Positions 1-64,000 of a DNA stretch of 64,000 nt are shown in pieces. The stretch's first letter is position 1. Each line of letters starts with the position of its first letter. Made by a program: the position numbers and the translations under genes. Below the pieces are notes generated by a model, which saw only the letters and a list, made by a program, of their open reading frames with translations, had not been told where the DNA came from and ran no database searches. This DNA comes from a bacterium (GTDB lineage Bacteria; Actinomycetota; Acidimicrobiia; Acidimicrobiales; CATQHL01): assembly GCA_026708055.1 (NCBI GenBank), contig JAPOVS010000051.1:1-64000 (forward strand). Reading direction: 5' to 3'.

Positions 1-2
1 CT

Positions 3-38
3 CTCGGCGCCGACGTCGCCTGGGTACCGGCGGGCTAG
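3..38 (+). CDS. C-terminal tail of a gene entering from the left
   Basis: Reading frame 3 is open from the first base and ends in TAG at 36-38, giving the tail LGADVAWVPAG. Its composition is protein-like and it stops just before the convergent small gene on the other strand. Eleven residues are too few to name a family, so this is only a probable partial CDS. Confidence 0.3.
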   Translation, partial: LGADVAWVPAG

Positions 39-214
39 GAGGGCAGGGCGTCGCCGCCGGTCGGCGAGGCGACGTCGGTCTCGGCCTCCTCGGCCTCACG
101 GTGCAGCCGGCGGCGGACCAGCGCCACGATCCCGACGATGGCGGCGATCGGGCCGATGATGATGAGGATCTCGTCCCAGCCACCCTGGTGGGCGAGAATC
201 GAGTTGGCGATCAT
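35..214 (-). CDS. small single-pass membrane protein
   Basis: A 59-residue ORF starts at ATG 214. Residues about 16-33 (EILIIIGPIAAIVGIVAL) form one hydrophobic helix, followed by an Arg/His cluster (RRRLHRE) that suggests the C-terminus is cytoplasmic, and then an acidic tail. No family was recognised. It converges by a few bases on the partial gene at the left edge and diverges from the rhomboid gene. It may be a small membrane-tethered accessory protein, but the function is unknown. Confidence 0.5.
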   Translation of the reverse strand: MIANSILAHQGGWDEILIIIGPIAAIVGIVALVRRRLHREAEEAETDVASPTGGDALPS

Positions 215-295
215 GGGGCCTCCGCAGCTCGGCGCTCACTGTAACCGGCGCCCGCGGCGGGTCGGCGCAGCGCCGGAGGCACCGCAGGGCCCCGG

Positions 296-301
296 TAGGG
301 T
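296..301 (+). promoter_or_regulatory. -10 box of a leaderless promoter (rhomboid gene)
   Basis: TAGGGT lies exactly 6 nt before the GTG start at 308, and no Shine-Dalgarno sequence lies between them. Transcription would begin at or next to the start codon. The same spacing recurs at other first genes in the window. Confidence 0.5.
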
Positions 302-307
302 GACGGG

Positions 308-1246
308 GTGAGTGACCGGGCAGGATCGGAGCCGGTCTGCTACCGGCACACGAGCCGTCCCGCCGGTGTGCGCTGCCAGCGTTGCGAGCGGCCGATCTGT
401 CCCGATTGCCAGATCATCGCCCCCGTCGGGTTCCAGTGTCCCGACTGCGTGGCCGCCGCCCGCCGGGGGCGGGCGCTCGGAGCCGCGGCGGCGTCCCGGC
501 CCGCAGCCGCCCCCCGCCGCCGCGTGCAGCCGGTGGTGGTGTCCGGCCCGGCGGCCTTCGATCTCGCCAAGCGCCGCGCCGCGCTCACCGGCGCCCTGGT
601 GGCGGCCAACCTGGTGCTGTTCGTCGTCTCCGCGGCCACCAGCCGGTCGGTGTGGCGCGATCTCGGTGGTCTCGGCGACATCATGGAGAACGGCGCCCTG
701 TGGGGTCCGGCCGTCGCCGTGGATGGGGAGTGGTGGCGGCTGTTCACCAGCGGGTTCCTGCACGCCAACATCCTCCATGTGGGTTTCAACGTGCTGCTCC
801 TGGGACTGCTGGGGGCGCCGCTCGAGCGGCGGCTGGGTGTCGTGCGGTTCGCCGTGCTGTACCTGGCGGCGTTGCTGGCGGGCTCGCTGGGTGCCCTGCT
901 GGCCTCGCCGCGGGCGCTCACGATCGGCGCCTCGGGGGCCGTCTTCGGCCTGATGGGGGCGCACCTCATGGCCTCCCGCGCCGGGGGCCGGCGGGCGCGG
1001 GACTCCGGGGTGATGGGGCTCTTGGTGCTGAACCTCGTGACCACGTTCCTGATCCCGAACATCTCCATCGGCGGCCACATCGGCGGCCTCGCCGGCGGTC
1101 TGCTGGCAAGCTGGATCCTGCTGGCGCCCGATCGTCGCGGCAGGGTGCCGAGCTGGTTGGCCTCGATGGCGGGGGCCGGCCTCGCCGGGCTCTTCTTCTT
1201 CACCGGTCTGCTGGCGGCCACCACCTGGATCGACCCGCTCATCTGA
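308..1246 (+). CDS. rhomboid-family intramembrane serine protease with N-terminal zinc-binding region
   Basis: This 312-residue protein has two parts. Residues 11-47 carry four paired metal-ligand motifs (C11/H14, C23/C26, C31/C34, C44/C47), resembling a B-box-type zinc finger. Residues about 90-305 form the rhomboid core with several membrane helices. The catalytic serine is S209 in GASGAVFG and the histidine is H257 in GGHIGGLAGG; H152 and N161 (HANILHVGFN) fit the oxyanion region. Rhomboids cut membrane proteins within or near the bilayer. GTG 308 is chosen because a TAGGGT box sits 6 nt upstream. The zinc-finger fusion is a known actinobacterial arrangement; the substrate is unknown. Confidence 0.9.
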   Translation: MSDRAGSEPVCYRHTSRPAGVRCQRCERPICPDCQIIAPVGFQCPDCVAAARRGRALGAAAASRPAAAPRRRVQPVVVSGPAAFDLAKRRAALTGALVAANLVLFVVSAATSRSVWRDLGGLGDIMENGALWGPAVAVDGEWWRLFTSGFLHANILHVGFNVLLLGLLGAPLERRLGVVRFAVLYLAALLAGSLGALLASPRALTIGASGAVFGLMGAHLMASRAGGRRARDSGVMGLLVLNLVTTFLIPNISIGGHIGGLAGGLLASWILLAPDRRGRVPSWLASMAGAGLAGLFFFTGLLAATTWIDPLI

Positions 1247-1261
1247 GGGCGCCGGGGCCTG

Positions 1262-1711
1262 CTAGCGCTCCGGGGACGACTCCACTCGGGCCTTGAGGCG
1301 TTCGAGATTGCCCCGCCAGATGCGCCGCAGCACCGGTCGAGCCCCGAGGGCGCCGAGCGGCCCGCCCAGCCACCACGGGAATCGCAGGCCCTCACGCCAC
1401 ACCATCCGGGTGGAGGGGCCCGCGGGCTCCGACGCCAGCTCGAAGCGACCCTCCCCGGAGACCGCACCAGTGTGGCGGACGCCCATGCGGCTCGGCGGCG
1501 ACCACTCGGTGATCTCCATGAGGTCGGTCGTGCGCAGCGGCCCCACGCGAGTCCGGCAGGCGAAGCGCACCCCGGCACCCCGGCGCTGATCGGTCAGGAA
1601 CTCGATCGAGATGGCGTCGGCCATCCACTCGGTGTGGGTGGCGATGTCCTCCAGGTGCGCCCAGACCGCCTCGGGCGGGGCGGCGATGGTGGTCTCGACG
1701 CGCAGCCTCAT
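1262..1711 (-). CDS. SRPBCC-family (START-like) lipid/ligand-binding protein
   Basis: This 149-residue protein begins MRLRVETTIAAPPEAVWAHL, the typical SRPBCC/polyketide-cyclase start in which APxxxVW marks the first strand and helix of the helix-grip fold. The length suits a single domain with a hydrophobic cavity. It lies 10 bp downstream of the methyltransferase gene on the same strand, so the two are probably cotranscribed. The ligand is unknown. The family also includes coenzyme Q-binding proteins and stress proteins. Confidence 0.7.
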   Translation of the reverse strand: MRLRVETTIAAPPEAVWAHLEDIATHTEWMADAISIEFLTDQRRGAGVRFACRTRVGPLRTTDLMEITEWSPPSRMGVRHTGAVSGEGRFELASEPAGPSTRMVWREGLRFPWWLGGPLGALGARPVLRRIWRGNLERLKARVESSPER

Positions 1712-1721
1712 CGCTGGGCAC

Positions 1722-2507
1722 TCACCGGCGCGGCCGGTAGACGGCGATCTGCTCCGTCGAGAGGATCGGGTCGAACGTCCCGCCCCGCCAGTCCGCCCAG
1801 CGCTCGACCAATGCCAGCCCGGCGTCGCGGGCGGCGGCGTCGAGCTGGGCCGCGGTGCGGTAGTGCAGCCGCCACGGGCGCAGCCGGATCTCCCCGGTGG
1901 CGATGTCGATCATCTGACCGCGGATGTTCTGGTTCACCGGATCGTGCTGCCAGGCGCTGAGCACCACCCGGTCGGACTCGACGGCTCGCACGTCCACGCT
2001 GTCCACCTGGAATTCCCCGGCTTCGGTGGCGATCCCCCCGGTCTCGCCGGGTTCGTGGCCGGCGCCCGGCAGCGAGGTCTCCACGATCAGGTGGCCGGCG
2101 GGTGCCAGCAGCGTGGCCGCCGCCTGGAGGCAGAGCCGCTGCTCCGTCGCGGCGGGCAGGTTGAACAGCGAGTTGAAGGCGCACAGCACCACCGCGAAGC
2201 CGGCCCCGGGACGCAACGGCGGGCGGGCCATGTCGCCGAGCACCGGGAGCACCCGCTCGCCGCCGGGCTTGGCGGCCAGGGCGGCCAGCATCGCCCGGGA
2301 GGCGTCCAGGGCACACACGTCCGCGCCGGCGGCGGCCAGGGGCAGCGCCAGGCGTCCCGTGCCCGCTCCCATCTCCAGCACCGGCCCACCACCCGCCAGC
2401 CGGGCGACCGCGGCCACGCACGCCGTCGTGTCGGTGACGTCGGCGTACCACTCGTCGTAGACGTCGGCGAACGCCTCGCCGTAGGTCCGGGGGTGGTAGT
2501 CCTCCAC
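1722..2507 (-). CDS. class I SAM-dependent methyltransferase
   Basis: This 261-residue protein has a Rossmann methyltransferase core. Motif I is VLEMGAGTGRLALPLA (residues 43-58), followed by an acidic motif II residue in VCALDAS and the motif-IV-like stretch FAVVLCAFNSLFNL. The fold is clear; the substrate is not. The GTG start at 2507 is preceded by CAGGCT at 6 nt, a near match to the leaderless -10 pattern. It heads a two-gene unit with the SRPBCC gene and is divergent from the cysteine desulfurase. Confidence 0.8.
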   Translation of the reverse strand: MEDYHPRTYGEAFADVYDEWYADVTDTTACVAAVARLAGGGPVLEMGAGTGRLALPLAAAGADVCALDASRAMLAALAAKPGGERVLPVLGDMARPPLRPGAGFAVVLCAFNSLFNLPAATEQRLCLQAAATLLAPAGHLIVETSLPGAGHEPGETGGIATEAGEFQVDSVDVRAVESDRVVLSAWQHDPVNQNIRGQMIDIATGEIRLRPWRLHYRTAAQLDAAARDAGLALVERWADWRGGTFDPILSTEQIAVYRPRR

Positions 2508-2513
2508 GACTCC

Positions 2514-2519
2514 AGCCTG
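2514..2519 (-). promoter_or_regulatory. possible leaderless -10 box (methyltransferase)
   Basis: On the minus strand CAGGCT lies 6 nt before the GTG at 2507. The first base departs from TAnnnT, so this is weaker than the others in the window. Confidence 0.3.
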
Positions 2520-2596
2520 TCGCTGCCCGCGCCGAATTCAACGCCGTCGCCGCAACACGAGCCCGCCGACGGCGCTGGCCGCCTGGAAACGGGCCC

Positions 2597-2602
2597 TAGC
2601 CT
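2597..2602 (+). promoter_or_regulatory. -10 box of a leaderless promoter (cysteine desulfurase)
   Basis: TAGCCT lies exactly 6 nt before ATG 2609, with no ribosome-binding site between them. Confidence 0.5.
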
Positions 2603-2608
2603 GGGGAC

Positions 2609-3778
2609 ATGGCTGCCGTCGCCTACCTGGATCATGCCGCCTCCACCCCGATGCACCCCGAGGTCGTCGAGGCGATGGGGGAGTTCTACGACGGCTGTTA
2701 CGCCAACCCCACCGGGGCGCACCGCATGGCCCGCGAGGCCCGGCGGGCCGGCGACGACGCCCGGGACGTCCTGGCCGAGGCGCTCGGCGCCCGGCCCGGC
2801 GAGATCGTGTTCTGCGGCAGCGGGACCGAGGCCGACAACCTGGCGGTCTTCGGTGCCGGCTCGGGCGGCCCGGGGGGGACGGTCGTCTGCAGCGCCACCG
2901 AGCATCCCGCCGTGCTGCGACCCACCGAGCAGCTGGGCGGGCGCGTCGTCGGTGTCGACCACGAAGGTGCTCTGGACCTCGACGCCCTGGCCGACGCCCT
3001 CGACGGCGACGTGCGGCTGGTCTCGGTGATGCTGGCCAACAACGAGACGGGCGTCATCTGCTCCCTGACCGAGGTGGCCGAGGTGATCGCCCGTCACGCG
3101 CCCGGCGCGCTGCTGCACACCGATGCGGTGCAGGCCTTCCCGTGGCTCGACGTGGCCGCCCTGGCCGCCCCCGCCGATCTCATCTCGATCAGTGCCCACA
3201 AGTTCGGTGGCCCCAAGGGGGTGGGCGCTCTGGTGGTGCGCGACGGCGTGGCGCTGCAGGCCCAGTTGGTGGGCGGCGGCCAGGAGTCCGAGCGCCGCAG
3301 CGGCACCCCCAACGTCAGCGGGATCGTCGGCATGGGCGTGGCGGCGGGGCTCACTGTTGCCCGCCGGGCCGATGTGGTGGCCCGCGCCGGCCGGCTGCGC
3401 GACCGTCTCGCCGACGGCCTGCGGGCGTCCGTCGAGGGCGTCACCGAGTCCGGTGTCCGTCCCACGACCGGTGCCGCCACGCCGGTCGACCGGTCGGCGA
3501 AGGTGGCCGGTTCCTGCCACCTGTGCTTCGAGGGCATCGAGAGTGAGGCGCTGCTCTTCCTCGCCGAGCGGGGCGGCGTGTACGCCTCGGCCGCCTCGGC
3601 GTGCGCCAGCGGTGCCGAGCACCCGTCCCACGTGCTCGCCGCCATGGGCTATCCCCGGTCGCTGGCGCGGGGCTCGCTGCGCCTGTCGCTCGGCGCCGCC
3701 AGCAGCGAGGCAGACGTGGAGACCGCTCTGGCGGTGCTGCCCCCGGCGGTCGCCCAACTGCGCCGGGCGGCGGCCTAG
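2609..3778 (+). CDS. cysteine desulfurase (NifS/IscS-like)
   Basis: This 389-residue class V PLP aminotransferase removes sulfur from L-cysteine as a protein persulfide. The PLP lysine is K198 in SISAHKFGGPKG. The persulfide cysteine is C332 in SACASGAEHPSHVL, in the usual mobile loop. MLANNETGVI is the conserved cofactor-binding stretch. It lies 27 bp upstream of mnmA on the same strand, so its main role is likely to supply sulfur for tRNA 2-thiouridine, as in other cysteine desulfurase/mnmA pairs. No iscU/sufU gene is adjacent. Confidence 0.92.
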   Translation: MAAVAYLDHAASTPMHPEVVEAMGEFYDGCYANPTGAHRMAREARRAGDDARDVLAEALGARPGEIVFCGSGTEADNLAVFGAGSGGPGGTVVCSATEHPAVLRPTEQLGGRVVGVDHEGALDLDALADALDGDVRLVSVMLANNETGVICSLTEVAEVIARHAPGALLHTDAVQAFPWLDVAALAAPADLISISAHKFGGPKGVGALVVRDGVALQAQLVGGGQESERRSGTPNVSGIVGMGVAAGLTVARRADVVARAGRLRDRLADGLRASVEGVTESGVRPTTGAATPVDRSAKVAGSCHLCFEGIESEALLFLAERGGVYASAASACASGAEHPSHVLAAMGYPRSLARGSLRLSLGAASSEADVETALAVLPPAVAQLRRAAA

Positions 3779-3805
3779 GCAGGGTCCGGGAACGGGGATC
3801 GGCCG

Positions 3806-4828
3806 GTGCAGGTCCTGGTGGCGATGTCGGGGGGCGTGGACTCCTCGGTGGCGGCGGCCCTTCTTGCTCAGGACGGCCACGAGGTGGTCGGTGTCACGAT
3901 GAAGCTGTGGGGCGGGCCGTCGGACACCGGCTGCTGCTCCGTGGCCGACGTGATCGACGCCCGGCGGGTGGCCGACGCCCTCGGCGTCGACCATCACGTC
4001 TTCAACTTCGGCGAGGACTTCTCCGCCCGCGTCGTGGAGCCGTACGTGGACGATCACGTCGCCGGCCGCACGCCCAACCCGTGCGTCGAGTGCAACCGCC
4101 ACATCAAGTTCGACAGGCTCCTGCGGCGGGCCGACGCGCTGGGGTTCGACGCCGTCGCCACGGGCCATCACGCCCGGGTGGTGCGCCGTCCCGACGGCAC
4201 CCGCCGCCTGGCGAGGGGCGCCGATGCCGCCAAGGACCAGTCCTACGTGCTGTACATGCTGGGCCAGGAAACCCTTTCCCGGGTGCTGCTGCCGGTGGGC
4301 GACATGACCAAGGACCGGGTGCGCGCCAAGGCCGCCGAGCTGGGCCTGCGCACCGCCGCCAAGCCCGACAGCACCGACGTCTGCTTCATCCGGCGCGGCG
4401 AGCGGGACTCGTTCCTGTCGGCGCGACTGGAGGCGACTCCCGCCAGGGTCGTCGACACCTCGGGCCGGCAGCTCGGCGAGATCCCGTCTGCACAGCTGGT
4501 GACCCTCGGCCAGCGCAAGGGCCTCGGCGTGGGCGGACAGGAACGTCCGCTGTACGTGGTCGAGCGCGACGTGGCCGGGGGCGTGGTGACCCTCGGCGAC
4601 CGGGCGGATCTGCTCCGCGACCACCAGCAGGTGCGCGACGTGGCGTGGGCGGCCGGGCCCGTGCAGGGGCCGATGCTGGTGCAGACCAGTGCCCACGGCG
4701 CACCCCGCCCGGCGACCCTCGACGGCACCCGGGTGTGCTGGCAGGCGCCGCAGCAACGGGTGGCGCCGGGCCAGAGCGTGGTGTTCTACGACGGCGACGA
4801 GGTGCTGGGCGGCGGGATAGCCACCTGA
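3806..4828 (+). CDS. mnmA: tRNA-specific 2-thiouridylase MnmA
   Basis: This 340-residue protein makes 2-thiouridine at wobble position 34 of certain tRNAs. The PP-loop ATP-pyrophosphatase motif SGGVDSSVAA is at residues 8-17. The two catalytic cysteines are C93 (NPCVECNRHIKF) and C193 (DSTDVCFI). The C-terminal beta-barrel ends in the usual GQSVVFYDGDEVLGGG. The GTG start leads directly into the first strand (MQVLVAMSGG). It follows the cysteine desulfurase, its probable sulfur donor. Confidence 0.95.
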   Translation: MQVLVAMSGGVDSSVAAALLAQDGHEVVGVTMKLWGGPSDTGCCSVADVIDARRVADALGVDHHVFNFGEDFSARVVEPYVDDHVAGRTPNPCVECNRHIKFDRLLRRADALGFDAVATGHHARVVRRPDGTRRLARGADAAKDQSYVLYMLGQETLSRVLLPVGDMTKDRVRAKAAELGLRTAAKPDSTDVCFIRRGERDSFLSARLEATPARVVDTSGRQLGEIPSAQLVTLGQRKGLGVGGQERPLYVVERDVAGGVVTLGDRADLLRDHQQVRDVAWAAGPVQGPMLVQTSAHGAPRPATLDGTRVCWQAPQQRVAPGQSVVFYDGDEVLGGGIAT

Positions 4829-4834
4829 AGTCGT

Positions 4835-4850
4835 GCCGCCCTCAGGCGGC
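4835..4850. terminator. short perfect hairpin between convergent genes
   Basis: GCCGCC-CTCA-GGCGGC forms a 6-bp GC stem with a 4-nt loop, 7 nt after the mnmA stop. It covers the stop codon of the opposing membrane-protein gene. There is no T tract on either side, so it may act as a weak bidirectional terminator or only as an mRNA end structure. Confidence 0.35.
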
Positions 4851-5711
4851 CGGCGTGGGGATGCGGCGCTTGCGGGCCTCGGCCACGACGGCGGCCGGTC
4901 GAGTGGGCGCCACGAGCAGGGCGGCGACCTTCTCGTGGGCGCCGCCGGAGCGGGCGGGGGTGAGGCTCACCGGCTCGGCGAGACGCAGCTCGAACAGCAG
5001 CCCGCCGGCGCCCGCGGTGAGATCGCGGGCGTCGCTGCCCGCCGGCGCCGGCCCGAAGGCGGCGATGACCGGCCGGCGGAACAGCGTCGGCTCGGCCAGG
5101 GCCAGGCGATCGTGCAGCACCAGTCCCGCCGGCACGTACACCAGCCAGCGCCGGGCCAGGCCGTGCAGGGCCCGCATCCCGGCCACAGCGATCAGCCAGC
5201 CCGCCACCGTGACCAGCGGCCCCAGCACCCAGTGGCCCGCCGCCCATAGCAGCGGGCCCGCCGCCATTCCCCCCAGCGTCAGCGCCCAGGTCGGCACCAG
5301 CACGCCGACCAGCACCGCCGCCGGCGCCCGCAGCGCCAGGCGCCGCTCGTGGCCGTAGCTGGTGGCGTCGATGAACCGGTCACCCACCAGCGGCGACAGG
5401 GCGCCGACGGCCACCATCGCGCCACAGGCCAGGCCCAGCGCCGCGGCCGTCCCGGCTCCGGTGACCGCCGCCGCCCAGCAGGCCGCGGCCAGCACCCCCG
5501 GCGCCAGGATCCGCAGCACCGTCAGCGAGGTGGTGTGCGGCACGAGCAGGGCGGTGAGCCCCACGGCCCACAGCGCCCAGGCACCGGCGCCGGCCGTGGT
5601 GGCGAACGCCCCCGAGACGTCCTGCAGCGCCTCGCCCAGCAGCCGGCCGGCACTCCAGGGCAGTGACGCCCAGAGAGCCCGCAGCCCGGCGATCCAGAGC
5701 TTCCCGATCAC
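4842..5711 (-). CDS. polytopic membrane protein of unknown function
   Basis: This 289-residue protein has several hydrophobic helices between about residues 35 and 185 (for example GAWALWAVGLTALLV, VGALSPLVG, AAGHWVLGPLVTVAGWLIAV) and a soluble C-terminal part. The C-terminal part includes AFGPAPAGSDARDL and a basic end (EARKRRIPTP). No enzyme motif was found. It is convergent with mnmA and lies upstream of, but not joined to, the peptide-transporter genes. It is probably a lineage-specific conserved membrane protein. Confidence 0.65.
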   Translation of the reverse strand: MIGKLWIAGLRALWASLPWSAGRLLGEALQDVSGAFATTAGAGAWALWAVGLTALLVPHTTSLTVLRILAPGVLAAACWAAAVTGAGTAAALGLACGAMVAVGALSPLVGDRFIDATSYGHERRLALRAPAAVLVGVLVPTWALTLGGMAAGPLLWAAGHWVLGPLVTVAGWLIAVAGMRALHGLARRWLVYVPAGLVLHDRLALAEPTLFRRPVIAAFGPAPAGSDARDLTAGAGGLLFELRLAEPVSLTPARSGGAHEKVAALLVAPTRPAAVVAEARKRRIPTPAA

Positions 5712-5723
5712 CCCTCCAGCCTG

Positions 5724-6743
5724 CTACGGCGCGGGCGACTGTGGCAGATCGGCGGCGAAATGGCAGGCCACGGGGTGGTCCAGGCCCCGCAGGGTCAGCT
5801 CGGGGTCCTCGTCGGCGCAGCGTGGTGCGGCCCGGTTGCAGCGAGTCCGGAAGGCGCACCCCGATGGCAGGTCCAGGGGGTTGGGCACGTCGCCCTCCAG
5901 TCGCACCCGCTGCCGTCGCCGCTGGAGATCGGGATCCGGCAGCGGCACCGCAGACAGCAGCGCCTGCGTGTAGGGGTGTCGGGGGTTCCCGTAGACCTGC
6001 GAGCGGCTCCCGATCTCGGTGATCCGCCCGACGTGCATCACAGCCACCCGGTCACAGATGTGGCGCACCACCGCCAGGTCGTGGGAGATGAACAGGATCG
6101 CCAGCTCCAGATCCCGCTGCAGTTCGGACAGCAGGTTCAGGATCTGGGCCTGGACCGACACGTCGAGCGCCGAGACCGGCTCGTCGCAGATCAGCAGCGA
6201 GGGCCCGGGCGCCAGGGCACGGGCGATGGCGACCCGCTGGCGCTGCCCGCCGGAGAGCTCGTGGGGGTAGCGCCGGGCGAACGCCGGATCCAGGCCGACC
6301 CGTTCGAGCAGCTCGGCCACCCGCCGGCCGATGTCGGCGCCTGGCTCCCAGACCCGCAGGCCCTCGCCGACGATGTTGCGCACGGTCAGGCGCGGGTTCA
6401 GGCCGGCGTAGGGATCCTGGAAGACGATGCCCAGCTCGCGCCGCACGGTGCGCATCTCGGCGGCCGGCAGGGCCGTCAGGTCCTGGCCGCGATAGCGGAT
6501 CGAGCCGGCCGTCGGCTCCAGGAGGCGCAGGATCAGCCGCGCCGTCGTGGACTTGCCGCAGCCCGACTCGCCGACGAGGCCGAGCGTCCGGCCGGCCTCG
6601 AGATCGAAGGACACGCCGTCCACCGCCTTCAGCACGCTGCGGCGCGTGCCGAAGTGCTTCTCGAGCCCCTCGACGACCAGCAGTGGTCTGTCGGCGGGAT
6701 CCGGGTCCCGGCCCTCGGCGGCGGCGGCGGGCGCGGCACTCAC
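5724..6743 (-). CDS. oligopeptide/dipeptide ABC transporter ATP-binding protein (DppF/OppF-type)
   Basis: This 339-residue ATPase has Walker [15 protein letters not shown]-loop [13 protein letters not shown], signature [15 protein letters not shown], Walker [13 protein letters not shown] and switch [11 protein letters not shown]. It ends with the oligopeptide-type C-terminal cysteine region ([17 protein letters not shown]). GTG 6743 overlaps the stop of the preceding ATPase gene as GTGA, giving translational coupling. A longer upstream frame exists but runs entirely inside the neighbouring gene. It is the last gene of the five-gene peptide importer. Confidence 0.9.
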
Positions 6744-7780
6744 GGCGCCGGCCCGATGCTCTCGCTGTGGTGGCAGGCCACGGACACGTCGCTTCCCGGC
6801 GGCCAGACCCGCATCTCCGGAGCCTCGACACCGCAGACGTCGGTGGCGAAGCCGCAGCGGGGAGCGAACCGGCACCCGGGCGGCGGATGGATGAGGCTGG
6901 GCGGCGTGCCGGCGATGCGCGCCAGGTCGCCCGGGGTGTCGTCGATGCGGGGCATCGCCGCCAGCAGGCCGGCCGTGTAGGGGTGTCGGGGGCGCCGGTA
7001 GACCTTGCGCACCTGACCCTGCTCCACCGACTTGCCGGCGTACATGACCATGACCCGGTCGGCGGCGGAGGCCACGACGCCGAAGTCGTGGGTGATGAGC
7101 AGGATCGACCCGTTCAGGTCACGCGCGATCCGGGCCAGGGTCTCCAGAATCTGAGCCTGCACCGTGACGTCCAGCGCCGTGGTCGGCTCATCGGCGATCA
7201 GCACCTTCGGATCGAGAGCCACGGCCATGGCGATCATGACCCGCTGGCGCATCCCGCCGGAGAGTTCGTGAGGGAAGGAGTCGGCGCGCCGGGCGGGCGC
7301 CGGGATGCCCACGAGGTCCAGCAGCTCGATGGCCCGGCGCTTCGCGACGGCGCGGGGCACGCGCTCGTGGGCGCGGATCATCTCGACGATCTGGTCGCCG
7401 ACGCGCCGCAGCGGGTGCAGCCCGGTGAGGGCGTCCTGGAAGATCATGGCGATCTCCGCCCCCCTGATCTCCCGCAGGCGCTCGGGGGTGGCCTGCGCGA
7501 GGTCCTCGCCGCGCAACAGCACCTGCCCGCCGACGATGCGTCCGGTGCGCCGCGGCAGCAGCCCCAGTATCGACAGCGCCAGCACCGTCTTGCCGCAACC
7601 GGACTCGCCGACGACGGCCAGCACCTCGTCCTCGTACAGGTCGAGGCTGATGCCGTCGGTGGCGGTCACCGTCCCGTTCTCGGTGTCGATCTCGGTACGC
7701 AGGTCCCGCACCGACAGCAACGGCTCGGTCGGGGAGAGTATCCGAGGGCCCGATCGCGCCGGCCCGGCCGAGGTACTCAC
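6740..7780 (-). CDS. oligopeptide/dipeptide ABC transporter ATP-binding protein (DppD/OppD-type)
   Basis: This 346-residue ATPase has Walker [17 protein letters not shown]-loop [17 protein letters not shown], signature [14 protein letters not shown], Walker [13 protein letters not shown] and switch [11 protein letters not shown], plus the C-terminal [17 protein letters not shown] region. GTG 7780 overlaps the upstream permease stop as GTGA and its own stop overlaps the next start the same way. It powers peptide (or a similar solute) import together with the second ATPase. Confidence 0.9.
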
Positions 7781-8709
7781 AGCTCCTCCTGCGTCGGGTC
7801 GAGCGAGTCGCGCAAGCCGTCGCCGATGAAGTTGACGCACAGAGCCGTGATGACGATCGCCAGGCCCGGTGCCCAGACCAACCAGGGCGCCGTGATCACG
7901 AACCCCTCGTTCCCGCCCAGCATGTTCCCCCAGGTGGCGGTGTGCGTGGGGCTGACGCCCAGGCCCAGGAAGCTGAGGGTCGACTCGGCCAGGATTGCCG
8001 CCGCCACCGTGAGCGAGGCAGTGACGGTGATCTCGCCGACCAGGTTGGGCAGCAGGTGGCGGCGCATGATCTGCCACCTCGGCACACCCAGCGCCCGTGC
8101 CGCCTCCACGAACTCCAGCTCCTTGAGTGCCAGCACCTTGCCCCGCACGATGCGGGCGAGCGCCATCCAGGCGATGCCCGAGAGGACGATCACCACGTCC
8201 CACACACCGTCGCCGAGGAGCCTGGCGGCGACGATGACGACCATCAGCCCCGGCAGTGCCAGCAACGTGTCGGTGAGGCGCATCAGCACCGCGTCGAGCA
8301 GCCCGCCGAAGTAACCGGCCACGATGCCGACCACGGTGCCGACGCCACCTGCGATGAGCGCCACCATGACGCCGACGAGCAGCGAGACGCGCCCGCCGTG
8401 GAGGATGCGGCTGAGGTTGTCGCGCCCGAGGGTGTCGGTTCCCAGCAGGTAGGTGCCGTCGGGGCTCGCCAGGATGTCGTCGAGGTTCTGCTCCACCGGG
8501 CCGAACGGTGCGACCCGGTCGGCGAACACCGCGCCGGCCACGATCACCACCAGCACCACGGCCGAGATGACCGCCGGTCGCCGCCGGAGGAAGCGGCGCA
8601 GCGCCAGCCGCCACGGGCTCATCGGCCTCTCCGTGGCGAGGGACTCGGCCTCGCCGCTACCCGCGGGCAGAGCGCCGCGCCCGCCGGAGGCTGCGGGCCC
8701 GTCAGACAT
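7777..8709 (-). CDS. peptide ABC transporter permease (DppC/OppC-type)
   Basis: This 310-residue inner-membrane protein has an N-terminal extension and first helix (RRPAVISAVVLVVIVAGAVF), the DppC-type periplasmic stretch LGTDTLGRDNLSRILHGGR, then five more helices. The cytoplasmic EAA loop that contacts the ATPases is EAARALGVPRWQIMRRHLLPN. ATG 8709 overlaps the last 8 bases of the dppB-type gene, so the two are coupled. An alternative start upstream would lie inside that gene. Confidence 0.9.
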   Translation of the reverse strand: MSDGPAASGGRGALPAGSGEAESLATERPMSPWRLALRRFLRRRPAVISAVVLVVIVAGAVFADRVAPFGPVEQNLDDILASPDGTYLLGTDTLGRDNLSRILHGGRVSLLVGVMVALIAGGVGTVVGIVAGYFGGLLDAVLMRLTDTLLALPGLMVVIVAARLLGDGVWDVVIVLSGIAWMALARIVRGKVLALKELEFVEAARALGVPRWQIMRRHLLPNLVGEITVTASLTVAAAILAESTLSFLGLGVSPTHTATWGNMLGGNEGFVITAPWLVWAPGLAIVITALCVNFIGDGLRDSLDPTQEEL

Positions 8710-9703
8710 GGCGGACCGCCCCGCGCCCCAGGCGCACACGGGGATCCAGCACCCCGTAGAGAAGGTCGGCGACCAGGTTCAGCGCGAACACCGCCACCGC
8801 CGTGATCATCACCACCGGCAGCAGGATCGTGTAGTCGCCGCCGTTGAGGGCGTCGAGGAACAACAGCCCCATGCCCGGGTACTGGAACACCCGCTCGGTG
8901 ACGATCAGGCCGCCGACGAGTTGGCCGATGTCGATGGCGACCAGCGTCGTGACCGGCACCAGCGCCGAGCGCATGCCGTGGCGCACCACCACCCGGCTCT
9001 CGCGCAGCCCCTTGGCGCGGGCGGTGCGGATGTAGTCGGCGCCCATCACCTCCAGCATCGAGGACCGCATGTAGCGGCTGTAGACGGCCACCAGCTGCAG
9101 CGACAGCGCCATCGTGGGAAGGATCAGGTGGCGGACCCGATCCAGGAGGTCGAAGCCCTGTTGGCCCGGTGAGTAGATGCCCGCGGTCGGCAGCAGGGGC
9201 GGACCCACTCCCAGCCAGTTCGCCAGGTAGAGGCCGAAGAACAACTGCAGCATCAGGCCCAGCCAGAACACCGGGATGGAGATGCCCAGGAACGACACGC
9301 CCACCGAGGTGTAGTCCCACAGCGAGCCGCGGCGGATGGCCGAGATCGTTCCGACGGCCAGGCCGATCAGCAGGGAGAGGCTGACGGCCGCGGCCACAAG
9401 CAGCAGCGTGTTGGCCAGGGCCCGCTCCACGAAGGGCCACACGTCCTGGCCGTTCTTGACCAGCGACGTGCCGAAGTCGCCGGTCACGAAGTTGCCGAGC
9501 CACTTGCCGTACTGCACGTGCAGCGGGCGGTCCAGGCCCAACAGCTCGATGTAGGCCTGCTTGGCCTCGGGGCTGATCCGCGGGTTGAGCGTGAGTTGGG
9601 CGGCGGGGCTGGAGATCTGCCCGGCCGCCCAGAACGTGCCGAAGGAGATGACCACCAGCACCGGGACGGTGACGGCCAGGCGCCGCAGGGCGTAGGCGAT
9701 CAC
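8702..9703 (-). CDS. peptide ABC transporter permease (DppB/OppB-type)
   Basis: This 333-residue permease begins with the typical MIAYALRRLAVTVPVLVVIS. It contains the DppB signature around LGLDRPLHVQYGKWLGNFV and an EAA loop RTARAKGLRESRVVVRHGMR. About six helices are visible. It is the first of four overlapping genes after the binding-protein gene. A 111-bp gap (9704-9814) with no visible gene or strong terminator separates it from that gene. Confidence 0.9.
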   Translation of the reverse strand: MIAYALRRLAVTVPVLVVISFGTFWAAGQISSPAAQLTLNPRISPEAKQAYIELLGLDRPLHVQYGKWLGNFVTGDFGTSLVKNGQDVWPFVERALANTLLLVAAAVSLSLLIGLAVGTISAIRRGSLWDYTSVGVSFLGISIPVFWLGLMLQLFFGLYLANWLGVGPPLLPTAGIYSPGQQGFDLLDRVRHLILPTMALSLQLVAVYSRYMRSSMLEVMGADYIRTARAKGLRESRVVVRHGMRSALVPVTTLVAIDIGQLVGGLIVTERVFQYPGMGLLFLDALNGGDYTILLPVVMITAVAVFALNLVADLLYGVLDPRVRLGRGAVRHV

Positions 9704-9814
9704 GGGTGCACCCGCCGTGACCTTCGGACTCCGCTCACGTCGCCTCGGCCTCGCCTCCTGTGCCCCGGCCGGCGCCCGTGTGAGGGTCCGCGGGGCGGCG
9801 CTCCCGTCCGCCTC

Positions 9815-14672
<4,858 letters not shown>

Positions 14673-14740
14673 TCCCCGTCGCCCGGATCAACACTTCAGG
14701 GGGCGAACTCCTTGACTAGTAGCATGAGGGCGAAGATCCC

Positions 14741-14755
14741 CGGTCGGCAAGACCG
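14741..14755. terminator. weak hairpin between convergent ligA and the DUF262 gene
   Basis: CGGTC-GGCAA-GACCG followed by TT forms a 5-bp stem in the 137-bp convergent gap. The stem is short and there is no real T tract, so this is only a possible terminator. Confidence 0.2.
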
Positions 14756-14809
14756 TTGGTCGCCGCGCCGTTGGCACGATCCACGACGTATTCGTTCACC
14801 GCCGCGCGC

Positions 14810-16618
14810 TCAGACAGATGCGTCTAGTCCGAATCTCGCAGGGTTCCAGATGATCTTTGCCAAGTCTCGGAAGAGTTCTTGACGCTCGTCGATGGCCGCT
14901 CTCGTGAATGACTCGTACGACTTAAATGGCAGATCGTGTTCTTCGCGCAGTCTTCGGAGGGCCGGGTTGTGTTCGTACATCTTTGGGTGCAGCGATTGTT
15001 CGAGTGGATTCTGGGAGAAATAGTGGGGTAGCTTCTCCTCGTATGGCATGTCGCTATAGCTGGCGTTGAAGTCTTTGGGAAGGAGCAATTGTCCGCCGAT
15101 CTTGTTGCGATACTCGGCGAACTCGTGTTCGAAGTCGAACTCATGAGCGTGACTCTCGAAATGGTTGGCCCAGATGTGTTCTACTTCAAATGGTGGGTTA
15201 CGCTTCCGGCTCAAGTACTCATCGAAGGGCACACCAGTCACAAGCTCAGTGTCCAGCCAGGATGTCATTCGTGCGAGAAGATACCGGATATGTGATTTCT
15301 TGCGCCTATGGAGTCCAAGCCAGAGCATTCCATCGAGGCGCTTGTCTTCCTCTTCTAGCCATTCAGACAAGACACTTCTGATCATCTCAGTCGATTGGTT
15401 TCGCAACTTCTTCATCAGATTGAACATCGTGTATACGATCGTGGAATACCCGAAGTTGCGGTAGTTGACCATTCGCCGAACGACATAGATGTCCAGCGCT
15501 CCTGCGACTAGGGCAGCCTTTTGTCGGAAGGTCTCGTCATCGTCCTCGGGAGTGATCGCAGCAAGAATTACAGCCAGTTGAAGTGTCAAGCCGCTCCGAG
15601 TGTTGTAGCGGACGGATTGCAGTCCATCTCGGAGGTTCGACGAGGCGTCGATCAGTTCGATGTATCGTCCGCTTAGCGGAAAGAACTCGTCAACGACCAG
15701 TCGACGAAAGTCATCGTCGCTGCGTAGGCCGAGGTCCTCGGACTTGTCGCGTACCCATTTGTGAAATGCAGTTCCGATGACGTCAAAGTCACCGGGTGAG
15801 GCCTTCGCCTTACCCTGGCGTATAGTGTCAGCATAGTTGCCTCGTAACCAAGCCTTTACGAACTCTGCATCGGCATTTTCTTCCACATCAGTCAACGCTG
15901 TTATGCGCGTTCGCCAATCTTCGTTAAGCGTATGAATGGCATCCTCGTCGCCAACACGGGCAATGAGGTAGCTCTTTAGCATGTCGATGCTCGTTAGGCG
16001 CAAACCTCGGTCGTTCATCGTCTCGAAGATCTCGAGTGCCATATCCTGATCGGGGATAGTGATCTCCACCAGAGTTACTCGGTGCTGCAACCAGTCAGTG
16101 AAGTACGGAAGTATCTGCGCATCTTCACCACGTAGATCATCGGAGAATCGCTCAAGAATGGTTCTGTATCTGTCCCAGAGATTTCGCACGGACTCACGCT
16201 CGTTGCGAGTGTCGAAGTCCAGATCGTCAAGAATGGCCTGGAGACAATCCGCACGTTCTGGGACATCGAGATTGAAAGTCTTCCGGCCCATGGAATACGA
16301 GTAGATCAGCAGGTTGAGCGCGGTGGCGTCCTCGGGGTGCGTATCCTTGAGCCACCTCCGTAGACAGATGAGCAGAAGAGTCAAGGTCGTGATCCGCTGC
16401 TGACCGTCGACGAGATAGCGAACGCCGTCACGTTGGGCGGTGACGATCGGACCGAGGAAGTACGGTCGATAGGATGCGACGGCTGGCCGCTCATGTGAGC
16501 TCTCGTACTCATCGAGGAAGCGGTCGGTGAGATCATCGAGGAGATCTGCCACTTGGGCTTCCGCCCACCGGTACTCGCGCTGATAGAAGTCCAAGCCATA
16601 GCGCGTGTTCGACAGCAA
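14810..16618 (-). CDS. DUF262/DUF1524 (GmrSD-like) nuclease, probable phage/DNA-modification defence
   Basis: This is a 602-residue protein. The N-terminal DUF262 (GmrS-like NTPase) part has YGLDFYQREYRW (residues 7-18) and the hallmark DGQQR (71-75). The C-terminal DUF1524 HNH-type part has EVEHIWANHF (His near 481) and IGGQLLLPKDFNASYSDMPY. GmrSD proteins are type IV restriction enzymes that cut modified DNA; the link to this protein is by domain only. The annotated start is TTG. In-frame, conserved-looking residues (ADIQHIVGSARSVSQL) continue upstream to a TGA at 16679-16681 with no ATG, GTG or TTG among them. Base composition is clearly AT-richer than in the neighbours, suggesting transfer. 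Confidence 0.8.
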   Translation of the reverse strand: MLSNTRYGLDFYQREYRWAEAQVADLLDDLTDRFLDEYESSHERPAVASYRPYFLGPIVTAQRDGVRYLVDGQQRITTLTLLLICLRRWLKDTHPEDATALNLLIYSYSMGRKTFNLDVPERADCLQAILDDLDFDTRNERESVRNLWDRYRTILERFSDDLRGEDAQILPYFTDWLQHRVTLVEITIPDQDMALEIFETMNDRGLRLTSIDMLKSYLIARVGDEDAIHTLNEDWRTRITALTDVEENADAEFVKAWLRGNYADTIRQGKAKASPGDFDVIGTAFHKWVRDKSEDLGLRSDDDFRRLVVDEFFPLSGRYIELIDASSNLRDGLQSVRYNTRSGLTLQLAVILAAITPEDDDETFRQKAALVAGALDIYVVRRMVNYRNFGYSTIVYTMFNLMKKLRNQSTEMIRSVLSEWLEEEDKRLDGMLWLGLHRRKKSHIRYLLARMTSWLDTELVTGVPFDEYLSRKRNPPFEVEHIWANHFESHAHEFDFEHEFAEYRNKIGGQLLLPKDFNASYSDMPYEEKLPHYFSQNPLEQSLHPKMYEHNPALRRLREEHDLPFKSYESFTRAAIDERQELFRDLAKIIWNPARFGLDASV

Positions 16619-16767
16619 CTGGCTGACCGATCGGGCTGAGCCGACTATGTGTTGGATGTCCGCCTCAGGAGCCCTCTTTCAGTCTGCGGAGCCTTCGTCT
16701 GCCGACAGAGAATAGGCGGCACCGTTCGCCCGCAGTGACGGTCTGAGTTTGTGCGCGGGGGTTTGGG

Positions 16768-17463
16768 CTACGACGGGCGTGGTCGCAGGCCGGACTGCAG
16801 CGCCCAGTCGAGGACGGCGCGCCGGCGTGCGGCGAGGTGGCCGGCGGCTTCAGTGAGGTGGCGGTCGAAGGCGGGGTCTGGGTCTGTGGGGGGCGGGCTG
16901 GTGGCGAGCTGGGCGATGTGCAGTGTTTCCTCGTAGGTGACGGTGGGGGCGTAGCGCTGTCGGTGGTAGCGAAGTCCGTCTTCGATGGTGCAGGCGCCGG
17001 TGCGATCCATGGCGGCGATGTCGATGTAGTCGCGGCCCTGCCGACGGTGCTGGATGACTTCGAGTTTGGTGGCCATGAGGTCCGGGACCGACCCGACGGC
17101 GATGCCGTCGACGACGCTTGGGGCGGCGAGCTGGGTGGCGTGGCCGGCGACGAAGCCTCGGAGGTCTCTCATGACGGTGACGGGCACGCCGTCGAAGGCG
17201 ACTTTGGCGATGTGCGGCCGGTCGTCGTCTCTGTAGGCGGCGCGGGCAGCGGCTGACAGCAGCTTGGCGGCGACGGCGGGTGAGTCGAAGGGTTCCAGGG
17301 TCATGAAGTCGAGGTCGTGGCTGTGGCGGTGGCGCAGGAGCATGGCGATGGCGGTGCCGCCCATCAGAGCGCAGTCGAGGCCCTCGAGGGCGGCGGCGAC
17401 GCGGGGCCACGCCGCGATCATGTTGTCGCTGAGGACATCGCTGTAGTCCCCGATGGCGGTCAA
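16768..17463 (-). CDS. AbiEii-like nucleotidyltransferase toxin
   Basis: This 231-residue protein has the DUF1814/AbiEii nucleotidyltransferase signature: MGGTAIAMLLRHRHSHDLDF with GGT at 35-37 and metal-binding D50 and D52, then KLEVIQHRRQGRDYIDIAAM around the distal catalytic lysine and aspartate. AbiEii toxins of type IV toxin-antitoxin systems act through NTP transfer (tRNA in a related toxin). Its TTG start overlaps the stop of the upstream winged-helix gene as TTGA, so the two are coupled like an abiEi/abiEii pair. The partner does not closely resemble classical AbiEi. Confidence 0.75.
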   Translation of the reverse strand: MTAIGDYSDVLSDNMIAAWPRVAAALEGLDCALMGGTAIAMLLRHRHSHDLDFMTLEPFDSPAVAAKLLSAAARAAYRDDDRPHIAKVAFDGVPVTVMRDLRGFVAGHATQLAAPSVVDGIAVGSVPDLMATKLEVIQHRRQGRDYIDIAAMDRTGACTIEDGLRYHRQRYAPTVTYEETLHIAQLATSPPPTDPDPAFDRHLTEAAGHLAARRRAVLDWALQSGLRPRPS

Positions 17464-18191
17464 GTCAGCGCCTCGATGGCCGCGGCGATCAGCTTGGGGG
17501 CTTCCGAGCCGGCGTCGGGGTAGCGGCTGTGGCAGGCGGCGAGCTGCTCGACCGTGAAGCTCGACAACACCCAGGATCGGGCCTCGGAGTCGAACGATTC
17601 GATGAGGCGGCAGCCCACGAGGGCGGCGTCACGGGGCAGGCGCAGATCGGCGGGGTCCGATCCCGAACAGAAGTGATGCCAGAACTCATCGGGGACCGGC
17701 CCCTTGGGGCCTCGACGCTGGGTGGGGTCGGGTCGGGGCACGTCGGCCATGAGCGCCGCGGTGGCAGATGCACCGGCGAGGCGCCAGAACACGATGCGCT
17801 CATGTTGGCGCCGCACCGGCGGGGTCTCCTCGCTGGCCACGACGAGCCCGGCATCGCGGAGCCGCCGCAGCGCCGCAGAAGCGGTCGCGACGTCGAAGCC
17901 CGCCCGGTGCGCGACCGCTGCTTCGGCGGCGCCGCGCGGCCACAAGCGCAGCACCGAGAGGATCGCCCTCTCGCAGGGCTCCAGGACCTCAGCCGGAGTA
18001 GCAGCGGGGGCGGTGATCGCCGTCATGGCGGTGGGGCCGGCCACAGCGTCGAGAGTAGTTGCCGCGGAGGACGGGGCGGCGGGCCAGTACAGCTTGGGGC
18101 GGCGTCGCTCCCGCACCCGCAGCCGCGCCTCGAAGGCGGGGAGATGGGTGGTGAGCAGCGTGTTGGAGAGGATCTCGAGGTAACCGTTCAC
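17460..18191 (-). CDS. winged-helix partner of the AbiEii-like toxin, fused to a DUF4143-ATPase remnant
   Basis: This is a 243-residue ORF from GTG 18191. Residues 1-35 (NGYLEILSNTLLTTHLPAFE, then RLRVRERRRPKLYW) match the centre of DUF4143 ATPases, not the start of any protein. The frame stays open upstream and still fits that family (VRSTVNGYLEIL). Residues about 70-125 look like a winged helix (CERAILSVLRLWPRGAAEAA), and the C-terminal part is unrecognised. An internal ATG at 18026 would give 188 residues without the remnant and may be the true start. It is coupled to the downstream toxin and could be its antitoxin. The remnant suggests that deletion joined two defence genes. Confidence 0.55.
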   Translation of the reverse strand: MNGYLEILSNTLLTTHLPAFEARLRVRERRRPKLYWPAAPSSAATTLDAVAGPTAMTAITAPAATPAEVLEPCERAILSVLRLWPRGAAEAAVAHRAGFDVATASAALRRLRDAGLVVASEETPPVRRQHERIVFWRLAGASATAALMADVPRPDPTQRRGPKGPVPDEFWHHFCSGSDPADLRLPRDAALVGCRLIESFDSEARSWVLSSFTVEQLAACHSRYPDAGSEAPKLIAAAIEALT

Positions 18192-18221
18192 GGTGGAGCG
18201 GACTGGCGGACGACTCCGCGG
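18074..18221 (-). pseudogene. internal fragment of a DUF4143 ATPase gene
   Basis: About 40 residues in frame with the winged-helix gene follow the DUF4143-ATPase pattern (STVNGYLEIL, LPAFEARLRV, RPKLYW). No Walker A part lies upstream; another gene ends at 18244. A complete member of this family is at 41392-42654, which helped recognise the fragment. Boundaries are approximate. Confidence 0.5.
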
Positions 18222-18243
18222 TCGCTCGGTCCGGCCGTGTCGC

Positions 18244-18666
18244 TCAGGCGGCCCTGAAGCACCAGCGGACCTCGCCCCGGCGGGGCGAGTTGGGGCCCTC
18301 GGCGAACGGGTAGAAGACCGCCCGGGCGCAGTTCTCCCCGGCGCGCAGCTTCGTGACGGTCTGCGACCGGCCCGGCTGGTACACGGACCGGTTCACCGAG
18401 GTGGCCTGCACCGACTCGTTCTCGGGCAGTCGACGGCCGTTCAGGTACAGCTCGATGACGTAGCGGGGCGTGTCGGTGAGGTCGAGCCCGAACGCCTGCT
18501 GCACGAGCACCTCGCTGCCCGGCTCGGGGATCAGCTCCTCCACCCGCGAATCCACCGGGGGGCCGCTGTCGCCGTCGCGCACCAGGACGGCGGCGGTGAT
18601 GGAGGCGATCCCTGCAGTGGCGATGAGGGCGGCGATGAGTGCCTGGCGGCGCTTACTCAGAGCCAC
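18244..18666 (-). CDS. single-pass membrane protein with extracytoplasmic domain
   Basis: A 140-residue protein from GTG 18666: short basic N-terminus (ALSKRRQ), one membrane helix (ALIAALIATAGIASITAAVLV), then an external domain ending ENCARAVFYPFAEGPNSPRR and VRWCFRAA, with two cysteines that could pair. The start is chosen because TAGCCT lies 7 nt upstream and because the longer frame would run into the divergent pseudokinase gene. No family was recognised. Its divergent placement suggests a shared control region with the PASTA protein. Confidence 0.6.
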   Translation of the reverse strand: MALSKRRQALIAALIATAGIASITAAVLVRDGDSGPPVDSRVEELIPEPGSEVLVQQAFGLDLTDTPRYVIELYLNGRRLPENESVQATSVNRSVYQPGRSQTVTKLRAGENCARAVFYPFAEGPNSPRRGEVRWCFRAA

Positions 18667-18673
18667 GACCGTC

Positions 18674-18679
18674 AGGCTA
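18674..18679 (-). promoter_or_regulatory. -10 box of a leaderless promoter (minus-strand membrane protein)
   Basis: Minus-strand TAGCCT is 7 nt before GTG 18666. With the plus-strand box at 18708 it makes a compact divergent promoter pair of about 55 bp. Confidence 0.45.
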
Positions 18680-18707
18680 GAGCCGGTCTGATCGCCAGCC
18701 GCGGCGG

Positions 18708-18713
18708 TAATCT
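18708..18713 (+). promoter_or_regulatory. -10 box of a leaderless promoter (PASTA pseudokinase)
   Basis: TAATCT lies 8 nt before GTG 18722 and no Shine-Dalgarno sequence is present. Confidence 0.4.
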
Positions 18714-18721
18714 CGACCATC

Positions 18722-20458
18722 GTGGACACCGGAGCCTCCGAGCCTCCTGACGAGAACGCAGGCGACGGCGTCCCCGGGGAGGTGCTCGAGCCCCTCGAAG
18801 GCGACGACACCGGTCAAGCCGAGGTGGAGCCGGAACTCGCCGGAGACGTGTCCACCGGCGGCCCTGCGGAGGCGGCCGAACTCCCCGCCGCCGAACGCGG
18901 CGAGACCGCCTGGGAGCCCGTGCCGATCGCCGGGCGCTACCGGATCGGCGAATACGTGGCCGAGAGCCGGCTCGGGAGGACCTACCGGGCCACCGACGGC
19001 GACAGCGGCCAAGACGTGGAGGTGACGTTCCTGGACGCCGAGGCCGTGGCCGACGCGGCGGACGCCGCGGCCCGCCTGGAGGAGTTGCGCAACCTCCGGC
19101 ACCTGCACGTCCTGCCGCTTCTGGACTGGCAACTCGACCCGGTGCCGTACCTGGTCCATCCGGCTCCGGCGATGCGCCTGCAACGACTCATCGAGTCGGG
19201 GGCGGCCCTCACGCCCTCCCAGACGCTGCTCATCGGTCTGCAGGGGGCCGAGACGCTTTACAACCTGCGCCGGAGCGGGGTCACCCACGGGGCTATCACA
19301 CCGGCGAACTGCTGCGTCGACGTGCGCGGCCGGCTGCGGCTGGCCGACATGGGAGTGGACTTCCTGCGCCGCCCACTGCATCCCTCCGAAGCGACCCGCT
19401 ACGACGCCCCCGAGACGATCCGGGTCGTCGATCTCGGGATGCCGCCCGCCGGGGACGAAGCGGTCGAAGCAGCGGCCGGCGCGGCAGAGGACGGGACAGG
19501 CGAGTATCCCGCCGTCGACGTCGGGGCCGGCACGCCTGCGCCCGCCGCCGGGACCGCCGACCCGGGAGATGCTCCGGCCCCGGTCGGCGACCCAGTTGCC
19601 GGGGCCGCCGCGGCCGACGTGTACAGCCTTGCGGTGGTGCTGACCGAGGCCGCCGCCGGCCGACCCGTGGCGCCCGGGGAGATGAGCCAACTCGGGCGCC
19701 TGACGGCTCCGGCGGGCGGGGGGACCGCCACCGCCAGGAACGTGGCGCGCCTGGCCCCGCTGCTGGCGCAGGCGTCGGCAACCAGACCCGAGAACCGCCT
19801 CGAGGCCGACGAGCTGGCGCTGGCGCTGCGCGCCACCGCCGAGATGTTCCCGCCGCCCACTCGACTCGACGAGGCGTTCCGGCGCGCCGAAGAGCATGAA
19901 GCGAGGCCCGCCTCGCCGGAGCCGGCGGAGGTCGGCCCGGCGACGCAGCCCGGGCGCATCCGGCGCCTCGCGCTGCACTCGGCGGTCGCGGCGGCGGTCG
20001 TGGTCGCCGCCGCCCTGCTGGTGATCTTCAGCACTCCCGGTGACGACACACCTGCTCGCGCCGTGCCCGGGGTGGTCGGCACGGATTGGTCCGAGGCCTC
20101 GGAGACGCTCACGGCCTCGGGCTGGGAGGTGCGCCGCCTGGACGTGCGGGTCCCGGGCGCAACGCCCGGCGAGGTCGTCGGGCAACTGCCCTCCGAGGGC
20201 GAGCTGCTCGACGAGGGCCAAGCGGTCAAGGTGCAGGTGAGCCTGGGGGAGCCGCTGGTCGTCATCCCCGCCGACATCGTGGGGATGACCGTCGAGGATG
20301 CCGGGTTGCGGCTCTCCGAGATCGGTCTCAGGATCGGCGCCGTGCAGACCACTCTGGATCCGGCCGTACCCGAAGGCTCGGTGGTTGCGGTCAACGAGAT
20401 GCTTCCGGAATTGCCGCGCGGTTCGGCTGTGGATCTGGTGGTCGCCGTCGGGGGGTAG
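18722..20458 (+). CDS. membrane-anchored Ser/Thr kinase-like protein with PASTA domains, probable pseudokinase
   Basis: This 578-residue protein has an acidic N-terminus (1-65), a kinase-like fold (about 72-375) broken by an Ala/Pro/Gly insert (about 245-297), a membrane helix (AVAAAVVVAAALLVIF, 421-436) and two extracellular PASTA repeats (about 445-510 and 512-578). Catalytic positions are altered. The glycine loop is ESRLGRTY. The beta-3 lysine position reads T102 (VEVTFL). The HRD motif reads HGAITPAN (189-196), with A191 in place of the catalytic Asp and T193 in place of Lys. N196 and D209 (DMG) remain. PASTA domains usually bind muropeptides, so this may be a non-catalytic cell-wall sensor or scaffold. 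It lies 10 bp upstream of gatC. Confidence 0.8.
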   Translation: MDTGASEPPDENAGDGVPGEVLEPLEGDDTGQAEVEPELAGDVSTGGPAEAAELPAAERGETAWEPVPIAGRYRIGEYVAESRLGRTYRATDGDSGQDVEVTFLDAEAVADAADAAARLEELRNLRHLHVLPLLDWQLDPVPYLVHPAPAMRLQRLIESGAALTPSQTLLIGLQGAETLYNLRRSGVTHGAITPANCCVDVRGRLRLADMGVDFLRRPLHPSEATRYDAPETIRVVDLGMPPAGDEAVEAAAGAAEDGTGEYPAVDVGAGTPAPAAGTADPGDAPAPVGDPVAGAAAADVYSLAVVLTEAAAGRPVAPGEMSQLGRLTAPAGGGTATARNVARLAPLLAQASATRPENRLEADELALALRATAEMFPPPTRLDEAFRRAEEHEARPASPEPAEVGPATQPGRIRRLALHSAVAAAVVVAAALLVIFSTPGDDTPARAVPGVVGTDWSEASETLTASGWEVRRLDVRVPGATPGEVVGQLPSEGELLDEGQAVKVQVSLGEPLVVIPADIVGMTVEDAGLRLSEIGLRIGAVQTTLDPAVPEGSVVAVNEMLPELPRGSAVDLVVAVGG

Positions 20459-20468
20459 CTTCCGAGCC

Positions 20469-20767
20469 ATGGCCGAACGGATCTCCCGCCACGATGTGGC
20501 GCACGTTGCGTGGCTGGCCCGCCTGGAGCTCAGCGACGAGGAACTCGAGCGGTTCACCTCGCAACTGGCCGGCGTGCTCGATCACGCCGCTGACGTGGAG
20601 GCCCTGAACCTCGACGGCGTGCCCGCCGCTTCGCATCCCTACCCGGTCGGCAATGTGCTGCGAGACGACGTGCCCGAGCCGGGCCTGGATCGGGCCGAGG
20701 TGCTGGCGCAGGCCCCGGAGACCGAGGCCGGGCAGTTCCGCGTGCCGCCGGTGCGGGGCGAGTCGCC

Positions 20768-20771
<4 letters not shown>
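20469..20771 (+). CDS. gatC: Asp-tRNA(Asn)/Glu-tRNA(Gln) amidotransferase subunit C
   Basis: This 100-residue protein, [20 protein letters not shown], is the standard GatC N-terminus. [18 protein letters not shown] and the end GQFRVPPV complete the belt that wraps GatA and GatB. The ATG at 20469 fits the family length. The stop overlaps the gatA GTG. GatC stabilises the complex that amidates misacylated Glu-tRNA(Gln) and Asp-tRNA(Asn). Confidence 0.95.
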
Positions 20772-22254
<1,483 letters not shown>

Positions 22255-22258
<4 letters not shown>

Positions 22259-23745
22259 GCGATCGACCGGGCAGCGGTGCCGACATCGTCTGGGAGGCGG
22301 GGTCGCCCGGGTTGGGCGCCCCGGCAGGAACCACCTGGGAGACGGTCATCGGTCTGGAGGTCCACGCCGAGTTGCTGACCCGCACCAAGCTGTTCAGCGC
22401 CAGCCTCAACTCCTTCGGCGGCGAGCCCAACAGCCACATCGACCCCGTGTGCCTGGGGTTGCCGGGCACGCTGCCGGTCCTGAACCGCCACGCCGTGGAG
22501 TTGGCCATCCGGGTGGGGCTGGCCCTGGGCGCCGAGGTGCGGCCGTCGATCTTCGCCCGCAAGAACTACTACTACCCCGACATGCCGAAGAACTACCAGA
22601 TCAGCCAGTACGACCGCCCCATCAACGTGGGCGGCAGCCTGGAGCTTCCGTCGGGCAAGGTGGTGGGCATCGTGCGGGCGCACCTGGAGGAGGACACCGG
22701 CAAGTCCACCCACGTGGGCGGCGCGGGCCGGATCGACGATGCCGCCTGGTCCCTCGTGGACTACAACCGGGCCGGCGTGCCGCTGCTGGAGATCGTCAGC
22801 CAACCCGACCTGCGCTCGGCCGCCGAGGCCAGGGAGTACGTGACCGAACTGCGGGCCACGCTGCTGGCCGTGGGCGCCTCCGACGGCAAGATGGAGGAGG
22901 GCTCGCTGCGGGTGGACGCCAACGTCTCGGTGCGACCGCTGGGATCCGCCGAGTTGGGAACCCGATGCGAGATCAAGAACGTCAACTCGCTGCGCTCGCT
23001 GGGCCGGGCAGTGGAGTACGAGGCTCGCAGGCAGATCGACCTGCTGAGCTCGGGCGAGCGGGTCACCCAGCAGACCCGCCACTGGAACGAGGGGACCGGG
23101 CGCACCTCGGCGCTGCGCAGCAAGGAGGAGGCGACCGACTACCGCTACTTCCCCGAGCCGGACCTGGTGCCGCTGGTTCTGGACCCGGCCTGGATCGAGC
23201 AGATCCGCGCCGGCTTGCCGCCGCTGCCGGGCCGGCGCCGCCGCCGGCTGGCGGCCGCCACCGGGCAGCCGCCGGCTCGGCTGGGCCTGGTGGTCGAGCG
23301 CGACCAGGACGAGCTGGCGCTGGAGGCCACCGAGGCCGGGGCGGATCCCGAGGCTGTGCTGAAGCACCTGGAGCAGAATCTCGCCGACGGCACCGGTCGG
23401 CTGACCGCGGCGGGCCTGGCCGGGTTGATCACCATGGAGGCGAGCGGCGAGTTGACCTCCAACCAGGTGAAGGAGGTGCTCGCGGAGATGGTGACCAGCG
23501 GTGAGAGCCCCGCCGCGGTCGCCCGGCGAGCGGGGTTCGAGGCCGTCGGCGCGGGGGAGTTGGCCGGTGTGGTGGACCGGATCATCGCCGAGCATCCCGC
23601 CGAGTGGCAGCGCCTGTGCGCCGGCGACGGCAGGGAGCGCAAGAAGATGCAGGGGTTCTTCACCGGCCAGGTGATGCGCGCCACCAAGGGCCAGGCCAAC
23701 GGGCGCGAGGTGGCGGCACTGCTGACGGACCGGGCCGAGGCCTGA
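22255..23745 (+). CDS. gatB: Asp/Glu-tRNA amidotransferase subunit B
   Basis: This 496-residue protein phosphorylates and amidates the misacylated tRNA. Family motifs are [55 protein letters not shown] and [11 protein letters not shown]. The C-terminal tRNA-binding YqeY-like domain is recognised by [17 protein letters not shown] and the end [16 protein letters not shown] 22255 gives GTGA coupling to gatA. The first 25 residues are a lineage-type extension before the conserved core. Confidence 0.96.
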
Positions 23746-23851
23746 GGCCGAGGGGCTGCGGCGGCGCCGGCGGCCCGCCGGGGCTCGTGACCCCGGTCCG
23801 GCCGCCGGACCCCCGCGCCGGACCGACCCTGGCCGGCGTTCTGTTCGTGGC

Positions 23852-24088
23852 CTAGCCGGCTTCGTGCTGGAGACAGGTCCTGGCGAGGCGCGCCACGTCG
23901 GCGGCGCGGAACCTGATGTGGCCGCCCAGGCGGTAGGCGGAGAGCTGGTCGCCGTTCACCAACTCGAGCAGTTCGGACTCGTCGACGACGAGCATCTCGC
24001 ACGCCTCCAGCGGTCCCACGAGGTCGATGTCGGGGGACGTCCCGCGGTTCTGTGGCCGCTCATCGACGGTCATCTGAATCATGGTCAT
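23852..24088 (-). CDS. small helix-turn-helix (excisionase/MerR-type) DNA-binding protein
   Basis: This 78-residue protein has the pattern of excisionase-type binding domains: LLELVNGDQLSAYRLGGHIRF followed by RAADVARL, where the turn between helix and wing carries the GGHIRFR element. The N-terminal 30 residues are acidic and variable. ATG 24088 has AAGGAG seven bases upstream. No integrase is nearby, so a role as a transcription factor rather than a recombination factor is more likely. Confidence 0.6.
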   Translation of the reverse strand: MTMIQMTVDERPQNRGTSPDIDLVGPLEACEMLVVDESELLELVNGDQLSAYRLGGHIRFRAADVARLARTCLQHEAG

Positions 24089-24278
24089 TCAACGCTCCTT
24101 GTTGGTTTCGTTCTCTCGAATCAACGAATGTCCGCCGCTGCACCCGCGAGGTCGGTCGGGCGACGATGTGCCCGCAGCCTGCTCATTGCGTCCTCTCGGG
24201 GTCCTCCCGGTCTCCCCAGAGGAGCTGTGAATATCCGAGAAGTCCGAAGAAAATCGCGCCGCCCGCGGCCCCGGCCCG
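24089..24278. other. intergenic region with no gene
   Basis: These 190 bases lie between the divergent excisionase-type gene and the small plus-strand gene. They are AT-richer than the surroundings and must hold both promoters. No coding frame, hairpin or repeat stood out. Confidence 0.4.
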
Positions 24279-24284
24279 TAGGGT
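24279..24284 (+). promoter_or_regulatory. -10 box of a leaderless promoter
   Basis: TAGGGT lies exactly 6 nt before GTG 24291, matching the rhomboid-gene promoter in sequence and spacing. Confidence 0.45.
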
Positions 24285-24290
24285 GCCCTC

Positions 24291-24578
24291 GTGCCCGAGC
24301 GCCATCGGCTCACGATCACCGTCACGATGCCCCTCTACGAGCAACTCTGCGAGTTGGCGGGACCTCGCCGCATCAGCCAGTGGATGGAGGACGCCGCCTG
24401 GCGCAAGATCGCAGCACTGCGCGGCGGGGACGCCCCGGCAGCGTCCCGCGCCGGCGGGATTCCGGGCGAGCCGGCGCCGGCTCCCGCCCTGCCGCCGCCG
24501 CCCTGGCGTTGGTCCCCGCTTCGGCCGCCGGAGCCGCAGGTCGGAGTGGAAGTAGGGGCTGATCTGGTAGACCTGTAG
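24291..24578 (+). CDS. small protein with ribbon-helix-helix-like N-terminus and proline-rich tail
   Basis: A 95-residue ORF. HRLTITVTMPLYEQLCELAG with ISQWMEDAAWRKIAALRG resembles the strand-helix-helix pattern of antitoxin-type RHH proteins. Residues from about 47 on are Ala/Pro-rich and probably disordered. The GTG start has a TAGGGT box at 6 nt, supporting a real transcript. No toxin gene follows; the next gene is a metabolic hydrolase 2 bp away. Function is unknown. Confidence 0.5.
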   Translation: MPERHRLTITVTMPLYEQLCELAGPRRISQWMEDAAWRKIAALRGGDAPAASRAGGIPGEPAPAPALPPPPWRWSPLRPPEPQVGVEVGADLVDL

Positions 24579-24580
24579 CC

Positions 24581-25414
24581 ATGCGAATGGCAGCAATCAA
24601 TCATCGTGCAGTGGGTCTGGCCGGCGACCGGGCCTGGGACATCGCCGAGGCCTCCGGGGGTGCCTTCGGGCCCGATCCGATGCAGGTCCTGGGCAACTGG
24701 GAGGCATTCCTGGCGTGGGCCGCCGACAATGCCCCCGACGGCGGCGACGCCTACAGCGCCGACGACCTGACCTGCCCGGTGCCGCGCCCGCCGCAGGTGT
24801 TCGGCATCGGTCTCAACTACGCCGACCATGCCGGCGAGTCGGGGATGGCGGTCCCCGACGATCCGCTGGTGTTCACCAAGTTCCCGTCCTGCATGGCCGC
24901 ACCGAACGCCGAGGTCCCGCTCGTACCCGGCAACTGCGACTGGGAAGTGGAGTTGGTGGTCGTGATCGGGCGCGCCGGGCGGGACATCGCCGCCGACGAC
25001 ATCGCCGACCACATCGCCGGGTTCACGGTGGGTCAGGACGTCAGCGAGCGGATCGGCCAGTTCGCCGGCGGATACCCGCAGTTCAACCTGGGCAAGTCGC
25101 ACCGCAACTTCTCGCCGGTCGGCCCGGCGGTCGTGACCCTGGACGAGCTGGAGAACCCGTGGGATCTGCGCCTGACCTGCTCGGTCAACGGCACGATGAT
25201 GCAGGACGCCCGCACCACGTACTTCATCAACGACGTCCCGCGCCTGATCACCTACCTGTCGTCGATCTGCGAATTGCTTCCCGGCGACATCATCTTCACC
25301 GGGACGCCGTCGGGCGTTGGATTCGGCATGGATCCGCCGCAGTACCTGGCACGCGGCGACGTGATCGTCTCGACCATCGAGGGCCTCGGCCGGATCACCA
25401 ACCGGTGCGTCTAG
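24581..25414 (+). CDS. fumarylacetoacetate hydrolase (FAH) family protein
   Basis: A 277-residue protein with the FAH fold. VFGIGLNYADHAGESG begins the catalytic domain. The metal-binding acidic residues sit in NCDWEVELVVVIGRAG and in GFTVGQDVSER. The end GDIIFTGTPSGVGFGMDPPQYLARGD is the most conserved block. Members cleave C-C bonds in acylpyruvates or hydrate 2-oxo-pentenoates using Mg. The exact substrate cannot be read from sequence. It opens the plus-strand catabolic block with the epimerase gene 69 bp downstream. TAGACC lies 7 nt before the ATG. Confidence 0.85.
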   Translation: MRMAAINHRAVGLAGDRAWDIAEASGGAFGPDPMQVLGNWEAFLAWAADNAPDGGDAYSADDLTCPVPRPPQVFGIGLNYADHAGESGMAVPDDPLVFTKFPSCMAAPNAEVPLVPGNCDWEVELVVVIGRAGRDIAADDIADHIAGFTVGQDVSERIGQFAGGYPQFNLGKSHRNFSPVGPAVVTLDELENPWDLRLTCSVNGTMMQDARTTYFINDVPRLITYLSSICELLPGDIIFTGTPSGVGFGMDPPQYLARGDVIVSTIEGLGRITNRCV

Positions 25415-25483
25415 TCGCGGCGGCGCGGGCGGGCCGCGCCACAGCAGATGCCGGGACGGATCATTCCAACACGGAGGTCTGCC

Positions 25484-26443
25484 GTGAGTGACGAACACTT
25501 CCTCATCACGGGCGCTATGGGATGCATCGGCTCCTGGGTGGTGCGTCACCTGTCGAGCGAGGGCGTCGCGATGACGCTCTTCGACGTCAGCACCGACGAC
25601 AAGCGGCTGCGGCTCATCGTGGATGAGGCCGACTTGGGCAAGCCCCGGCGCATCCAGGGCGACCTCACGGTGACCGAGCAGGTGCTCGCCGCCGCCGAGG
25701 GCGCAACCCACATCGTCCACCTGGGCGCGTTGCAGGTGCCCACGTGCCGCGCCGACCCGCCGCTGGGCGCCGCCATCAACGTGGCCGGCACCGCCAACGT
25801 CTTCGAGGCCGCGCAGGCGCACGGGGTCCGCAACCTCGTCTACACCAGCAGCGTGGCGGTCTTCGGTCATCCCGACCGCTACGACACTGACATCCTGCCC
25901 AACGACGCCCCCCGCGCCCCGGCCACGCATTACGGCGTCTACAAGGTGGCCAACGAGGAAACCGCCCGGGTGTACTGGGAGGAGAACGGCACGCCCAGCG
26001 TGGGCCTGCGGCCGCACACCGTGTACGGACCGGGCCGCGACCAGGGCGTCACGTCGTACCCCTGCCAGGCGCTGCTGGCAGCGGTGCGGGGTCTGCCGTA
26101 CCACATCGAGTACGGGGGCTGGATGGACTTCCAGTACGCCTCCGACGTGGCCCGCATCGTGATCGGCGCGGCGCGGGCCGAGCCCGGCGGCTGCGACGTC
26201 TACAACCTCCACGGCAGCGTGGCGACGGTCGCCTCCTTCACCGAGGCCATCATCGGCACCACCGACTTCGCGGGGATCACCCACGGCACCGACCAGCTGC
26301 CCTTCCCCCGCGGGCTCGACGACAGCGCCCTGGAGGCGCGCCTGGGCCCGGTGCCGCGCACGCCCCTCGCCGAGGGCGTGGCAGAGACCGCCGAGTGGTT
26401 CCGGGCGGCGATGGCCGACGGCCGCCCCCTGCCGCCCCCGTAG
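25484..26443 (+). CDS. NAD-dependent epimerase/dehydratase (extended SDR)
   Basis: A 319-residue extended short-chain dehydrogenase with NAD motif ITGAMGCIGSWVVRHL (GxxGxxG), catalytic Ser region LVYTSSVAVFGHP and catalytic Tyr/Lys in HYGVYKVANEE. Members act on nucleotide sugars or on small hydroxy acids; the catabolic context favours the latter, but this is inference. GTG 25484 is preceded by GGAGG at the correct distance. A longer frame from 25448 lacks support. Confidence 0.85.
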   Translation: MSDEHFLITGAMGCIGSWVVRHLSSEGVAMTLFDVSTDDKRLRLIVDEADLGKPRRIQGDLTVTEQVLAAAEGATHIVHLGALQVPTCRADPPLGAAINVAGTANVFEAAQAHGVRNLVYTSSVAVFGHPDRYDTDILPNDAPRAPATHYGVYKVANEETARVYWEENGTPSVGLRPHTVYGPGRDQGVTSYPCQALLAAVRGLPYHIEYGGWMDFQYASDVARIVIGAARAEPGGCDVYNLHGSVATVASFTEAIIGTTDFAGITHGTDQLPFPRGLDDSALEARLGPVPRTPLAEGVAETAEWFRAAMADGRPLPPP

Positions 26444-26552
26444 TCGCACCATCGCGGGGCCGGCGGGCCGTCGGGCAGCGGAAGCAGGGCTGGTCGGCGA
26501 ACTATGATCGGGGCCGGATTCAACGCGAAGTCCTCGACGACCGGGAGGAACG

Positions 26553-27968
26553 ATGGCCAGATACTCGATTCCCTACGAGTCCCTCGATCCGCTCACGATC
26601 GGTGCGGCCGACGACGAGACCAAGGTGTACCGGGAGACCCTCGAGCTGGAGATCCCCGACGAGAACCTGCTGGCGGCCATCTACCCGGACGAGCCGGATC
26701 CGGTGCCCAACGCCACCGAGGCCGCCCGGGCGGCCCTGGAGAACCCGCACAGCGGGCCGCGCTTCAGCGAGTTGCTAGCCGGCGCCTCCAGCGTGGCGGT
26801 GGTCATCGACAATCAGTTCCGCCCCACGCCGGCCTCCAAGCTGCTCCCGCCGGTGCTGGATGCCATCGAGGCCGCCGGCATCACCGACGCCCGGGTGGTG
26901 TGCGCCAACGGCAAGGTCTTCCCCATGTCCGACAGCGACATCTCCCAGAAGCTCGGCGACGAGAACCTGGCCCGCATGGAGCGCATGGGCATCGGCTTCT
27001 TCCAGAACGAGCCCCGTAACACCGACAACTACAGCTTCGTGGGCGTCACCTCCCGGGGCACGCCCGTGTGGCTGCACAACGAGGTGGCCCGCTCGGAGAT
27101 CATCTTCACCATCGGCCACGCGCAGGCCAACCACTGGGGCGCCGGCGGGGGCGGCAAGCTGATCCTGCCGGGCGTGGTGTCCGACGAGACCGTCGAGTCC
27201 AACCACTGCGCCTTCGTGCCCTCGCCGCAGACCCACTACGGGGCCTACGCCGGGCCGATGCGCGCCGACATCGACGAGACCGCCACCATGTGCGGGTTGT
27301 CGGCCACCATGAACGTGCTGCTGGACACCCGCGGCCGGGTCATCGACTGCATCTACGGTGCCCACCCCGACGCCCACGTCGAGGCGATCAACCGGTTCAA
27401 CGACATCTACGCGTACGACAACCCCGTCGCTGACGCCGGTCCGGCCGACATCGCCGTCTGCGGCGTGTTCGCCCCCACCGACCACCTCTTCTTCCACACC
27501 GGGTGGGGCTGCATGTCCTCGGACCTGGTGGTGCGGGAGGGTGGCACGATCATCTACTGCTCGCCCTCGCCCGGCGTCTCCACGGCGATCGGGGACTTCC
27601 CCGGCCTGGCGCTCATGGACCTCATGAAGCCCTACATGCCGGCCTCCCCGGAGAACTACCAGAAGGTGCTGCGGGACATCCACGGCCGCAACATCCAGAT
27701 GTGGGCAGGCTGCATCTGGGTGCCCATCTACGAGGTCATGACCCGCAAGCACCTCACGATGGTCACCCTGGAGGAGAACCTGGAGATGGCCGCCGACATC
27801 GGCCTGGACGCCACCGGGAGCCTCGACGAGGCCTTCGGTGCGGCCATGGAGCGCCACGGTGCCGACGCCAAGGTGATCGTGCTGCCGTTCGCCCGCTACC
27901 AGTTGCCGCGCAACGCCATCCGCATGCACTCCGAGGACGTGCGGGTGCTCGAGCAGGTGCGCCTCTGA
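26553..27968 (+). CDS. LarA-like (DUF2088) protein, lactate-racemase superfamily
   Basis: A 471-residue protein with the two-domain LarA layout. DNQFRPTP (86-93) matches the N-terminal DxxRPTP block. TIGHAQANHWGAGGGGKLIL (186-205) through SNH (216-218) matches the metal/substrate block with Lys (K202) and His (H218). The first histidine-containing LarA motif (GTHRxxT type) reads instead VCANGKVFPMS (116-126), without His. Classical LarA uses a nickel-pincer cofactor. No larB/C/E genes are in the window, so the reaction here may differ. GGAGG precedes the ATG. Confidence 0.75.
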   Translation: MARYSIPYESLDPLTIGAADDETKVYRETLELEIPDENLLAAIYPDEPDPVPNATEAARAALENPHSGPRFSELLAGASSVAVVIDNQFRPTPASKLLPPVLDAIEAAGITDARVVCANGKVFPMSDSDISQKLGDENLARMERMGIGFFQNEPRNTDNYSFVGVTSRGTPVWLHNEVARSEIIFTIGHAQANHWGAGGGGKLILPGVVSDETVESNHCAFVPSPQTHYGAYAGPMRADIDETATMCGLSATMNVLLDTRGRVIDCIYGAHPDAHVEAINRFNDIYAYDNPVADAGPADIAVCGVFAPTDHLFFHTGWGCMSSDLVVREGGTIIYCSPSPGVSTAIGDFPGLALMDLMKPYMPASPENYQKVLRDIHGRNIQMWAGCIWVPIYEVMTRKHLTMVTLEENLEMAADIGLDATGSLDEAFGAAMERHGADAKVIVLPFARYQLPRNAIRMHSEDVRVLEQVRL

Positions 27969-27985
27969 GCCCTTCGGGCGCATCG

Positions 27986-28306
27986 GTGACGGTGCGCGGC
28001 GTAAACGGGCGCGGGACGGCAGGGCCCACGGAGCCGCCCAGCGACGCCCGGGGGATCAAGGGCAGGACCACCGTCGTGGAGGTGCTGCGCATGTTCCCCG
28101 GCGGCGAGGCCGCCCAGCTGATGTCGCTCCTGAGTTGGCCCTGCGCCCACTGCAGCGGGGCGTTCCACGAGCCACTGGCCGTGGCCGCCAAGCGTCATCG
28201 CAACTCGCCGCAACTTGTTCTGGAGGCGTTCCGGGCGCTGTGCACGGCTGAGGGTCCCAGCGAGGACCTGATCCGCGCGGCTGCGGTCAAGTCCACGGAC
28301 CGCTGA
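27986..28306 (+). CDS. small CxxC protein, DUF1858-like
   Basis: A 106-residue ORF. After a disordered N-terminus, residues about 35-95 read TVVEVLRMFPGGEAAQLMS, then WPCAHC, which resembles the DUF1858 redox-disulfide fold (T-x-x-E-x-L, C-x-x-C). Its TGA overlaps the ATG of the GlcD gene as TGATG, so it is translated with it. It may be a redox or cluster-related partner of the oxidase. The family match is tentative and the start could be a nearby GTG. Confidence 0.5.
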   Translation: MTVRGVNGRGTAGPTEPPSDARGIKGRTTVVEVLRMFPGGEAAQLMSLLSWPCAHCSGAFHEPLAVAAKRHRNSPQLVLEAFRALCTAEGPSEDLIRAAAVKSTDR

Positions 28307-29811
28307 TGTCGCCCCCGCTGGCCGCCGCGGCGCGTCGCCTGGGGCGCCGGGCGCCACAGCCTGAGCCCGCCGCAGATCCCGACGCCTCTCTCGTCGCCGA
28401 ACTCTGTGCGGCCATCGGCGCCGAGCGGGTGCGGGCCGACGCCGCCGCCCGCTACCTGGCTTCCCGCGACGCCTCCATCTACAGCGAGGGCACCGCCGGA
28501 CCGCTGTGCTTTCCCACCACCACCGAGCAGGTGGTCGCCTGCGTGCGCATCGCCGCGGAGCACGGCCGCGCCGTGGTGCCCCGGGGGGCGGGCACGGGAC
28601 TGGCGGGAGGCGCGGCGCCGTTGGGCCGGCCGGTGGTGCTGTCGCTCACGCGCATGAACGAGCTGCTGGAGGTGGACCTGGAGAACGGCGTGGCGTGGGT
28701 GCAGCCCGGCATGGTGAACCTCGATTTGTCGCGCCGGCTGGCCCCTTACGGGATGCACTACGCCCCGGACCCGTCGAGTCAGCAGGCCTGCACCATCGGC
28801 GGCAACGTGGCCACCAACTCCGGCGGGCCGCACTGCCTGGCCTACGGCGTGACGAGCGCCCACGTGGTGGCGCTGGAGGTGGTGCTCTCCGACGCCTCGG
28901 TGGTCACCCTCGGCGACCTGGGCGCCGAACCAGCCGGCTACGACCTGCGCGGGGCGTTCGTCGGCTCCGAGGGCATGTGCGGGATCAACACGGCCGCGGC
29001 CGTGCGCCTCACCCCCAACCCCGCCGCGGTGCGCACCATGCTGATGGCCTACGACGACGTGTCGGCGGGAGCGGCCACGGTCAGCGCCATCATCGCCGCC
29101 GGCATCGTGCCGGCCGCCATCGAGATGCTGGACCGCCGCTGCATCGGCGCCATCGAGGACTTCGCCAAGGCGGGCTACCCGCGCGATGCCGCCGCCGTGC
29201 TGCTCGTGGAAGTGGACGGGGCGGCCGGGGGGGTCGCCGCCTCCGGCGAGATGGTGGCCGAGATCGCCACCGCCAACGGAGCGGTGAGCGTGCGTGTCGC
29301 AGCCGACGACGACGAGCGGGCACGGCTCTGGAAGGGCCGCAAGAGCGCTTTCGGGGCGGTCGCCAACATCCTTCCCGACTACTACCTGCACGACACCGTC
29401 GTGCCGCGCAGCCGGCTGGTGGAGGTGCTCGAGCAGGTCTACGAGATCGCCGATCGTCACGACCTCACTGTCCTGAACGTCTTCCACGCCGGCGACGGCA
29501 ACCTGCACCCCATCCTGGCCTTCGACGCCCGCGTCGAGGGAACCATCGAGCGGGTGCACGCCGCCGGCCGGGAGATCATCGAGGCGTCGCTGGCGGTGGG
29601 CGGGGCGCTCTCGGGCGAGCACGGCATCGGCGTGGAGAAGCGCGACTACATGGAGCGCATGTTCAGTGACGCCGACCTGGACCAGCAGAGCCGGCTGCGG
29701 GCCGCCTTCGACCCGCACTGCCGTCTGAACCCCGGCAAGGTGCTGCCCAGCGCCCACAGCTGCGCCGACATCGCCTCGCTGCGCGCCGCCGACGGCAAGA
29801 TCTGGGGCTGA
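28306..29811 (+). CDS. glcD: FAD-linked oxidase, glycolate oxidase subunit GlcD-like
   Basis: A 501-residue flavoprotein. The PCMH-type FAD domain has FPTTTEQVVACVRIAAEHGR, PRGAGTGLAGGAAPLG and TIGGNVATNSGGPHC. The C-terminal FAD-linked oxidase domain ends with VFHAGDGNLHPILAFD and SGEHGIGVEK, the substrate-site histidines of 2-hydroxyacid dehydrogenases. With the next two genes it would oxidise glycolate, D-lactate or a similar 2-hydroxy acid and pass electrons to quinone. It is coupled to the upstream gene by TGATG. Confidence 0.85.
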   Translation: MSPPLAAAARRLGRRAPQPEPAADPDASLVAELCAAIGAERVRADAAARYLASRDASIYSEGTAGPLCFPTTTEQVVACVRIAAEHGRAVVPRGAGTGLAGGAAPLGRPVVLSLTRMNELLEVDLENGVAWVQPGMVNLDLSRRLAPYGMHYAPDPSSQQACTIGGNVATNSGGPHCLAYGVTSAHVVALEVVLSDASVVTLGDLGAEPAGYDLRGAFVGSEGMCGINTAAAVRLTPNPAAVRTMLMAYDDVSAGAATVSAIIAAGIVPAAIEMLDRRCIGAIEDFAKAGYPRDAAAVLLVEVDGAAGGVAASGEMVAEIATANGAVSVRVAADDDERARLWKGRKSAFGAVANILPDYYLHDTVVPRSRLVEVLEQVYEIADRHDLTVLNVFHAGDGNLHPILAFDARVEGTIERVHAAGREIIEASLAVGGALSGEHGIGVEKRDYMERMFSDADLDQQSRLRAAFDPHCRLNPGKVLPSAHSCADIASLRAADGKIWG

Positions 29812-29822
29812 GGGAAGCCGGC

Positions 29823-29942
29823 ATGTCGCCCCGACTCCCCAGGCCCGACCCCCTCCGTCATTCCGGCGAACGCCGGAATCCAGTCTCCGGCTCCGGCGGG
29901 CCATGTCGTGCCCTGCGCTGCGCCTGCGTCGTCGTGCCATGA
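29823..29942 (+). other. 39-codon ORF bridging glcD and glcE through a palindromic repeat
   Basis: It begins at ATG 29823 with AGGGAAG 5 nt upstream, reads through the 27-bp repeat as HSGERRNPV, and ends at TGA overlapping the glcE ATG (ATGA). It probably has no product of its own and serves to carry ribosomes to glcE, as two similar ORFs in this operon would. Confidence 0.35.
29857..29883. repeat. 27-bp palindromic repeat, copy 1
   Basis: The core ATTCCGGCG-AA-CGCCGGAAT is a perfect 9-bp inverted repeat around AA, flanked by GTC and CCAG. It belongs to a four-copy family here and resembles the widespread dRS3-like elements (ATTCC-N-GGAAT). Confidence 0.85.
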
Positions 29943-30898
29943 CACCGGCAGGCGCCATCGACGCGCCCCTGGCCGCTTTCGCCGCGGAGGTGGGTCCCGA
30001 GGGGCCGGTCTGCGTGCGCGGCGGCGGCACCCGCCACCACGTCGGCGGTGACCCGGTGTCCGGCACGCGGGAGTTGCGGGCGCCGGCGGGCATCGTGGCG
30101 TTCGAGCCGGCCGAGATGACGGTGCGGGTGCGCGCCGGCACCACCGTGGCTGCGTTCCACGAGGCTCTGGCCGCCTCGGGTCAGCGCACCGCACTGCCGG
30201 AGCGGCCCGGCGGCACCGTGGGCGGGGCGCTGATGGTCGGCGAGTCGGCGATCACCCGGCTGGGGCTCGGGCCCGTGCGCGACGCCCTGCTGCAGGCCCG
30301 CTATGTGTGCGCCGACGGGCGGGTGGCCAGCGGCGGCGCCGGCACGGTGAAGAACGTCAGCGGGTTCGACCTGTGCCGGCTGCTCGTGGGCTCGCTCGGC
30401 ACCCTCGGTCTGCTCGGCGAGGCGCTGTTGCGCACGGTGCCGATCCCCGAGTCCGAGGCTTGGTTCCACCTCGAGGCGGCGGATCCCCGCCAGGTGTGGC
30501 AGCGCTGCCGGAGCGCCGCCGCCATCCTCTGGGACGGCGCCGCGACCTGGGTGCTGCTGAGCGGCTACGCCCCGGACACGGCCGCCGACCGAGCGATGCT
30601 CAGCGGCCTCGGCGAGCTGTCCGATGTCGCCGGACCGCCGCCGCTGCCACCGCACCGCTGGTCGTGCACGCCGGTGGAGGCCGCCGCCTTCGGCAGCGGA
30701 AACGGTGCGGCGCCCGCCCCCTCCGCCGGTGACGTCGACTTCGTGGCCGAGATCGGTGTCGGTGTGGTGCACGCCTCGGTGCCGCAGCCGCCTCGCCCCG
30801 CCGAGCCCGGCGTCGTCGAGCTGAACCGGCGGATGAAGGAGTGTTTCGATCCGACCGGCCGCCTCAACCCCGGCCGCGACCCGCTGCGGCGGAACTGA
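29939..30898 (+). CDS. glcE: FAD-binding oxidase subunit, GlcE-like
   Basis: A 319-residue protein with a reduced PCMH FAD domain: VCVRGGGTRHHVGGDP, RVRAGTTVAAFHEALAASGQ, LPERPGGTVGGALMVGES and GTVKNVSGFDLCRLLVGSLG. It ends LNRRMKECFDPTGRLNPGRD, the typical GlcE tail. The ATG at 29939 is chosen over 29903 because it overlaps the end of the bridging ORF and matches family starts. It is the second subunit of the hydroxy-acid oxidase. Its stop overlaps the glcF start as TGATG. Confidence 0.82.
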   Translation: MTPAGAIDAPLAAFAAEVGPEGPVCVRGGGTRHHVGGDPVSGTRELRAPAGIVAFEPAEMTVRVRAGTTVAAFHEALAASGQRTALPERPGGTVGGALMVGESAITRLGLGPVRDALLQARYVCADGRVASGGAGTVKNVSGFDLCRLLVGSLGTLGLLGEALLRTVPIPESEAWFHLEAADPRQVWQRCRSAAAILWDGAATWVLLSGYAPDTAADRAMLSGLGELSDVAGPPPLPPHRWSCTPVEAAAFGSGNGAAPAPSAGDVDFVAEIGVGVVHASVPQPPRPAEPGVVELNRRMKECFDPTGRLNPGRDPLRRN

Positions 30899-32079
30899 TG
30901 GATCTCCGCCTCGACGACGATGAACTCGCCTCGTGCGTGGCCTGCGGCCTCTGCCTGCCGCACTGCCCGACGTTCGTGATCACCGGTCGCGACACCGAAT
31001 CGCCACGCGGGCGCATCGCCCTCATGCGGGCCGTGCAGATCGAGGGGGCGCCGATCACGCACGAGGTTCTGCGGTCGATGGAGACCTGCGTGCAGTGCCT
31101 CGGCTGCGAGACCGCCTGCCCCAGCGGTGTGCCGTTCGGTCACCTCATGGAGGGCACCCGGGCGACGCTGGCCGCCGCAGGCCGGATCACGCCGTGGTGG
31201 CAGCGCCTGGGCCTGAGGCTGCTGCGCCATCGCCGCCTGCTGCTGGCCGGCTCCAGCCTGCTGGCGGTCGCCGGCCGGCTGCGGCTCCTGCCCATGCGGC
31301 GCCTCGGCCTCCCGGCCCGCCTGCCGCTGCGCAGGGGCCGGCACCGCGCCTCCGGGCCCGACGTCTGGCTCTTCACCGGCTGTGTCATGGACGCCTGGCA
31401 GCGCCACACCCACCGCGCCGTGCAGCGGGTGCTGGAGGCCGCCGGGGTCGGGGTGACCCCCACGGCCGGCGCTGCACCCTGCTGTGGCGCGCTGCACACC
31501 CACGCCGGGCTGGAGGCCGATGCCGCCGCCATCGCCCGCCAGGTCATCGCCGGGCTGTCGGGAGACGACCGGCCCGTGCTGGCGGACTCGGCCGGCTGCG
31601 GGGCGGCGATGAAGCACTACGGACGCCTGCTCGGCACGCCCGAGGCGGAGGCCTTCGCCGCCCGGGTGTTCGACGTGCACGAGTGGCTGGCGGACCGGCT
31701 CGACGTGCTGCTGGACGGCCGGCCCGCCGAGCCGCTGGCGTTGACCGTGGCGCTGCAGGACCCGTGCCACCTGCGGCACGCGCAGCGCAGTCACGAGTCG
31801 GTGCCGGTGGTGCTGCGCCCGTTCGTGCGGGAGCTGGTGATGCTCGACGACGACGGGCTGTGTTGCGGGGCGGGCGGGGCGTATTCGATGCTCGAGCCGG
31901 AGCTTGCGACCGCCATCCGCGCCCGCAAGACGGCGGCGGTGGAACGCTCGGGCGCCTCGGTGGTGGCCAGCGCCAACCCCGGTTGCTCGCTGCATCTGGC
32001 GGCCGCCGGTCTCGACGTCCGCCACCCGCTGGAACTCGTGGCGCAGGCCCTGGGCGCCCGGCAGAGCGTCTCGTCGTGA
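30898..32079 (+). CDS. glcF: iron-sulfur subunit of glycolate oxidase, GlcF-like
   Basis: A 393-residue protein with two 4Fe-4S motifs near the N-terminus, CVACGLCLPHCP and CVQCLGCETACPSGV. Two CCG domains follow, marked by APCCGALHTHAGLE, DSAGCGAAMKHYG, QDPCHLRHAQRS and GLCCGAGGAYSM, which bind the further cluster. A hydrophobic/arginine-rich stretch (about 110-150) may contact the membrane. It takes electrons from the FAD subunits towards quinone. ATG 30898 overlaps the glcE stop. Confidence 0.88.
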   Translation: MDLRLDDDELASCVACGLCLPHCPTFVITGRDTESPRGRIALMRAVQIEGAPITHEVLRSMETCVQCLGCETACPSGVPFGHLMEGTRATLAAAGRITPWWQRLGLRLLRHRRLLLAGSSLLAVAGRLRLLPMRRLGLPARLPLRRGRHRASGPDVWLFTGCVMDAWQRHTHRAVQRVLEAAGVGVTPTAGAAPCCGALHTHAGLEADAAAIARQVIAGLSGDDRPVLADSAGCGAAMKHYGRLLGTPEAEAFAARVFDVHEWLADRLDVLLDGRPAEPLALTVALQDPCHLRHAQRSHESVPVVLRPFVRELVMLDDDGLCCGAGGAYSMLEPELATAIRARKTAAVERSGASVVASANPGCSLHLAAAGLDVRHPLELVAQALGARQSVSS

Positions 32080-32089
32080 GGCCGGCGAC

Positions 32090-34531
32090 GTGCCCCCGGG
32101 CGCGCACGGCGACGTGAGCGGCGCCACCGCCGGTGGGGGCTGGATCGGCGCGACCCCCCTGCGGGTCGAGGATGAGGCGCTGCTGCGGGGCAGGGGGCGC
32201 TTCATCGACGACTTGTCGCCCGTGCCGGGGGCGATGCATCTGGCGCTGGTGCGGTCGCCGTTCGCCCACGCCGGCATCCGCGGCATCGACACGGCGGCCG
32301 CCCTCGCCTCGCCGGGAACCCTGGCGGTGCTCACCGGCGCCGACCTGGCTGCGGTCGGCCGACCGCTGGGTTCGGTGATCCGCGGTGCCACCGAGCACCA
32401 TGTGGTGGCCGTCGACGTCGCCCGCTACGCCGGCGAGCCCGTTGCGGTCGTGGTGGCGCAGGACCGCTACCTGGCCGAGGACGCCGCCGAACTGGTCGAC
32501 GTGGACTACGAGCCGCTCGACGCGATCGTGGATCCGCAGGCGGCCGCCGAGGCGGGTCACGTGGTCTCGGACCGGTCCTTCCGCTACGGCGATCCCGAGA
32601 CGGCCCTCGCCGCCGCCGACGCGGTGGTGCGGGGCCGGTTCCCCTTCGGGCGCTGGACCGCCACGCCGGTGGAGTGTTTCGGCGTGGTCGCCGACTGGGA
32701 CTGTGCCGCCGACTCCCTGACGGTGTGGGCCAACTTCCAGGGGCCGTTCACGCTGCACACCGTGGCCGCCGGGGCCCTGGGGTTGCCGGCCGCCCGGCTG
32801 CGCCTGCACACGCCGCCCGACAGCGGCGGCAGCTTCGGGGTGAAGGCCGGCGTGTTCGGCTACGTGGTGCTGGCGGGCCTGGTCTCCAAGCTCTGCGACG
32901 TGCCGGTGCGCTGGATCGAGGACCGTGTCGAGCATCTCGCGGCGGCAGGGTCGGCCACGCACCGCATCACCGACGTGGAGGCCGGCTTCGCCGCCGACGG
33001 CGAGCTGCTGGCGTTGCGCTACGACGTGATCGAGGACGTGGGGGCCTACCTGCGGGCGCCCGAACCGGCGACCCTTTACCGGATGCACGGCTCGCTGACC
33101 GGGGCCTACGGGGTACGGAACGTGGCGGTGCGCAATCGCGTGGTGCACACCAACCGCAGCCCGACCGGTCTGAACCGGGGTTTCGGCGGCCCGCAGCTGT
33201 ACCTCGCCCTGGAGCGCATCATGGCGCGCGGAGCGACCCGCTTGGGCCTCGACCCGGTCGCGGTGGCCCGCCGGAACCTCGTGCGGCCCGAGGCGTTTCC
33301 CTACCGCACGCCAACGGGCGGGCTGTACGACTCCGGCGACTACAAGGCGTGTCTGGACGACGCGCTCGCGGCGGTGGACTACGACGGCCACCGCCGCCGT
33401 CAGGCCACTGAGCGCCGCGACCCGGCCACGAGCACCGGCGGGGTGCGCCTGGGCGTCGGCCTGGCGTGCGTGGTGGAGCCGTCGATCTCGAACATGGGGT
33501 ACATCTCCCTGGCCGAGACCGCCGCCGAGCGCAGCCGCGGCCTGCCGAAGTCGGGCAACGCGGAGGGCGCCACGGTGGCGATGAACCCGCTCGGCGGGGT
33601 CACGGTGCGCCTGTCCACGGTGCCGCAGGGACAGGGACATCGAACCGTCGCCGCCCAGGTGGTCGCCGACATCCTCGGGCTCCAACCCGCCGACGTGGAG
33701 GTCCAGAGCGAGATGGACACCCACGTCAACGCCTGGACGGTGTCCTCGGGCAACTACTCCTCCCGCTTCGCGGGGATCGGAGCCGCCGCCGTGGCGACCT
33801 CGGCCGCGCAGCTCGCTGGCAAGCTGCGCCAGATCGCCGCCGACGTGCTGGAATGCGCGCCCGCCGACGTCGAGCTGCGCGACGGGCAGGCCCGCGTGGT
33901 CGGCCAGCCCGACAGCGGCGTCTCGCTGCGGCGCCTCGCCGGTGCGGCGCACTGGAACCCCGCGTCGCTGCCGGAGGGTCTGGAACCGGGCCTCGCCGTC
34001 ACCGCCTTCGCCTCGGCTCCCAATCTGGATCCCCCCGACGAGGCGGACCGGGTCGTCGGTTCGGCAGCCCACGGGTTCGTCGTCGACGTGGCGGTCGTGG
34101 AGGTGGACACCGCCAGCGGCGAGATCCGCGTCCTCGACTACGTCACCGTGCACGACGCCGGCACGCTGCTGCATCCCCGCCTCGTCGACGGGCAGATCCT
34201 CGGCAGCTTGGCCCACGGCCTCGGGCCCGCACTGCTGGAGCGCACCGTCCACGACCCCGACGGGAACCTGCTGACCGGCAGCTTCATGGACTACCTCTGC
34301 GCCACCGCAACGGAGATCCCCGAGCCGCGGATCTTGCATCGCTGCACCCCGTCCCCGTTCACGGCCCTCGGGGCCAAGGGGCTCGGCGAGGGCAACACCA
34401 TGAGCGCCCCGGCGGCGCTGGCGAACGCCGTCTGCGACGCGCTGGGGATCGACGACCTGGAACTCCCGCTCACCGCGCCCCGCATCTGGGAGGCGCTCAC
34501 CACGTCCGAGGACGGAGCCGACCGGCCATGA
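32090..34531 (+). CDS. xanthine dehydrogenase-family molybdopterin-binding (large) subunit
   Basis: A 813-residue molybdenum hydroxylase large subunit. IGATPLRVEDEALLRGRGRF and YAGEPVAVVVAQDRYLAEDA are family blocks. The active-site loop reads NRGFGGPQLY (R363-G-F-G-G), as in xanthine-dehydrogenase-type enzymes and unlike the AYRCSFR or AYRGAGR loops of CO dehydrogenases. The catalytic glutamate is E767 in GAKGLGEGNTMSAP. It hydroxylates a carbon next to nitrogen or an aldehyde carbon using water. GTG 32090 has GAGG 8 nt upstream; GTG 32114 is an alternative. The stop is in ATGA with the next small ORF. Confidence 0.85.
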   Translation: MPPGAHGDVSGATAGGGWIGATPLRVEDEALLRGRGRFIDDLSPVPGAMHLALVRSPFAHAGIRGIDTAAALASPGTLAVLTGADLAAVGRPLGSVIRGATEHHVVAVDVARYAGEPVAVVVAQDRYLAEDAAELVDVDYEPLDAIVDPQAAAEAGHVVSDRSFRYGDPETALAAADAVVRGRFPFGRWTATPVECFGVVADWDCAADSLTVWANFQGPFTLHTVAAGALGLPAARLRLHTPPDSGGSFGVKAGVFGYVVLAGLVSKLCDVPVRWIEDRVEHLAAAGSATHRITDVEAGFAADGELLALRYDVIEDVGAYLRAPEPATLYRMHGSLTGAYGVRNVAVRNRVVHTNRSPTGLNRGFGGPQLYLALERIMARGATRLGLDPVAVARRNLVRPEAFPYRTPTGGLYDSGDYKACLDDALAAVDYDGHRRRQATERRDPATSTGGVRLGVGLACVVEPSISNMGYISLAETAAERSRGLPKSGNAEGATVAMNPLGGVTVRLSTVPQGQGHRTVAAQVVADILGLQPADVEVQSEMDTHVNAWTVSSGNYSSRFAGIGAAAVATSAAQLAGKLRQIAADVLECAPADVELRDGQARVVGQPDSGVSLRRLAGAAHWNPASLPEGLEPGLAVTAFASAPNLDPPDEADRVVGSAAHGFVVDVAVVEVDTASGEIRVLDYVTVHDAGTLLHPRLVDGQILGSLAHGLGPALLERTVHDPDGNLLTGSFMDYLCATATEIPEPRILHRCTPSPFTALGAKGLGEGNTMSAPAALANAVCDALGIDDLELPLTAPRIWEALTTSEDGADRP

Positions 34532-34656
34532 CGAGTTCAGCCGCGATGCCGTCGCCTGAATGTCATTCCGGCGAAGGCCGGGATCCAGTGCCCAGCGGCA
34601 CCCGCGGATCTTGCCCGCTGTCGGACTCCGCCCCAGTGCCCGGGGACCGCGGATGA
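34528..34656 (+). other. 42-codon ORF bridging the large and FAD subunits through a palindromic repeat
   Basis: Its ATG overlaps the large-subunit stop (ATGA), it reads the repeat as HSGEGRDPV, and its TGA overlaps the ATG of the FAD-subunit gene. Both ends are coupled. This could be a repeat inserted into a once-direct gene junction while keeping the frame open. Confidence 0.35.
34562..34588. repeat. 27-bp palindromic repeat, copy 2
   Basis: GTCATTCCGGCGAAGGCCGG followed by GATCCAG; one mismatch in the right arm (GGGAT instead of GGAAT) compared with copies 1 and 3. Confidence 0.8.
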
Positions 34657-35552
34657 AGCCGCCGCCGTTCCACTACCGGTGCCCGGAGAGCCTGGAAGAG
34701 GCGCTGGCGATTCTGGCCACACACGGCGATGAGGCCAATGTGCTGGCCGGCGGCTGCAGCCTCGTCCCCATGCTGAACATGCGCTTGGCACGCCCCGAGG
34801 TGCTGGTGGACGTGAACCGGACCGGGGGGCTCGCCGACGTCCACGCCGGGAACGGCACCGTCTCCACCGGGGCCATGCTGCGGCAGTCGGCGTTCGAGCG
34901 TTCGCCGCAACTTCGCCGGGCGCTGCCGCTGGCGGCCGCCTGCGCGCCCTACATCGGGCACTTCGTGACCCGCAACCGGGGCACGGTCGGCGGCTCGCTG
35001 GCGCATGCCGACGCCCGCGGCGAGCTGCCGCTGGTGCTGCTCACCCTCGGCGGGTCGGTGCTGGCGCAGTCGCAGCGCGGCCCGCGCAGCATCGCCGCCG
35101 AGGATCTGTTCCTCTACCACTTCACCTCCGCGCTGGAGCCCGACGAGTTGCTGAGCAAGGTCCGCTGGCCGGCCGCGGCGCCGGGCTGGGGTTACGGCTT
35201 CGCCGAGATGGCCCAGCGGCACGGCGACTACGCGCTCGCCATGGCGGCCTGCGCGCTGCGCCGCCGCGACGGCGCTGTCGCCGAGGTGCGTCTGGGGCTG
35301 GGGGCGGTCGCCGATCGGCCCCTGCTGGCCGGCGAGGCCGGCGGCGCCCTCGTGGGTCAGAGCCTGGACGGCCCGGCCGGCGACGCTGCGGTGACCGAGG
35401 CCGCCCGGCTGGCCGCCGCCGCGGCGGAGCCGTTCGAGGATCTGCACGCCTCGGTGGCCTACCGGCGGCACCTGGTGGGCCTGCTGAGCGAGCAGGTGAT
35501 CCGCCAGGCGTGGGAGTCCGCGGCGGCAGCGGCAGGGGAGGCCGTCGGGTGA
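34653..35552 (+). CDS. FAD-binding (medium) subunit of molybdenum hydroxylase
   Basis: A 299-residue CoxM/CutM-type protein. PPPFHYRCPESLEEALAILA is the usual start. FAD motifs are AGGCSLVPMLNMRLARP and TRNRGTVGGSLAHADARGEL. The C-terminal CO dehydrogenase flavoprotein domain follows, with GDYALAMAACALRR. It relays electrons from the iron-sulfur subunit to an acceptor. ATG 34653 overlaps the bridging ORF stop. A 139-bp gap without a recognisable feature separates it from the small subunit. Confidence 0.88.
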   Translation: MKPPPFHYRCPESLEEALAILATHGDEANVLAGGCSLVPMLNMRLARPEVLVDVNRTGGLADVHAGNGTVSTGAMLRQSAFERSPQLRRALPLAAACAPYIGHFVTRNRGTVGGSLAHADARGELPLVLLTLGGSVLAQSQRGPRSIAAEDLFLYHFTSALEPDELLSKVRWPAAAPGWGYGFAEMAQRHGDYALAMAACALRRRDGAVAEVRLGLGAVADRPLLAGEAGGALVGQSLDGPAGDAAVTEAARLAAAAAEPFEDLHASVAYRRHLVGLLSEQVIRQAWESAAAAAGEAVG

Positions 35553-35691
35553 CCGGCCCAGGTACCGGCTCCTGGCTCAGTACGCCGGCGGATCCACCGG
35601 GCGGCGGGTATGCGCGGGTCGGGGATTTGTCACGTCCCGACGGCAACCACCGGCCAGCGGGCCGATGTGTGGCTCCGGCGGCGGGTGTGCC

Positions 35692-36168
35692 GTGACCGGG
35701 CTCCGCGAGATCGCCGTCACCGTGAACGGCCGCCGCTATCGAGAGCCCGCGCCCGACCGGCTGCTGCTGTCGGACTTCCTGCGCCACCGGCTGGGTCTCA
35801 CCGGCACGCACGTGGGCTGTGAGCACGGGGTGTGCGGCTCCTGCACCGTGCACCTGGACGGCGCGGCCGTGCGCTCGTGCCTGCTGCTGGCCGCCCAGGC
35901 CGACGGGACCGAGCTGCGCACCGTGGAGGGCTTGGCCGACGGCGACCGGTTGCACCCGCTGCAGGAGGCGTTCCGGGAGCACTTCGCCCTGCAGTGCGGC
36001 TTCTGCACTCCCGGCATCCTGATGGCGGCGGTGGACTTCCTGGCCCACAACCCCACCCCGACCCGCCGCGAGGTAGCCGAGATGCTCTCCGGGCACCTCT
36101 GCCGCTGCACCGGCTACGCCCCCATCATCGATGCCATCGCCGCCGCCGCGGAGGTCGGAGCCGAGTGA
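35692..36168 (+). CDS. 2Fe-2S (small) subunit of molybdenum hydroxylase
   Basis: A 158-residue CoxS-type protein with a plant-type ferredoxin motif GCEHGVCGSCTVHLDG and its fourth cysteine in VRSC. The alpha-helical second cluster domain has CGFCTPGILM and HLCRCTGYAPI. It bridges the molybdopterin site and FAD. The GTG start at 35692 gives the normal family length; an ATG nine codons upstream is possible. Its TGA overlaps the ATG of the next bridging ORF. Confidence 0.9.
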   Translation: MTGLREIAVTVNGRRYREPAPDRLLLSDFLRHRLGLTGTHVGCEHGVCGSCTVHLDGAAVRSCLLLAAQADGTELRTVEGLADGDRLHPLQEAFREHFALQCGFCTPGILMAAVDFLAHNPTPTRREVAEMLSGHLCRCTGYAPIIDAIAAAAEVGAE

Positions 36169-36335
36169 TGCCGATGCCACGCGGACCGACCGCCCCCCGT
36201 CATTGCGGCCTCCGTCTCCATCTTTGCGGCCCACCTCTCTGTCTTTCCGGCCGGCGTCATTCCGGCGAAGGCCGGAATCCAGTGCTCGGCGACCAGCCCG
36301 CTCGTGCCGCCTCGATGACCGGAGCGCAGGCGTGA
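36168..36335 (+). other. 55-codon ORF bridging the 2Fe-2S subunit and the CoA ligase through a palindromic repeat
   Basis: It starts in TGATG with the small-subunit stop, reads the repeat as HSGEGRNPV, and ends in GTGA with the ligase start. It also contains several decayed half-copies of the repeat arm between 36199 and 36255. This is the third operon junction of the same design. Confidence 0.35.
36256..36282. repeat. 27-bp palindromic repeat, copy 3
   Basis: GTCATTCCGGCGAAGGCCGG followed by AATCCAG. Upstream, the phrases GTCATTGCGGCC, ATCTTTGCGGCC and GTCTTTCCGGCC look like degenerate left arms. Confidence 0.85.
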
Positions 36336-38005
36336 ACCTGGGTCTCTCGCTGCTGTACGCCGCCGAGCGCACGCCCGAGGCCGACGCCGTGGTCGACGGC
36401 CACGCCCGTCTGGACTATCGGGACCTGCAGCGGGTCGCCGCCGCGCTGGCCTCCGGGCTCGCATCGTTGGCCGTCGACCGGGGTGACCGGGTGGCCCTCG
36501 TGTTGAAGAATCGCCGGGAGGCTGTCGAGTTGTATTGGGCCTGCCAGTGGCTCGGGGCCGTCGTGGTGCCGCTGTCGTGGCGGGTTGCGGCCGCCGACGT
36601 GGCCTACTGCGTCGCCGACTCCGGCGCCACCGTCGTGGCGTTCGAGGAGGTCGGCCTCGAGCACGCCCGGGCGTGCTCGGACGCGTCCGATCGATTCGTG
36701 GCAGTCGGGACACGCGGCGGCGGTTCCTCGGCCGAACTGGCGGCCCGGTTCTGCTCCGGGGGCGACGCGCAACCCTGCGAGCCGTACGAGAGCCTGCTGG
36801 CAGCCGGCGAGGCCGTCGGTGCGCCCGAGGACCTCGACGACCGGGAGACCTCCATCTTCCTGTACACCTCCGGCACCACCGGCCGGCCCAAAGGGGTGCC
36901 CCGCAGTCACGCCGCCGAACGGGCCAGCGGGCTCTCCCAGGCGCTGCACCAGAGCTACCGGCCCGGCGAGCGCACCCTCGGGGTGATGCCGCTGTACCAC
37001 ACCATGGGAATCCACACGCTGCTGGCGGCACAGATCACGGGCGGCTGCTACGTCTGCCAGCCTGACTGGCACGCGGGCGCAGCCCTGGATCTCATCGAGT
37101 CGGAGCGCATCGGCTCGCTGTATCTCGCACCGACGCTGTTCCACGACCTGGTCCACTCGCCGGACCTCGCTGGCGCCGACATGTCCAACGTGCACTCGCT
37201 GGCCTACGCCGGGGCTGCCATGACCAGCGCCCTGGTGGAGCGCTGCGTGGAGGTGTTCGCCCCCGAGGTGTTCGTCAACCACTACGGCTCCACCGAGGTG
37301 TACACCTACTCGGTCCACTTCGACCAGCGTGCGGCCCCCGGCTGCGCGGGCCGCCCCGCCACCAACGCCCGGCTGCGGCTGGTCCGGCCCGAGCCCGCCG
37401 CCGGCCCCGACGACGAGGCAGAACCGGGCGAGACCGGCGAGATCATCTGCCATCTCGGCTCCGACGAGGCCTTCGCCGGCTACTGGAACCGCCCCGACGC
37501 CGACGCCAAGGCGATCCGCGGCGACTGGTACTTCACCGGTGACCTGGGCCGCCTCGACGACGACGGCAACCTCTGGGTGGTCGGCCGGATCGACGACATG
37601 ATCATCAGCGGCGGCGAGAACGTCCACCCCCTCGAGGTGGAGGACGTGCTGGAGCGGGCGCCGGGTGTGCGGGAGGTGGCGGTGGTGGGCCTGCCCGACG
37701 ACCGCTGGGGCCAGGCGGTGACCGCCTTCGTGGTGCTCGACGACGAAGCCGCCCGAGCCGGCGATGACGCCGCCGCGGCCCGGCTGGACGCCCACTGCCT
37801 GGAGTCCGCCGGCCTGGCCCGCTTCAAGCGTCCCCGCCGCTACCGGTTCACCGATTCGCTTCCGAAGAGCCCCTCGGGCAAGATCCTTCGTCGCGTCCTG
37901 CGGGAGGAGGCAGCGAAGCCGCCCGTCGGACAGGCGACGAGGCCCGAGTTAGCCTACCTGCTGCGCGAGGCCGCCGACGCCCCGCACACCACGTCGAGGT
38001 TCTGA
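36332..38005 (+). CDS. AMP-dependent acyl/aryl-CoA ligase
   Basis: A 557-residue ANL-superfamily enzyme: P-loop FLYTSGTTGRPKGVPRSH, acyl/adenylate motif NHYGSTEVYTY, WYFTGDLGRLDDDGNLWVVG and the hinge region DMIISGGENVHPLEVE. The C-terminal catalytic lysine is in LPKSPSGKILRRVLREE. It activates a carboxylic acid as its CoA thioester; the acid is unknown. GTG 36332 has GGAG at a good distance and overlaps the bridging ORF. A longer upstream frame is noncoding. The stop overlaps an ATG at 38005. Confidence 0.87.
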   Translation: MNLGLSLLYAAERTPEADAVVDGHARLDYRDLQRVAAALASGLASLAVDRGDRVALVLKNRREAVELYWACQWLGAVVVPLSWRVAAADVAYCVADSGATVVAFEEVGLEHARACSDASDRFVAVGTRGGGSSAELAARFCSGGDAQPCEPYESLLAAGEAVGAPEDLDDRETSIFLYTSGTTGRPKGVPRSHAAERASGLSQALHQSYRPGERTLGVMPLYHTMGIHTLLAAQITGGCYVCQPDWHAGAALDLIESERIGSLYLAPTLFHDLVHSPDLAGADMSNVHSLAYAGAAMTSALVERCVEVFAPEVFVNHYGSTEVYTYSVHFDQRAAPGCAGRPATNARLRLVRPEPAAGPDDEAEPGETGEIICHLGSDEAFAGYWNRPDADAKAIRGDWYFTGDLGRLDDDGNLWVVGRIDDMIISGGENVHPLEVEDVLERAPGVREVAVVGLPDDRWGQAVTAFVVLDDEAARAGDDAAAARLDAHCLESAGLARFKRPRRYRFTDSLPKSPSGKILRRVLREEAAKPPVGQATRPELAYLLREAADAPHTTSRF

Positions 38006-38178
38006 TGACGCCCGATTCCCCGAGCCCGCCGGTCCAGCGGGGGTCGACGCCGGCCCCCGGGCGCGGATCGCGCCGGGGGCGCGCCCGACCGGTGGTTGCC
38101 GCCGTCGGGGAGACCGGCATACTGGCGGTCGCCTGCGGAGGTGACGGCAGCCCCCAGCCGACCGAAGGGGGCATCGCC

Positions 38179-39378
38179 GTGACCGTGCCCGAGCAGGACG
38201 TGAGGGCTCGCAGGCCCGTGCGGAGGACCGCATCCGCCGCCGTCCTGGCGGTGGCGCTCGCCTCCACGGGCTGCGCCGGGAGCGGCGGAGGGGGAGCCTC
38301 CAACCTCGCCACCGCCACGACGGCGTCCGGGGTGGGCGCCGAGCCGGCGGCGCCCACCGCTGAGCCCGCCGTCATGCGCCTGGCCCTGGCGCCCGATCCG
38401 ATCTGGCAGTGGCTCGAGGACTCCGGCACCCGCGCCGCCTGGGAGCGGGACCGCAACGTGCGCTTCGAGGTCAGCCATCCGTTCGACCAGTTCGCCGCCT
38501 TCGTCGGCGGCCACGCGGACGTGGTCCTCATCAACGTCCTCGACGTGCCGCAGTTCGTGGAGCAGGCCGAACGCGTCCCGGTGATCATCGGCAAGTACAC
38601 GACCGACCGCAGTCTCTTGGTCGTGCGGCGCACGTCGCGTGCCGAGAACCTCGATGATCTCGTGGAGCGCCGCATCGCCGTGGAGAGCTCCCTCGGCTCG
38701 ACGCTGCTGTGGGGGCTGATCGCTGACCTCCGCTACGGCCTCGAGTTCCGCCCCGGTGGCGGCGACTTCGACCTCGTGGTCGTCGATGCCGCCGGCATTG
38801 CCGACCTCGCGATGCGAGGCGACGTGGATGCCTGCATCTGCGCCCCCGACGTCAGCGTGCCGCTTCTCAGCAGCGGGCGACTACGGGCGCTATACGACGG
38901 CAGGTCGGCCGCAGAGATCGTCACCGAGTACATCCTGGCCACCGTCTACGGCGGTGCCGGATCCGCCGGGGACGTGGGGACCATCGCCGACGTCTTCATG
39001 ACTGACAAGGCATGGCACGACGTCAACGACGAGGCGGTCGACGCTCTTCTGGGCCTGTGGGAGGAGGGCCTCGCCGCCTGGCAGGAACACAAGTCGCAGA
39101 TCGTGGCGGACTACCCCCACCACTTCTCCGTGGAGACCGATGCCGAGATCGCTTGGTTGACCGACTACGTCGAGGCGCACGACTGGATCGTGCCGTCGGT
39201 CTATATCACCGACCAGGAGACCGAGACGCACAACTACGCGTTCAGCCGGCTCCGGGATCTCGGACTCGTGCCCGCGGACGCCCTCCGTCCCGAGATCGAC
39301 GCCGTCCGCGGCCCCGGAGCCGACGACGCCCACTCCGGAGACGACGACACCCATTCCGAGGACGGATCGGGAGGCTAG
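38179..39378 (+). CDS. solute-binding lipoprotein, NMT1/TauA-like
   Basis: A 399-residue secreted lipoprotein: signal RRTASAAVLAVALASTGC with a lipobox at STGC, then a Gly/Thr linker, then a periplasmic-binding fold (VVLINVLDVPQF, ENLDDLVERRIAVESSLGST) like nitrate/taurine or thiamine-precursor binding proteins. The C-terminal 30 residues are Asp/His-rich (DDAHSGDDDTHSED) and may bind metal. No permease or ATPase is adjacent. GTG 38179 has AAGGGGG upstream. The frame is also open from ATG 38005, which overlaps the ligase stop and includes a second lipobox-like LAVACGG, so the start is uncertain. Confidence 0.7.
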   Translation: MTVPEQDVRARRPVRRTASAAVLAVALASTGCAGSGGGGASNLATATTASGVGAEPAAPTAEPAVMRLALAPDPIWQWLEDSGTRAAWERDRNVRFEVSHPFDQFAAFVGGHADVVLINVLDVPQFVEQAERVPVIIGKYTTDRSLLVVRRTSRAENLDDLVERRIAVESSLGSTLLWGLIADLRYGLEFRPGGGDFDLVVVDAAGIADLAMRGDVDACICAPDVSVPLLSSGRLRALYDGRSAAEIVTEYILATVYGGAGSAGDVGTIADVFMTDKAWHDVNDEAVDALLGLWEEGLAAWQEHKSQIVADYPHHFSVETDAEIAWLTDYVEAHDWIVPSVYITDQETETHNYAFSRLRDLGLVPADALRPEIDAVRGPGADDAHSGDDDTHSEDGSGG

Positions 39379-39459
39379 GAGACTGCTGATTTGTTCGGCC
39401 CGAACACCCCACCCCGTCGGTGGATTCAGGCTGAGAGGTCGCTGAAGGAGGTCGACGGC

Positions 39460-40272
39460 GTGGCAAGGAATGAACCTGACCAGATGACCTATCCCGAGGA
39501 ACTCGACGGCCTGCGCTTCGAGCGCGACGCCGACCGCGGCACCGCCACCATCACGCTGGATGTGCCGGGGAAGCTGAACCGCGTCTCGATGCTGGCGCGC
39601 GAGCACCTCTCGGCGCTGTTCGAGGCCTGCGGTCGCGACCCCGACGTGCGGGTGGTCGTTCTCACCGGGGCGGGGGAGCGGGCCTTCACCGCCGGGGGAG
39701 ACATCGCCGGCTTCCTGGAGGCCTCCCCGGAGGTGCTGACCCGCCTGCACCACAACGTGGCCGCCCCCGAGCGCTGCCCGAAACCGGTTGTCGCCCAGCT
39801 GCACGGCTTCACCTTCGGCGTGGGTCTGGAACTCGCCCTGGCCTGCGACTTCCGCATCGCCGCCGATGACCTGCAGCTCGGCCAGCCCGAGGTCTCCATC
39901 GGCATGATCCCCGGCAGCGGAGGGTCCCAGCGGCTCGCCCGCATGATCGGCCTCGGCCGCGCCAAGGACATGGTGATGCGCGGCCGGCGCATGGGCGCCG
40001 AGGAGGCCCGAGCGGTCGGACTGGTGTCCGAGGTCGTGCCCCGAGCCGAACTCGAAGCGGCCACCGACGGCCTCGTGGCCGAACTCACCGCCCTGCCCGC
40101 CCTGGCGCTCCGCATGGCCAAGCGGGTCCTCAACCAGGCCTACGACGGCCCGCTGCCGGTCGGCTTGGAGTTGGAGGGCCTCGCCTACGGCTTCCTGCGC
40201 ACCACCGCCGACTTCCGCGAAGGCGTCGAGGCCTTCGTCGAAAAGCGAAAGCCCAAATACACCGGCGAATAG
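39460..40272 (+). CDS. enoyl-CoA hydratase/isomerase family protein
   Basis: A 270-residue crotonase-fold enzyme: ERAFTAGGDIAGF supplies the first oxyanion-hole region, FTFGVGLELALACDFRIAAD the second, and GQPEVSIGMIPGSGGSQRL the helix with the catalytic acidic residue region. It hydrates or rearranges an acyl-CoA and would follow the CoA ligase in a beta-oxidation-like route. GTG 39460 is chosen because AAGGAGG lies 8 nt upstream. The larger frame from 39391 lacks such a site. Confidence 0.88.
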   Translation: MARNEPDQMTYPEELDGLRFERDADRGTATITLDVPGKLNRVSMLAREHLSALFEACGRDPDVRVVVLTGAGERAFTAGGDIAGFLEASPEVLTRLHHNVAAPERCPKPVVAQLHGFTFGVGLELALACDFRIAADDLQLGQPEVSIGMIPGSGGSQRLARMIGLGRAKDMVMRGRRMGAEEARAVGLVSEVVPRAELEAATDGLVAELTALPALALRMAKRVLNQAYDGPLPVGLELEGLAYGFLRTTADFREGVEAFVEKRKPKYTGE

Positions 40273-40347
40273 CCCCGCCGCAGCCCGCGATCGTGGCAGG
40301 GTTGACGCAGCCGGTCTGGCAGCGGCCGAATGGGGGATTGCCGGGAC

Positions 40348-41253
40348 TCAGCCGGCGGACTCGAATCGGTCGAAGAACTCCGGCACGACCTGCGGAACGG
40401 TCCGGATGCCCACCTCTTGCTCACGGACGAGATCACAGAGTTTCTCGCCATCGATCAGATCGACCATCGGCGTCGTGGCCTGTGATGCTTTGCGCGCCGC
40501 CGGCGTGTAGCGCCCGAGGGTCACCATGATGGCCCGCTCCGCCCCGGTCACCTCGGCGTCCCGCTGGAACAGCGCCACCTCCTGCCGCCCGATTCCCGCT
40601 GGCGAGGCAGGGTTGTACCGCTTCACCTGAACGGCGACCTTCGCTGAAAGCACAGGTGAGATCGGGGCCACACCGATGCCGTCGATCCCCTCGTCGCCGG
40701 AACCGCCTGTGTGTTCCAACTCCAGATCGAACGAGCGCAACAGGTAGAGCACGAAGTGCTCGAACGCCGTCGGCGACATCCGATGAAGCCGATCCAGCAG
40801 CGCATCGCGCCATTCCGTCGGCTCCTCCGGCTCCTCGGGTAGCGGAGCGTCGTCATCCTCGGTCGTGTCGTCTTGTTGAGGCTTGGACGCGGCCGAACGC
40901 CTGTAGGCGGCCTCGGCCGCGCGTTGCAGATCCCTGAGTCTCTCAACGGCTCGGTCTTCCGGCAGGACGAGGATCTCGCGTCCCAGAGCCGTGAGCAGGT
41001 ACAGACCTCGCCGGGGCTGCTCCAAAGTTCCGAACGTCTTGCACTCGGAGCGGGCCCAACTGGTCCGGTCCAGGAGGATGAAGTCTCCGCTCCTCGGATA
41101 CCTGAGCGCGAGCATCTCCTCGGATGGGTTGAGCGTCTCGAGAACCGCCTCCCGCAACTGCCGTGTCTGCGCCGACCCTCCCAACCGCTCGATTGCCTGA
41201 AGGGTTGGGAGCAGCAAGTCGAACGACGTGGGAAGGTCGTCCTTGGTGGCCAT
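40348..41253 (-). CDS. mrr: Mrr-type restriction endonuclease (type IV)
   Basis: A 301-residue protein with an N-terminal winged-helix Mrr_N-like domain (about 5-95), an acidic linker (128-148) and a C-terminal PD-(D/E)XK Mrr catalytic domain. The site is GGSGDEGIDGIG with D187/D191 and AVQVKRY with Q209 and K211. Mrr enzymes cut methylated foreign DNA. ATG 41253 is preferred over a TTG three codons upstream because TAGCTT lies 7 nt before it. It is convergent with the enoyl-CoA hydratase gene and divergent from the DUF4143 ATPase. Confidence 0.87.
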   Translation of the reverse strand: MATKDDLPTSFDLLLPTLQAIERLGGSAQTRQLREAVLETLNPSEEMLALRYPRSGDFILLDRTSWARSECKTFGTLEQPRRGLYLLTALGREILVLPEDRAVERLRDLQRAAEAAYRRSAASKPQQDDTTEDDDAPLPEEPEEPTEWRDALLDRLHRMSPTAFEHFVLYLLRSFDLELEHTGGSGDEGIDGIGVAPISPVLSAKVAVQVKRYNPASPAGIGRQEVALFQRDAEVTGAERAIMVTLGRYTPAARKASQATTPMVDLIDGEKLCDLVREQEVGIRTVPQVVPEFFDRFESAG

Positions 41254-41260
41254 GTGTGCC

Positions 41261-41266
41261 AAGCTA
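41261..41266 (-). promoter_or_regulatory. -10 box of a leaderless promoter (mrr)
   Basis: Minus-strand TAGCTT lies 7 nt before ATG 41253, identical in sequence and spacing to the peptide-transporter promoter. Confidence 0.4.
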
Positions 41267-41333
41267 CAGCGGCCTCAGCGGGCACCTCGCCCGTCCTCGC
41301 CGCTAAGCCCCTTGCGCGAGTGTCTCCGCTCTT

Positions 41334-41371
41334 GATTACTATCTTGAGTAGGATTACTCAGACGAGTAATC
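41334..41371. promoter_or_regulatory. operator-like palindrome with a third half-site upstream of the DUF4143 ATPase gene
   Basis: GATTACTC-AGAC-GAGTAATC (41352-41371) is a perfect 8-bp inverted repeat, and GATTACT occurs again as a direct copy at 41334-41340. The region is AT-rich. TTGAGT (41344-41349) and TAATCA (41367-41372) are 17 bp apart and could be -35/-10 elements, so a protein bound to the palindrome would block transcription. Confidence 0.5.
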
Positions 41372-41391
41372 AGGTCCTGTATTATGTGGTC

Positions 41392-42654
41392 GTGAGCGAG
41401 TTCCGGCGACCTCAGGTGGCGACGATCGTAGAGCGGCTGGCGGAGCCGCCGGAGCGGCTCGTGGCGGTGTTCGGGCCGCGCCAGACGGGCAAGACGACCG
41501 CGGTCCGCCAAGCGCTTGAGATCAGCTGGCGGCCCGACCGTTTCGAGGCAGTCGACGATCCGGGCACCCACGCGGCGCCGCGCCCGCTGGAGTATGCAGC
41601 TGGCGACTCGGTCCGCTTGCCGGGGCCGCGCGACAGCCGATGGCTCGCCGCCGTCTGGGAGGACAGCCGGCGCCGCGCTTGGCAGTCGTCTCAGGGTTTT
41701 GTGCTCGTGTTGGACGAGATCCAGAAGATCGGGGGCTGGTCGGAGGTGGTGAAGGGTCTCTGGGACGCCGACCGGGCGAGCGGCTGCCCGCTCCATGTCG
41801 TGATCCTCGGTTCGGCGCCGCTGCTGATGCAGGCCGGGCTGACGGAGAGCCTCGCAGGACGGTTCGAGCCGATCCGGTTCGCGCACTGGTCGTACGCGGA
41901 GATGGCCGAGGCGTTCGGCTTCGACCTCGAACGCTACGTCTTCTTCGGCGGCTATCCGGGAGCGGCGTCCAGGATCGGTGACTTCCAACGGTGGGCCGAC
42001 TACGTCCGCGGCGCGCTGATCGAGCCCAACATCGAGCGCGACGTGCTCGCAATGACAAGGGTCGACAAGCCGTCGCTGCTCAGGAGGCTGTTCTACCTGG
42101 GTGCGGCCTACTCCGGGGAGGTGGTCTCGTACAACAAACTGGTCGGACAGCTGCAGGACGCCGGCAACACCACCACTCTGACCCGATACCTCGAACTCCT
42201 CTCGCAGGCCGGGCTGCTGACGGGATTCTCCAAGCACACGGAGCGGCTGGTGTCGGCCAAGGCGTCGACGCCGAAGCTGAACGTGCTGAACACTGCCCTC
42301 ATGGCCGTCGTGTCCGGCTACACGTTCGAGGAGGCCCAACTCGACCGCACCTTCCGGGGTCGCTTGGCCGAGAGCGCGGTCGGGGCGCACCTGGCCAACA
42401 CAGCGTCGCCGAGCACCGCCGTGAGGTACTGGCGCGAGCGCCACAACGAGGTGGACTTCGTTCTCGTCAGGGGTCCCCACGTCGTCGGGATTGAGGTGAA
42501 GAGCGGAAGTGACTCGCCCGCGACGGCGGGCGTCGCAGAGTTCGAGCGGCGCTTCCATCCCCGCGGAACAGTGATCGTGGGCGACGCCGGCGTGCCGCTG
42601 CACGAGTTCCTGTCTGTGCCCGCCGATCACTGGTTCGAGGCGGAGTCGGCATGA
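41392..42654 (+). CDS. AAA-family ATPase with DUF4143 C-terminal domain
   Basis: A 420-residue protein: Walker A GPRQTGKTTAVRQAL (near residues 26-40), Walker B FVLVLDEIQKIGGWSEVV, sensor ILGSAPLLMQAGLTESLAGRFEPI. The DUF4143 C-terminal domain has NEVDFVLVRGPHVVGIEVKSG, which has the layout of a PD-(D/E)XK site. These ATPases are common in defence islands; their action is not established. GTG 41392 sits just downstream of the palindrome. GTG 41386 is equally possible. Its stop overlaps the next gene's ATG (ATGA). Confidence 0.85.
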   Translation: MSEFRRPQVATIVERLAEPPERLVAVFGPRQTGKTTAVRQALEISWRPDRFEAVDDPGTHAAPRPLEYAAGDSVRLPGPRDSRWLAAVWEDSRRRAWQSSQGFVLVLDEIQKIGGWSEVVKGLWDADRASGCPLHVVILGSAPLLMQAGLTESLAGRFEPIRFAHWSYAEMAEAFGFDLERYVFFGGYPGAASRIGDFQRWADYVRGALIEPNIERDVLAMTRVDKPSLLRRLFYLGAAYSGEVVSYNKLVGQLQDAGNTTTLTRYLELLSQAGLLTGFSKHTERLVSAKASTPKLNVLNTALMAVVSGYTFEEAQLDRTFRGRLAESAVGAHLANTASPSTAVRYWRERHNEVDFVLVRGPHVVGIEVKSGSDSPATAGVAEFERRFHPRGTVIVGDAGVPLHEFLSVPADHWFEAESA

Positions 42655-43928
42655 ACGTGCCGGACCTTCTCGCCGATGCTGCTGCTCAGCGCCGGGACGA
42701 ATGGTCGCAATACCTTCGCTCACACGAAGCAGGCACCCGCCAGAACCGCCTCCGGGCACCGGATCTGCACACTTTGGCGGCTGAGTATCTCGGCCGGTTC
42801 TCCGAATCCGACGCCGAGGCGCACCCTCAGCAACGAGTTGCAGACTTCATCGGCGACGACGAGGTTGCCGTCGACGCCGCGCTCACGGCCCTGCGAAGCG
42901 CTGTGTGGCGCGACGACGTTCCGGAAGTTGATGAGACCATCAAGCTGCACTCGGAGTCGAAGCAGTCATGGCTGGCGTACCCGGTGCTGGCGAGTCTGCA
43001 CATACTTGACGAGGAGAGTCCGACATCGCTCGACTCTCTGCCCGAATCGGCGAAGCGCAGGGCATTGGCGATCCACTACTGCACCCTGCCGGGCGTTCCG
43101 AATCCAGACCGGCCCTCCTGGCACGATCGCTGGCTCGCTCAGGATCCCGCGCTGGTGCTCGACGTCCTGCAGCGGTGTGCGGTCGCAGGGATCCGTCGGG
43201 GCGAGGATTCCCCGCCGGGTCTGACCGATCTCTCCGCCATCACCGGCCACGACGACTTGGTGCACGACGTTCGGCTCAGTTTGCTGCGGTCGTTCTCCGT
43301 TCGTGGTTCGAGCGACCGGCTACCTCAGCTCGAGGGACTCCTCAACTCGGCACTGAACTACTCACTGGAGCACTCGGACACGGCCGCGCTCGAACGATTG
43401 ATCGGGGAGAAGCTCTCAAGTCAGAGCATGAGCGTCGGACAGCGGGTGCGTTGGCTGGCGGTCGATGCGGCCTTGTCGCCCGTGCCGGGTCTGCCAAGGC
43501 TGATGGACTTCGTGAGCACCGACGAGGCTCGGGCGCGACACCTTGCCGAGTTACTGCGCAATCAGGCCGAGTTTGCGCAGGGGAGTGGACGTGATCGCGC
43601 TCGCAGCGTCTGGTTGATCCTGTCGCAGAGCCGTGAGCCGGCAACGTTGCGAGTCCTGATCGAGATGCTGGGGCCGCTCTTCGTCCCGACCGAGTGGGGT
43701 GGCTACATCTCGACCGCGCAGGGGATCTCTGCGTTCCTCACAAGCGTGATCGACCAACTCGGTTCGCTTCCTGGCAGCGAGGCGCAACAGGTCCTGAGCG
43801 ACCTGATAGAGGACACCCGGCTCGCGAGTTGGCACAGCCGTCTCGATCCGGCTCGGGAGAATCAGCGAGTGATTCACCGTGATCGTCATGGACGTGACCC
43901 GGCCCGGAGCGTGATCGGCGGGCCGTGA
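42651..43928 (+). CDS. helical-repeat protein of unknown function, probably C-terminally truncated
   Basis: A 425-residue, mostly alpha-helical protein without recognised motifs. Repeated Leu/Ala-rich helices (for example LEGLLNSALNYSLEHSDTAA and ARARHLAELLRNQAEFA) suggest a HEAT/TPR-like scaffold. The last 25 residues (RVIHRDRHGRDPARSVIGGP) look abnormal, as if the frame ran off a conserved region, and no domain follows. It is coupled to the ATPase by ATGA, so the two are probably partners in one defence-type unit. Confidence 0.6.
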   Translation: MNVPDLLADAAAQRRDEWSQYLRSHEAGTRQNRLRAPDLHTLAAEYLGRFSESDAEAHPQQRVADFIGDDEVAVDAALTALRSAVWRDDVPEVDETIKLHSESKQSWLAYPVLASLHILDEESPTSLDSLPESAKRRALAIHYCTLPGVPNPDRPSWHDRWLAQDPALVLDVLQRCAVAGIRRGEDSPPGLTDLSAITGHDDLVHDVRLSLLRSFSVRGSSDRLPQLEGLLNSALNYSLEHSDTAALERLIGEKLSSQSMSVGQRVRWLAVDAALSPVPGLPRLMDFVSTDEARARHLAELLRNQAEFAQGSGRDRARSVWLILSQSREPATLRVLIEMLGPLFVPTEWGGYISTAQGISAFLTSVIDQLGSLPGSEAQQVLSDLIEDTRLASWHSRLDPARENQRVIHRDRHGRDPARSVIGGP

Positions 43929-43982
43929 GTCGGCGATGATCGGTGACGTGCCGGTGCAGGTTCATATGTAGTCGAGGTCACG

Positions 43983-44234
43983 ATGGCTATGTATGCTGTG
44001 TGCGTGAAGGCTGTGACGATCACGATTCCCGAGGAACTCGACGCCGAGGCGGCCGCTGAGGCGCGCCGGCTGGGGATTTCCAAGTCCGAGTTGATCCGGC
44101 GCGGCCTTTCCGCCGTCCTGCCTGCCGGACGGATCGATGCGCGTGGCGACGCCTGGAGCGACTTGGCCGGATTCGGGAGCAGGGGAATCAGTGCCCGACC
44201 GGGCGAGATCGACGAGGTCGTCTACGGGTCGTGA
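43983..44234 (+). CDS. VapB-like ribbon-helix-helix antitoxin
   Basis: A 83-residue protein. VKAVTITIPEELDAEAAAEA with RRLGISKSELIRRGL is the strand-helix-helix DNA-binding unit of VapB/CopG antitoxins. The C-terminal part (DLAGFGSRGISARPGEIDEV) would wrap the toxin. ATG 43983 has GAGG 5 nt upstream; a GTG at 44004 would give the more usual MK-TVTIT-type start. It represses its own operon in known systems and neutralises the toxin encoded directly downstream, whose start overlaps its stop (GTGA). Confidence 0.8.
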   Translation: MAMYAVCVKAVTITIPEELDAEAAAEARRLGISKSELIRRGLSAVLPAGRIDARGDAWSDLAGFGSRGISARPGEIDEVVYGS

Positions 44235-44641
44235 AATTCGCCGACACGAGTTGGTGGGTCGCCTGGGCGCTTCCCGGCGACGCCCGTCATCGTGAGGCGT
44301 TGGCGGTGCTCGCTCGTATCGGTGCCGGTGAGCAGGTCCTGACGACCAATCTCGTCGTCGGTGAGACTTGGGCGTTCCTGCGCCGCAAGGACGGTCATCG
44401 GACGGCCGTCGGGTTCCTGGATCGCCTGGCGGTCCTTCAGTCGGCCCGCAGGCTGAAGCTGCACGCGGTCACCGCAGAGCAGGAATCCAGGGCGTGGGAC
44501 TGGCTCCGCCGTCACGACGAGCGGGAGTACTCCTTCGTCGACGCCACGAGCTTCGAGGTGATGCGCACTCGCCGCCTCCGCGAGGCCCTCGCGTTCGACA
44601 ACGACTTCACAGCCGCGGGCTTCACCGAGATGCGCCCATGA
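44231..44641 (+). CDS. VapC-like PIN-domain RNase toxin
   Basis: A 136-residue PIN protein with the acidic site D5 (MKFADTSWW), E45 (VVGETWAF), D104 (SFVDATSF) and D123/D125 (AFDNDFTAAG). VapC toxins are Mg-dependent ribonucleases that cut tRNA or rRNA when the antitoxin is lost. All key acids are present, so it should be active. It overlaps the antitoxin gene at its start and the PLD-fusion gene at its stop (ATGA), an unusual three-gene coupling. Confidence 0.87.
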   Translation: MKFADTSWWVAWALPGDARHREALAVLARIGAGEQVLTTNLVVGETWAFLRRKDGHRTAVGFLDRLAVLQSARRLKLHAVTAEQESRAWDWLRRHDEREYSFVDATSFEVMRTRRLREALAFDNDFTAAGFTEMRP

Positions 44642-46146
44642 GCGCGCCAGCGGACCGGATCGAGCGATTCCTTCGCGAGAACCCGTCGGGGCCGCTCTGG
44701 GTGACCGTAGGGTTCGCCTCGGCGTTCGGGCTCGCCTGGCTGAACGAGCGAACCCGCGGGCGTCCGGTCACATTGCTGATCGGCGACACCAGAACGGGGT
44801 TCGCCAAGTACTCCGAGGACGACCGCCGGGCGGCGATCAGGTTCGTCCAGCGCCCCGATGTGTCAGTCCGCAATTGGTACAGGAAGCATGGCGGCCACCG
44901 AACGGCGCATGCCAAGACGTGGATGGTGGAGCCCGACCCGAACGCGGGGATCGCGGGCGGAATCCTAGTCGGTTCGGCCAACCTGACCCGCCAGGGACTC
45001 CTGCAAAACGTCGAGATGCTGACGCTGGCCGATCCCTCGGAGCATCGGCGGCTCCGCGCCGAGATCCATGAGGTGATGGACGAGAGCTGGGCGATCGAGG
45101 ACCGGCTCCTCGGACTTCTCGGGGCGACGAAGGCAGGGTCACCCCGCGTCTGGACGGGTACTGCGCCGATGCGACGCGATTACGACGGGCCGCGCCGTCC
45201 AGAGAAGGGTTCCGCTCGGAGGGGTTCCCGGTACCCGCCCCAGAAGTCGGCGAGTCCTACGCGACGTGATTACGACGGGCCGCGCCGTCCACGGCAGCGT
45301 CCCGCTCGGGCCGGTTCCCGGCACGCGCACCGGCGATCGGCGAGTCCGAAGGGCCGAGAGTTGCGCAGCGCCGCGCTGATGATCGCGGCCGGAGTCGTCC
45401 TCCTATTCGTGCTGCTCTCAAACATCGGGCGCGACGGAGACTCCGCCGACTCTCCTGGCGGGTCGAATCCGCCTGTCGCCGCCCCGTCACCGCCGGCCGC
45501 CGGGGTGCAGACCGTTGCTCCGGTCGAGGTTCCGCCGCCGCCGGCAGCGGATCCTGTGCCGGGATCGGCTGCGGGGAGCGCTCCGGCGACGACGGTGCCG
45601 GACACGCTGGCCCATCGGCCCGAGATCGAGTTGAGCGCACCCCCGGAGGGATGGACCCCATACGTGGGCGGCAACGCTTCAACCTACGGCGAGCCCGACC
45701 GAGACGATCTCCAATGGGTGGCCTGGCAGCCGACCTGTCCCTCGTGCGAGCCCGGCGTCACAATGAGTTGGGTGGGCTCATACGCCTACCCATTCAACGA
45801 TTTCGCGGACTCGGAGAATCATCATCTGCGTGCCAAACTGCTGTCATCCTGCTTCCACCGCGAGCGGTCGGGTCCACTGATTCAGTGGCAACACGACATC
45901 GGTGGCGACCACGTCGCCTCGCTCTGGATCGACGGCGAACGGGTGCCGACGGGTTCGTGGTGGCTCGCTGACGGTGGCGACGCCCGTCTCATGGTGCCAG
46001 AACCCGGGCCGTTCCTTGCCCTACTAGAAGATGCGCAGGAGTTGCGGATCGTCACCGCAGAGCGTCGCGAAGCCACCTTCACCGTGGCCGGGTTCCTGTC
46101 CACGCCGGTTCAGGCCAACCTGGATCACTGCGACCACTATTCGTGA
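44638..46146 (+). CDS. PLD-family nuclease domain fused to a transmembrane segment and an external domain
   Basis: A 502-residue protein. Residues 1-165 form a phospholipase D-like domain with one HKD motif (H91-A-K93, HAKTWMVEPD) and VGSANLTRQG, so dimerisation would be needed for activity. Residues about 178-237 are a basic linker made of two 30-residue tandem copies beginning RRDYDGPRRP. Residues about 241-262 are a membrane helix (AALMIAAGVVLLFVLLS). A Pro/Ala tether follows, then an external domain (about 325-502) with CPSCEPG and further cysteines. This topology would anchor a cytoplasmic nuclease to the membrane. It is coupled to VapC by ATGA. Confidence 0.75.
   Translation: MSAPADRIERFLRENPSGPLWVTVGFASAFGLAWLNERTRGRPVTLLIGDTRTGFAKYSEDDRRAAIRFVQRPDVSVRNWYRKHGGHRTAHAKTWMVEPDPNAGIAGGILVGSANLTRQGLLQNVEMLTLADPSEHRRLRAEIHEVMDESWAIEDRLLGLLGATKAGSPRVWTGTAPMRRDYDGPRRPEKGSARRGSRYPPQKSASPTRRDYDGPRRPRQRPARAGSRHAHRRSASPKGRELRSAALMIAAGVVLLFVLLSNIGRDGDSADSPGGSNPPVAAPSPPAAGVQTVAPVEVPPPPAADPVPGSAAGSAPATTVPDTLAHRPEIELSAPPEGWTPYVGGNASTYGEPDRDDLQWVAWQPTCPSCEPGVTMSWVGSYAYPFNDFADSENHHLRAKLLSSCFHRERSGPLIQWQHDIGGDHVASLWIDGERVPTGSWWLADGGDARLMVPEPGPFLALLEDAQELRIVTAERREATFTVAGFLSTPVQANLDHCDHYS
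45171..45350 (+). repeat. 90-bp tandem duplication inside the PLD-fusion gene
   Basis: Two adjacent 90-bp units (45171-45260 and 45261-45350) share GCGACGYGATTACGACGGGC and continue with similar arginine-rich coding sequence. The period is exactly 30 codons, so the frame is kept. The first 28 bases are nearly identical, which suggests a recent duplication or constraint. Confidence 0.8.
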
Positions 46147-46306
46147 AACCGTCGAGTGGTGTCCATGCTACTTCGCCGGCCGCGTGACTGTGGCTCCCCG
46201 CACCCGTCTTCGGGGCGATCGGTGAGAGGCCGAGCGGGTTGCCTCGTTGCCGGATGTCGGGTAGGACCCGGACGTCTGACCGGGCTGACGGAAGGAGGAG
46301 GGACAG

Positions 46307-47360
46307 ATGGATGATGCCCCGACCGCGTGGCTCATACGAGCGGGCAAGCACGGAGAGCATGAGGAGTTCGTTCTCGAGAACGGACTTGCTGGCATTGATT
46401 TCCGTCCGGTCCCGGATCTCACCGAGGCCACCGATCAGGATCGATTGAGGCAGATCGTCCGTGAGGCGTATCCGGATGATCCCGACGCGAAACGATGGAA
46501 GGTAACGGGTCAGCTTTGGGCCTTCCGTTCTGAGGTCAAGCCGGGAGATCTGGTGATTCTTCCGTTGAAGGGGAGGCCGCAGGTCGCACTGGGCATTGCG
46601 ACGAGGGGCTACGAGTATCGGCGCGACTTGGATTCCCACATGCGGCACTGGATCGCAGTTGACTGGAAGCGGACCGATGTGCCCCGAACGGCGATTGGAG
46701 AGGATCTTCTGCCTCGCTCAATGCTGGCGGAACCGTCTATCGGGTCCAGAAAACGACGCCGCGCGGCGCCTGCAACAAGTTCTCGAGACTGGCGCTGACC
46801 CTGGTTCACGACTCGTCGGTCTCGAGTCGGTCGACGGCGACGATGTTGACGCGACTGACTCCTCCGAGTCGAGTATTGACATTGAGCGTCTGGGGCGCGA
46901 TCAGATCCAAGCGCGCATCGCCGAGCAGTTCGGTGGTCATCGCCTCTCCGACCTCGTGGCGGCGGTCCTCGACGCCGAGGGCTTCTTCACCGAGGTCTCG
47001 CTCCCCGGCCCGGACGGCGGGATCGACATCTTCGCCGGTCGGGGTCCACTTGGTCTTGATCCTCCGAAGCTGATCGTGCAGGTGAAGTCGAGTCCGGCAC
47101 CGGTCCCTGCGACAGTTGTTCGCGAACTCCACGGTGTTCTCACCACGCACGGTGCGGAACAGGCGCTACTCGTCGCTTGGGGAGGCGTGAATCGGGTCGC
47201 GCGACGGGAGTTGCGGAGCCAGTTCTTCCGGGTCAGGGTTTGGGATGCCGAAAATCTGCTCGACGCGATCCTGCGCAACTACGAGCGCTTGGACGAGGAG
47301 TGGCGCGCTGAACTACCGCTGAAGCGGATCTGGGCGCTGGCGTCGGAGCCGGCCGAGTAG
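46307..47360 (+). pseudogene. Mrr-like restriction endonuclease broken by two single-base losses
   Basis: Two frames together encode about 352 residues. 46307-46711 gives an N-terminal PUA/EVE-like part (WLIRAGKHGEHEEFVLENGL, GQLWAFRSEVKPGDLVILPL). A short middle stretch in another frame reads ASLNAGGTVYRVQK. From about 46752 a third frame reads NDAARRLQQVLETG and a Mrr catalytic domain with GPDGGIDIF and VQVKSS. Restoring one G after 46711 and one A in the A run 46750-46753 gives a continuous protein. Both sites are homopolymers, so sequencing error is as likely as true decay. AAGGAGGAGG precedes the ATG. Confidence 0.75.
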
Positions 47361-47572
47361 TCGGGTCGGGGCGCGTAGGCGGTTGAGTTCGACCGTGCGC
47401 CGCTGGCGCCGAGGCGATAGTCCGCATAGTCGATCCCGTGGTCCGGTCGGCGCTGCTGGAATACCGATCGGCTCGTTCGCGCCGCTGTCGTTGATTCGGC
47501 CGCGCCGGGCGCTGGCCGGGCATGGCGCGGCGGGCGTTGACGCTGGGTCGGGGTGCTGTCACACTCGGTTCC
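47361..47572. other. intergenic region with no gene
   Basis: About 210 bases without a convincing coding frame. Near the right end TTGACG (47537-47542) and CACACT (47560-47565) are 17 bp apart and end 7 nt before GTG 47573, a possible promoter for the next gene. Confidence 0.35.
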
Positions 47573-48106
47573 GTGCGCGTCTTTGACGAGGCCCACGCGG
47601 CTCATAGCGACGCCGGGGGGCGGGATGCCGGTCCGGGCGACGTCAGAGGCGCGCCCGACGCCCTGCCGGCCGTACACGACCTCGGCGCCGGTGCCGAGAT
47701 GTTGACGAAGCCTCCGTTCGTGCCGGTTGAGCCGGAGGTGTTCTTGGCTGCGGGGATGTCGAGCCGGGAGGAGGCCGAGCAGGAGGCGGCCGGCTGGCTG
47801 GGGGACATGATCGCCGGAGCGGGTCAGTTGACCTGGATCGAAGGGGGTCCGGGGACCGTCGTCGCCGAGCCGCACCCGGAGTTGCCGTGCGTGGTGTTCT
47901 CGGGCGCCCGCGAGCACGAGGGCGTGTGGGTGCCGACGCTGTTCCTGATGGCGGGCAAGCGCGAGACCGACCGCTACTGGCAGTGGGCCTCCTGCGGCGA
48001 GCGGAAGACCCCCCAACTCGGGGCCGACGCCATCGAGGGCGCCGAATGGGTCATCGAGGGGCTCCTGCCGATCGCGCGCAGCTCGATCCGGGCACCCACT
48101 GCATGA
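47573..48106 (+). CDS. uncharacterised protein paired with a GHKL ATPase
   Basis: A 177-residue protein from GTG 47573 (a frame from 47522 is also open). The N-terminal 40 residues are disordered. The rest contains FVPVEPEVFLAAGMSSREEA, CVVFSGAREHEGVWVPTLFL and ETDRYWQWASCGERKTPQLG, a mixed alpha/beta pattern with no recognised site. Its stop overlaps the next start as ATGA, so it is co-translated with the ATPase. Confidence 0.55.
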   Translation: MRVFDEAHAAHSDAGGRDAGPGDVRGAPDALPAVHDLGAGAEMLTKPPFVPVEPEVFLAAGMSSREEAEQEAAGWLGDMIAGAGQLTWIEGGPGTVVAEPHPELPCVVFSGAREHEGVWVPTLFLMAGKRETDRYWQWASCGERKTPQLGADAIEGAEWVIEGLLPIARSSIRAPTA

Positions 48107-48609
48107 GCGCCCGCATAGCGGCCTACCGGGTGGACAGCAGGTCGTCCGCCGACCGGGCCGCCGACGCGGCCATGAGCCGCCTGCGTCTCAAGCCGGGCGG
48201 TCTGCGGGACGCGCTGCGCAGAGCCGTTTGTGAGAGCGCCGACAACGTGTCGGACTGGGCCGGGTCGGGAGAGGTTTCGATTGAGGAGGACCGCAGCGGC
48301 AGATCAGTGGTCATCGCGGACAGCGGTCCCGGAATTCACGGCACGATGCGTGAGTCGTTCCCCGATTTGAGCGGTACGCAGCTGCTCCTGCACGCCGTTC
48401 AGCCGGGCGTCACGTCGACAGGCGAGCAGTTCCGCGGTTTCGGACTGTGGTCGGCGGTGCAGGTGTCGAACTACGGCGCGGAGGTCGCAGTGGAGAGCGG
48501 CGGTGTGGCGGTGCTGTTCCGGCAGGGCGGGGCGGACTCGTGCTCCAAGAGCAGCAGCACGAGCGTGGGGACCGTGGTCCGGATCGCGCTGGGGCAGGCG
48601 GAGTTGTGA
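48103..48609 (+). CDS. GHKL-family (histidine kinase-like) ATPase domain protein
   Basis: A 168-residue protein with Bergerat-fold motifs: N box in ALRRAVCESADNVSDW, G1 box VVIADSGPGIHG and a later glycine-rich lid QFRGFGLWSAVQVSNYGAEV. There is no phosphoacceptor domain, so it is not a classical sensor kinase; it may be an anti-sigma-factor-like kinase or an ATP-dependent switch. It forms a two-gene cassette with the upstream unknown protein. Confidence 0.7.
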   Translation: MSARIAAYRVDSRSSADRAADAAMSRLRLKPGGLRDALRRAVCESADNVSDWAGSGEVSIEEDRSGRSVVIADSGPGIHGTMRESFPDLSGTQLLLHAVQPGVTSTGEQFRGFGLWSAVQVSNYGAEVAVESGGVAVLFRQGGADSCSKSSSTSVGTVVRIALGQAEL

Positions 48610-49038
48610 GGAGAGCCGCCGTCACGATCACCCGTCGCCGGCGTACTGCGGTGGCATAGACGCAACCTGGCCATCTTCCGGCGCACTTTGGAGCGAGGTG
48701 TGATGTGGTCGAGGTCGCTCCATCGTATGCGGCCGGCATTCTTGAGGGCTTCGCGCTTCGCGAGCACGTCAAGTGACGAACGGTTGCGTCTGTCGCAGCG
48801 GCGAGGGCAGGCGCGGTTCCGGTCCTACGACGAGGCGACCGTGCCCGGCACGGGCTTCGAGACCCTGGACGAGGCTCTGTGGCGCCCCATGCTCAGCAAG
48901 GCGTCCGCATGGTGGCTGCCGAACGCCTCGGGTGGGACCGGTACGGTGCTCCGAGGCGGAGGCGCCGGTCCAGGCACCGTCGCCGAGTCTGCGATGCTAT
49001 GGCTCGGCCGCTATCGAGCGCGAGGAGGGGAGGTCGAC
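48610..49038. other. 430-bp stretch without a confident gene
   Basis: A plus-strand frame ending at TGA near 48776 reads VVEVAPSYAAGILEGFALRE, which looks like the tail of a real protein with no start. The minus strand across the same bases reads LDHITPRSKVRRK, reminiscent of an HNH motif. A longer plus frame (from TTG 48688) runs into the DUF3467 gene but has unusual Trp/Gly-rich content. These are best seen as gene remnants. Confidence 0.4.
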
Positions 49039-49317
49039 ATGTCGACGGAGGGTGAGAAGAAGCGCGAGGTGCCGATCCGGCTGCCGCCGGAGTTGGAAGG
49101 GGGCTGCTGGGCCAATTTCGCCGCCGTCACCCACAGTCCTTACGAGTTCACTCTGGACTTCGTGCGCATGAACTTCGACGGCGTCGAGCCCCGCAACGGC
49201 GTCGTGGTCCAGCGGATCCACATGTCGCCGCTGTTCGTGCAGCAACTCATCGACGCCCTGCAGGACAACTGGCGGAAGTACGCCGCCAAGGCCATGCCGA
49301 AGGAGGTCGAGGGCTAG
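49039..49317 (+). CDS. DUF3467 domain protein
   Basis: A 92-residue protein matching DUF3467: CWANFAAVTHSPYEFTLDFV with MSPLFVQQLIDALQDNWRKY. ATG 49039 follows GGAGGGGAGG at a good distance and gives the family length; longer upstream frames are unsupported. Function is unknown. It is convergent with the electron-transfer flavoprotein gene. Confidence 0.75.
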   Translation: MSTEGEKKREVPIRLPPELEGGCWANFAAVTHSPYEFTLDFVRMNFDGVEPRNGVVVQRIHMSPLFVQQLIDALQDNWRKYAAKAMPKEVEG

Positions 49318-49341
49318 GTCCGGAGCGCCCCGCCGTCCCGC

Positions 49342-51183
49342 TCAGACCGTCAGGGCGGCCTCCAGGCGCGGGATCAGCTCGTCGAACACGTCGCGCCAGT
49401 CGGCCACGAACCCCACATCGCACCAGTCGAAGATGAGCGCCTCGGGGTCGGGATTGATGGCCACGATGCTGCCTGCCGAGCGCACGCCGGAGGTGTGATT
49501 GAACTTCCCCGACAGGCCGATGGCGATGTACAGCCGGGGCGAGATGCTGTGGCCGGTGATCCCCACCTGGCGGGCCCGAGGCATGGCGCCGACGTCGGTC
49601 ACCTTGCGGGTGGCGCACAGTTCGGCGCCGATCTTGCGGGCGTCGGCCCGGAGGCGCTCGTAGTCGTCCACGTCCACGCCCACGCCGACTCCGATCACGA
49701 CCGCGGCGTGGGCGAGCAGGTCGCCGTCGTCGTCCCGCCTGCGCCCCAGCACCCGCAAGCGCTCCCGCGGCGTCACGGTGATCTCGGTCACGGGCACCTC
49801 CGGCGTCCGGCGCGGCTCGGGCAGTCCAAGGACGCCGGCGCGCACCGTCGCCATCTGCACCGCGGAGGAGCAGGCGATGTCGGCGATCACATAGCCACCG
49901 AAGGCCGGCTTCTCGGCGATCAGGCGACCATTGTCGCAGGAGAGACCCACGGCGTCGCCCGTCAGGCCGGCGGCCAAGCGGGCCGCCACCCGCGACGCCA
50001 CTTCGCGGCCCCAGGCCGTGCTCGGCGCCAGGATCGCCCAGGGCTGCACGCCTTCGGCCCAGTCGCCGACCGCGCCGGCGACGTCCTCCTCGGTGAGCCC
50101 CCCGTGGCCGTCAGCGGGCACAGCACCGGCGGCGCTGACCCGGCGGACCGCGTCGGCTCCGAAGCCGCCGAGCTCGGTACCCGCGTCGGGACCCAGAGCC
50201 ACGACGTGGCCGCCGACGGCGGTGGCCAGCCGCGCCGCGGCTCCCAGCAACTCCCGGGAGTGCCGGTCACGAGCCGGCTCGATGAGAACGCCGACGGCGA
50301 GGCCGCCGTTCTGGGCCGCCGGCAACTCGACGACCAACCCGGAGCCGCGGGCGACCTCCGGGGCGCCGGTGGGCACCAACGCCCCCCGATCCTCCAAGAC
50401 CGCGATAGCCCGGTCGGCCGCCTCGGCAAGGCCGCCGGACAGGACCTCGCGTCGCCGGTCGATCTTCAGGGTCCAGATCGGCCCGACGGAGGTGGGGCTG
50501 GCGGCGGCGCCCCACGGCCCGGGCCCCAACTCGGCTGCGTCGATCGTCGTTATGCGCGAGCCGTCGACCCCCGCCCAGACTGCGGGATCCTTGATCTTGC
50601 AGGGATCGATCAGCCGCTCGGCGCACGAAAGCAGCGCCGGGAGATCCAACTCGGCGTCCAACCACTCGTCGTTGTGCTCGAGGAGCAGCGACAGCCGCTC
50701 GCCGGTGAGGCGCAGCCGGCGAACCCCGCAGGCGAAGGGCAGCCCCAGCAACTCGGCGAGCTGCGGCGGCACCTGGCCGGTGTCGGCATCGACGCTGTTC
50801 CGCCCCGCGAAGATCAGGTCGAAGGGTCCGAGATGTTCCACCGCGGCGGCCAGCGCCCGTGCGGTGGCCAGGGTGTCGGATCCGGCGAACGCCGGATCGG
50901 TCACGTGGAAGCCGGCGTCGGCGCCGAAGGCGATGGCCTCCCGGCAAACCGTGTCCGCCGAGGGCGGTCCCAGGGTCAGCACGCTGAGCGTGCCGCCGCC
51001 GGCGCGGGCGATCTGCAGGCCCTGGGCCACCCCGCGCCGGCAGTAGTCGTTCATGTGCAGCACCTGCCCGTCGCGCACGAGCCGGTTGTCGGGTCCGAGC
51101 CGCATGTCCTCGAAAACAGGGATCTGCTTGGCCAGCGCCAGCACCCGCAGCGGGCGGGCCGGTCGCAGCTCCGGCGTGCTCAC
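49342..51183 (-). CDS. electron transfer flavoprotein, fused beta and alpha subunits
   Basis: A 613-residue fusion. Residues about 10-250 are EtfB-like (VLALAKQIPVFEDMRLG, AGRNSVDADTGQVPPQLAEL). Residues about 300-613 are EtfA-like, ending with the FAD-binding region (QVGITGHSISPRLYIAIGLS, VAINPDPEALIFDWCDVGFV). In most bacteria these are two genes. It would carry electrons from acyl-CoA or similar dehydrogenases. The GTG start overlaps the phosphatase stop (GTGA). No ETF dehydrogenase gene is visible in the window. Confidence 0.85.
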   Translation of the reverse strand: MSTPELRPARPLRVLALAKQIPVFEDMRLGPDNRLVRDGQVLHMNDYCRRGVAQGLQIARAGGGTLSVLTLGPPSADTVCREAIAFGADAGFHVTDPAFAGSDTLATARALAAAVEHLGPFDLIFAGRNSVDADTGQVPPQLAELLGLPFACGVRRLRLTGERLSLLLEHNDEWLDAELDLPALLSCAERLIDPCKIKDPAVWAGVDGSRITTIDAAELGPGPWGAAASPTSVGPIWTLKIDRRREVLSGGLAEAADRAIAVLEDRGALVPTGAPEVARGSGLVVELPAAQNGGLAVGVLIEPARDRHSRELLGAAARLATAVGGHVVALGPDAGTELGGFGADAVRRVSAAGAVPADGHGGLTEEDVAGAVGDWAEGVQPWAILAPSTAWGREVASRVAARLAAGLTGDAVGLSCDNGRLIAEKPAFGGYVIADIACSSAVQMATVRAGVLGLPEPRRTPEVPVTEITVTPRERLRVLGRRRDDDGDLLAHAAVVIGVGVGVDVDDYERLRADARKIGAELCATRKVTDVGAMPRARQVGITGHSISPRLYIAIGLSGKFNHTSGVRSAGSIVAINPDPEALIFDWCDVGFVADWRDVFDELIPRLEAALTV

Positions 51184-51803
51184 GGCGCCGGAAGTGGGTC
51201 GAGGGTGTCGCGAGCCGTGTGCAGGTGGGCGGTCTCGTTCAGCGACGACACGTGCATGCCGCCCAGCAAGTTGCGCCGCAGCCGGCACAGGCCCGTGTAC
51301 TCCAAGCTGAAGAAGAACACGTTCTCGATGCCCAGGAGGTGGCTCACGAGGGCGTTGACGGTCCCGCTGTGGGCCACCACCGCGACGGTCTGGTCGCTGT
51401 GTTCGGCCTCCCAGGCCGCGAAGGTCTTCGCCACGTCGTCGCGGAAGAGCTCCGGATCGGTGAATCCGGCCTCCCGCCAGCGCCCGCTGCGCAGGTGGCG
51501 CCAGATCTCGTGGCGTTCCCGCCGCATCTGCTCGTAGGGGATGTAGGTGGTGCTGCCGCTGTCGATTTCCGAGAAGCCCTCCACCGTCTCGATCTCGAGG
51601 CCCCGCTCGGCGGCCAAGGGTTCAGCCGTCTCGACCGCCCGAAGCTTGGGGCTGGCGGCGACGTGATCGATCTCTTCGCCCGCCAGCCAGGCCGCCAGGC
51701 GTCGTGCCTGCTCGCGGCCCACGTCGGTGAGGCCCGGATCGGCGGGTCCGTCGGTGTTCTCCACCCGCTGGGGCAGGGCGTGACGGATCAGAAGCAGCTC
51801 CAC
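51180..51803 (-). CDS. histidine phosphatase (phosphoglycerate mutase-like) family protein
   Basis: A 207-residue protein with the RHG-type site LLIRHALPQR (RHA variant), GLTDVGREQARRLAAWL, the acidic region around FSEIDSGST and the second catalytic His in VVAHSGTVNALVSHLLG. The RHA variant is found in active members. The substrate is unknown. GTG 51803 is 8 nt after a TACCGT box on this strand. It is transcribed with and coupled to the EtfBA gene, although a functional link is not obvious. Confidence 0.82.
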   Translation of the reverse strand: MELLLIRHALPQRVENTDGPADPGLTDVGREQARRLAAWLAGEEIDHVAASPKLRAVETAEPLAAERGLEIETVEGFSEIDSGSTTYIPYEQMRRERHEIWRHLRSGRWREAGFTDPELFRDDVAKTFAAWEAEHSDQTVAVVAHSGTVNALVSHLLGIENVFFFSLEYTGLCRLRRNLLGGMHVSSLNETAHLHTARDTLDPLPAP

Positions 51804-51811
51804 GTGACCGT

Positions 51812-51817
51812 ACGGTA
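51812..51817 (-). promoter_or_regulatory. possible -10 box (phosphatase/EtfBA unit)
   Basis: Minus-strand TACCGT lies 8 nt before GTG 51803. A second TACGGT immediately follows, so the exact box is uncertain. Confidence 0.3.
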
Positions 51818-51884
51818 CCGGCCGGTCCGCCCCGACAGGCCCGAGCAGGAGCGGTGTGGCGCAGGTGGTGGCGGTCGGGTGTGA

Positions 51885-51890
51885 CAACAT
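51885..51890 (+). promoter_or_regulatory. possible leaderless -10 box
   Basis: CAACAT lies 6 nt before ATG 51897. The first base departs from TAnnnT. Confidence 0.3.
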
Positions 51891-51896
51891 CGCGCC

Positions 51897-52394
51897 ATGG
51901 CCGTGGACCACACCGGCGTCATGTTCACCTTCGAGGACACTGCCGAGATTCTCTCGTGCATGGAGGACCTGGCCGTGCGGGGCGACGGCAGGGGTTGGCT
52001 CAACCTGCTGCCCTGGGTGGAGGACGAGGAGCGGCCGCCCACCTCCCCGCTGGGGCGGATGTTCTCCGCCCGCGGTCCCGAGATCCCGCAGGCCACCTGG
52101 GTGCCGCAGCACCGGCGCGGCCGGAGCACCGTGCGGGCCACGATCGGCATATCGCACCCCACCGGCCGCTTCGCGGTGCGCCGCCTGGCCGAGAACGGCG
52201 TGGACGTGCCACAGGCCTGGACGGTGCGCCAGGACCACGTCCGGCGGGGGCTCGTGTTCGAGTTGCCCGACGGCGTCGGCGTTGCCGAGGTGCTGCGGTT
52301 CCTGATGGCGGCGACGGAGGTGCTCAGCGGTGTCGAGACCGACGGCCGCTGGGTTGCCGACATCGCGGTCCAGCGCGGCTCCCGGCGGGGCTGA
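51897..52394 (+). CDS. conserved hypothetical protein
   Basis: A 165-residue protein with no recognised domain. Features are an acidic N-terminal helix (FEDTAEILSCMEDLAVRGDG), RGWLNLLPWVEDEE, a strand-rich centre (TVRATIGISHPTGRFAVRRL) and a C-terminal helix (VAEVLRFLMAATEVLSG). No signal or membrane segment was seen. It is divergent from the phosphatase gene across about 90 bp and lies 76 bp before the methyltransferase gene. Confidence 0.6.
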   Translation: MAVDHTGVMFTFEDTAEILSCMEDLAVRGDGRGWLNLLPWVEDEERPPTSPLGRMFSARGPEIPQATWVPQHRRGRSTVRATIGISHPTGRFAVRRLAENGVDVPQAWTVRQDHVRRGLVFELPDGVGVAEVLRFLMAATEVLSGVETDGRWVADIAVQRGSRRG

Positions 52395-52458
52395 CCGCGC
52401 CGAGGGCCGCCTCGCGCTGCGGCATCCGTTCGCGTCAGGACCGTCGCCGCTCCCCGGC

Positions 52459-52464
52459 TATGGT
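52459..52464 (+). promoter_or_regulatory. -10 box of a leaderless promoter (alkylated-DNA methyltransferase)
   Basis: TATGGT lies exactly 6 nt before ATG 52471. Confidence 0.45.
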
Positions 52465-52470
52465 CGGCGC

Positions 52471-53088
52471 ATGGCCGAAATTGCGAACGGAAGAGCAGCC
52501 CGTCGAGCAATCGGCGGAGTCGATCCAGGGAGCGGGGTCCCGGCGGCGGGCGCCGAGGCGGTCTGGGTGTGGGACACCGACAGTCCCGTCGGCCGCCTGG
52601 GTCTGGCCCTCACCGAGGCGGGACTGCGGCGGCTCACGTTCCTGCCGCCCGGCGTCGCCGGTCGCGCCGACGGCGACGTCGAGGAGTTGGCCGCCACCAT
52701 GGCCGTCACGGTGTCACCCCGTGTGACGGTGGCCGCCGCGCCCCTGGACGGCATGCGGCGGCAACTCGACGACTACTTCGCCGGCAGGCTGCGGGGCTTC
52801 GACGTGGAGGTGGACTGGCGCGACAGCGCGGGCTTCTACCGCCGGGCGCTGGAGGTGACGGCCGCCATCCCCTACGGAGGCACACGCAGCTACGCAGACG
52901 TGGCGGCGAGCGCCGGCAGCCCCAGAGCCGCCCGGGCGGTCGGCACGGCCATGGCGACCAACCCTGTTGCGCTGGTTGTTCCCTGCCACCGGGTCGTCCG
53001 AGCCGACGGCCGTCGCGGACCCTACGGGGGCGGTACTGCGGCCAAGGATCTGCTGCTGGACCTCGAGGCGTCTGTCAGCGGCAACTGA
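52471..53088 (+). CDS. ogt: methylated-DNA-[protein]-cysteine S-methyltransferase
   Basis: A 205-residue repair protein. The acceptor cysteine is C172 in LVVPCHRVVRADGR, followed by GPYGGG. The helix-turn-helix region reads IPYGGTRSYADVAASAGSPR with the conserved AVGTAMATNP. The N-terminal domain (about 27-110) is the usual ribonuclease-like fold. It removes alkyl groups from O6-guanine in a single-turnover reaction. The ATG start is supported by TATGGT 6 nt upstream; the open frame extends further but is not needed. Whether it is closer to Ogt or Ada cannot be settled. Confidence 0.88.
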   Translation: MAEIANGRAARRAIGGVDPGSGVPAAGAEAVWVWDTDSPVGRLGLALTEAGLRRLTFLPPGVAGRADGDVEELAATMAVTVSPRVTVAAAPLDGMRRQLDDYFAGRLRGFDVEVDWRDSAGFYRRALEVTAAIPYGGTRSYADVAASAGSPRAARAVGTAMATNPVALVVPCHRVVRADGRRGPYGGGTAAKDLLLDLEASVSGN

Positions 53089-53145
53089 GGCGCGGAGATC
53101 TCGACCGGCTTCGCGAGGCCCTCGTCCGGGCCACGACCGGGTCGG

Positions 53146-53364
53146 TCAGAGGGCGATCTCCTCGATCTCCGAGGTCTCCCAGAACTCGTGGTTCTCGATC
53201 CAGTCCGCGTTGGCGGATCGCAGCAACAACTCGGGGTCGTGGCGCGGGTCGGCGTCCTCGCTGACCCCGCTGAGCACCGACCGCCAAGCGCCTGACCACC
53301 AGGCCAGGAGCGCGATAAGCAAGCACGAGCCCAAGAATGCCGCGAGCGGAACCAGCAATTCCAC
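53146..53364 (-). CDS. small membrane protein
   Basis: A 72-residue protein from GTG 53364: one N-terminal helix (LLVPLAAFLGSCLLIALLAW) and an acidic soluble tail ending WENHEFWETS-like residues (DWIENHEFWETSEIEEIAL). TAAGGT lies 9 nt before the start on this strand. It is convergent with the alkyl-DNA methyltransferase gene. No family was recognised. Confidence 0.5.
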   Translation of the reverse strand: MELLVPLAAFLGSCLLIALLAWWSGAWRSVLSGVSEDADPRHDPELLLRSANADWIENHEFWETSEIEEIAL

Positions 53365-53522
53365 AGGACGCGAACCTTAACCACGCCCGACGGCATTGTC
53401 CAACCGAAGGCTCAGCCAGGTCGCCCCCAAGTGACGGCCAGGCGGCCGCGGCGGAACGCCGGTGGCGGACCGGCGGTCCCCGAGACGGCGCGGTAGGGTC
53501 GCCGCCTGCCGGAGGAGGTGTG

Positions 53523-55073
53523 ATGAGCGACATCCTGGGCTTCTGGAGCATCGCGCAGGCCGACCCGCAGCGCCTCGCCGTGGTGGATCCGGAGGGGCGG
53601 AGCACCTCGTTCGGGGAGTTGGCGGACCTGACCAACCGGTACGCGCACGGGCTTCGCGCCCTCGGTCTCGGCCCGGGCGACTCGATGGTCACGGTGCTGC
53701 CCAACGGGCTGGAGCAGATCGCCTCGCTGCTCGCGGCCTACCAGAGCGGCCTGTACGTCACACCGGTCAACTGGCACCTCAGCGCCGCGGAGATCGCCTA
53801 CATCGTCACCGACAGCGACGCCAAGGTGCTGATCGGCCACGAGCGTTTCGCCGTCGAGGCAGCGGGCGTGCCGGACGGCGCCGACGTGCCCCATGCGTTC
53901 TCAGTGGGCACGGTCGGCGGCTTCAGAACGATCGAGGAGTTGACGGCGGGCTGGCCGGCGACGCGGCCGGACGACCTCACGACCGGCTCCATCATGGGGT
54001 ACACCTCCGGGACGACGGGGCGGCCCAAGGGCGTGCGCCGGTCCTTGAGTATCCGCCATCCCGACGAGTCGGCGGCCTTCGCGGGTTTCCTCCTGTTGCT
54101 GTTCGGCATCAAGCCGCATGCCGGCAACGTGTTCCTCTGCGCAACCCCCATCTACCACTCCGCCGGAAGTCTGTGGACCACGATGTCGCTGCACCTCGGA
54201 CACAGCGTCGTGCTCATGGACCGCTGGAGCCCACTCGGGACGCTCGAGCTGATCGAACGCCACCACGTCACGCACACCCACCTGGTTCCGACCATGTTCC
54301 ACCGCCTGCTGCGGCTGACGGCGGAGGAGCGGGACCGGTACGACGTGTCGTCGCTGCGGCACGTGATCCATGCGGCGGCCCCCTGCCCGGTCGAGACCAA
54401 GCAACGGATGCTGGACTGGTGGGGCGACTGCCTCTACGAGTACTACGCCGCCACCGAGGGTGGCGGGACGCTCGCCACTCCTGCCGACTGGCGGCGCTTC
54501 CCCGGCACGGTGGGCAGGCCCTGGCCCGAGACCGAGGTCATCGTCGTCGACTCGGAGGGCCGGGAACTGCCGCCGGGCCGCAGCGGCACCGTCTACATGA
54601 AGATGCCCGAACGCCTTCGCTTCAGGTACCACAACGACGCACAGAAGACCGCCGACGCCCAGCTGGGTGAGTTCTTCACCGTCGGCGACGTGGGGTACTT
54701 CAACGAGGAGGGCTACCTGTTCCTCAACGACCGGGCCCGCGACATGATCATCGTGGGCGGCGTGAACATCTACCCGGCGGAGATCGAGGGCGTGCTGCAG
54801 CAGTGCCCGCTGGTGGGCGATGTCGCCGTGTTCGGTGTACCCGACGAGGACCTCGGCGAGAGCATCAAGGCGGTGGTGGAACCGGCGCCGGGAGTCGAAC
54901 CTGGCGAGGGAACCCGGCGGGCCATCCTGGACTTCCTGCCGGGGCGGTTGGCGAAGCAGCGCAGGCCGCACTCATTGGACTTCATTGCAGAACTGCCCCG
55001 GGACCCCAACGGCAAGCTCTACAAGCGACGGCTGCAGGATCCGTACTGGGAGGGGCTCGCCCGGCGCATCTGA
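53523..55073 (+). CDS. AMP-dependent acyl-CoA synthetase
   Basis: A 516-residue ANL-superfamily enzyme: P-loop MGYTSGTTGRPKGVRRS, EYYAATEGGGTLAT, EFFTVGDVGYFNEEGYLFLN and RARDMIIVGGVNIYPAEIE, with the catalytic lysine in LPRDPNGKLYKRRLQDPYW. It resembles medium/long-chain or bile-acid-type CoA ligases, but the substrate is unknown. ATG 53523 is preceded by GGAGGAGG and a TAGGGT box 23 nt upstream, so this gene has a normal leader, unlike its neighbours. Confidence 0.87.
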   Translation: MSDILGFWSIAQADPQRLAVVDPEGRSTSFGELADLTNRYAHGLRALGLGPGDSMVTVLPNGLEQIASLLAAYQSGLYVTPVNWHLSAAEIAYIVTDSDAKVLIGHERFAVEAAGVPDGADVPHAFSVGTVGGFRTIEELTAGWPATRPDDLTTGSIMGYTSGTTGRPKGVRRSLSIRHPDESAAFAGFLLLLFGIKPHAGNVFLCATPIYHSAGSLWTTMSLHLGHSVVLMDRWSPLGTLELIERHHVTHTHLVPTMFHRLLRLTAEERDRYDVSSLRHVIHAAAPCPVETKQRMLDWWGDCLYEYYAATEGGGTLATPADWRRFPGTVGRPWPETEVIVVDSEGRELPPGRSGTVYMKMPERLRFRYHNDAQKTADAQLGEFFTVGDVGYFNEEGYLFLNDRARDMIIVGGVNIYPAEIEGVLQQCPLVGDVAVFGVPDEDLGESIKAVVEPAPGVEPGEGTRRAILDFLPGRLAKQRRPHSLDFIAELPRDPNGKLYKRRLQDPYWEGLARRI

Positions 55074-55124
55074 CCGCCCGCCGCCGGCGGGCGCGGTGTC
55101 GTCGGTCATGGTGCGGGCCCGCGC

Positions 55125-56879
55125 TCAGGCGCAGGTGTTCGGCGCCGCCTCGCCGGCGAACCGATCCGCGATCCAGCCGAGGAGGTCGTCCCGCTGGGCG
55201 GCGATCACGCTGCTGTGGTCGTGGCCCTCGTAGAGGATGCGATCGGTCGGGCCCTGGCCGTCCAGCACGCAGAGCTGTCCCAGCAGGATCTGGCTGCTGA
55301 GGGCGGGGATCTGCTCGTCGACGCTGCCGTGGAGGATGAGCAGCGGCACCGGCACCGGCGCCTGGTTCGTGTCGTTCTCGACGATCACCCGATCCCACGG
55401 CGACACGCCGAGGGGGCTCGCCACCTTCAGCATCTGCTCGGCGCTCAGCGGGTTGAACACGTCGAAGACGTCTTGCGTGCAGCCCGTCTCAAGCACGTCC
55501 ATCAGGGCGATGGCCCCGTCGGTGTAGACCTGATCGAGCTCGACCTCGTCGTAGGCCTCGGCGAAAGCGGCCGAGGCCATGGCGAGGTATCCCTGGAACG
55601 GGCCGCCCAGCAGGACGCCGTAGAGCAGCGCGAACTGCGAGGGTGGAGCGCCGGACGCCACGCCGAGGAGTTGCAGCTCGGGCGCGTACTCCTGCCAGTG
55701 CTGGCCGGTGTGTATGGACGCGTGGCCTCCCTGGCTGTGGCCCCAGACCACGAACCCGTCGGTGACCGAGACGAGCGGCATCCCGTCGGTGCCCGGCAGG
55801 CTCCCGAGGTTGTGGGCGGCGCGGACGCTGTCGAGCACGCTCCGGGCCTCGCTCCTGCCGACGATGTAGGGGTGCAGACCGGGCGTGCCGAGACCCTCAT
55901 AGTCGGTGGCCACGACGGCGTAGCCCTCCAGGTACGGGCCGTTGGAGAGGATCTCCGCCTCCGCGTCGTGCGACGGGGCGCAGATGTCGGCCGTGCCGGT
56001 GGTGCCGTGGGCGTAGGCCACGAGCGGCCAGCCGCCGGGCGGCGGCTCGCCGGCGGGGGTGGCCACGAACCCCGAGACGGCGATGTCGTCGCCCCGCAGC
56101 GAGCGGGAGCGGTAGAGGATGCGGTAGCCGATGTAGTCGTCGCCGAGCTCCAACTCCTCGATGTCGATGATCTCGCCGGGTTCGCCGGCGGGAAGGGGCA
56201 GGGGAACCCTCAATGCTCCCGGGGCGTCGTAGATGGACGTAATGACGGCAACGTCCTCGTCCCTGGGCTCGGATTCGCCTGCCACGCAGGGACCGTCGTC
56301 GCCCGACCAGACGAAGCCGGCCGCCTCGCAGATCGGTCGGCTCGTGTAATCGGAGGGGTGTGTCTCGAACCCGGGTTCGGACGGCTCCGGCTCCGGTGCC
56401 GGTTCGGGTTCCGGCGGCGTTTCGGGCTGCGGCGGGGCGTACGGATCTGACGGCGGCTCGGGTTCCGACTCCGGCGCCGGTTCGGGTTCCGTCGGTGGTT
56501 CCGGTGCGGGCGGTTCGGGTTCTCGCGCCGGTTCCGGCGGCGGTTCGGGTTCCGGCGGCGGTTCGGGTTCTGGCGGCGGTTCCGGTGGCGGTTCGGGTGC
56601 CGGCCGCGGTTCGGGTTCCGGTGCGGGCGGGGATTCCGGTGCGAGGGGTTCGGGTTCTGGCGGCGGCTCTGGGGATTCCGGCGCGGGGGCCGGTTCGGGA
56701 GCGAGTACCGGCGCCGGCTCGGGTGCCGTGGCGGGCGCCGCATCCGACTGCCCGCAGGCGGCGATCAGCAGTGCGCCGCCTGCCACCAGCGCGGCCGACA
56801 CGATCGATGCGCGGCCACGCCGAGCGGCCCCTGCGGTGCGTCGCTGCGGCCCGAAGAGATGCGCAAGCGGGTCGGTCAC
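55125..56879 (-). CDS. secreted lipoprotein lipase/esterase with long Pro/Glu tether
   Basis: A 584-residue protein: signal [20 protein letters not shown] with lipobox IAAC, then about 110 residues of Pro-Glu repeats (PEPEP type), then an alpha/beta-hydrolase related to secretory lipases. The nucleophile is S382 in [23 protein letters not shown] marks the oxyanion region, and the catalytic His is probably in [10 protein letters not shown]. The tether would hold the enzyme away from the membrane, perhaps through a thick envelope. GTG 56879 is preceded by AGAGGAG. It is divergent from the acetoacetyl-CoA synthetase gene. Confidence 0.82.
56385..56720. repeat. low-complexity GGTTCCGG/GGTTCGGG repeat coding the Pro-Glu tether
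   Basis: On the plus strand short units such as GGTTCGGGTTCCGGCGGC recur many times, encoding Pro/Glu on the minus strand. Such tracts change length easily by slippage and may vary between strains. Confidence 0.7.
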
Positions 56880-56981
56880 GTCGGCTCCTCTCTGCGCGTC
56901 GGCGACGGCCGGTCGCCGGCATCGATGAGCGTACAGCCGACGGCTGCAGCGCTCGTCGGCAGGGCGCCCACGAACGAAACC

Positions 56982-57074
56982 CGCGTACCGCTCCTCGGGA
57001 CACCTGATGCGCATCCCTCGGTCCCGCCAGGTGAGTGCCGCCCCACGAGCGGGGCCGCGTGCCGCTCCTCAGGG
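56982..57074. repeat. imperfect direct repeat upstream of the acetoacetyl-CoA synthetase gene
   Basis: CGCGTACCGCTCCTCGGGA (56982-57000) and CGCGTGCCGCTCCTCAGGG (57056-57074) match at 16 of 19 positions, 74 bp apart, in the divergent promoter region between the lipase and aacS. They could be binding sites for a regulator, though GC-rich chance similarity cannot be excluded. Confidence 0.35.
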
Positions 57075-57165
57075 CGCCCCCGCCGGTGATGCCGCAGGCC
57101 CGGCCGTGACTGCTGCCGCCGTGGGTTCTGCCAGTCGGGGGCCGTGTGCAAAGCTCGCGCCCGTC

Positions 57166-59214
57166 ATGGGATCGGGACTTCCGGAGAACGCCGTCGGCGG
57201 TGGGCGCAACGGGCCGCTCTGGGTGCCGCGGGCGCCGGAGGAGACCAACCTCGGGGCGTTCTGCGCGGCACTGGAACGCGCGGGTCACGGATCGTTCGGC
57301 GACTACACCGAACTCCACGGCTTCTCCGTGGCCGACCCCGAGGCGTTCTGGTCGGTCGCCTGGGACTTCTGCGAGGTGATCGCCGAGACCCGCGGTGAGC
57401 GCGTCTTCGAGCCGGGAGCGGAGATCCCCGACGGCCGGTTCTTCCCCGACGCCCGGCTCAACTTCGCCGCCAACCTGCTGCGGCGCCACGACGACGCGCC
57501 CGCCATCATCTTCGACGGCGAGGCGGGCGGGCGGCGCGAGTTGAGTTGGGCGCAGTTGCAGTCCGACGTGCGGCGGATCGCCGGAACGCTCGGCGGGGGC
57601 GCGGGCATCGGACCCGGCGACCGTGTGGCGGCCTGGCTGCCGAACATCCCCGAGACCTGCGAGCTGATGCTTGCGGTGGCCGCGCTCGGCGGCGTGTTCT
57701 CCTCCTGCTCGCCCGACTTCGGCGCCAACGGCGTGGTCGACCGGTTCGGGCAGATCCGCCCCCGCGTGCTGGTGGCCGTCGACGGCTACCGCTACGGGGG
57801 CAAGGACTTCGACTGCCTCGAGCGCCTCGCCGACGTCGCCTCGCGACTGCCCAGCCTGGAGCACCTCGTCGTCATCCCGTTCCTCGATCCTCGCCCGGAC
57901 CTCGGCGGCGTGCCCGGCGCGGTGCTGTGGGAGGACTTCCTGGCCGCCGGATCCTCGGCAGCCGGCGGTGCACCGTCGCTCTTCGCTCCGCTGCCGTTCG
58001 ACCACCCGCTGTACGTGCTCTACTCCTCCGGCACCACCGGGGCGCCCAAGTCGATCGTCCACCGGGCGGGCGGCGTGCTCCTCAAGCACCTCGTCGAGCA
58101 CCGCCTGAACTGCGACGTCCGCCCCGGCGACCGCGTGTTCTACTTCACGACCGCGGGCTGGATGATGTGGAACTGGCTGATGTCGGCCCTGGCCAGCGAG
58201 GCGACGCTGGTGCTGTACGACGGTGCCCCCGACCCGGTGCGGTTGTTCGACCTCACCGACGCCGAGGGGATCACGCTGTTCGGCACGGCCGCGGGCTTCA
58301 TCGAGGCGACCTCCAAGCGGGGCCTGTCGCCGCGGCGAACGCACCGTCTGGACACGCTGCGCACCATCACCTCCACCGGCTCGCCGCTCTCGCCGGAGGG
58401 CTTCGAGTACGTGTACAGCGAGGTCAAGCCCGACCTGCACCTGGCGTCCATCTCCGGTGGCACCGACCTGTGCGGGTGCCTGGTGAACGGCGATCCGACC
58501 GCGCCGGTCCACGCCGGGGAGATCCAGCGGCCCGCCCTGGGGTTGGCCATCGACGTGTTCGACGACGACGGTCGCCCGTGCCCACCGGGCACGCAGGGCG
58601 AGTTGGTGTGCACCAACTCCTTCCCCTCGATGCCGCTGGGCTTCTGGGGTGACCGAGACGAAGGCGAGAGCGGTGAGCCTGCGGATCCCGCTCTCGGCGT
58701 CTCGCCCGGCCCCCGCTACCGGCGGGCGTACTACGAGAGATTCCCCGGAATCTGGCACCAGGGCGACTACGCCCGCTGGACGCCCAACGGCGGGATGGTC
58801 ATCGCCGGACGCTCCGACGCCACCCTCAACCCCGGGGGCGTGCGCATCGGCACCGCCGAGATCTACCGCTGCCTGGAGGCCGTCCCCGAAGTGCTGGAGG
58901 CCATCGTGATCGGTCAGCCGTACCGGGGCGACACCCGTATCGTGCTGTTCGTGCGCCTGAGTGCCGATTCGGGGGGCCCCTTGACCGAAGAACTGATGGG
59001 GCGGATCCGCGACCGCATCCGCGGCGGCGCCTCGCCGCGCCACGTCCCCGCCCGCGTCCTGGCGGTGGACGACATCCCCCGCACCCGCAGCGGCAAGCTC
59101 ACCGAGTTGGCCGTGCGCGACGTGGTGTGCGGGCGGCCCGTGAGCAACACCGAGGCCATCGCCAACCCCGAGGCGCTGGAGCAGTTCCGCGACCGCCCCG
59201 AGCTGGCGTCGTGA
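57166..59214 (+). CDS. aacS: acetoacetyl-CoA synthetase
   Basis: A 682-residue enzyme of the acetyl-CoA synthetase-like subgroup: [84 protein letters not shown] and the end [20 protein letters not shown]. These are the hallmark blocks of AacS, which activates acetoacetate with ATP and CoA. It is coupled by GTGA to a CitE-type lyase gene, suggesting a role in catabolism of keto or branched acids that yield acetoacetate or similar units. Confidence 0.9.
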
Positions 59215-60056
59215 ACGGTCCCCGGCTGCGGCTGCGCAGCGCCCTGTACGCCCCGGCGAGCCGGCCCGATCTGCTGCCGAAGCTGCCGCGCAGCGGCCCC
59301 GACGGCGTCATCATCGACCTCGAGGACGCGGTTGCGCCCAGTGGCAAGCCCCAGGCCCGTCCCGCGGCCGCCGCCGCGGCCCGCGAGCTGCGGCAGGCGC
59401 ACCCCGACCTGGCGATCTTCGTGCGCGTCAACGGGGTGGACACGGAGTGGTTCGAGGGTGACATGGCCGAGGCGTTGGTGCCCGAGCTGACCGGTGTGGT
59501 GGTGCCGATGCTGGAGTCGATCGCCGCGGTCGAAGCGGTGGCCGAGCGTCTCGACGCGGTGGGCCCGCTCGGCGTGATGGCGGGCCTGGAGACAGTGGCC
59601 GGGGTGGAACGCGCCGCCGAGGTGCTGCGCCCGCCGGTGGTGGCGGCCTACTTCGGCGCCGAGGACTACATCGCCGACATGGGCGGTGTGCGCACGCCGG
59701 AGAACACCGAGGTGCTGTACGCCCGGTCCCGCGTGGCGGTGGCGTGCCGGCTGGCGGGCGTGGTGGCGCTCGATCAGGTCGTCGTGAAGCTGCGTGACGA
59801 GGAGGTGTTCACCGCCGATGCCTCGCAGGGGCGCGCACTCGGCTACAAGGGCAAGCTCTGCATCCATCCCGCCCAGGTGCCCTGGGCGAACCGTGTCTTC
59901 ACGCCATCGTCCGAGGAGGTCGACCGGGCGAGGCGCATGCTGGCGCTCTACGAGGAGACGCAGCGGACCGGCGCCGGCGCCGTGTCTTTCGAGGGCCAGA
60001 TGGTCGACGAACCCCTGGCGCGCCAGGCCAGGGCCCTGCTCGCCGCCGCCGACTGA
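59211..60056 (+). CDS. HpcH/HpaI (CitE-like) CoA-ester lyase
   Basis: A 281-residue TIM-barrel protein: [20 protein letters not shown], metal-site [47 protein letters not shown] and [16 protein letters not shown]. These match CitE-type malyl/citramalyl/beta-methylmalyl-CoA lyases or thioesterases; CitE proper needs CitD/CitF partners, which are absent. It is translated with aacS and may cleave a CoA ester to give acetyl-CoA plus a keto acid. Confidence 0.85.
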
Positions 60057-60159
60057 CCGCACCGGTCCGGTCGGGGCCGCCGGTGGCCGTCGTCGGGAGC
60101 GTCTGGCGAAATCGCTCCGCCGGCCGGCCCCCGGCGTCCCCTCCCTCGCGTTCTCGAAT

Positions 60160-60186
60160 GTCATTCCGGCGAAAGCCGGAATCCAG
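60160..60186. repeat. 27-bp palindromic repeat, copy 4
   Basis: GTCATTCCGGCGAAAGCCGG followed by AATCCAG, between the convergent CitE-like and NTF2-like genes. Here it bridges no operon junction, so it may act as a terminator or simply be an inserted element. Confidence 0.85.
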
Positions 60187-60215
60187 GTGGTGGCGGTCCG
60201 GTGCCGCGCCGCGGG

Positions 60216-60623
60216 TCAGCTTCGCCAGACCTGCTGCCTCAGGATCTCGGTGTCCATGTGGAAGTCGAGGCCGACGATGGCGCCGCCGGCGACACGGGAG
60301 ATCAGGACCTCGATGAGGTCGAGCCGCGCACCCTCGATGTCGTTGCCCTCGGGCCATTCTCCCCTGCCCGTACCGGTCGCCCGGTACACGTAGCACGCCC
60401 CGTTCTCCTCCACGATGCGGTGGAGGATCTCGAAGCGGGCGTCGGGGAAGTGCTCGTAGAAGGCGCTGTGCATCTCGTGGAGGCCGGCGCGGTCGTAGGG
60501 GTAGGGGGCACCCTCGTCGTTGATCTCGCAGTTCTCGGCCAGTACCGAGACCAAGAGGTCCGGGTCGTGGCTGTTGACGCCCTCGAAGAAGGTGTCCATG
60601 AGCCGTTGGTTGGTTTCTCGCAT
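60216..60623 (-). CDS. NTF2/SnoaL-like fold protein
   Basis: A 135-residue protein with the cone-shaped NTF2-like pattern: RLMDTFFEGVNSHDPDLLVS, GLHEMHSAFYEHFPDARFEI and an Asp/His-bearing pocket (LDFHMDTEIL). Members isomerise or hydrolyse small substrates, or only bind them. It lies 27 bp downstream of the SDR gene and probably acts with it. Confidence 0.75.
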   Translation of the reverse strand: MRETNQRLMDTFFEGVNSHDPDLLVSVLAENCEINDEGAPYPYDRAGLHEMHSAFYEHFPDARFEILHRIVEENGACYVYRATGTGRGEWPEGNDIEGARLDLIEVLISRVAGGAIVGLDFHMDTEILRQQVWRS

Positions 60624-60650
60624 GATGTGGCTCGCTTCGCGGTGGGTCGG

Positions 60651-61499
60651 TCAGTCGCCGCCGGGCCCGTAATCCTCGGGATAGCCCTCCATCGGCTGGG
60701 CCAGGATCCCGCCGTCGACGGTGAGTGAGGTGCCCGTCACGAACGAGGACAGCCCCGAGGCCAGGAAGAGCGTGGCGATCGCCACGTCGTCCGGGCTGCA
60801 GAGCCGACCCAGGGGGACGTGGTCGATGATGCCGGCGAACTCCGCCTCGACGTCGATGCCGTGCGGGGCGACCGCCTTGATGAAGTCCACGACGCCCTCG
60901 GTGAGCGACGCCCCGGGGCAGATGGCGTTGACGCGGATGCCCCACGGCGCCAACTCCATCGCAAGGGCGCGCGTGAGGCCGATGAGCGCGTGCTTCGAGG
61001 TGATGTAGTGGATCAAGCCCGGCGAGGACGGCTGGAACGAGTCCACCGACGCCATGTTGATGATGACCCCGCCCTCGCCGTCGGCGCGCATCGCCCGTGC
61101 CGCCGCCTGCGCGCACAGGAAGCTGCCGGTGATGTTCGTGTCGATGACGCGCTGGAACTCCTCCGGCGGCATCTCGTCGAGCAGGTAGTTCGAGAACGCG
61201 CCGGCGTTGTTCACGAACACGTCGATGCGGCCCGTCAACTCCCGTGCCTCGGCCACGAGGTTCAGGATCGAGTCACCGTCGGTCACGTCCACCCGGATGG
61301 CGAAGCCCCTCCCGTCGGGAATCGAGGCCGCGACGTTCCGCGCCTTGTCCAGACTGCGGGCGGCGGCAACCACCGTCGCGCCGGCTTCGCCCAGCCGGCG
61401 GGCTATGGCGGCGCCGAACCCCTGAGAACCGCCGGTGATGACGGCGCACCGGCCGGACAGGTCGACCAGTTCGGCGATCCCTCTGGCACCGGTGTCCAT
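60651..61499 (-). CDS. short-chain dehydrogenase/reductase (SDR)
   Basis: A 282-residue classical SDR: cofactor motif TGGSQGFG (22-29), NNAG (97-100), catalytic S151 in NMASVDS, Y165 and K169 in HYITSKHALIG, and the C-terminal GTSLTVDGG. Acidic residues after the second strand are absent (AARSLDKAR), which favours NADP. ATG 61499 follows GAGGGGG; a GTG-type start upstream is less likely. The substrate is unknown. It is cotranscribed with the NTF2-like gene. Confidence 0.87.
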   Translation of the reverse strand: MDTGARGIAELVDLSGRCAVITGGSQGFGAAIARRLGEAGATVVAAARSLDKARNVAASIPDGRGFAIRVDVTDGDSILNLVAEARELTGRIDVFVNNAGAFSNYLLDEMPPEEFQRVIDTNITGSFLCAQAAARAMRADGEGGVIINMASVDSFQPSSPGLIHYITSKHALIGLTRALAMELAPWGIRVNAICPGASLTEGVVDFIKAVAPHGIDVEAEFAGIIDHVPLGRLCSPDDVAIATLFLASGLSSFVTGTSLTVDGGILAQPMEGYPEDYGPGGD

Positions 61500-61722
61500 C
61501 GCGTACCCCCTCACCCGCGGCTGTCCTAGCGGCGCCCGAGTCTAGGCATCGGCCTGCGGGCTCTCAAGAATGCGCCCGTGGCTGGCGGAGCCGTCGGACT
61601 GTGACGTCAGGGCGCGCTGAGTCGCCGTCACAGTCGCCCCACGTGATCGTCTAGGCTCGTGTCGAGAAGCTGCTCGGAGCTTCTGAAGGGGGAGTCGCAG
61701 CTTCCGGGGGGAGGACATGCAC

Positions 61723-62862
61723 ATGAGTGCCCTCGTTAGGTCGTCCGTTGTACGTGTACTCGTCGCATCCCTGGCAGTGGTGTTGCTTGCCACCGCCTGC
61801 GGCGACGATGAGGCGGAGCAGGCGCAGCCGCCTCCGCCCGCCCCGGCGCCGACCGAGGCGCCCGCCCCACCGCCTGAGCCGCCGCCTGAGCCACCGCCGG
61901 CGCCCCCGGAGGCTCCGCCGCCGGAGCCGCCGCCCGAGCCGCCGCCACCACCACCCGCCGAGGTGCCTGCCGAGAAGCCCGTCTACGGCATGGTCACGGC
62001 CGTGCAGCACCCCTACTACGCGCCGACCGAGGCAGCGGTCGGTCCTACCTGCGAGCGATTGGGCTGCGAGGTCATCTTCCTGCAGCCCTCCTCGTGCGAT
62101 GCCGCCGAGGAGAGCCAGCTCATCCGCGATGTGCTGGCGGCAGGGATCGACGGGCTCGGGGTCTCGGCGTGCGACGCGGCCGGCGTCCTGCCCGTGGTGG
62201 AGGAGGCCGCCGCCACCGGCATCCCGATCGTGACATTCGACGCCGACTGCTGCGCCGACATCCGGACGATCGCGGTCTCCAACAGCGATTGGCAGATCGG
62301 CGAGTTGCACGCCGTGGCGCTCAACGACCTCCTGCCCGACGGCGGGAAGGTCGTCAACATCATCGGATCGCTGGCGATGGAGAACGTGCGGACTCGCCTG
62401 GACGCGCTCGCGGAGGGCATCAACCCCAACATCGAGATCGAGAACTTCGAGGACCAGAACGACCTGACCAAGACCGGCCAGATCATCAGGGACGTCCTGA
62501 CGACCCAAGGGGACGAGGTCGACATCTTCATGACGCAGACGGGGAGTGCAGCGGTCATCGCGCAGACCCTGGTCGACGAGGGCTTCGATCACATCCCGGT
62601 CGTCGGCATCAACGACTTCGAGGACATCCTCGAGTGGGTGCGCAAGGGCAACATCGTGAGCACCGTGGCGCTGAACCCGGGAGCCCAAGGGGAGCTGGCG
62701 CTCGTCGCCCTCGACAAGCTCCGCCAGGGGCTCACCCCGTCGACGGACTTCTTCGGGACGGGCGGCGTGATCATCACACCGGAGAACGTGGACACCTACG
62801 CCGACGACGTGGCGGACCTGAACGCACGTCTGCGGGAGGAATTCGAAGCTCTCTGGTCGTAG
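61723..62862 (+). CDS. ribose/sugar-type ABC transporter substrate-binding lipoprotein
   Basis: A 379-residue lipoprotein: signal VRVLVASLAVVLLATACGDD with lipobox ATAC, a Pro/Glu-rich tether of about 50 residues (residues 32-83), then a type I periplasmic-binding domain (YGMVTAVQHPYYAPTEAAVG, DVLAAGIDGLGVSACDAAG, VVGINDFEDILEWVRKG). ATG 61723 is chosen because GGGGGAGG lies 8 nt upstream; ATG 61717 would leave only 2 nt. A TAGGCT box near 61652 may be its promoter. The ligand is a sugar or sugar-like solute. Confidence 0.87.
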   Translation: MSALVRSSVVRVLVASLAVVLLATACGDDEAEQAQPPPPAPAPTEAPAPPPEPPPEPPPAPPEAPPPEPPPEPPPPPPAEVPAEKPVYGMVTAVQHPYYAPTEAAVGPTCERLGCEVIFLQPSSCDAAEESQLIRDVLAAGIDGLGVSACDAAGVLPVVEEAAATGIPIVTFDADCCADIRTIAVSNSDWQIGELHAVALNDLLPDGGKVVNIIGSLAMENVRTRLDALAEGINPNIEIENFEDQNDLTKTGQIIRDVLTTQGDEVDIFMTQTGSAAVIAQTLVDEGFDHIPVVGINDFEDILEWVRKGNIVSTVALNPGAQGELALVALDKLRQGLTPSTDFFGTGGVIITPENVDTYADDVADLNARLREEFEALWS

Positions 62863-62905
62863 CCCCAAGCCCACCCGCCGGACGTCAGGTTCCCGCGCCG
62901 CGCCC

Positions 62906-63667
62906 GTGAGCGCCAACGGCGATCCGCTCTACGCCGGCTACGGCCTGACGAAGTGGTTCGGCGGGCTGCGTGCCGTCCACGACCTCTCCGTGGAGTTGTT
63001 CGCCGGGCAGGTTCTGGCGCTCGTGGGTGACAACGGCGCCGGCAAGTCCACGACGCTGAAGATGCTGGCGGGGTCGCTCCGGCCCGACGCAGGCTCCATC
63101 ACGCTCGAGGGCGAGCACGTCCGGCTGGCCAGCCCGCGGACGGCTCGGGCACTCGGGATCGAGACCGTGTACCAGGACCTGGCCCTCGCGGACACGCTCG
63201 AGGTGGTGCAGAACGTGTTCTCGGGGAGGGAGCTGACCCGCTACGGCTTCCTGCAGCGCGTCGAGATGACGAAGCAGACGGAGAGCCTCCTGGAGGAGTT
63301 CCGCGTCAAGATCCCGAGCGTCTTCGCCCAGATCTCCTCGCTCTCGGGCGGTCAGCGCCAGGGATGTGCAATCTCGCGGGCGGTCAGCGGGGGCAGCCGG
63401 GTGCTGCTGCTGGACGAGCCCACGGCTGCGCTCGGGGTCGCCGAGCGCAGGAACGTGCTCGAACTCATCAAGAGCCTGCGCGACGCCGGCATCGGCATCC
63501 TCATCATCAGCCACAACCTGCCCGACGTGTTCGAGGTCGCCGATCGGATCACGGTGCTGCGCCGAGGCGAGCGGGTGGGCACGGTGCCGGCCACCGACGT
63601 CGACGCTGGCGATCTCGTCGCCATGATCACCGGCGCCTCGGGCAACGCGGCCGCGGGGGACTCCTGA
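62906..63667 (+). CDS. ribose-type ABC transporter ATP-binding protein (single-domain form)
   Basis: A 253-residue ATPase: Walker A GDNGAGKSTTLKML, Q-loop ETVYQDLALADTLEVV, signature LSGGQRQGCAISRAV, Walker B VLLLDEPTAALG and switch ISHNLPDVF. RbsA proteins usually carry two such domains (about 500 residues); this is the one-domain type that works as a homodimer. The Q-loop-following LALAD is typical of sugar importers. It lies 43 bp after the binding-protein gene and 1 bp before the permease. Confidence 0.9.
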   Translation: MSANGDPLYAGYGLTKWFGGLRAVHDLSVELFAGQVLALVGDNGAGKSTTLKMLAGSLRPDAGSITLEGEHVRLASPRTARALGIETVYQDLALADTLEVVQNVFSGRELTRYGFLQRVEMTKQTESLLEEFRVKIPSVFAQISSLSGGQRQGCAISRAVSGGSRVLLLDEPTAALGVAERRNVLELIKSLRDAGIGILIISHNLPDVFEVADRITVLRRGERVGTVPATDVDAGDLVAMITGASGNAAAGDS

Positions 63668-63668
63668 C

Positions 63669-64000
63669 GTGGGCGCCTCCGAGGGGCGCGAGGGCCTCGC
63701 CATGACCGCGCGGGGCGGCTGGGGAACGGGGCGCTACCGCGAGTACCGCAACCTGCTCTTCGGCGCGCAGCGGTACCCGAAGATCATCCTCGCCGCTGTC
63801 ATCGTCGTCGGCGTGATCACCGTGATCATCGATACTCGATTCGCCTCGTGGTTGAACGTCACCAACGTCCTGCGTGCCGCCGCACCCGTCGGCGTCGCCG
63901 CCGTCGGCCAGACGATCGTGCTGATCGGCGGGAACTTCGACCTCTCGATCGGTTCGATGGCGGGGCTCACCGGGCTCCTGACGGCGGTGTTCCTGCACAA
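63669..64000 (+). CDS. ribose-type ABC transporter permease, cut by the window end
   Basis: The first 110 codons are present (GTG 63669; ATG 63702 is an alternative): a basic cytoplasmic start (YREYRNLLFGAQRYPK), helix IILAAVIVVGVITVIIDT, then LNVTNVLRAAAPVGVAAVGQ and TIVLIGGNFDLSIGSMAGLT, the typical RbsC/BPD_transp_2 pattern. It continues past position 64000. Confidence 0.87.
   Translation, partial: MGASEGREGLAMTARGGWGTGRYREYRNLLFGAQRYPKIILAAVIVVGVITVIIDTRFASWLNVTNVLRAAAPVGVAAVGQTIVLIGGNFDLSIGSMAGLTGLLTAVFLH

Follow-up and report, generated by a model that had tools for sequence, protein, structure and literature searches.

What can a receptor of the PASTA kinase type still do once its kinase domain has lost the residues of catalysis? 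This question is raised by an open reading frame (ORF) directly upstream of gatCAB in the stretch of DNA analysed here (the window, 64,000 nucleotides of contig JAPOVS010000051.1), which belongs to a 3.9 Mb Acidimicrobiia MAG that is 96% complete. The preliminary description of the sequence had taken the product of this ORF for a PASTA receptor with a dead kinase domain, and the reading frame, the motifs, two matches to PF03793 and a gatC start at 20469 bear this out. The features of the locus are as follows.

18244..18666, minus strand: divergently encoded 140-residue membrane-anchored protein (ORF, conserved in the genus)
18722..20458, plus strand: predicted PASTA receptor pseudokinase, 578 residues, GTG start (ORF and translation, PF03793 twice)
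Start of the same ORF, plus strand: acidic N-terminal tail, preceding the kinase-like domain (about residues 66-380)
18935..19426, plus strand: pseudokinase core, residues 72-235 (alignment with 52 intact orthologues, dN/dS)
19427..19597, plus strand: variable insert rich in Ala, Pro and acidic residues, residues 236-292, after the APE motif (dN/dS 0.52)
19598..19861, plus strand: remainder of the C-lobe, residues 293-380, with alpha-F Asp299 and Arg359 retained (alignment)
19961..20041, plus strand: single transmembrane helix, residues ~414-440 (hydrophobic run by inspection, aligned across orthologues)
20063..20443, plus strand: two PASTA repeats (PF03793 matches at 20063-20242 and 20273-20443)
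20469..20771, plus strand: gatC (PF02686, 5.8e-20)
20768-22258, plus strand: gatA (ORF)
to 23745, plus strand: gatB (ORF)

The gene runs from its GTG at 18722 to 20458 through 578 codons with no internal stop. The PASTA model matched twice above the cut-off (1.7e-15), and both copies follow one membrane helix recognised by inspection of the sequence, as the preliminary description had stated. Most of the orthologues examined have three or four repeats as against two here, and the smaller number could weaken ligand binding. The Pkinase model (PF00069) reached 25.0 bits, less than its cut-off of 31.7, whereas eight orthologues from outside the window's family scored 101-145 bits and the most degenerate one 52; the model for PASTA Ser/Thr kinases of the Stk1/PknB type (NF033483) gave 87.5 bits and did not reach its cut-off of 450. 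In a single-sequence phmmer search the first PDB match of the product was PknB, and the best PASTA matches in PDB were chains of the PknB and PrkC type. A profile built from seven orthologues of the window's family (f1) matched solved PDB kinases at 4.7e-12 and PknB at 1.8e-9. Since PknB tops the phmmer search and the profile reaches this E-value, we regard the kinase fold as secure at the sequence level. Structure models computed from four sequences were poor (pLDDT 44 and 54); that of the kinase domain (pTM 0.29) showed a kinase-like order of secondary structure with low confidence, and its Foldseek match to kinases, at a TM of about 0.2, was set aside as weak support because of the quality of the models.

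Alignment to the intact orthologues put T102, in the context VEVTFLD, at the position of the beta-3 lysine, and HGAITPAN (residues 189-196) in the place of HRDxKPxN, so that A191 stands at the HRD aspartate. The glycine loop is degenerate (VAESRLGRTY), DFG has become DMG in the window sequence (D209, within ADMG), and Glu231 of the APE motif is intact. The replaced lysine, the altered catalytic loop and the degenerate glycine loop had thus been read correctly at the outset. The locus is present in six genomes of the genus. In these, the beta-3 lysine is T in five and I in one, HRD is HGA in every case, and the catalytic-loop asparagine is N, S or H. The DxG aspartate had also been described as remaining; it does remain in the window, but it is not conserved, since it occurs solely in the window's species, with Glu in the other five members of the genus and Gly in the sister genus (G008). 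That sister genus retains HGD and has lost the lysine, the asparagine and the DxG aspartate. The five other proteins of the genus share the catalytic losses at 60-85% identity, which excludes sequencing error. Two marks of a pseudokinase were found, namely catalytic residues lost in common with close orthologues (6/6 genus genomes) and a kinase fold still recognisable by profile.

The region around gatC was taken from about 70 genomes of the order, and an orthologue was called intact when Lys, HRD Asp and DFG Asp were all present. By this rule 52 of the 82 orthologues are intact, including three borderline cases with HGD or RYD (G043, G103 and G117), and 30 are degenerate. The block consisting of ligA, the divergent membrane protein, the PASTA kinase and gatCAB recurs across the order. 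Most families have an intact kinase with VAVK, HRDIKPAN, DFG and S/APEQ, and the PASTA repeats number three or four in three intact example orthologues. In some families no copy lies near gatC. Other orders of the class likewise contain full-length matches, found by sequence rather than by locus. The best explanation, judged from orthology in both locus and sequence, would be an ancestor that was a second, active PASTA kinase of Acidimicrobiia, distinct from PknB. A check of the critical residues in orthologues had been proposed earlier, and its outcome is divided: the genus has neither K nor D, while most other families keep both. We concluded from this distribution that catalysis was lost within the window's lineage.

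Degenerate catalytic residues were seen in six families. In f1 the window's genus lacks the catalytic aspartate, which is absent also in f17 (6/6 genomes), in f52 (3/3) and in 11 of the 12 examined copies of f27; f12 is degenerate in its one genome, and in f23 one genus (g24) is degenerate (3/3), against eight further sampled genera with intact motifs. A tree of GatC, GatA and LigA unites f1 (with the window's genus and its sister genus), f17 and f52 in one clade with 99% SH-aLRT, and the other degenerate families are placed elsewhere. Parsimony on this tree requires at least four changes between the intact and degenerate states. Forcing all degenerate rows into one clade worsened the tree by 45.5 log units with a p-AU of 0.083, so a single origin is not rejected at 0.05 and the number of origins is uncertain. 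The independence of the losses rests on the four changes by parsimony together with genus g24 of f23, the clearest separate case, and the receptor kinase was probably inactivated more than once.

The start of gatC lies 10 bp past the stop of the kinase gene, and gatCAB is probably co-transcribed downstream of it. The spacing between the kinase gene and gatC varies from 0 to about 10 kb, with values up to ~10 kb in many families. As it is so loose, the proximity probably reflects the history of the ligA-gatCAB locus and not function, and a functional tie to gatCAB was set aside. On the other side, the gap between ligA and the membrane protein gene is 44 bp in two of the three relatives compared, 444 bp in the third and 3.6 kb here; the window carries at 14672-18244 a gene of the GmrSD type (type IV restriction-like), one for a nucleotidyltransferase of the AbiEii type and a companion gene, which look like a defence or toxin-antitoxin insertion. 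LigA (11253-14672 of the window) appears longer than in the closest relative, whose HhH region (residues 488-625) aligns to two stretches here with a low-complexity linker between them; self-comparison of LigA revealed no clear internal duplication. At the locus of another genome (G042), the divergent membrane protein and gatCAB are kept and the kinase gene is reduced to a PASTA fragment. We asked whether the short ORF there (L079:11510-12286) might encode a receptor made of PASTA alone, and decided against it because the translation looks like a truncated remnant.

The divergently encoded membrane protein is separated from the kinase ORF by 55 bp and is 81-95% identical within the genus. It has an N-terminal helix and a predicted all-beta ectodomain with two Cys (low-confidence model, pLDDT 54), and it matched no Pfam family. 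With an iterated profile it was detected close to the kinase gene, in divergent orientation, at 42 of the 55 loci from the order, a count that includes the window and L036-L038, and it is missing mainly from early-branching families. In a genome where the kinase gene lies ~40 kb from gatC (G052, locus L034), the membrane protein still adjoins the kinase. On account of the 42 loci and this displaced pair, we consider it, by its position, the leading candidate partner. The link suggested in the preliminary description thus gains support, although the partnership itself, a possible one as read from gene order, keeps the standing of a candidate.

On balance we think it probable that the product is a pseudokinase that senses peptidoglycan and acts by binding other proteins, possibly PknB, the divergent membrane protein or both. 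It would be a single-pass receptor whose extracytoplasmic PASTA pair probably contacts peptidoglycan or lipid II and would also set its localisation; in other kinases, such repeats bind muropeptides and determine where the protein is localised (PMC3601408, PMC3145798). The cytoplasmic kinase fold would no longer be capable of phosphotransfer, the usual ATP-Mg binding has probably been lost, and signalling would proceed by binding; the likeliest role is that of a scaffold or allosteric partner of an intact PknB or of another membrane protein. An intact PknB is in fact encoded on contig C27 of the same genome (VAIK, HRDVKPQN, DFG, four PASTA repeats), adjoined by a gene for a PP2C phosphatase; three further kinase-family genes (C41, C52 and C73; L002-L004) are also present. 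Dimerisation through the N-lobe is allosterically activating in PknB and PknD (PMC3601408). Allosteric pairing of the window protein with PknB is possible, with no observation that supports it specifically. The equivalents of R10 and D76, which with L33 we take to belong to the N-lobe dimer interface of PknB, are retained in most degenerate copies, the D76 equivalent in 28 of 30; PknB mutants L33D and D76A exist according to PDB titles. The equivalent of L33 is polar (T, D, E or S) in f1, and for this reason the usual back-to-back dimer may not form in the window's family.

Selection on the different parts of the protein bears on whether the kinase fold matters at all. The lowest dN/dS, 0.19, fell on residues 66-235, followed by the PASTA part (0.29) and the remainder of the C-lobe, residues 293-380 (0.44); the insert (0.52) and the tail (0.62) had the highest values. 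All were obtained by NG86 over small regions from one pair of sequences, the window and the relative closest to it (84-85% identity). The insert is mostly missing in intact orthologues and strongly variable in length among relatives. The APE Glu, alpha-F Asp299 and Arg359 are invariant in 30/30 degenerate and 52/52 intact orthologues, and the core blocks LRHLHVLPLLDWQ and RLEADELALALRATAEMFPPP are nearly invariant within the genus. It is very improbable indeed that the gene is simply on its way out by relaxed decay. The different degenerations in several lineages, the PASTA fragment left in G042 and the families with no copy near gatC would fit such a course, but the frame is open in 6/6 genomes of the genus, every folded part has a dN/dS below 0.6, and the scaffold residues do not vary; a core constrained at least as tightly as the PASTA part argues against decay. 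These observations support the view that the fold is still under purifying selection and that the gene encodes a conserved pseudokinase receptor. The same comparison of core and PASTA part makes it unlikely that the protein matters solely through its membrane-anchored PASTA part, for example as a decoy at the cell wall or a localisation factor tempering PknB, with an inert kinase fold kept for stability. The PASTA part is indeed constrained, and the PASTA domain of PknB, over-expressed alone, perturbs mycobacterial growth (PMC4632501); the constraint on the core, at least as strong, and its almost invariant blocks speak against this explanation.

Two further explanations were weighed. The protein might still bind nucleotide, or use an unusual mechanism for phosphotransfer or some other transfer, as certain pseudokinases that have become enzymes do. 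Unusual ATP binding is predicted for some bacterial pseudokinase families, DYD and DLHK (PMC12599244), and both the beta-3 Lys and the Asn persist in the less degenerate relatives G077 and G059; we nevertheless judge it very unlikely, given that none of K, the HRD Asp, the Asn, the DxG Asp and the glycine loop is retained throughout the window's genus, each being lost or variable. It is extremely improbable that the protein acts like MviN, being phosphorylated by PknB and then recruiting an FHA reader to restrain peptidoglycan synthesis. In actinobacteria the pseudokinase MviN is a target of PknB and is bound by FhaA (PMC12599244), and the intact PknB and the PP2C phosphatase would suit such a scheme. 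The domain layout, however, is that of a PASTA receptor and not of a MurJ fusion. Moreover, a search of the genome (96% complete) found no FHA domain, so the reader is missing and signalling of the MviN-FhaA type is unlikely; to our knowledge, the absence of FHA domains beside a PknB-type kinase and a PP2C phosphatase is unusual among actinobacteria.

Extending the binding-based receptor beyond the window, we put forward tentatively, rating it short of probable, that a second PASTA kinase, class-wide in Acidimicrobiia, was independently converted several times into a cell-wall-sensing pseudokinase receptor acting through protein binding, jointly with a divergently encoded membrane partner. If this is true, natural lineages offer active and dead versions of one receptor at one locus. 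A general question about PASTA kinases is which share of their work depends on phosphotransfer and which on sensing and binding. Intact and apparently dead orthologues that occupy the same locus in sister families, often with the same small neighbour, would form a natural experiment in kinase-independent cell-wall signalling, with the conserved neighbour as a concrete partner candidate.

PASTA kinases and bacterial pseudokinases are both already known; their combination in a PASTA-receptor pseudokinase was not found described in the open-access literature. None of the seven bacterial pseudokinase families in a 2025 review is described as a PASTA receptor (PMC12599244). ActPs1, ActPs2, GLW, CP1, DYD and DLHK resemble the window protein in their divergent catalytic motifs, and some are membrane-associated (PMC12599244); compared by quoted motifs only, ActPs2 (beta-3 Arg, HRD Asp to Asn) and GLW (HRD replaced) differ from it (PMC12599244). 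The C-terminal pseudokinase of MviN/MurJ (ActPs3) is likewise actinobacterial and cell-wall-linked and has lost all three motifs (PMC12599244). It is, however, fused to a lipid II flippase, is no PASTA receptor and acts via an FHA protein; the window protein does not have its architecture and motif pattern (VALT, HRD region lost), but a single transmembrane helix with PASTA repeats, an HGA remnant of the catalytic loop and VEVTFLD at beta 3. With PknB, StkP and PrkC it shares the kinase fold, the one membrane helix and the extracytoplasmic PASTA repeats, and it differs from them in having no catalytic Lys, HRD Asp or conserved DFG Asp, in its two PASTA repeats, and in the position of its gene at the ligA-gatCAB locus, the intact PknB of this genome being encoded elsewhere.
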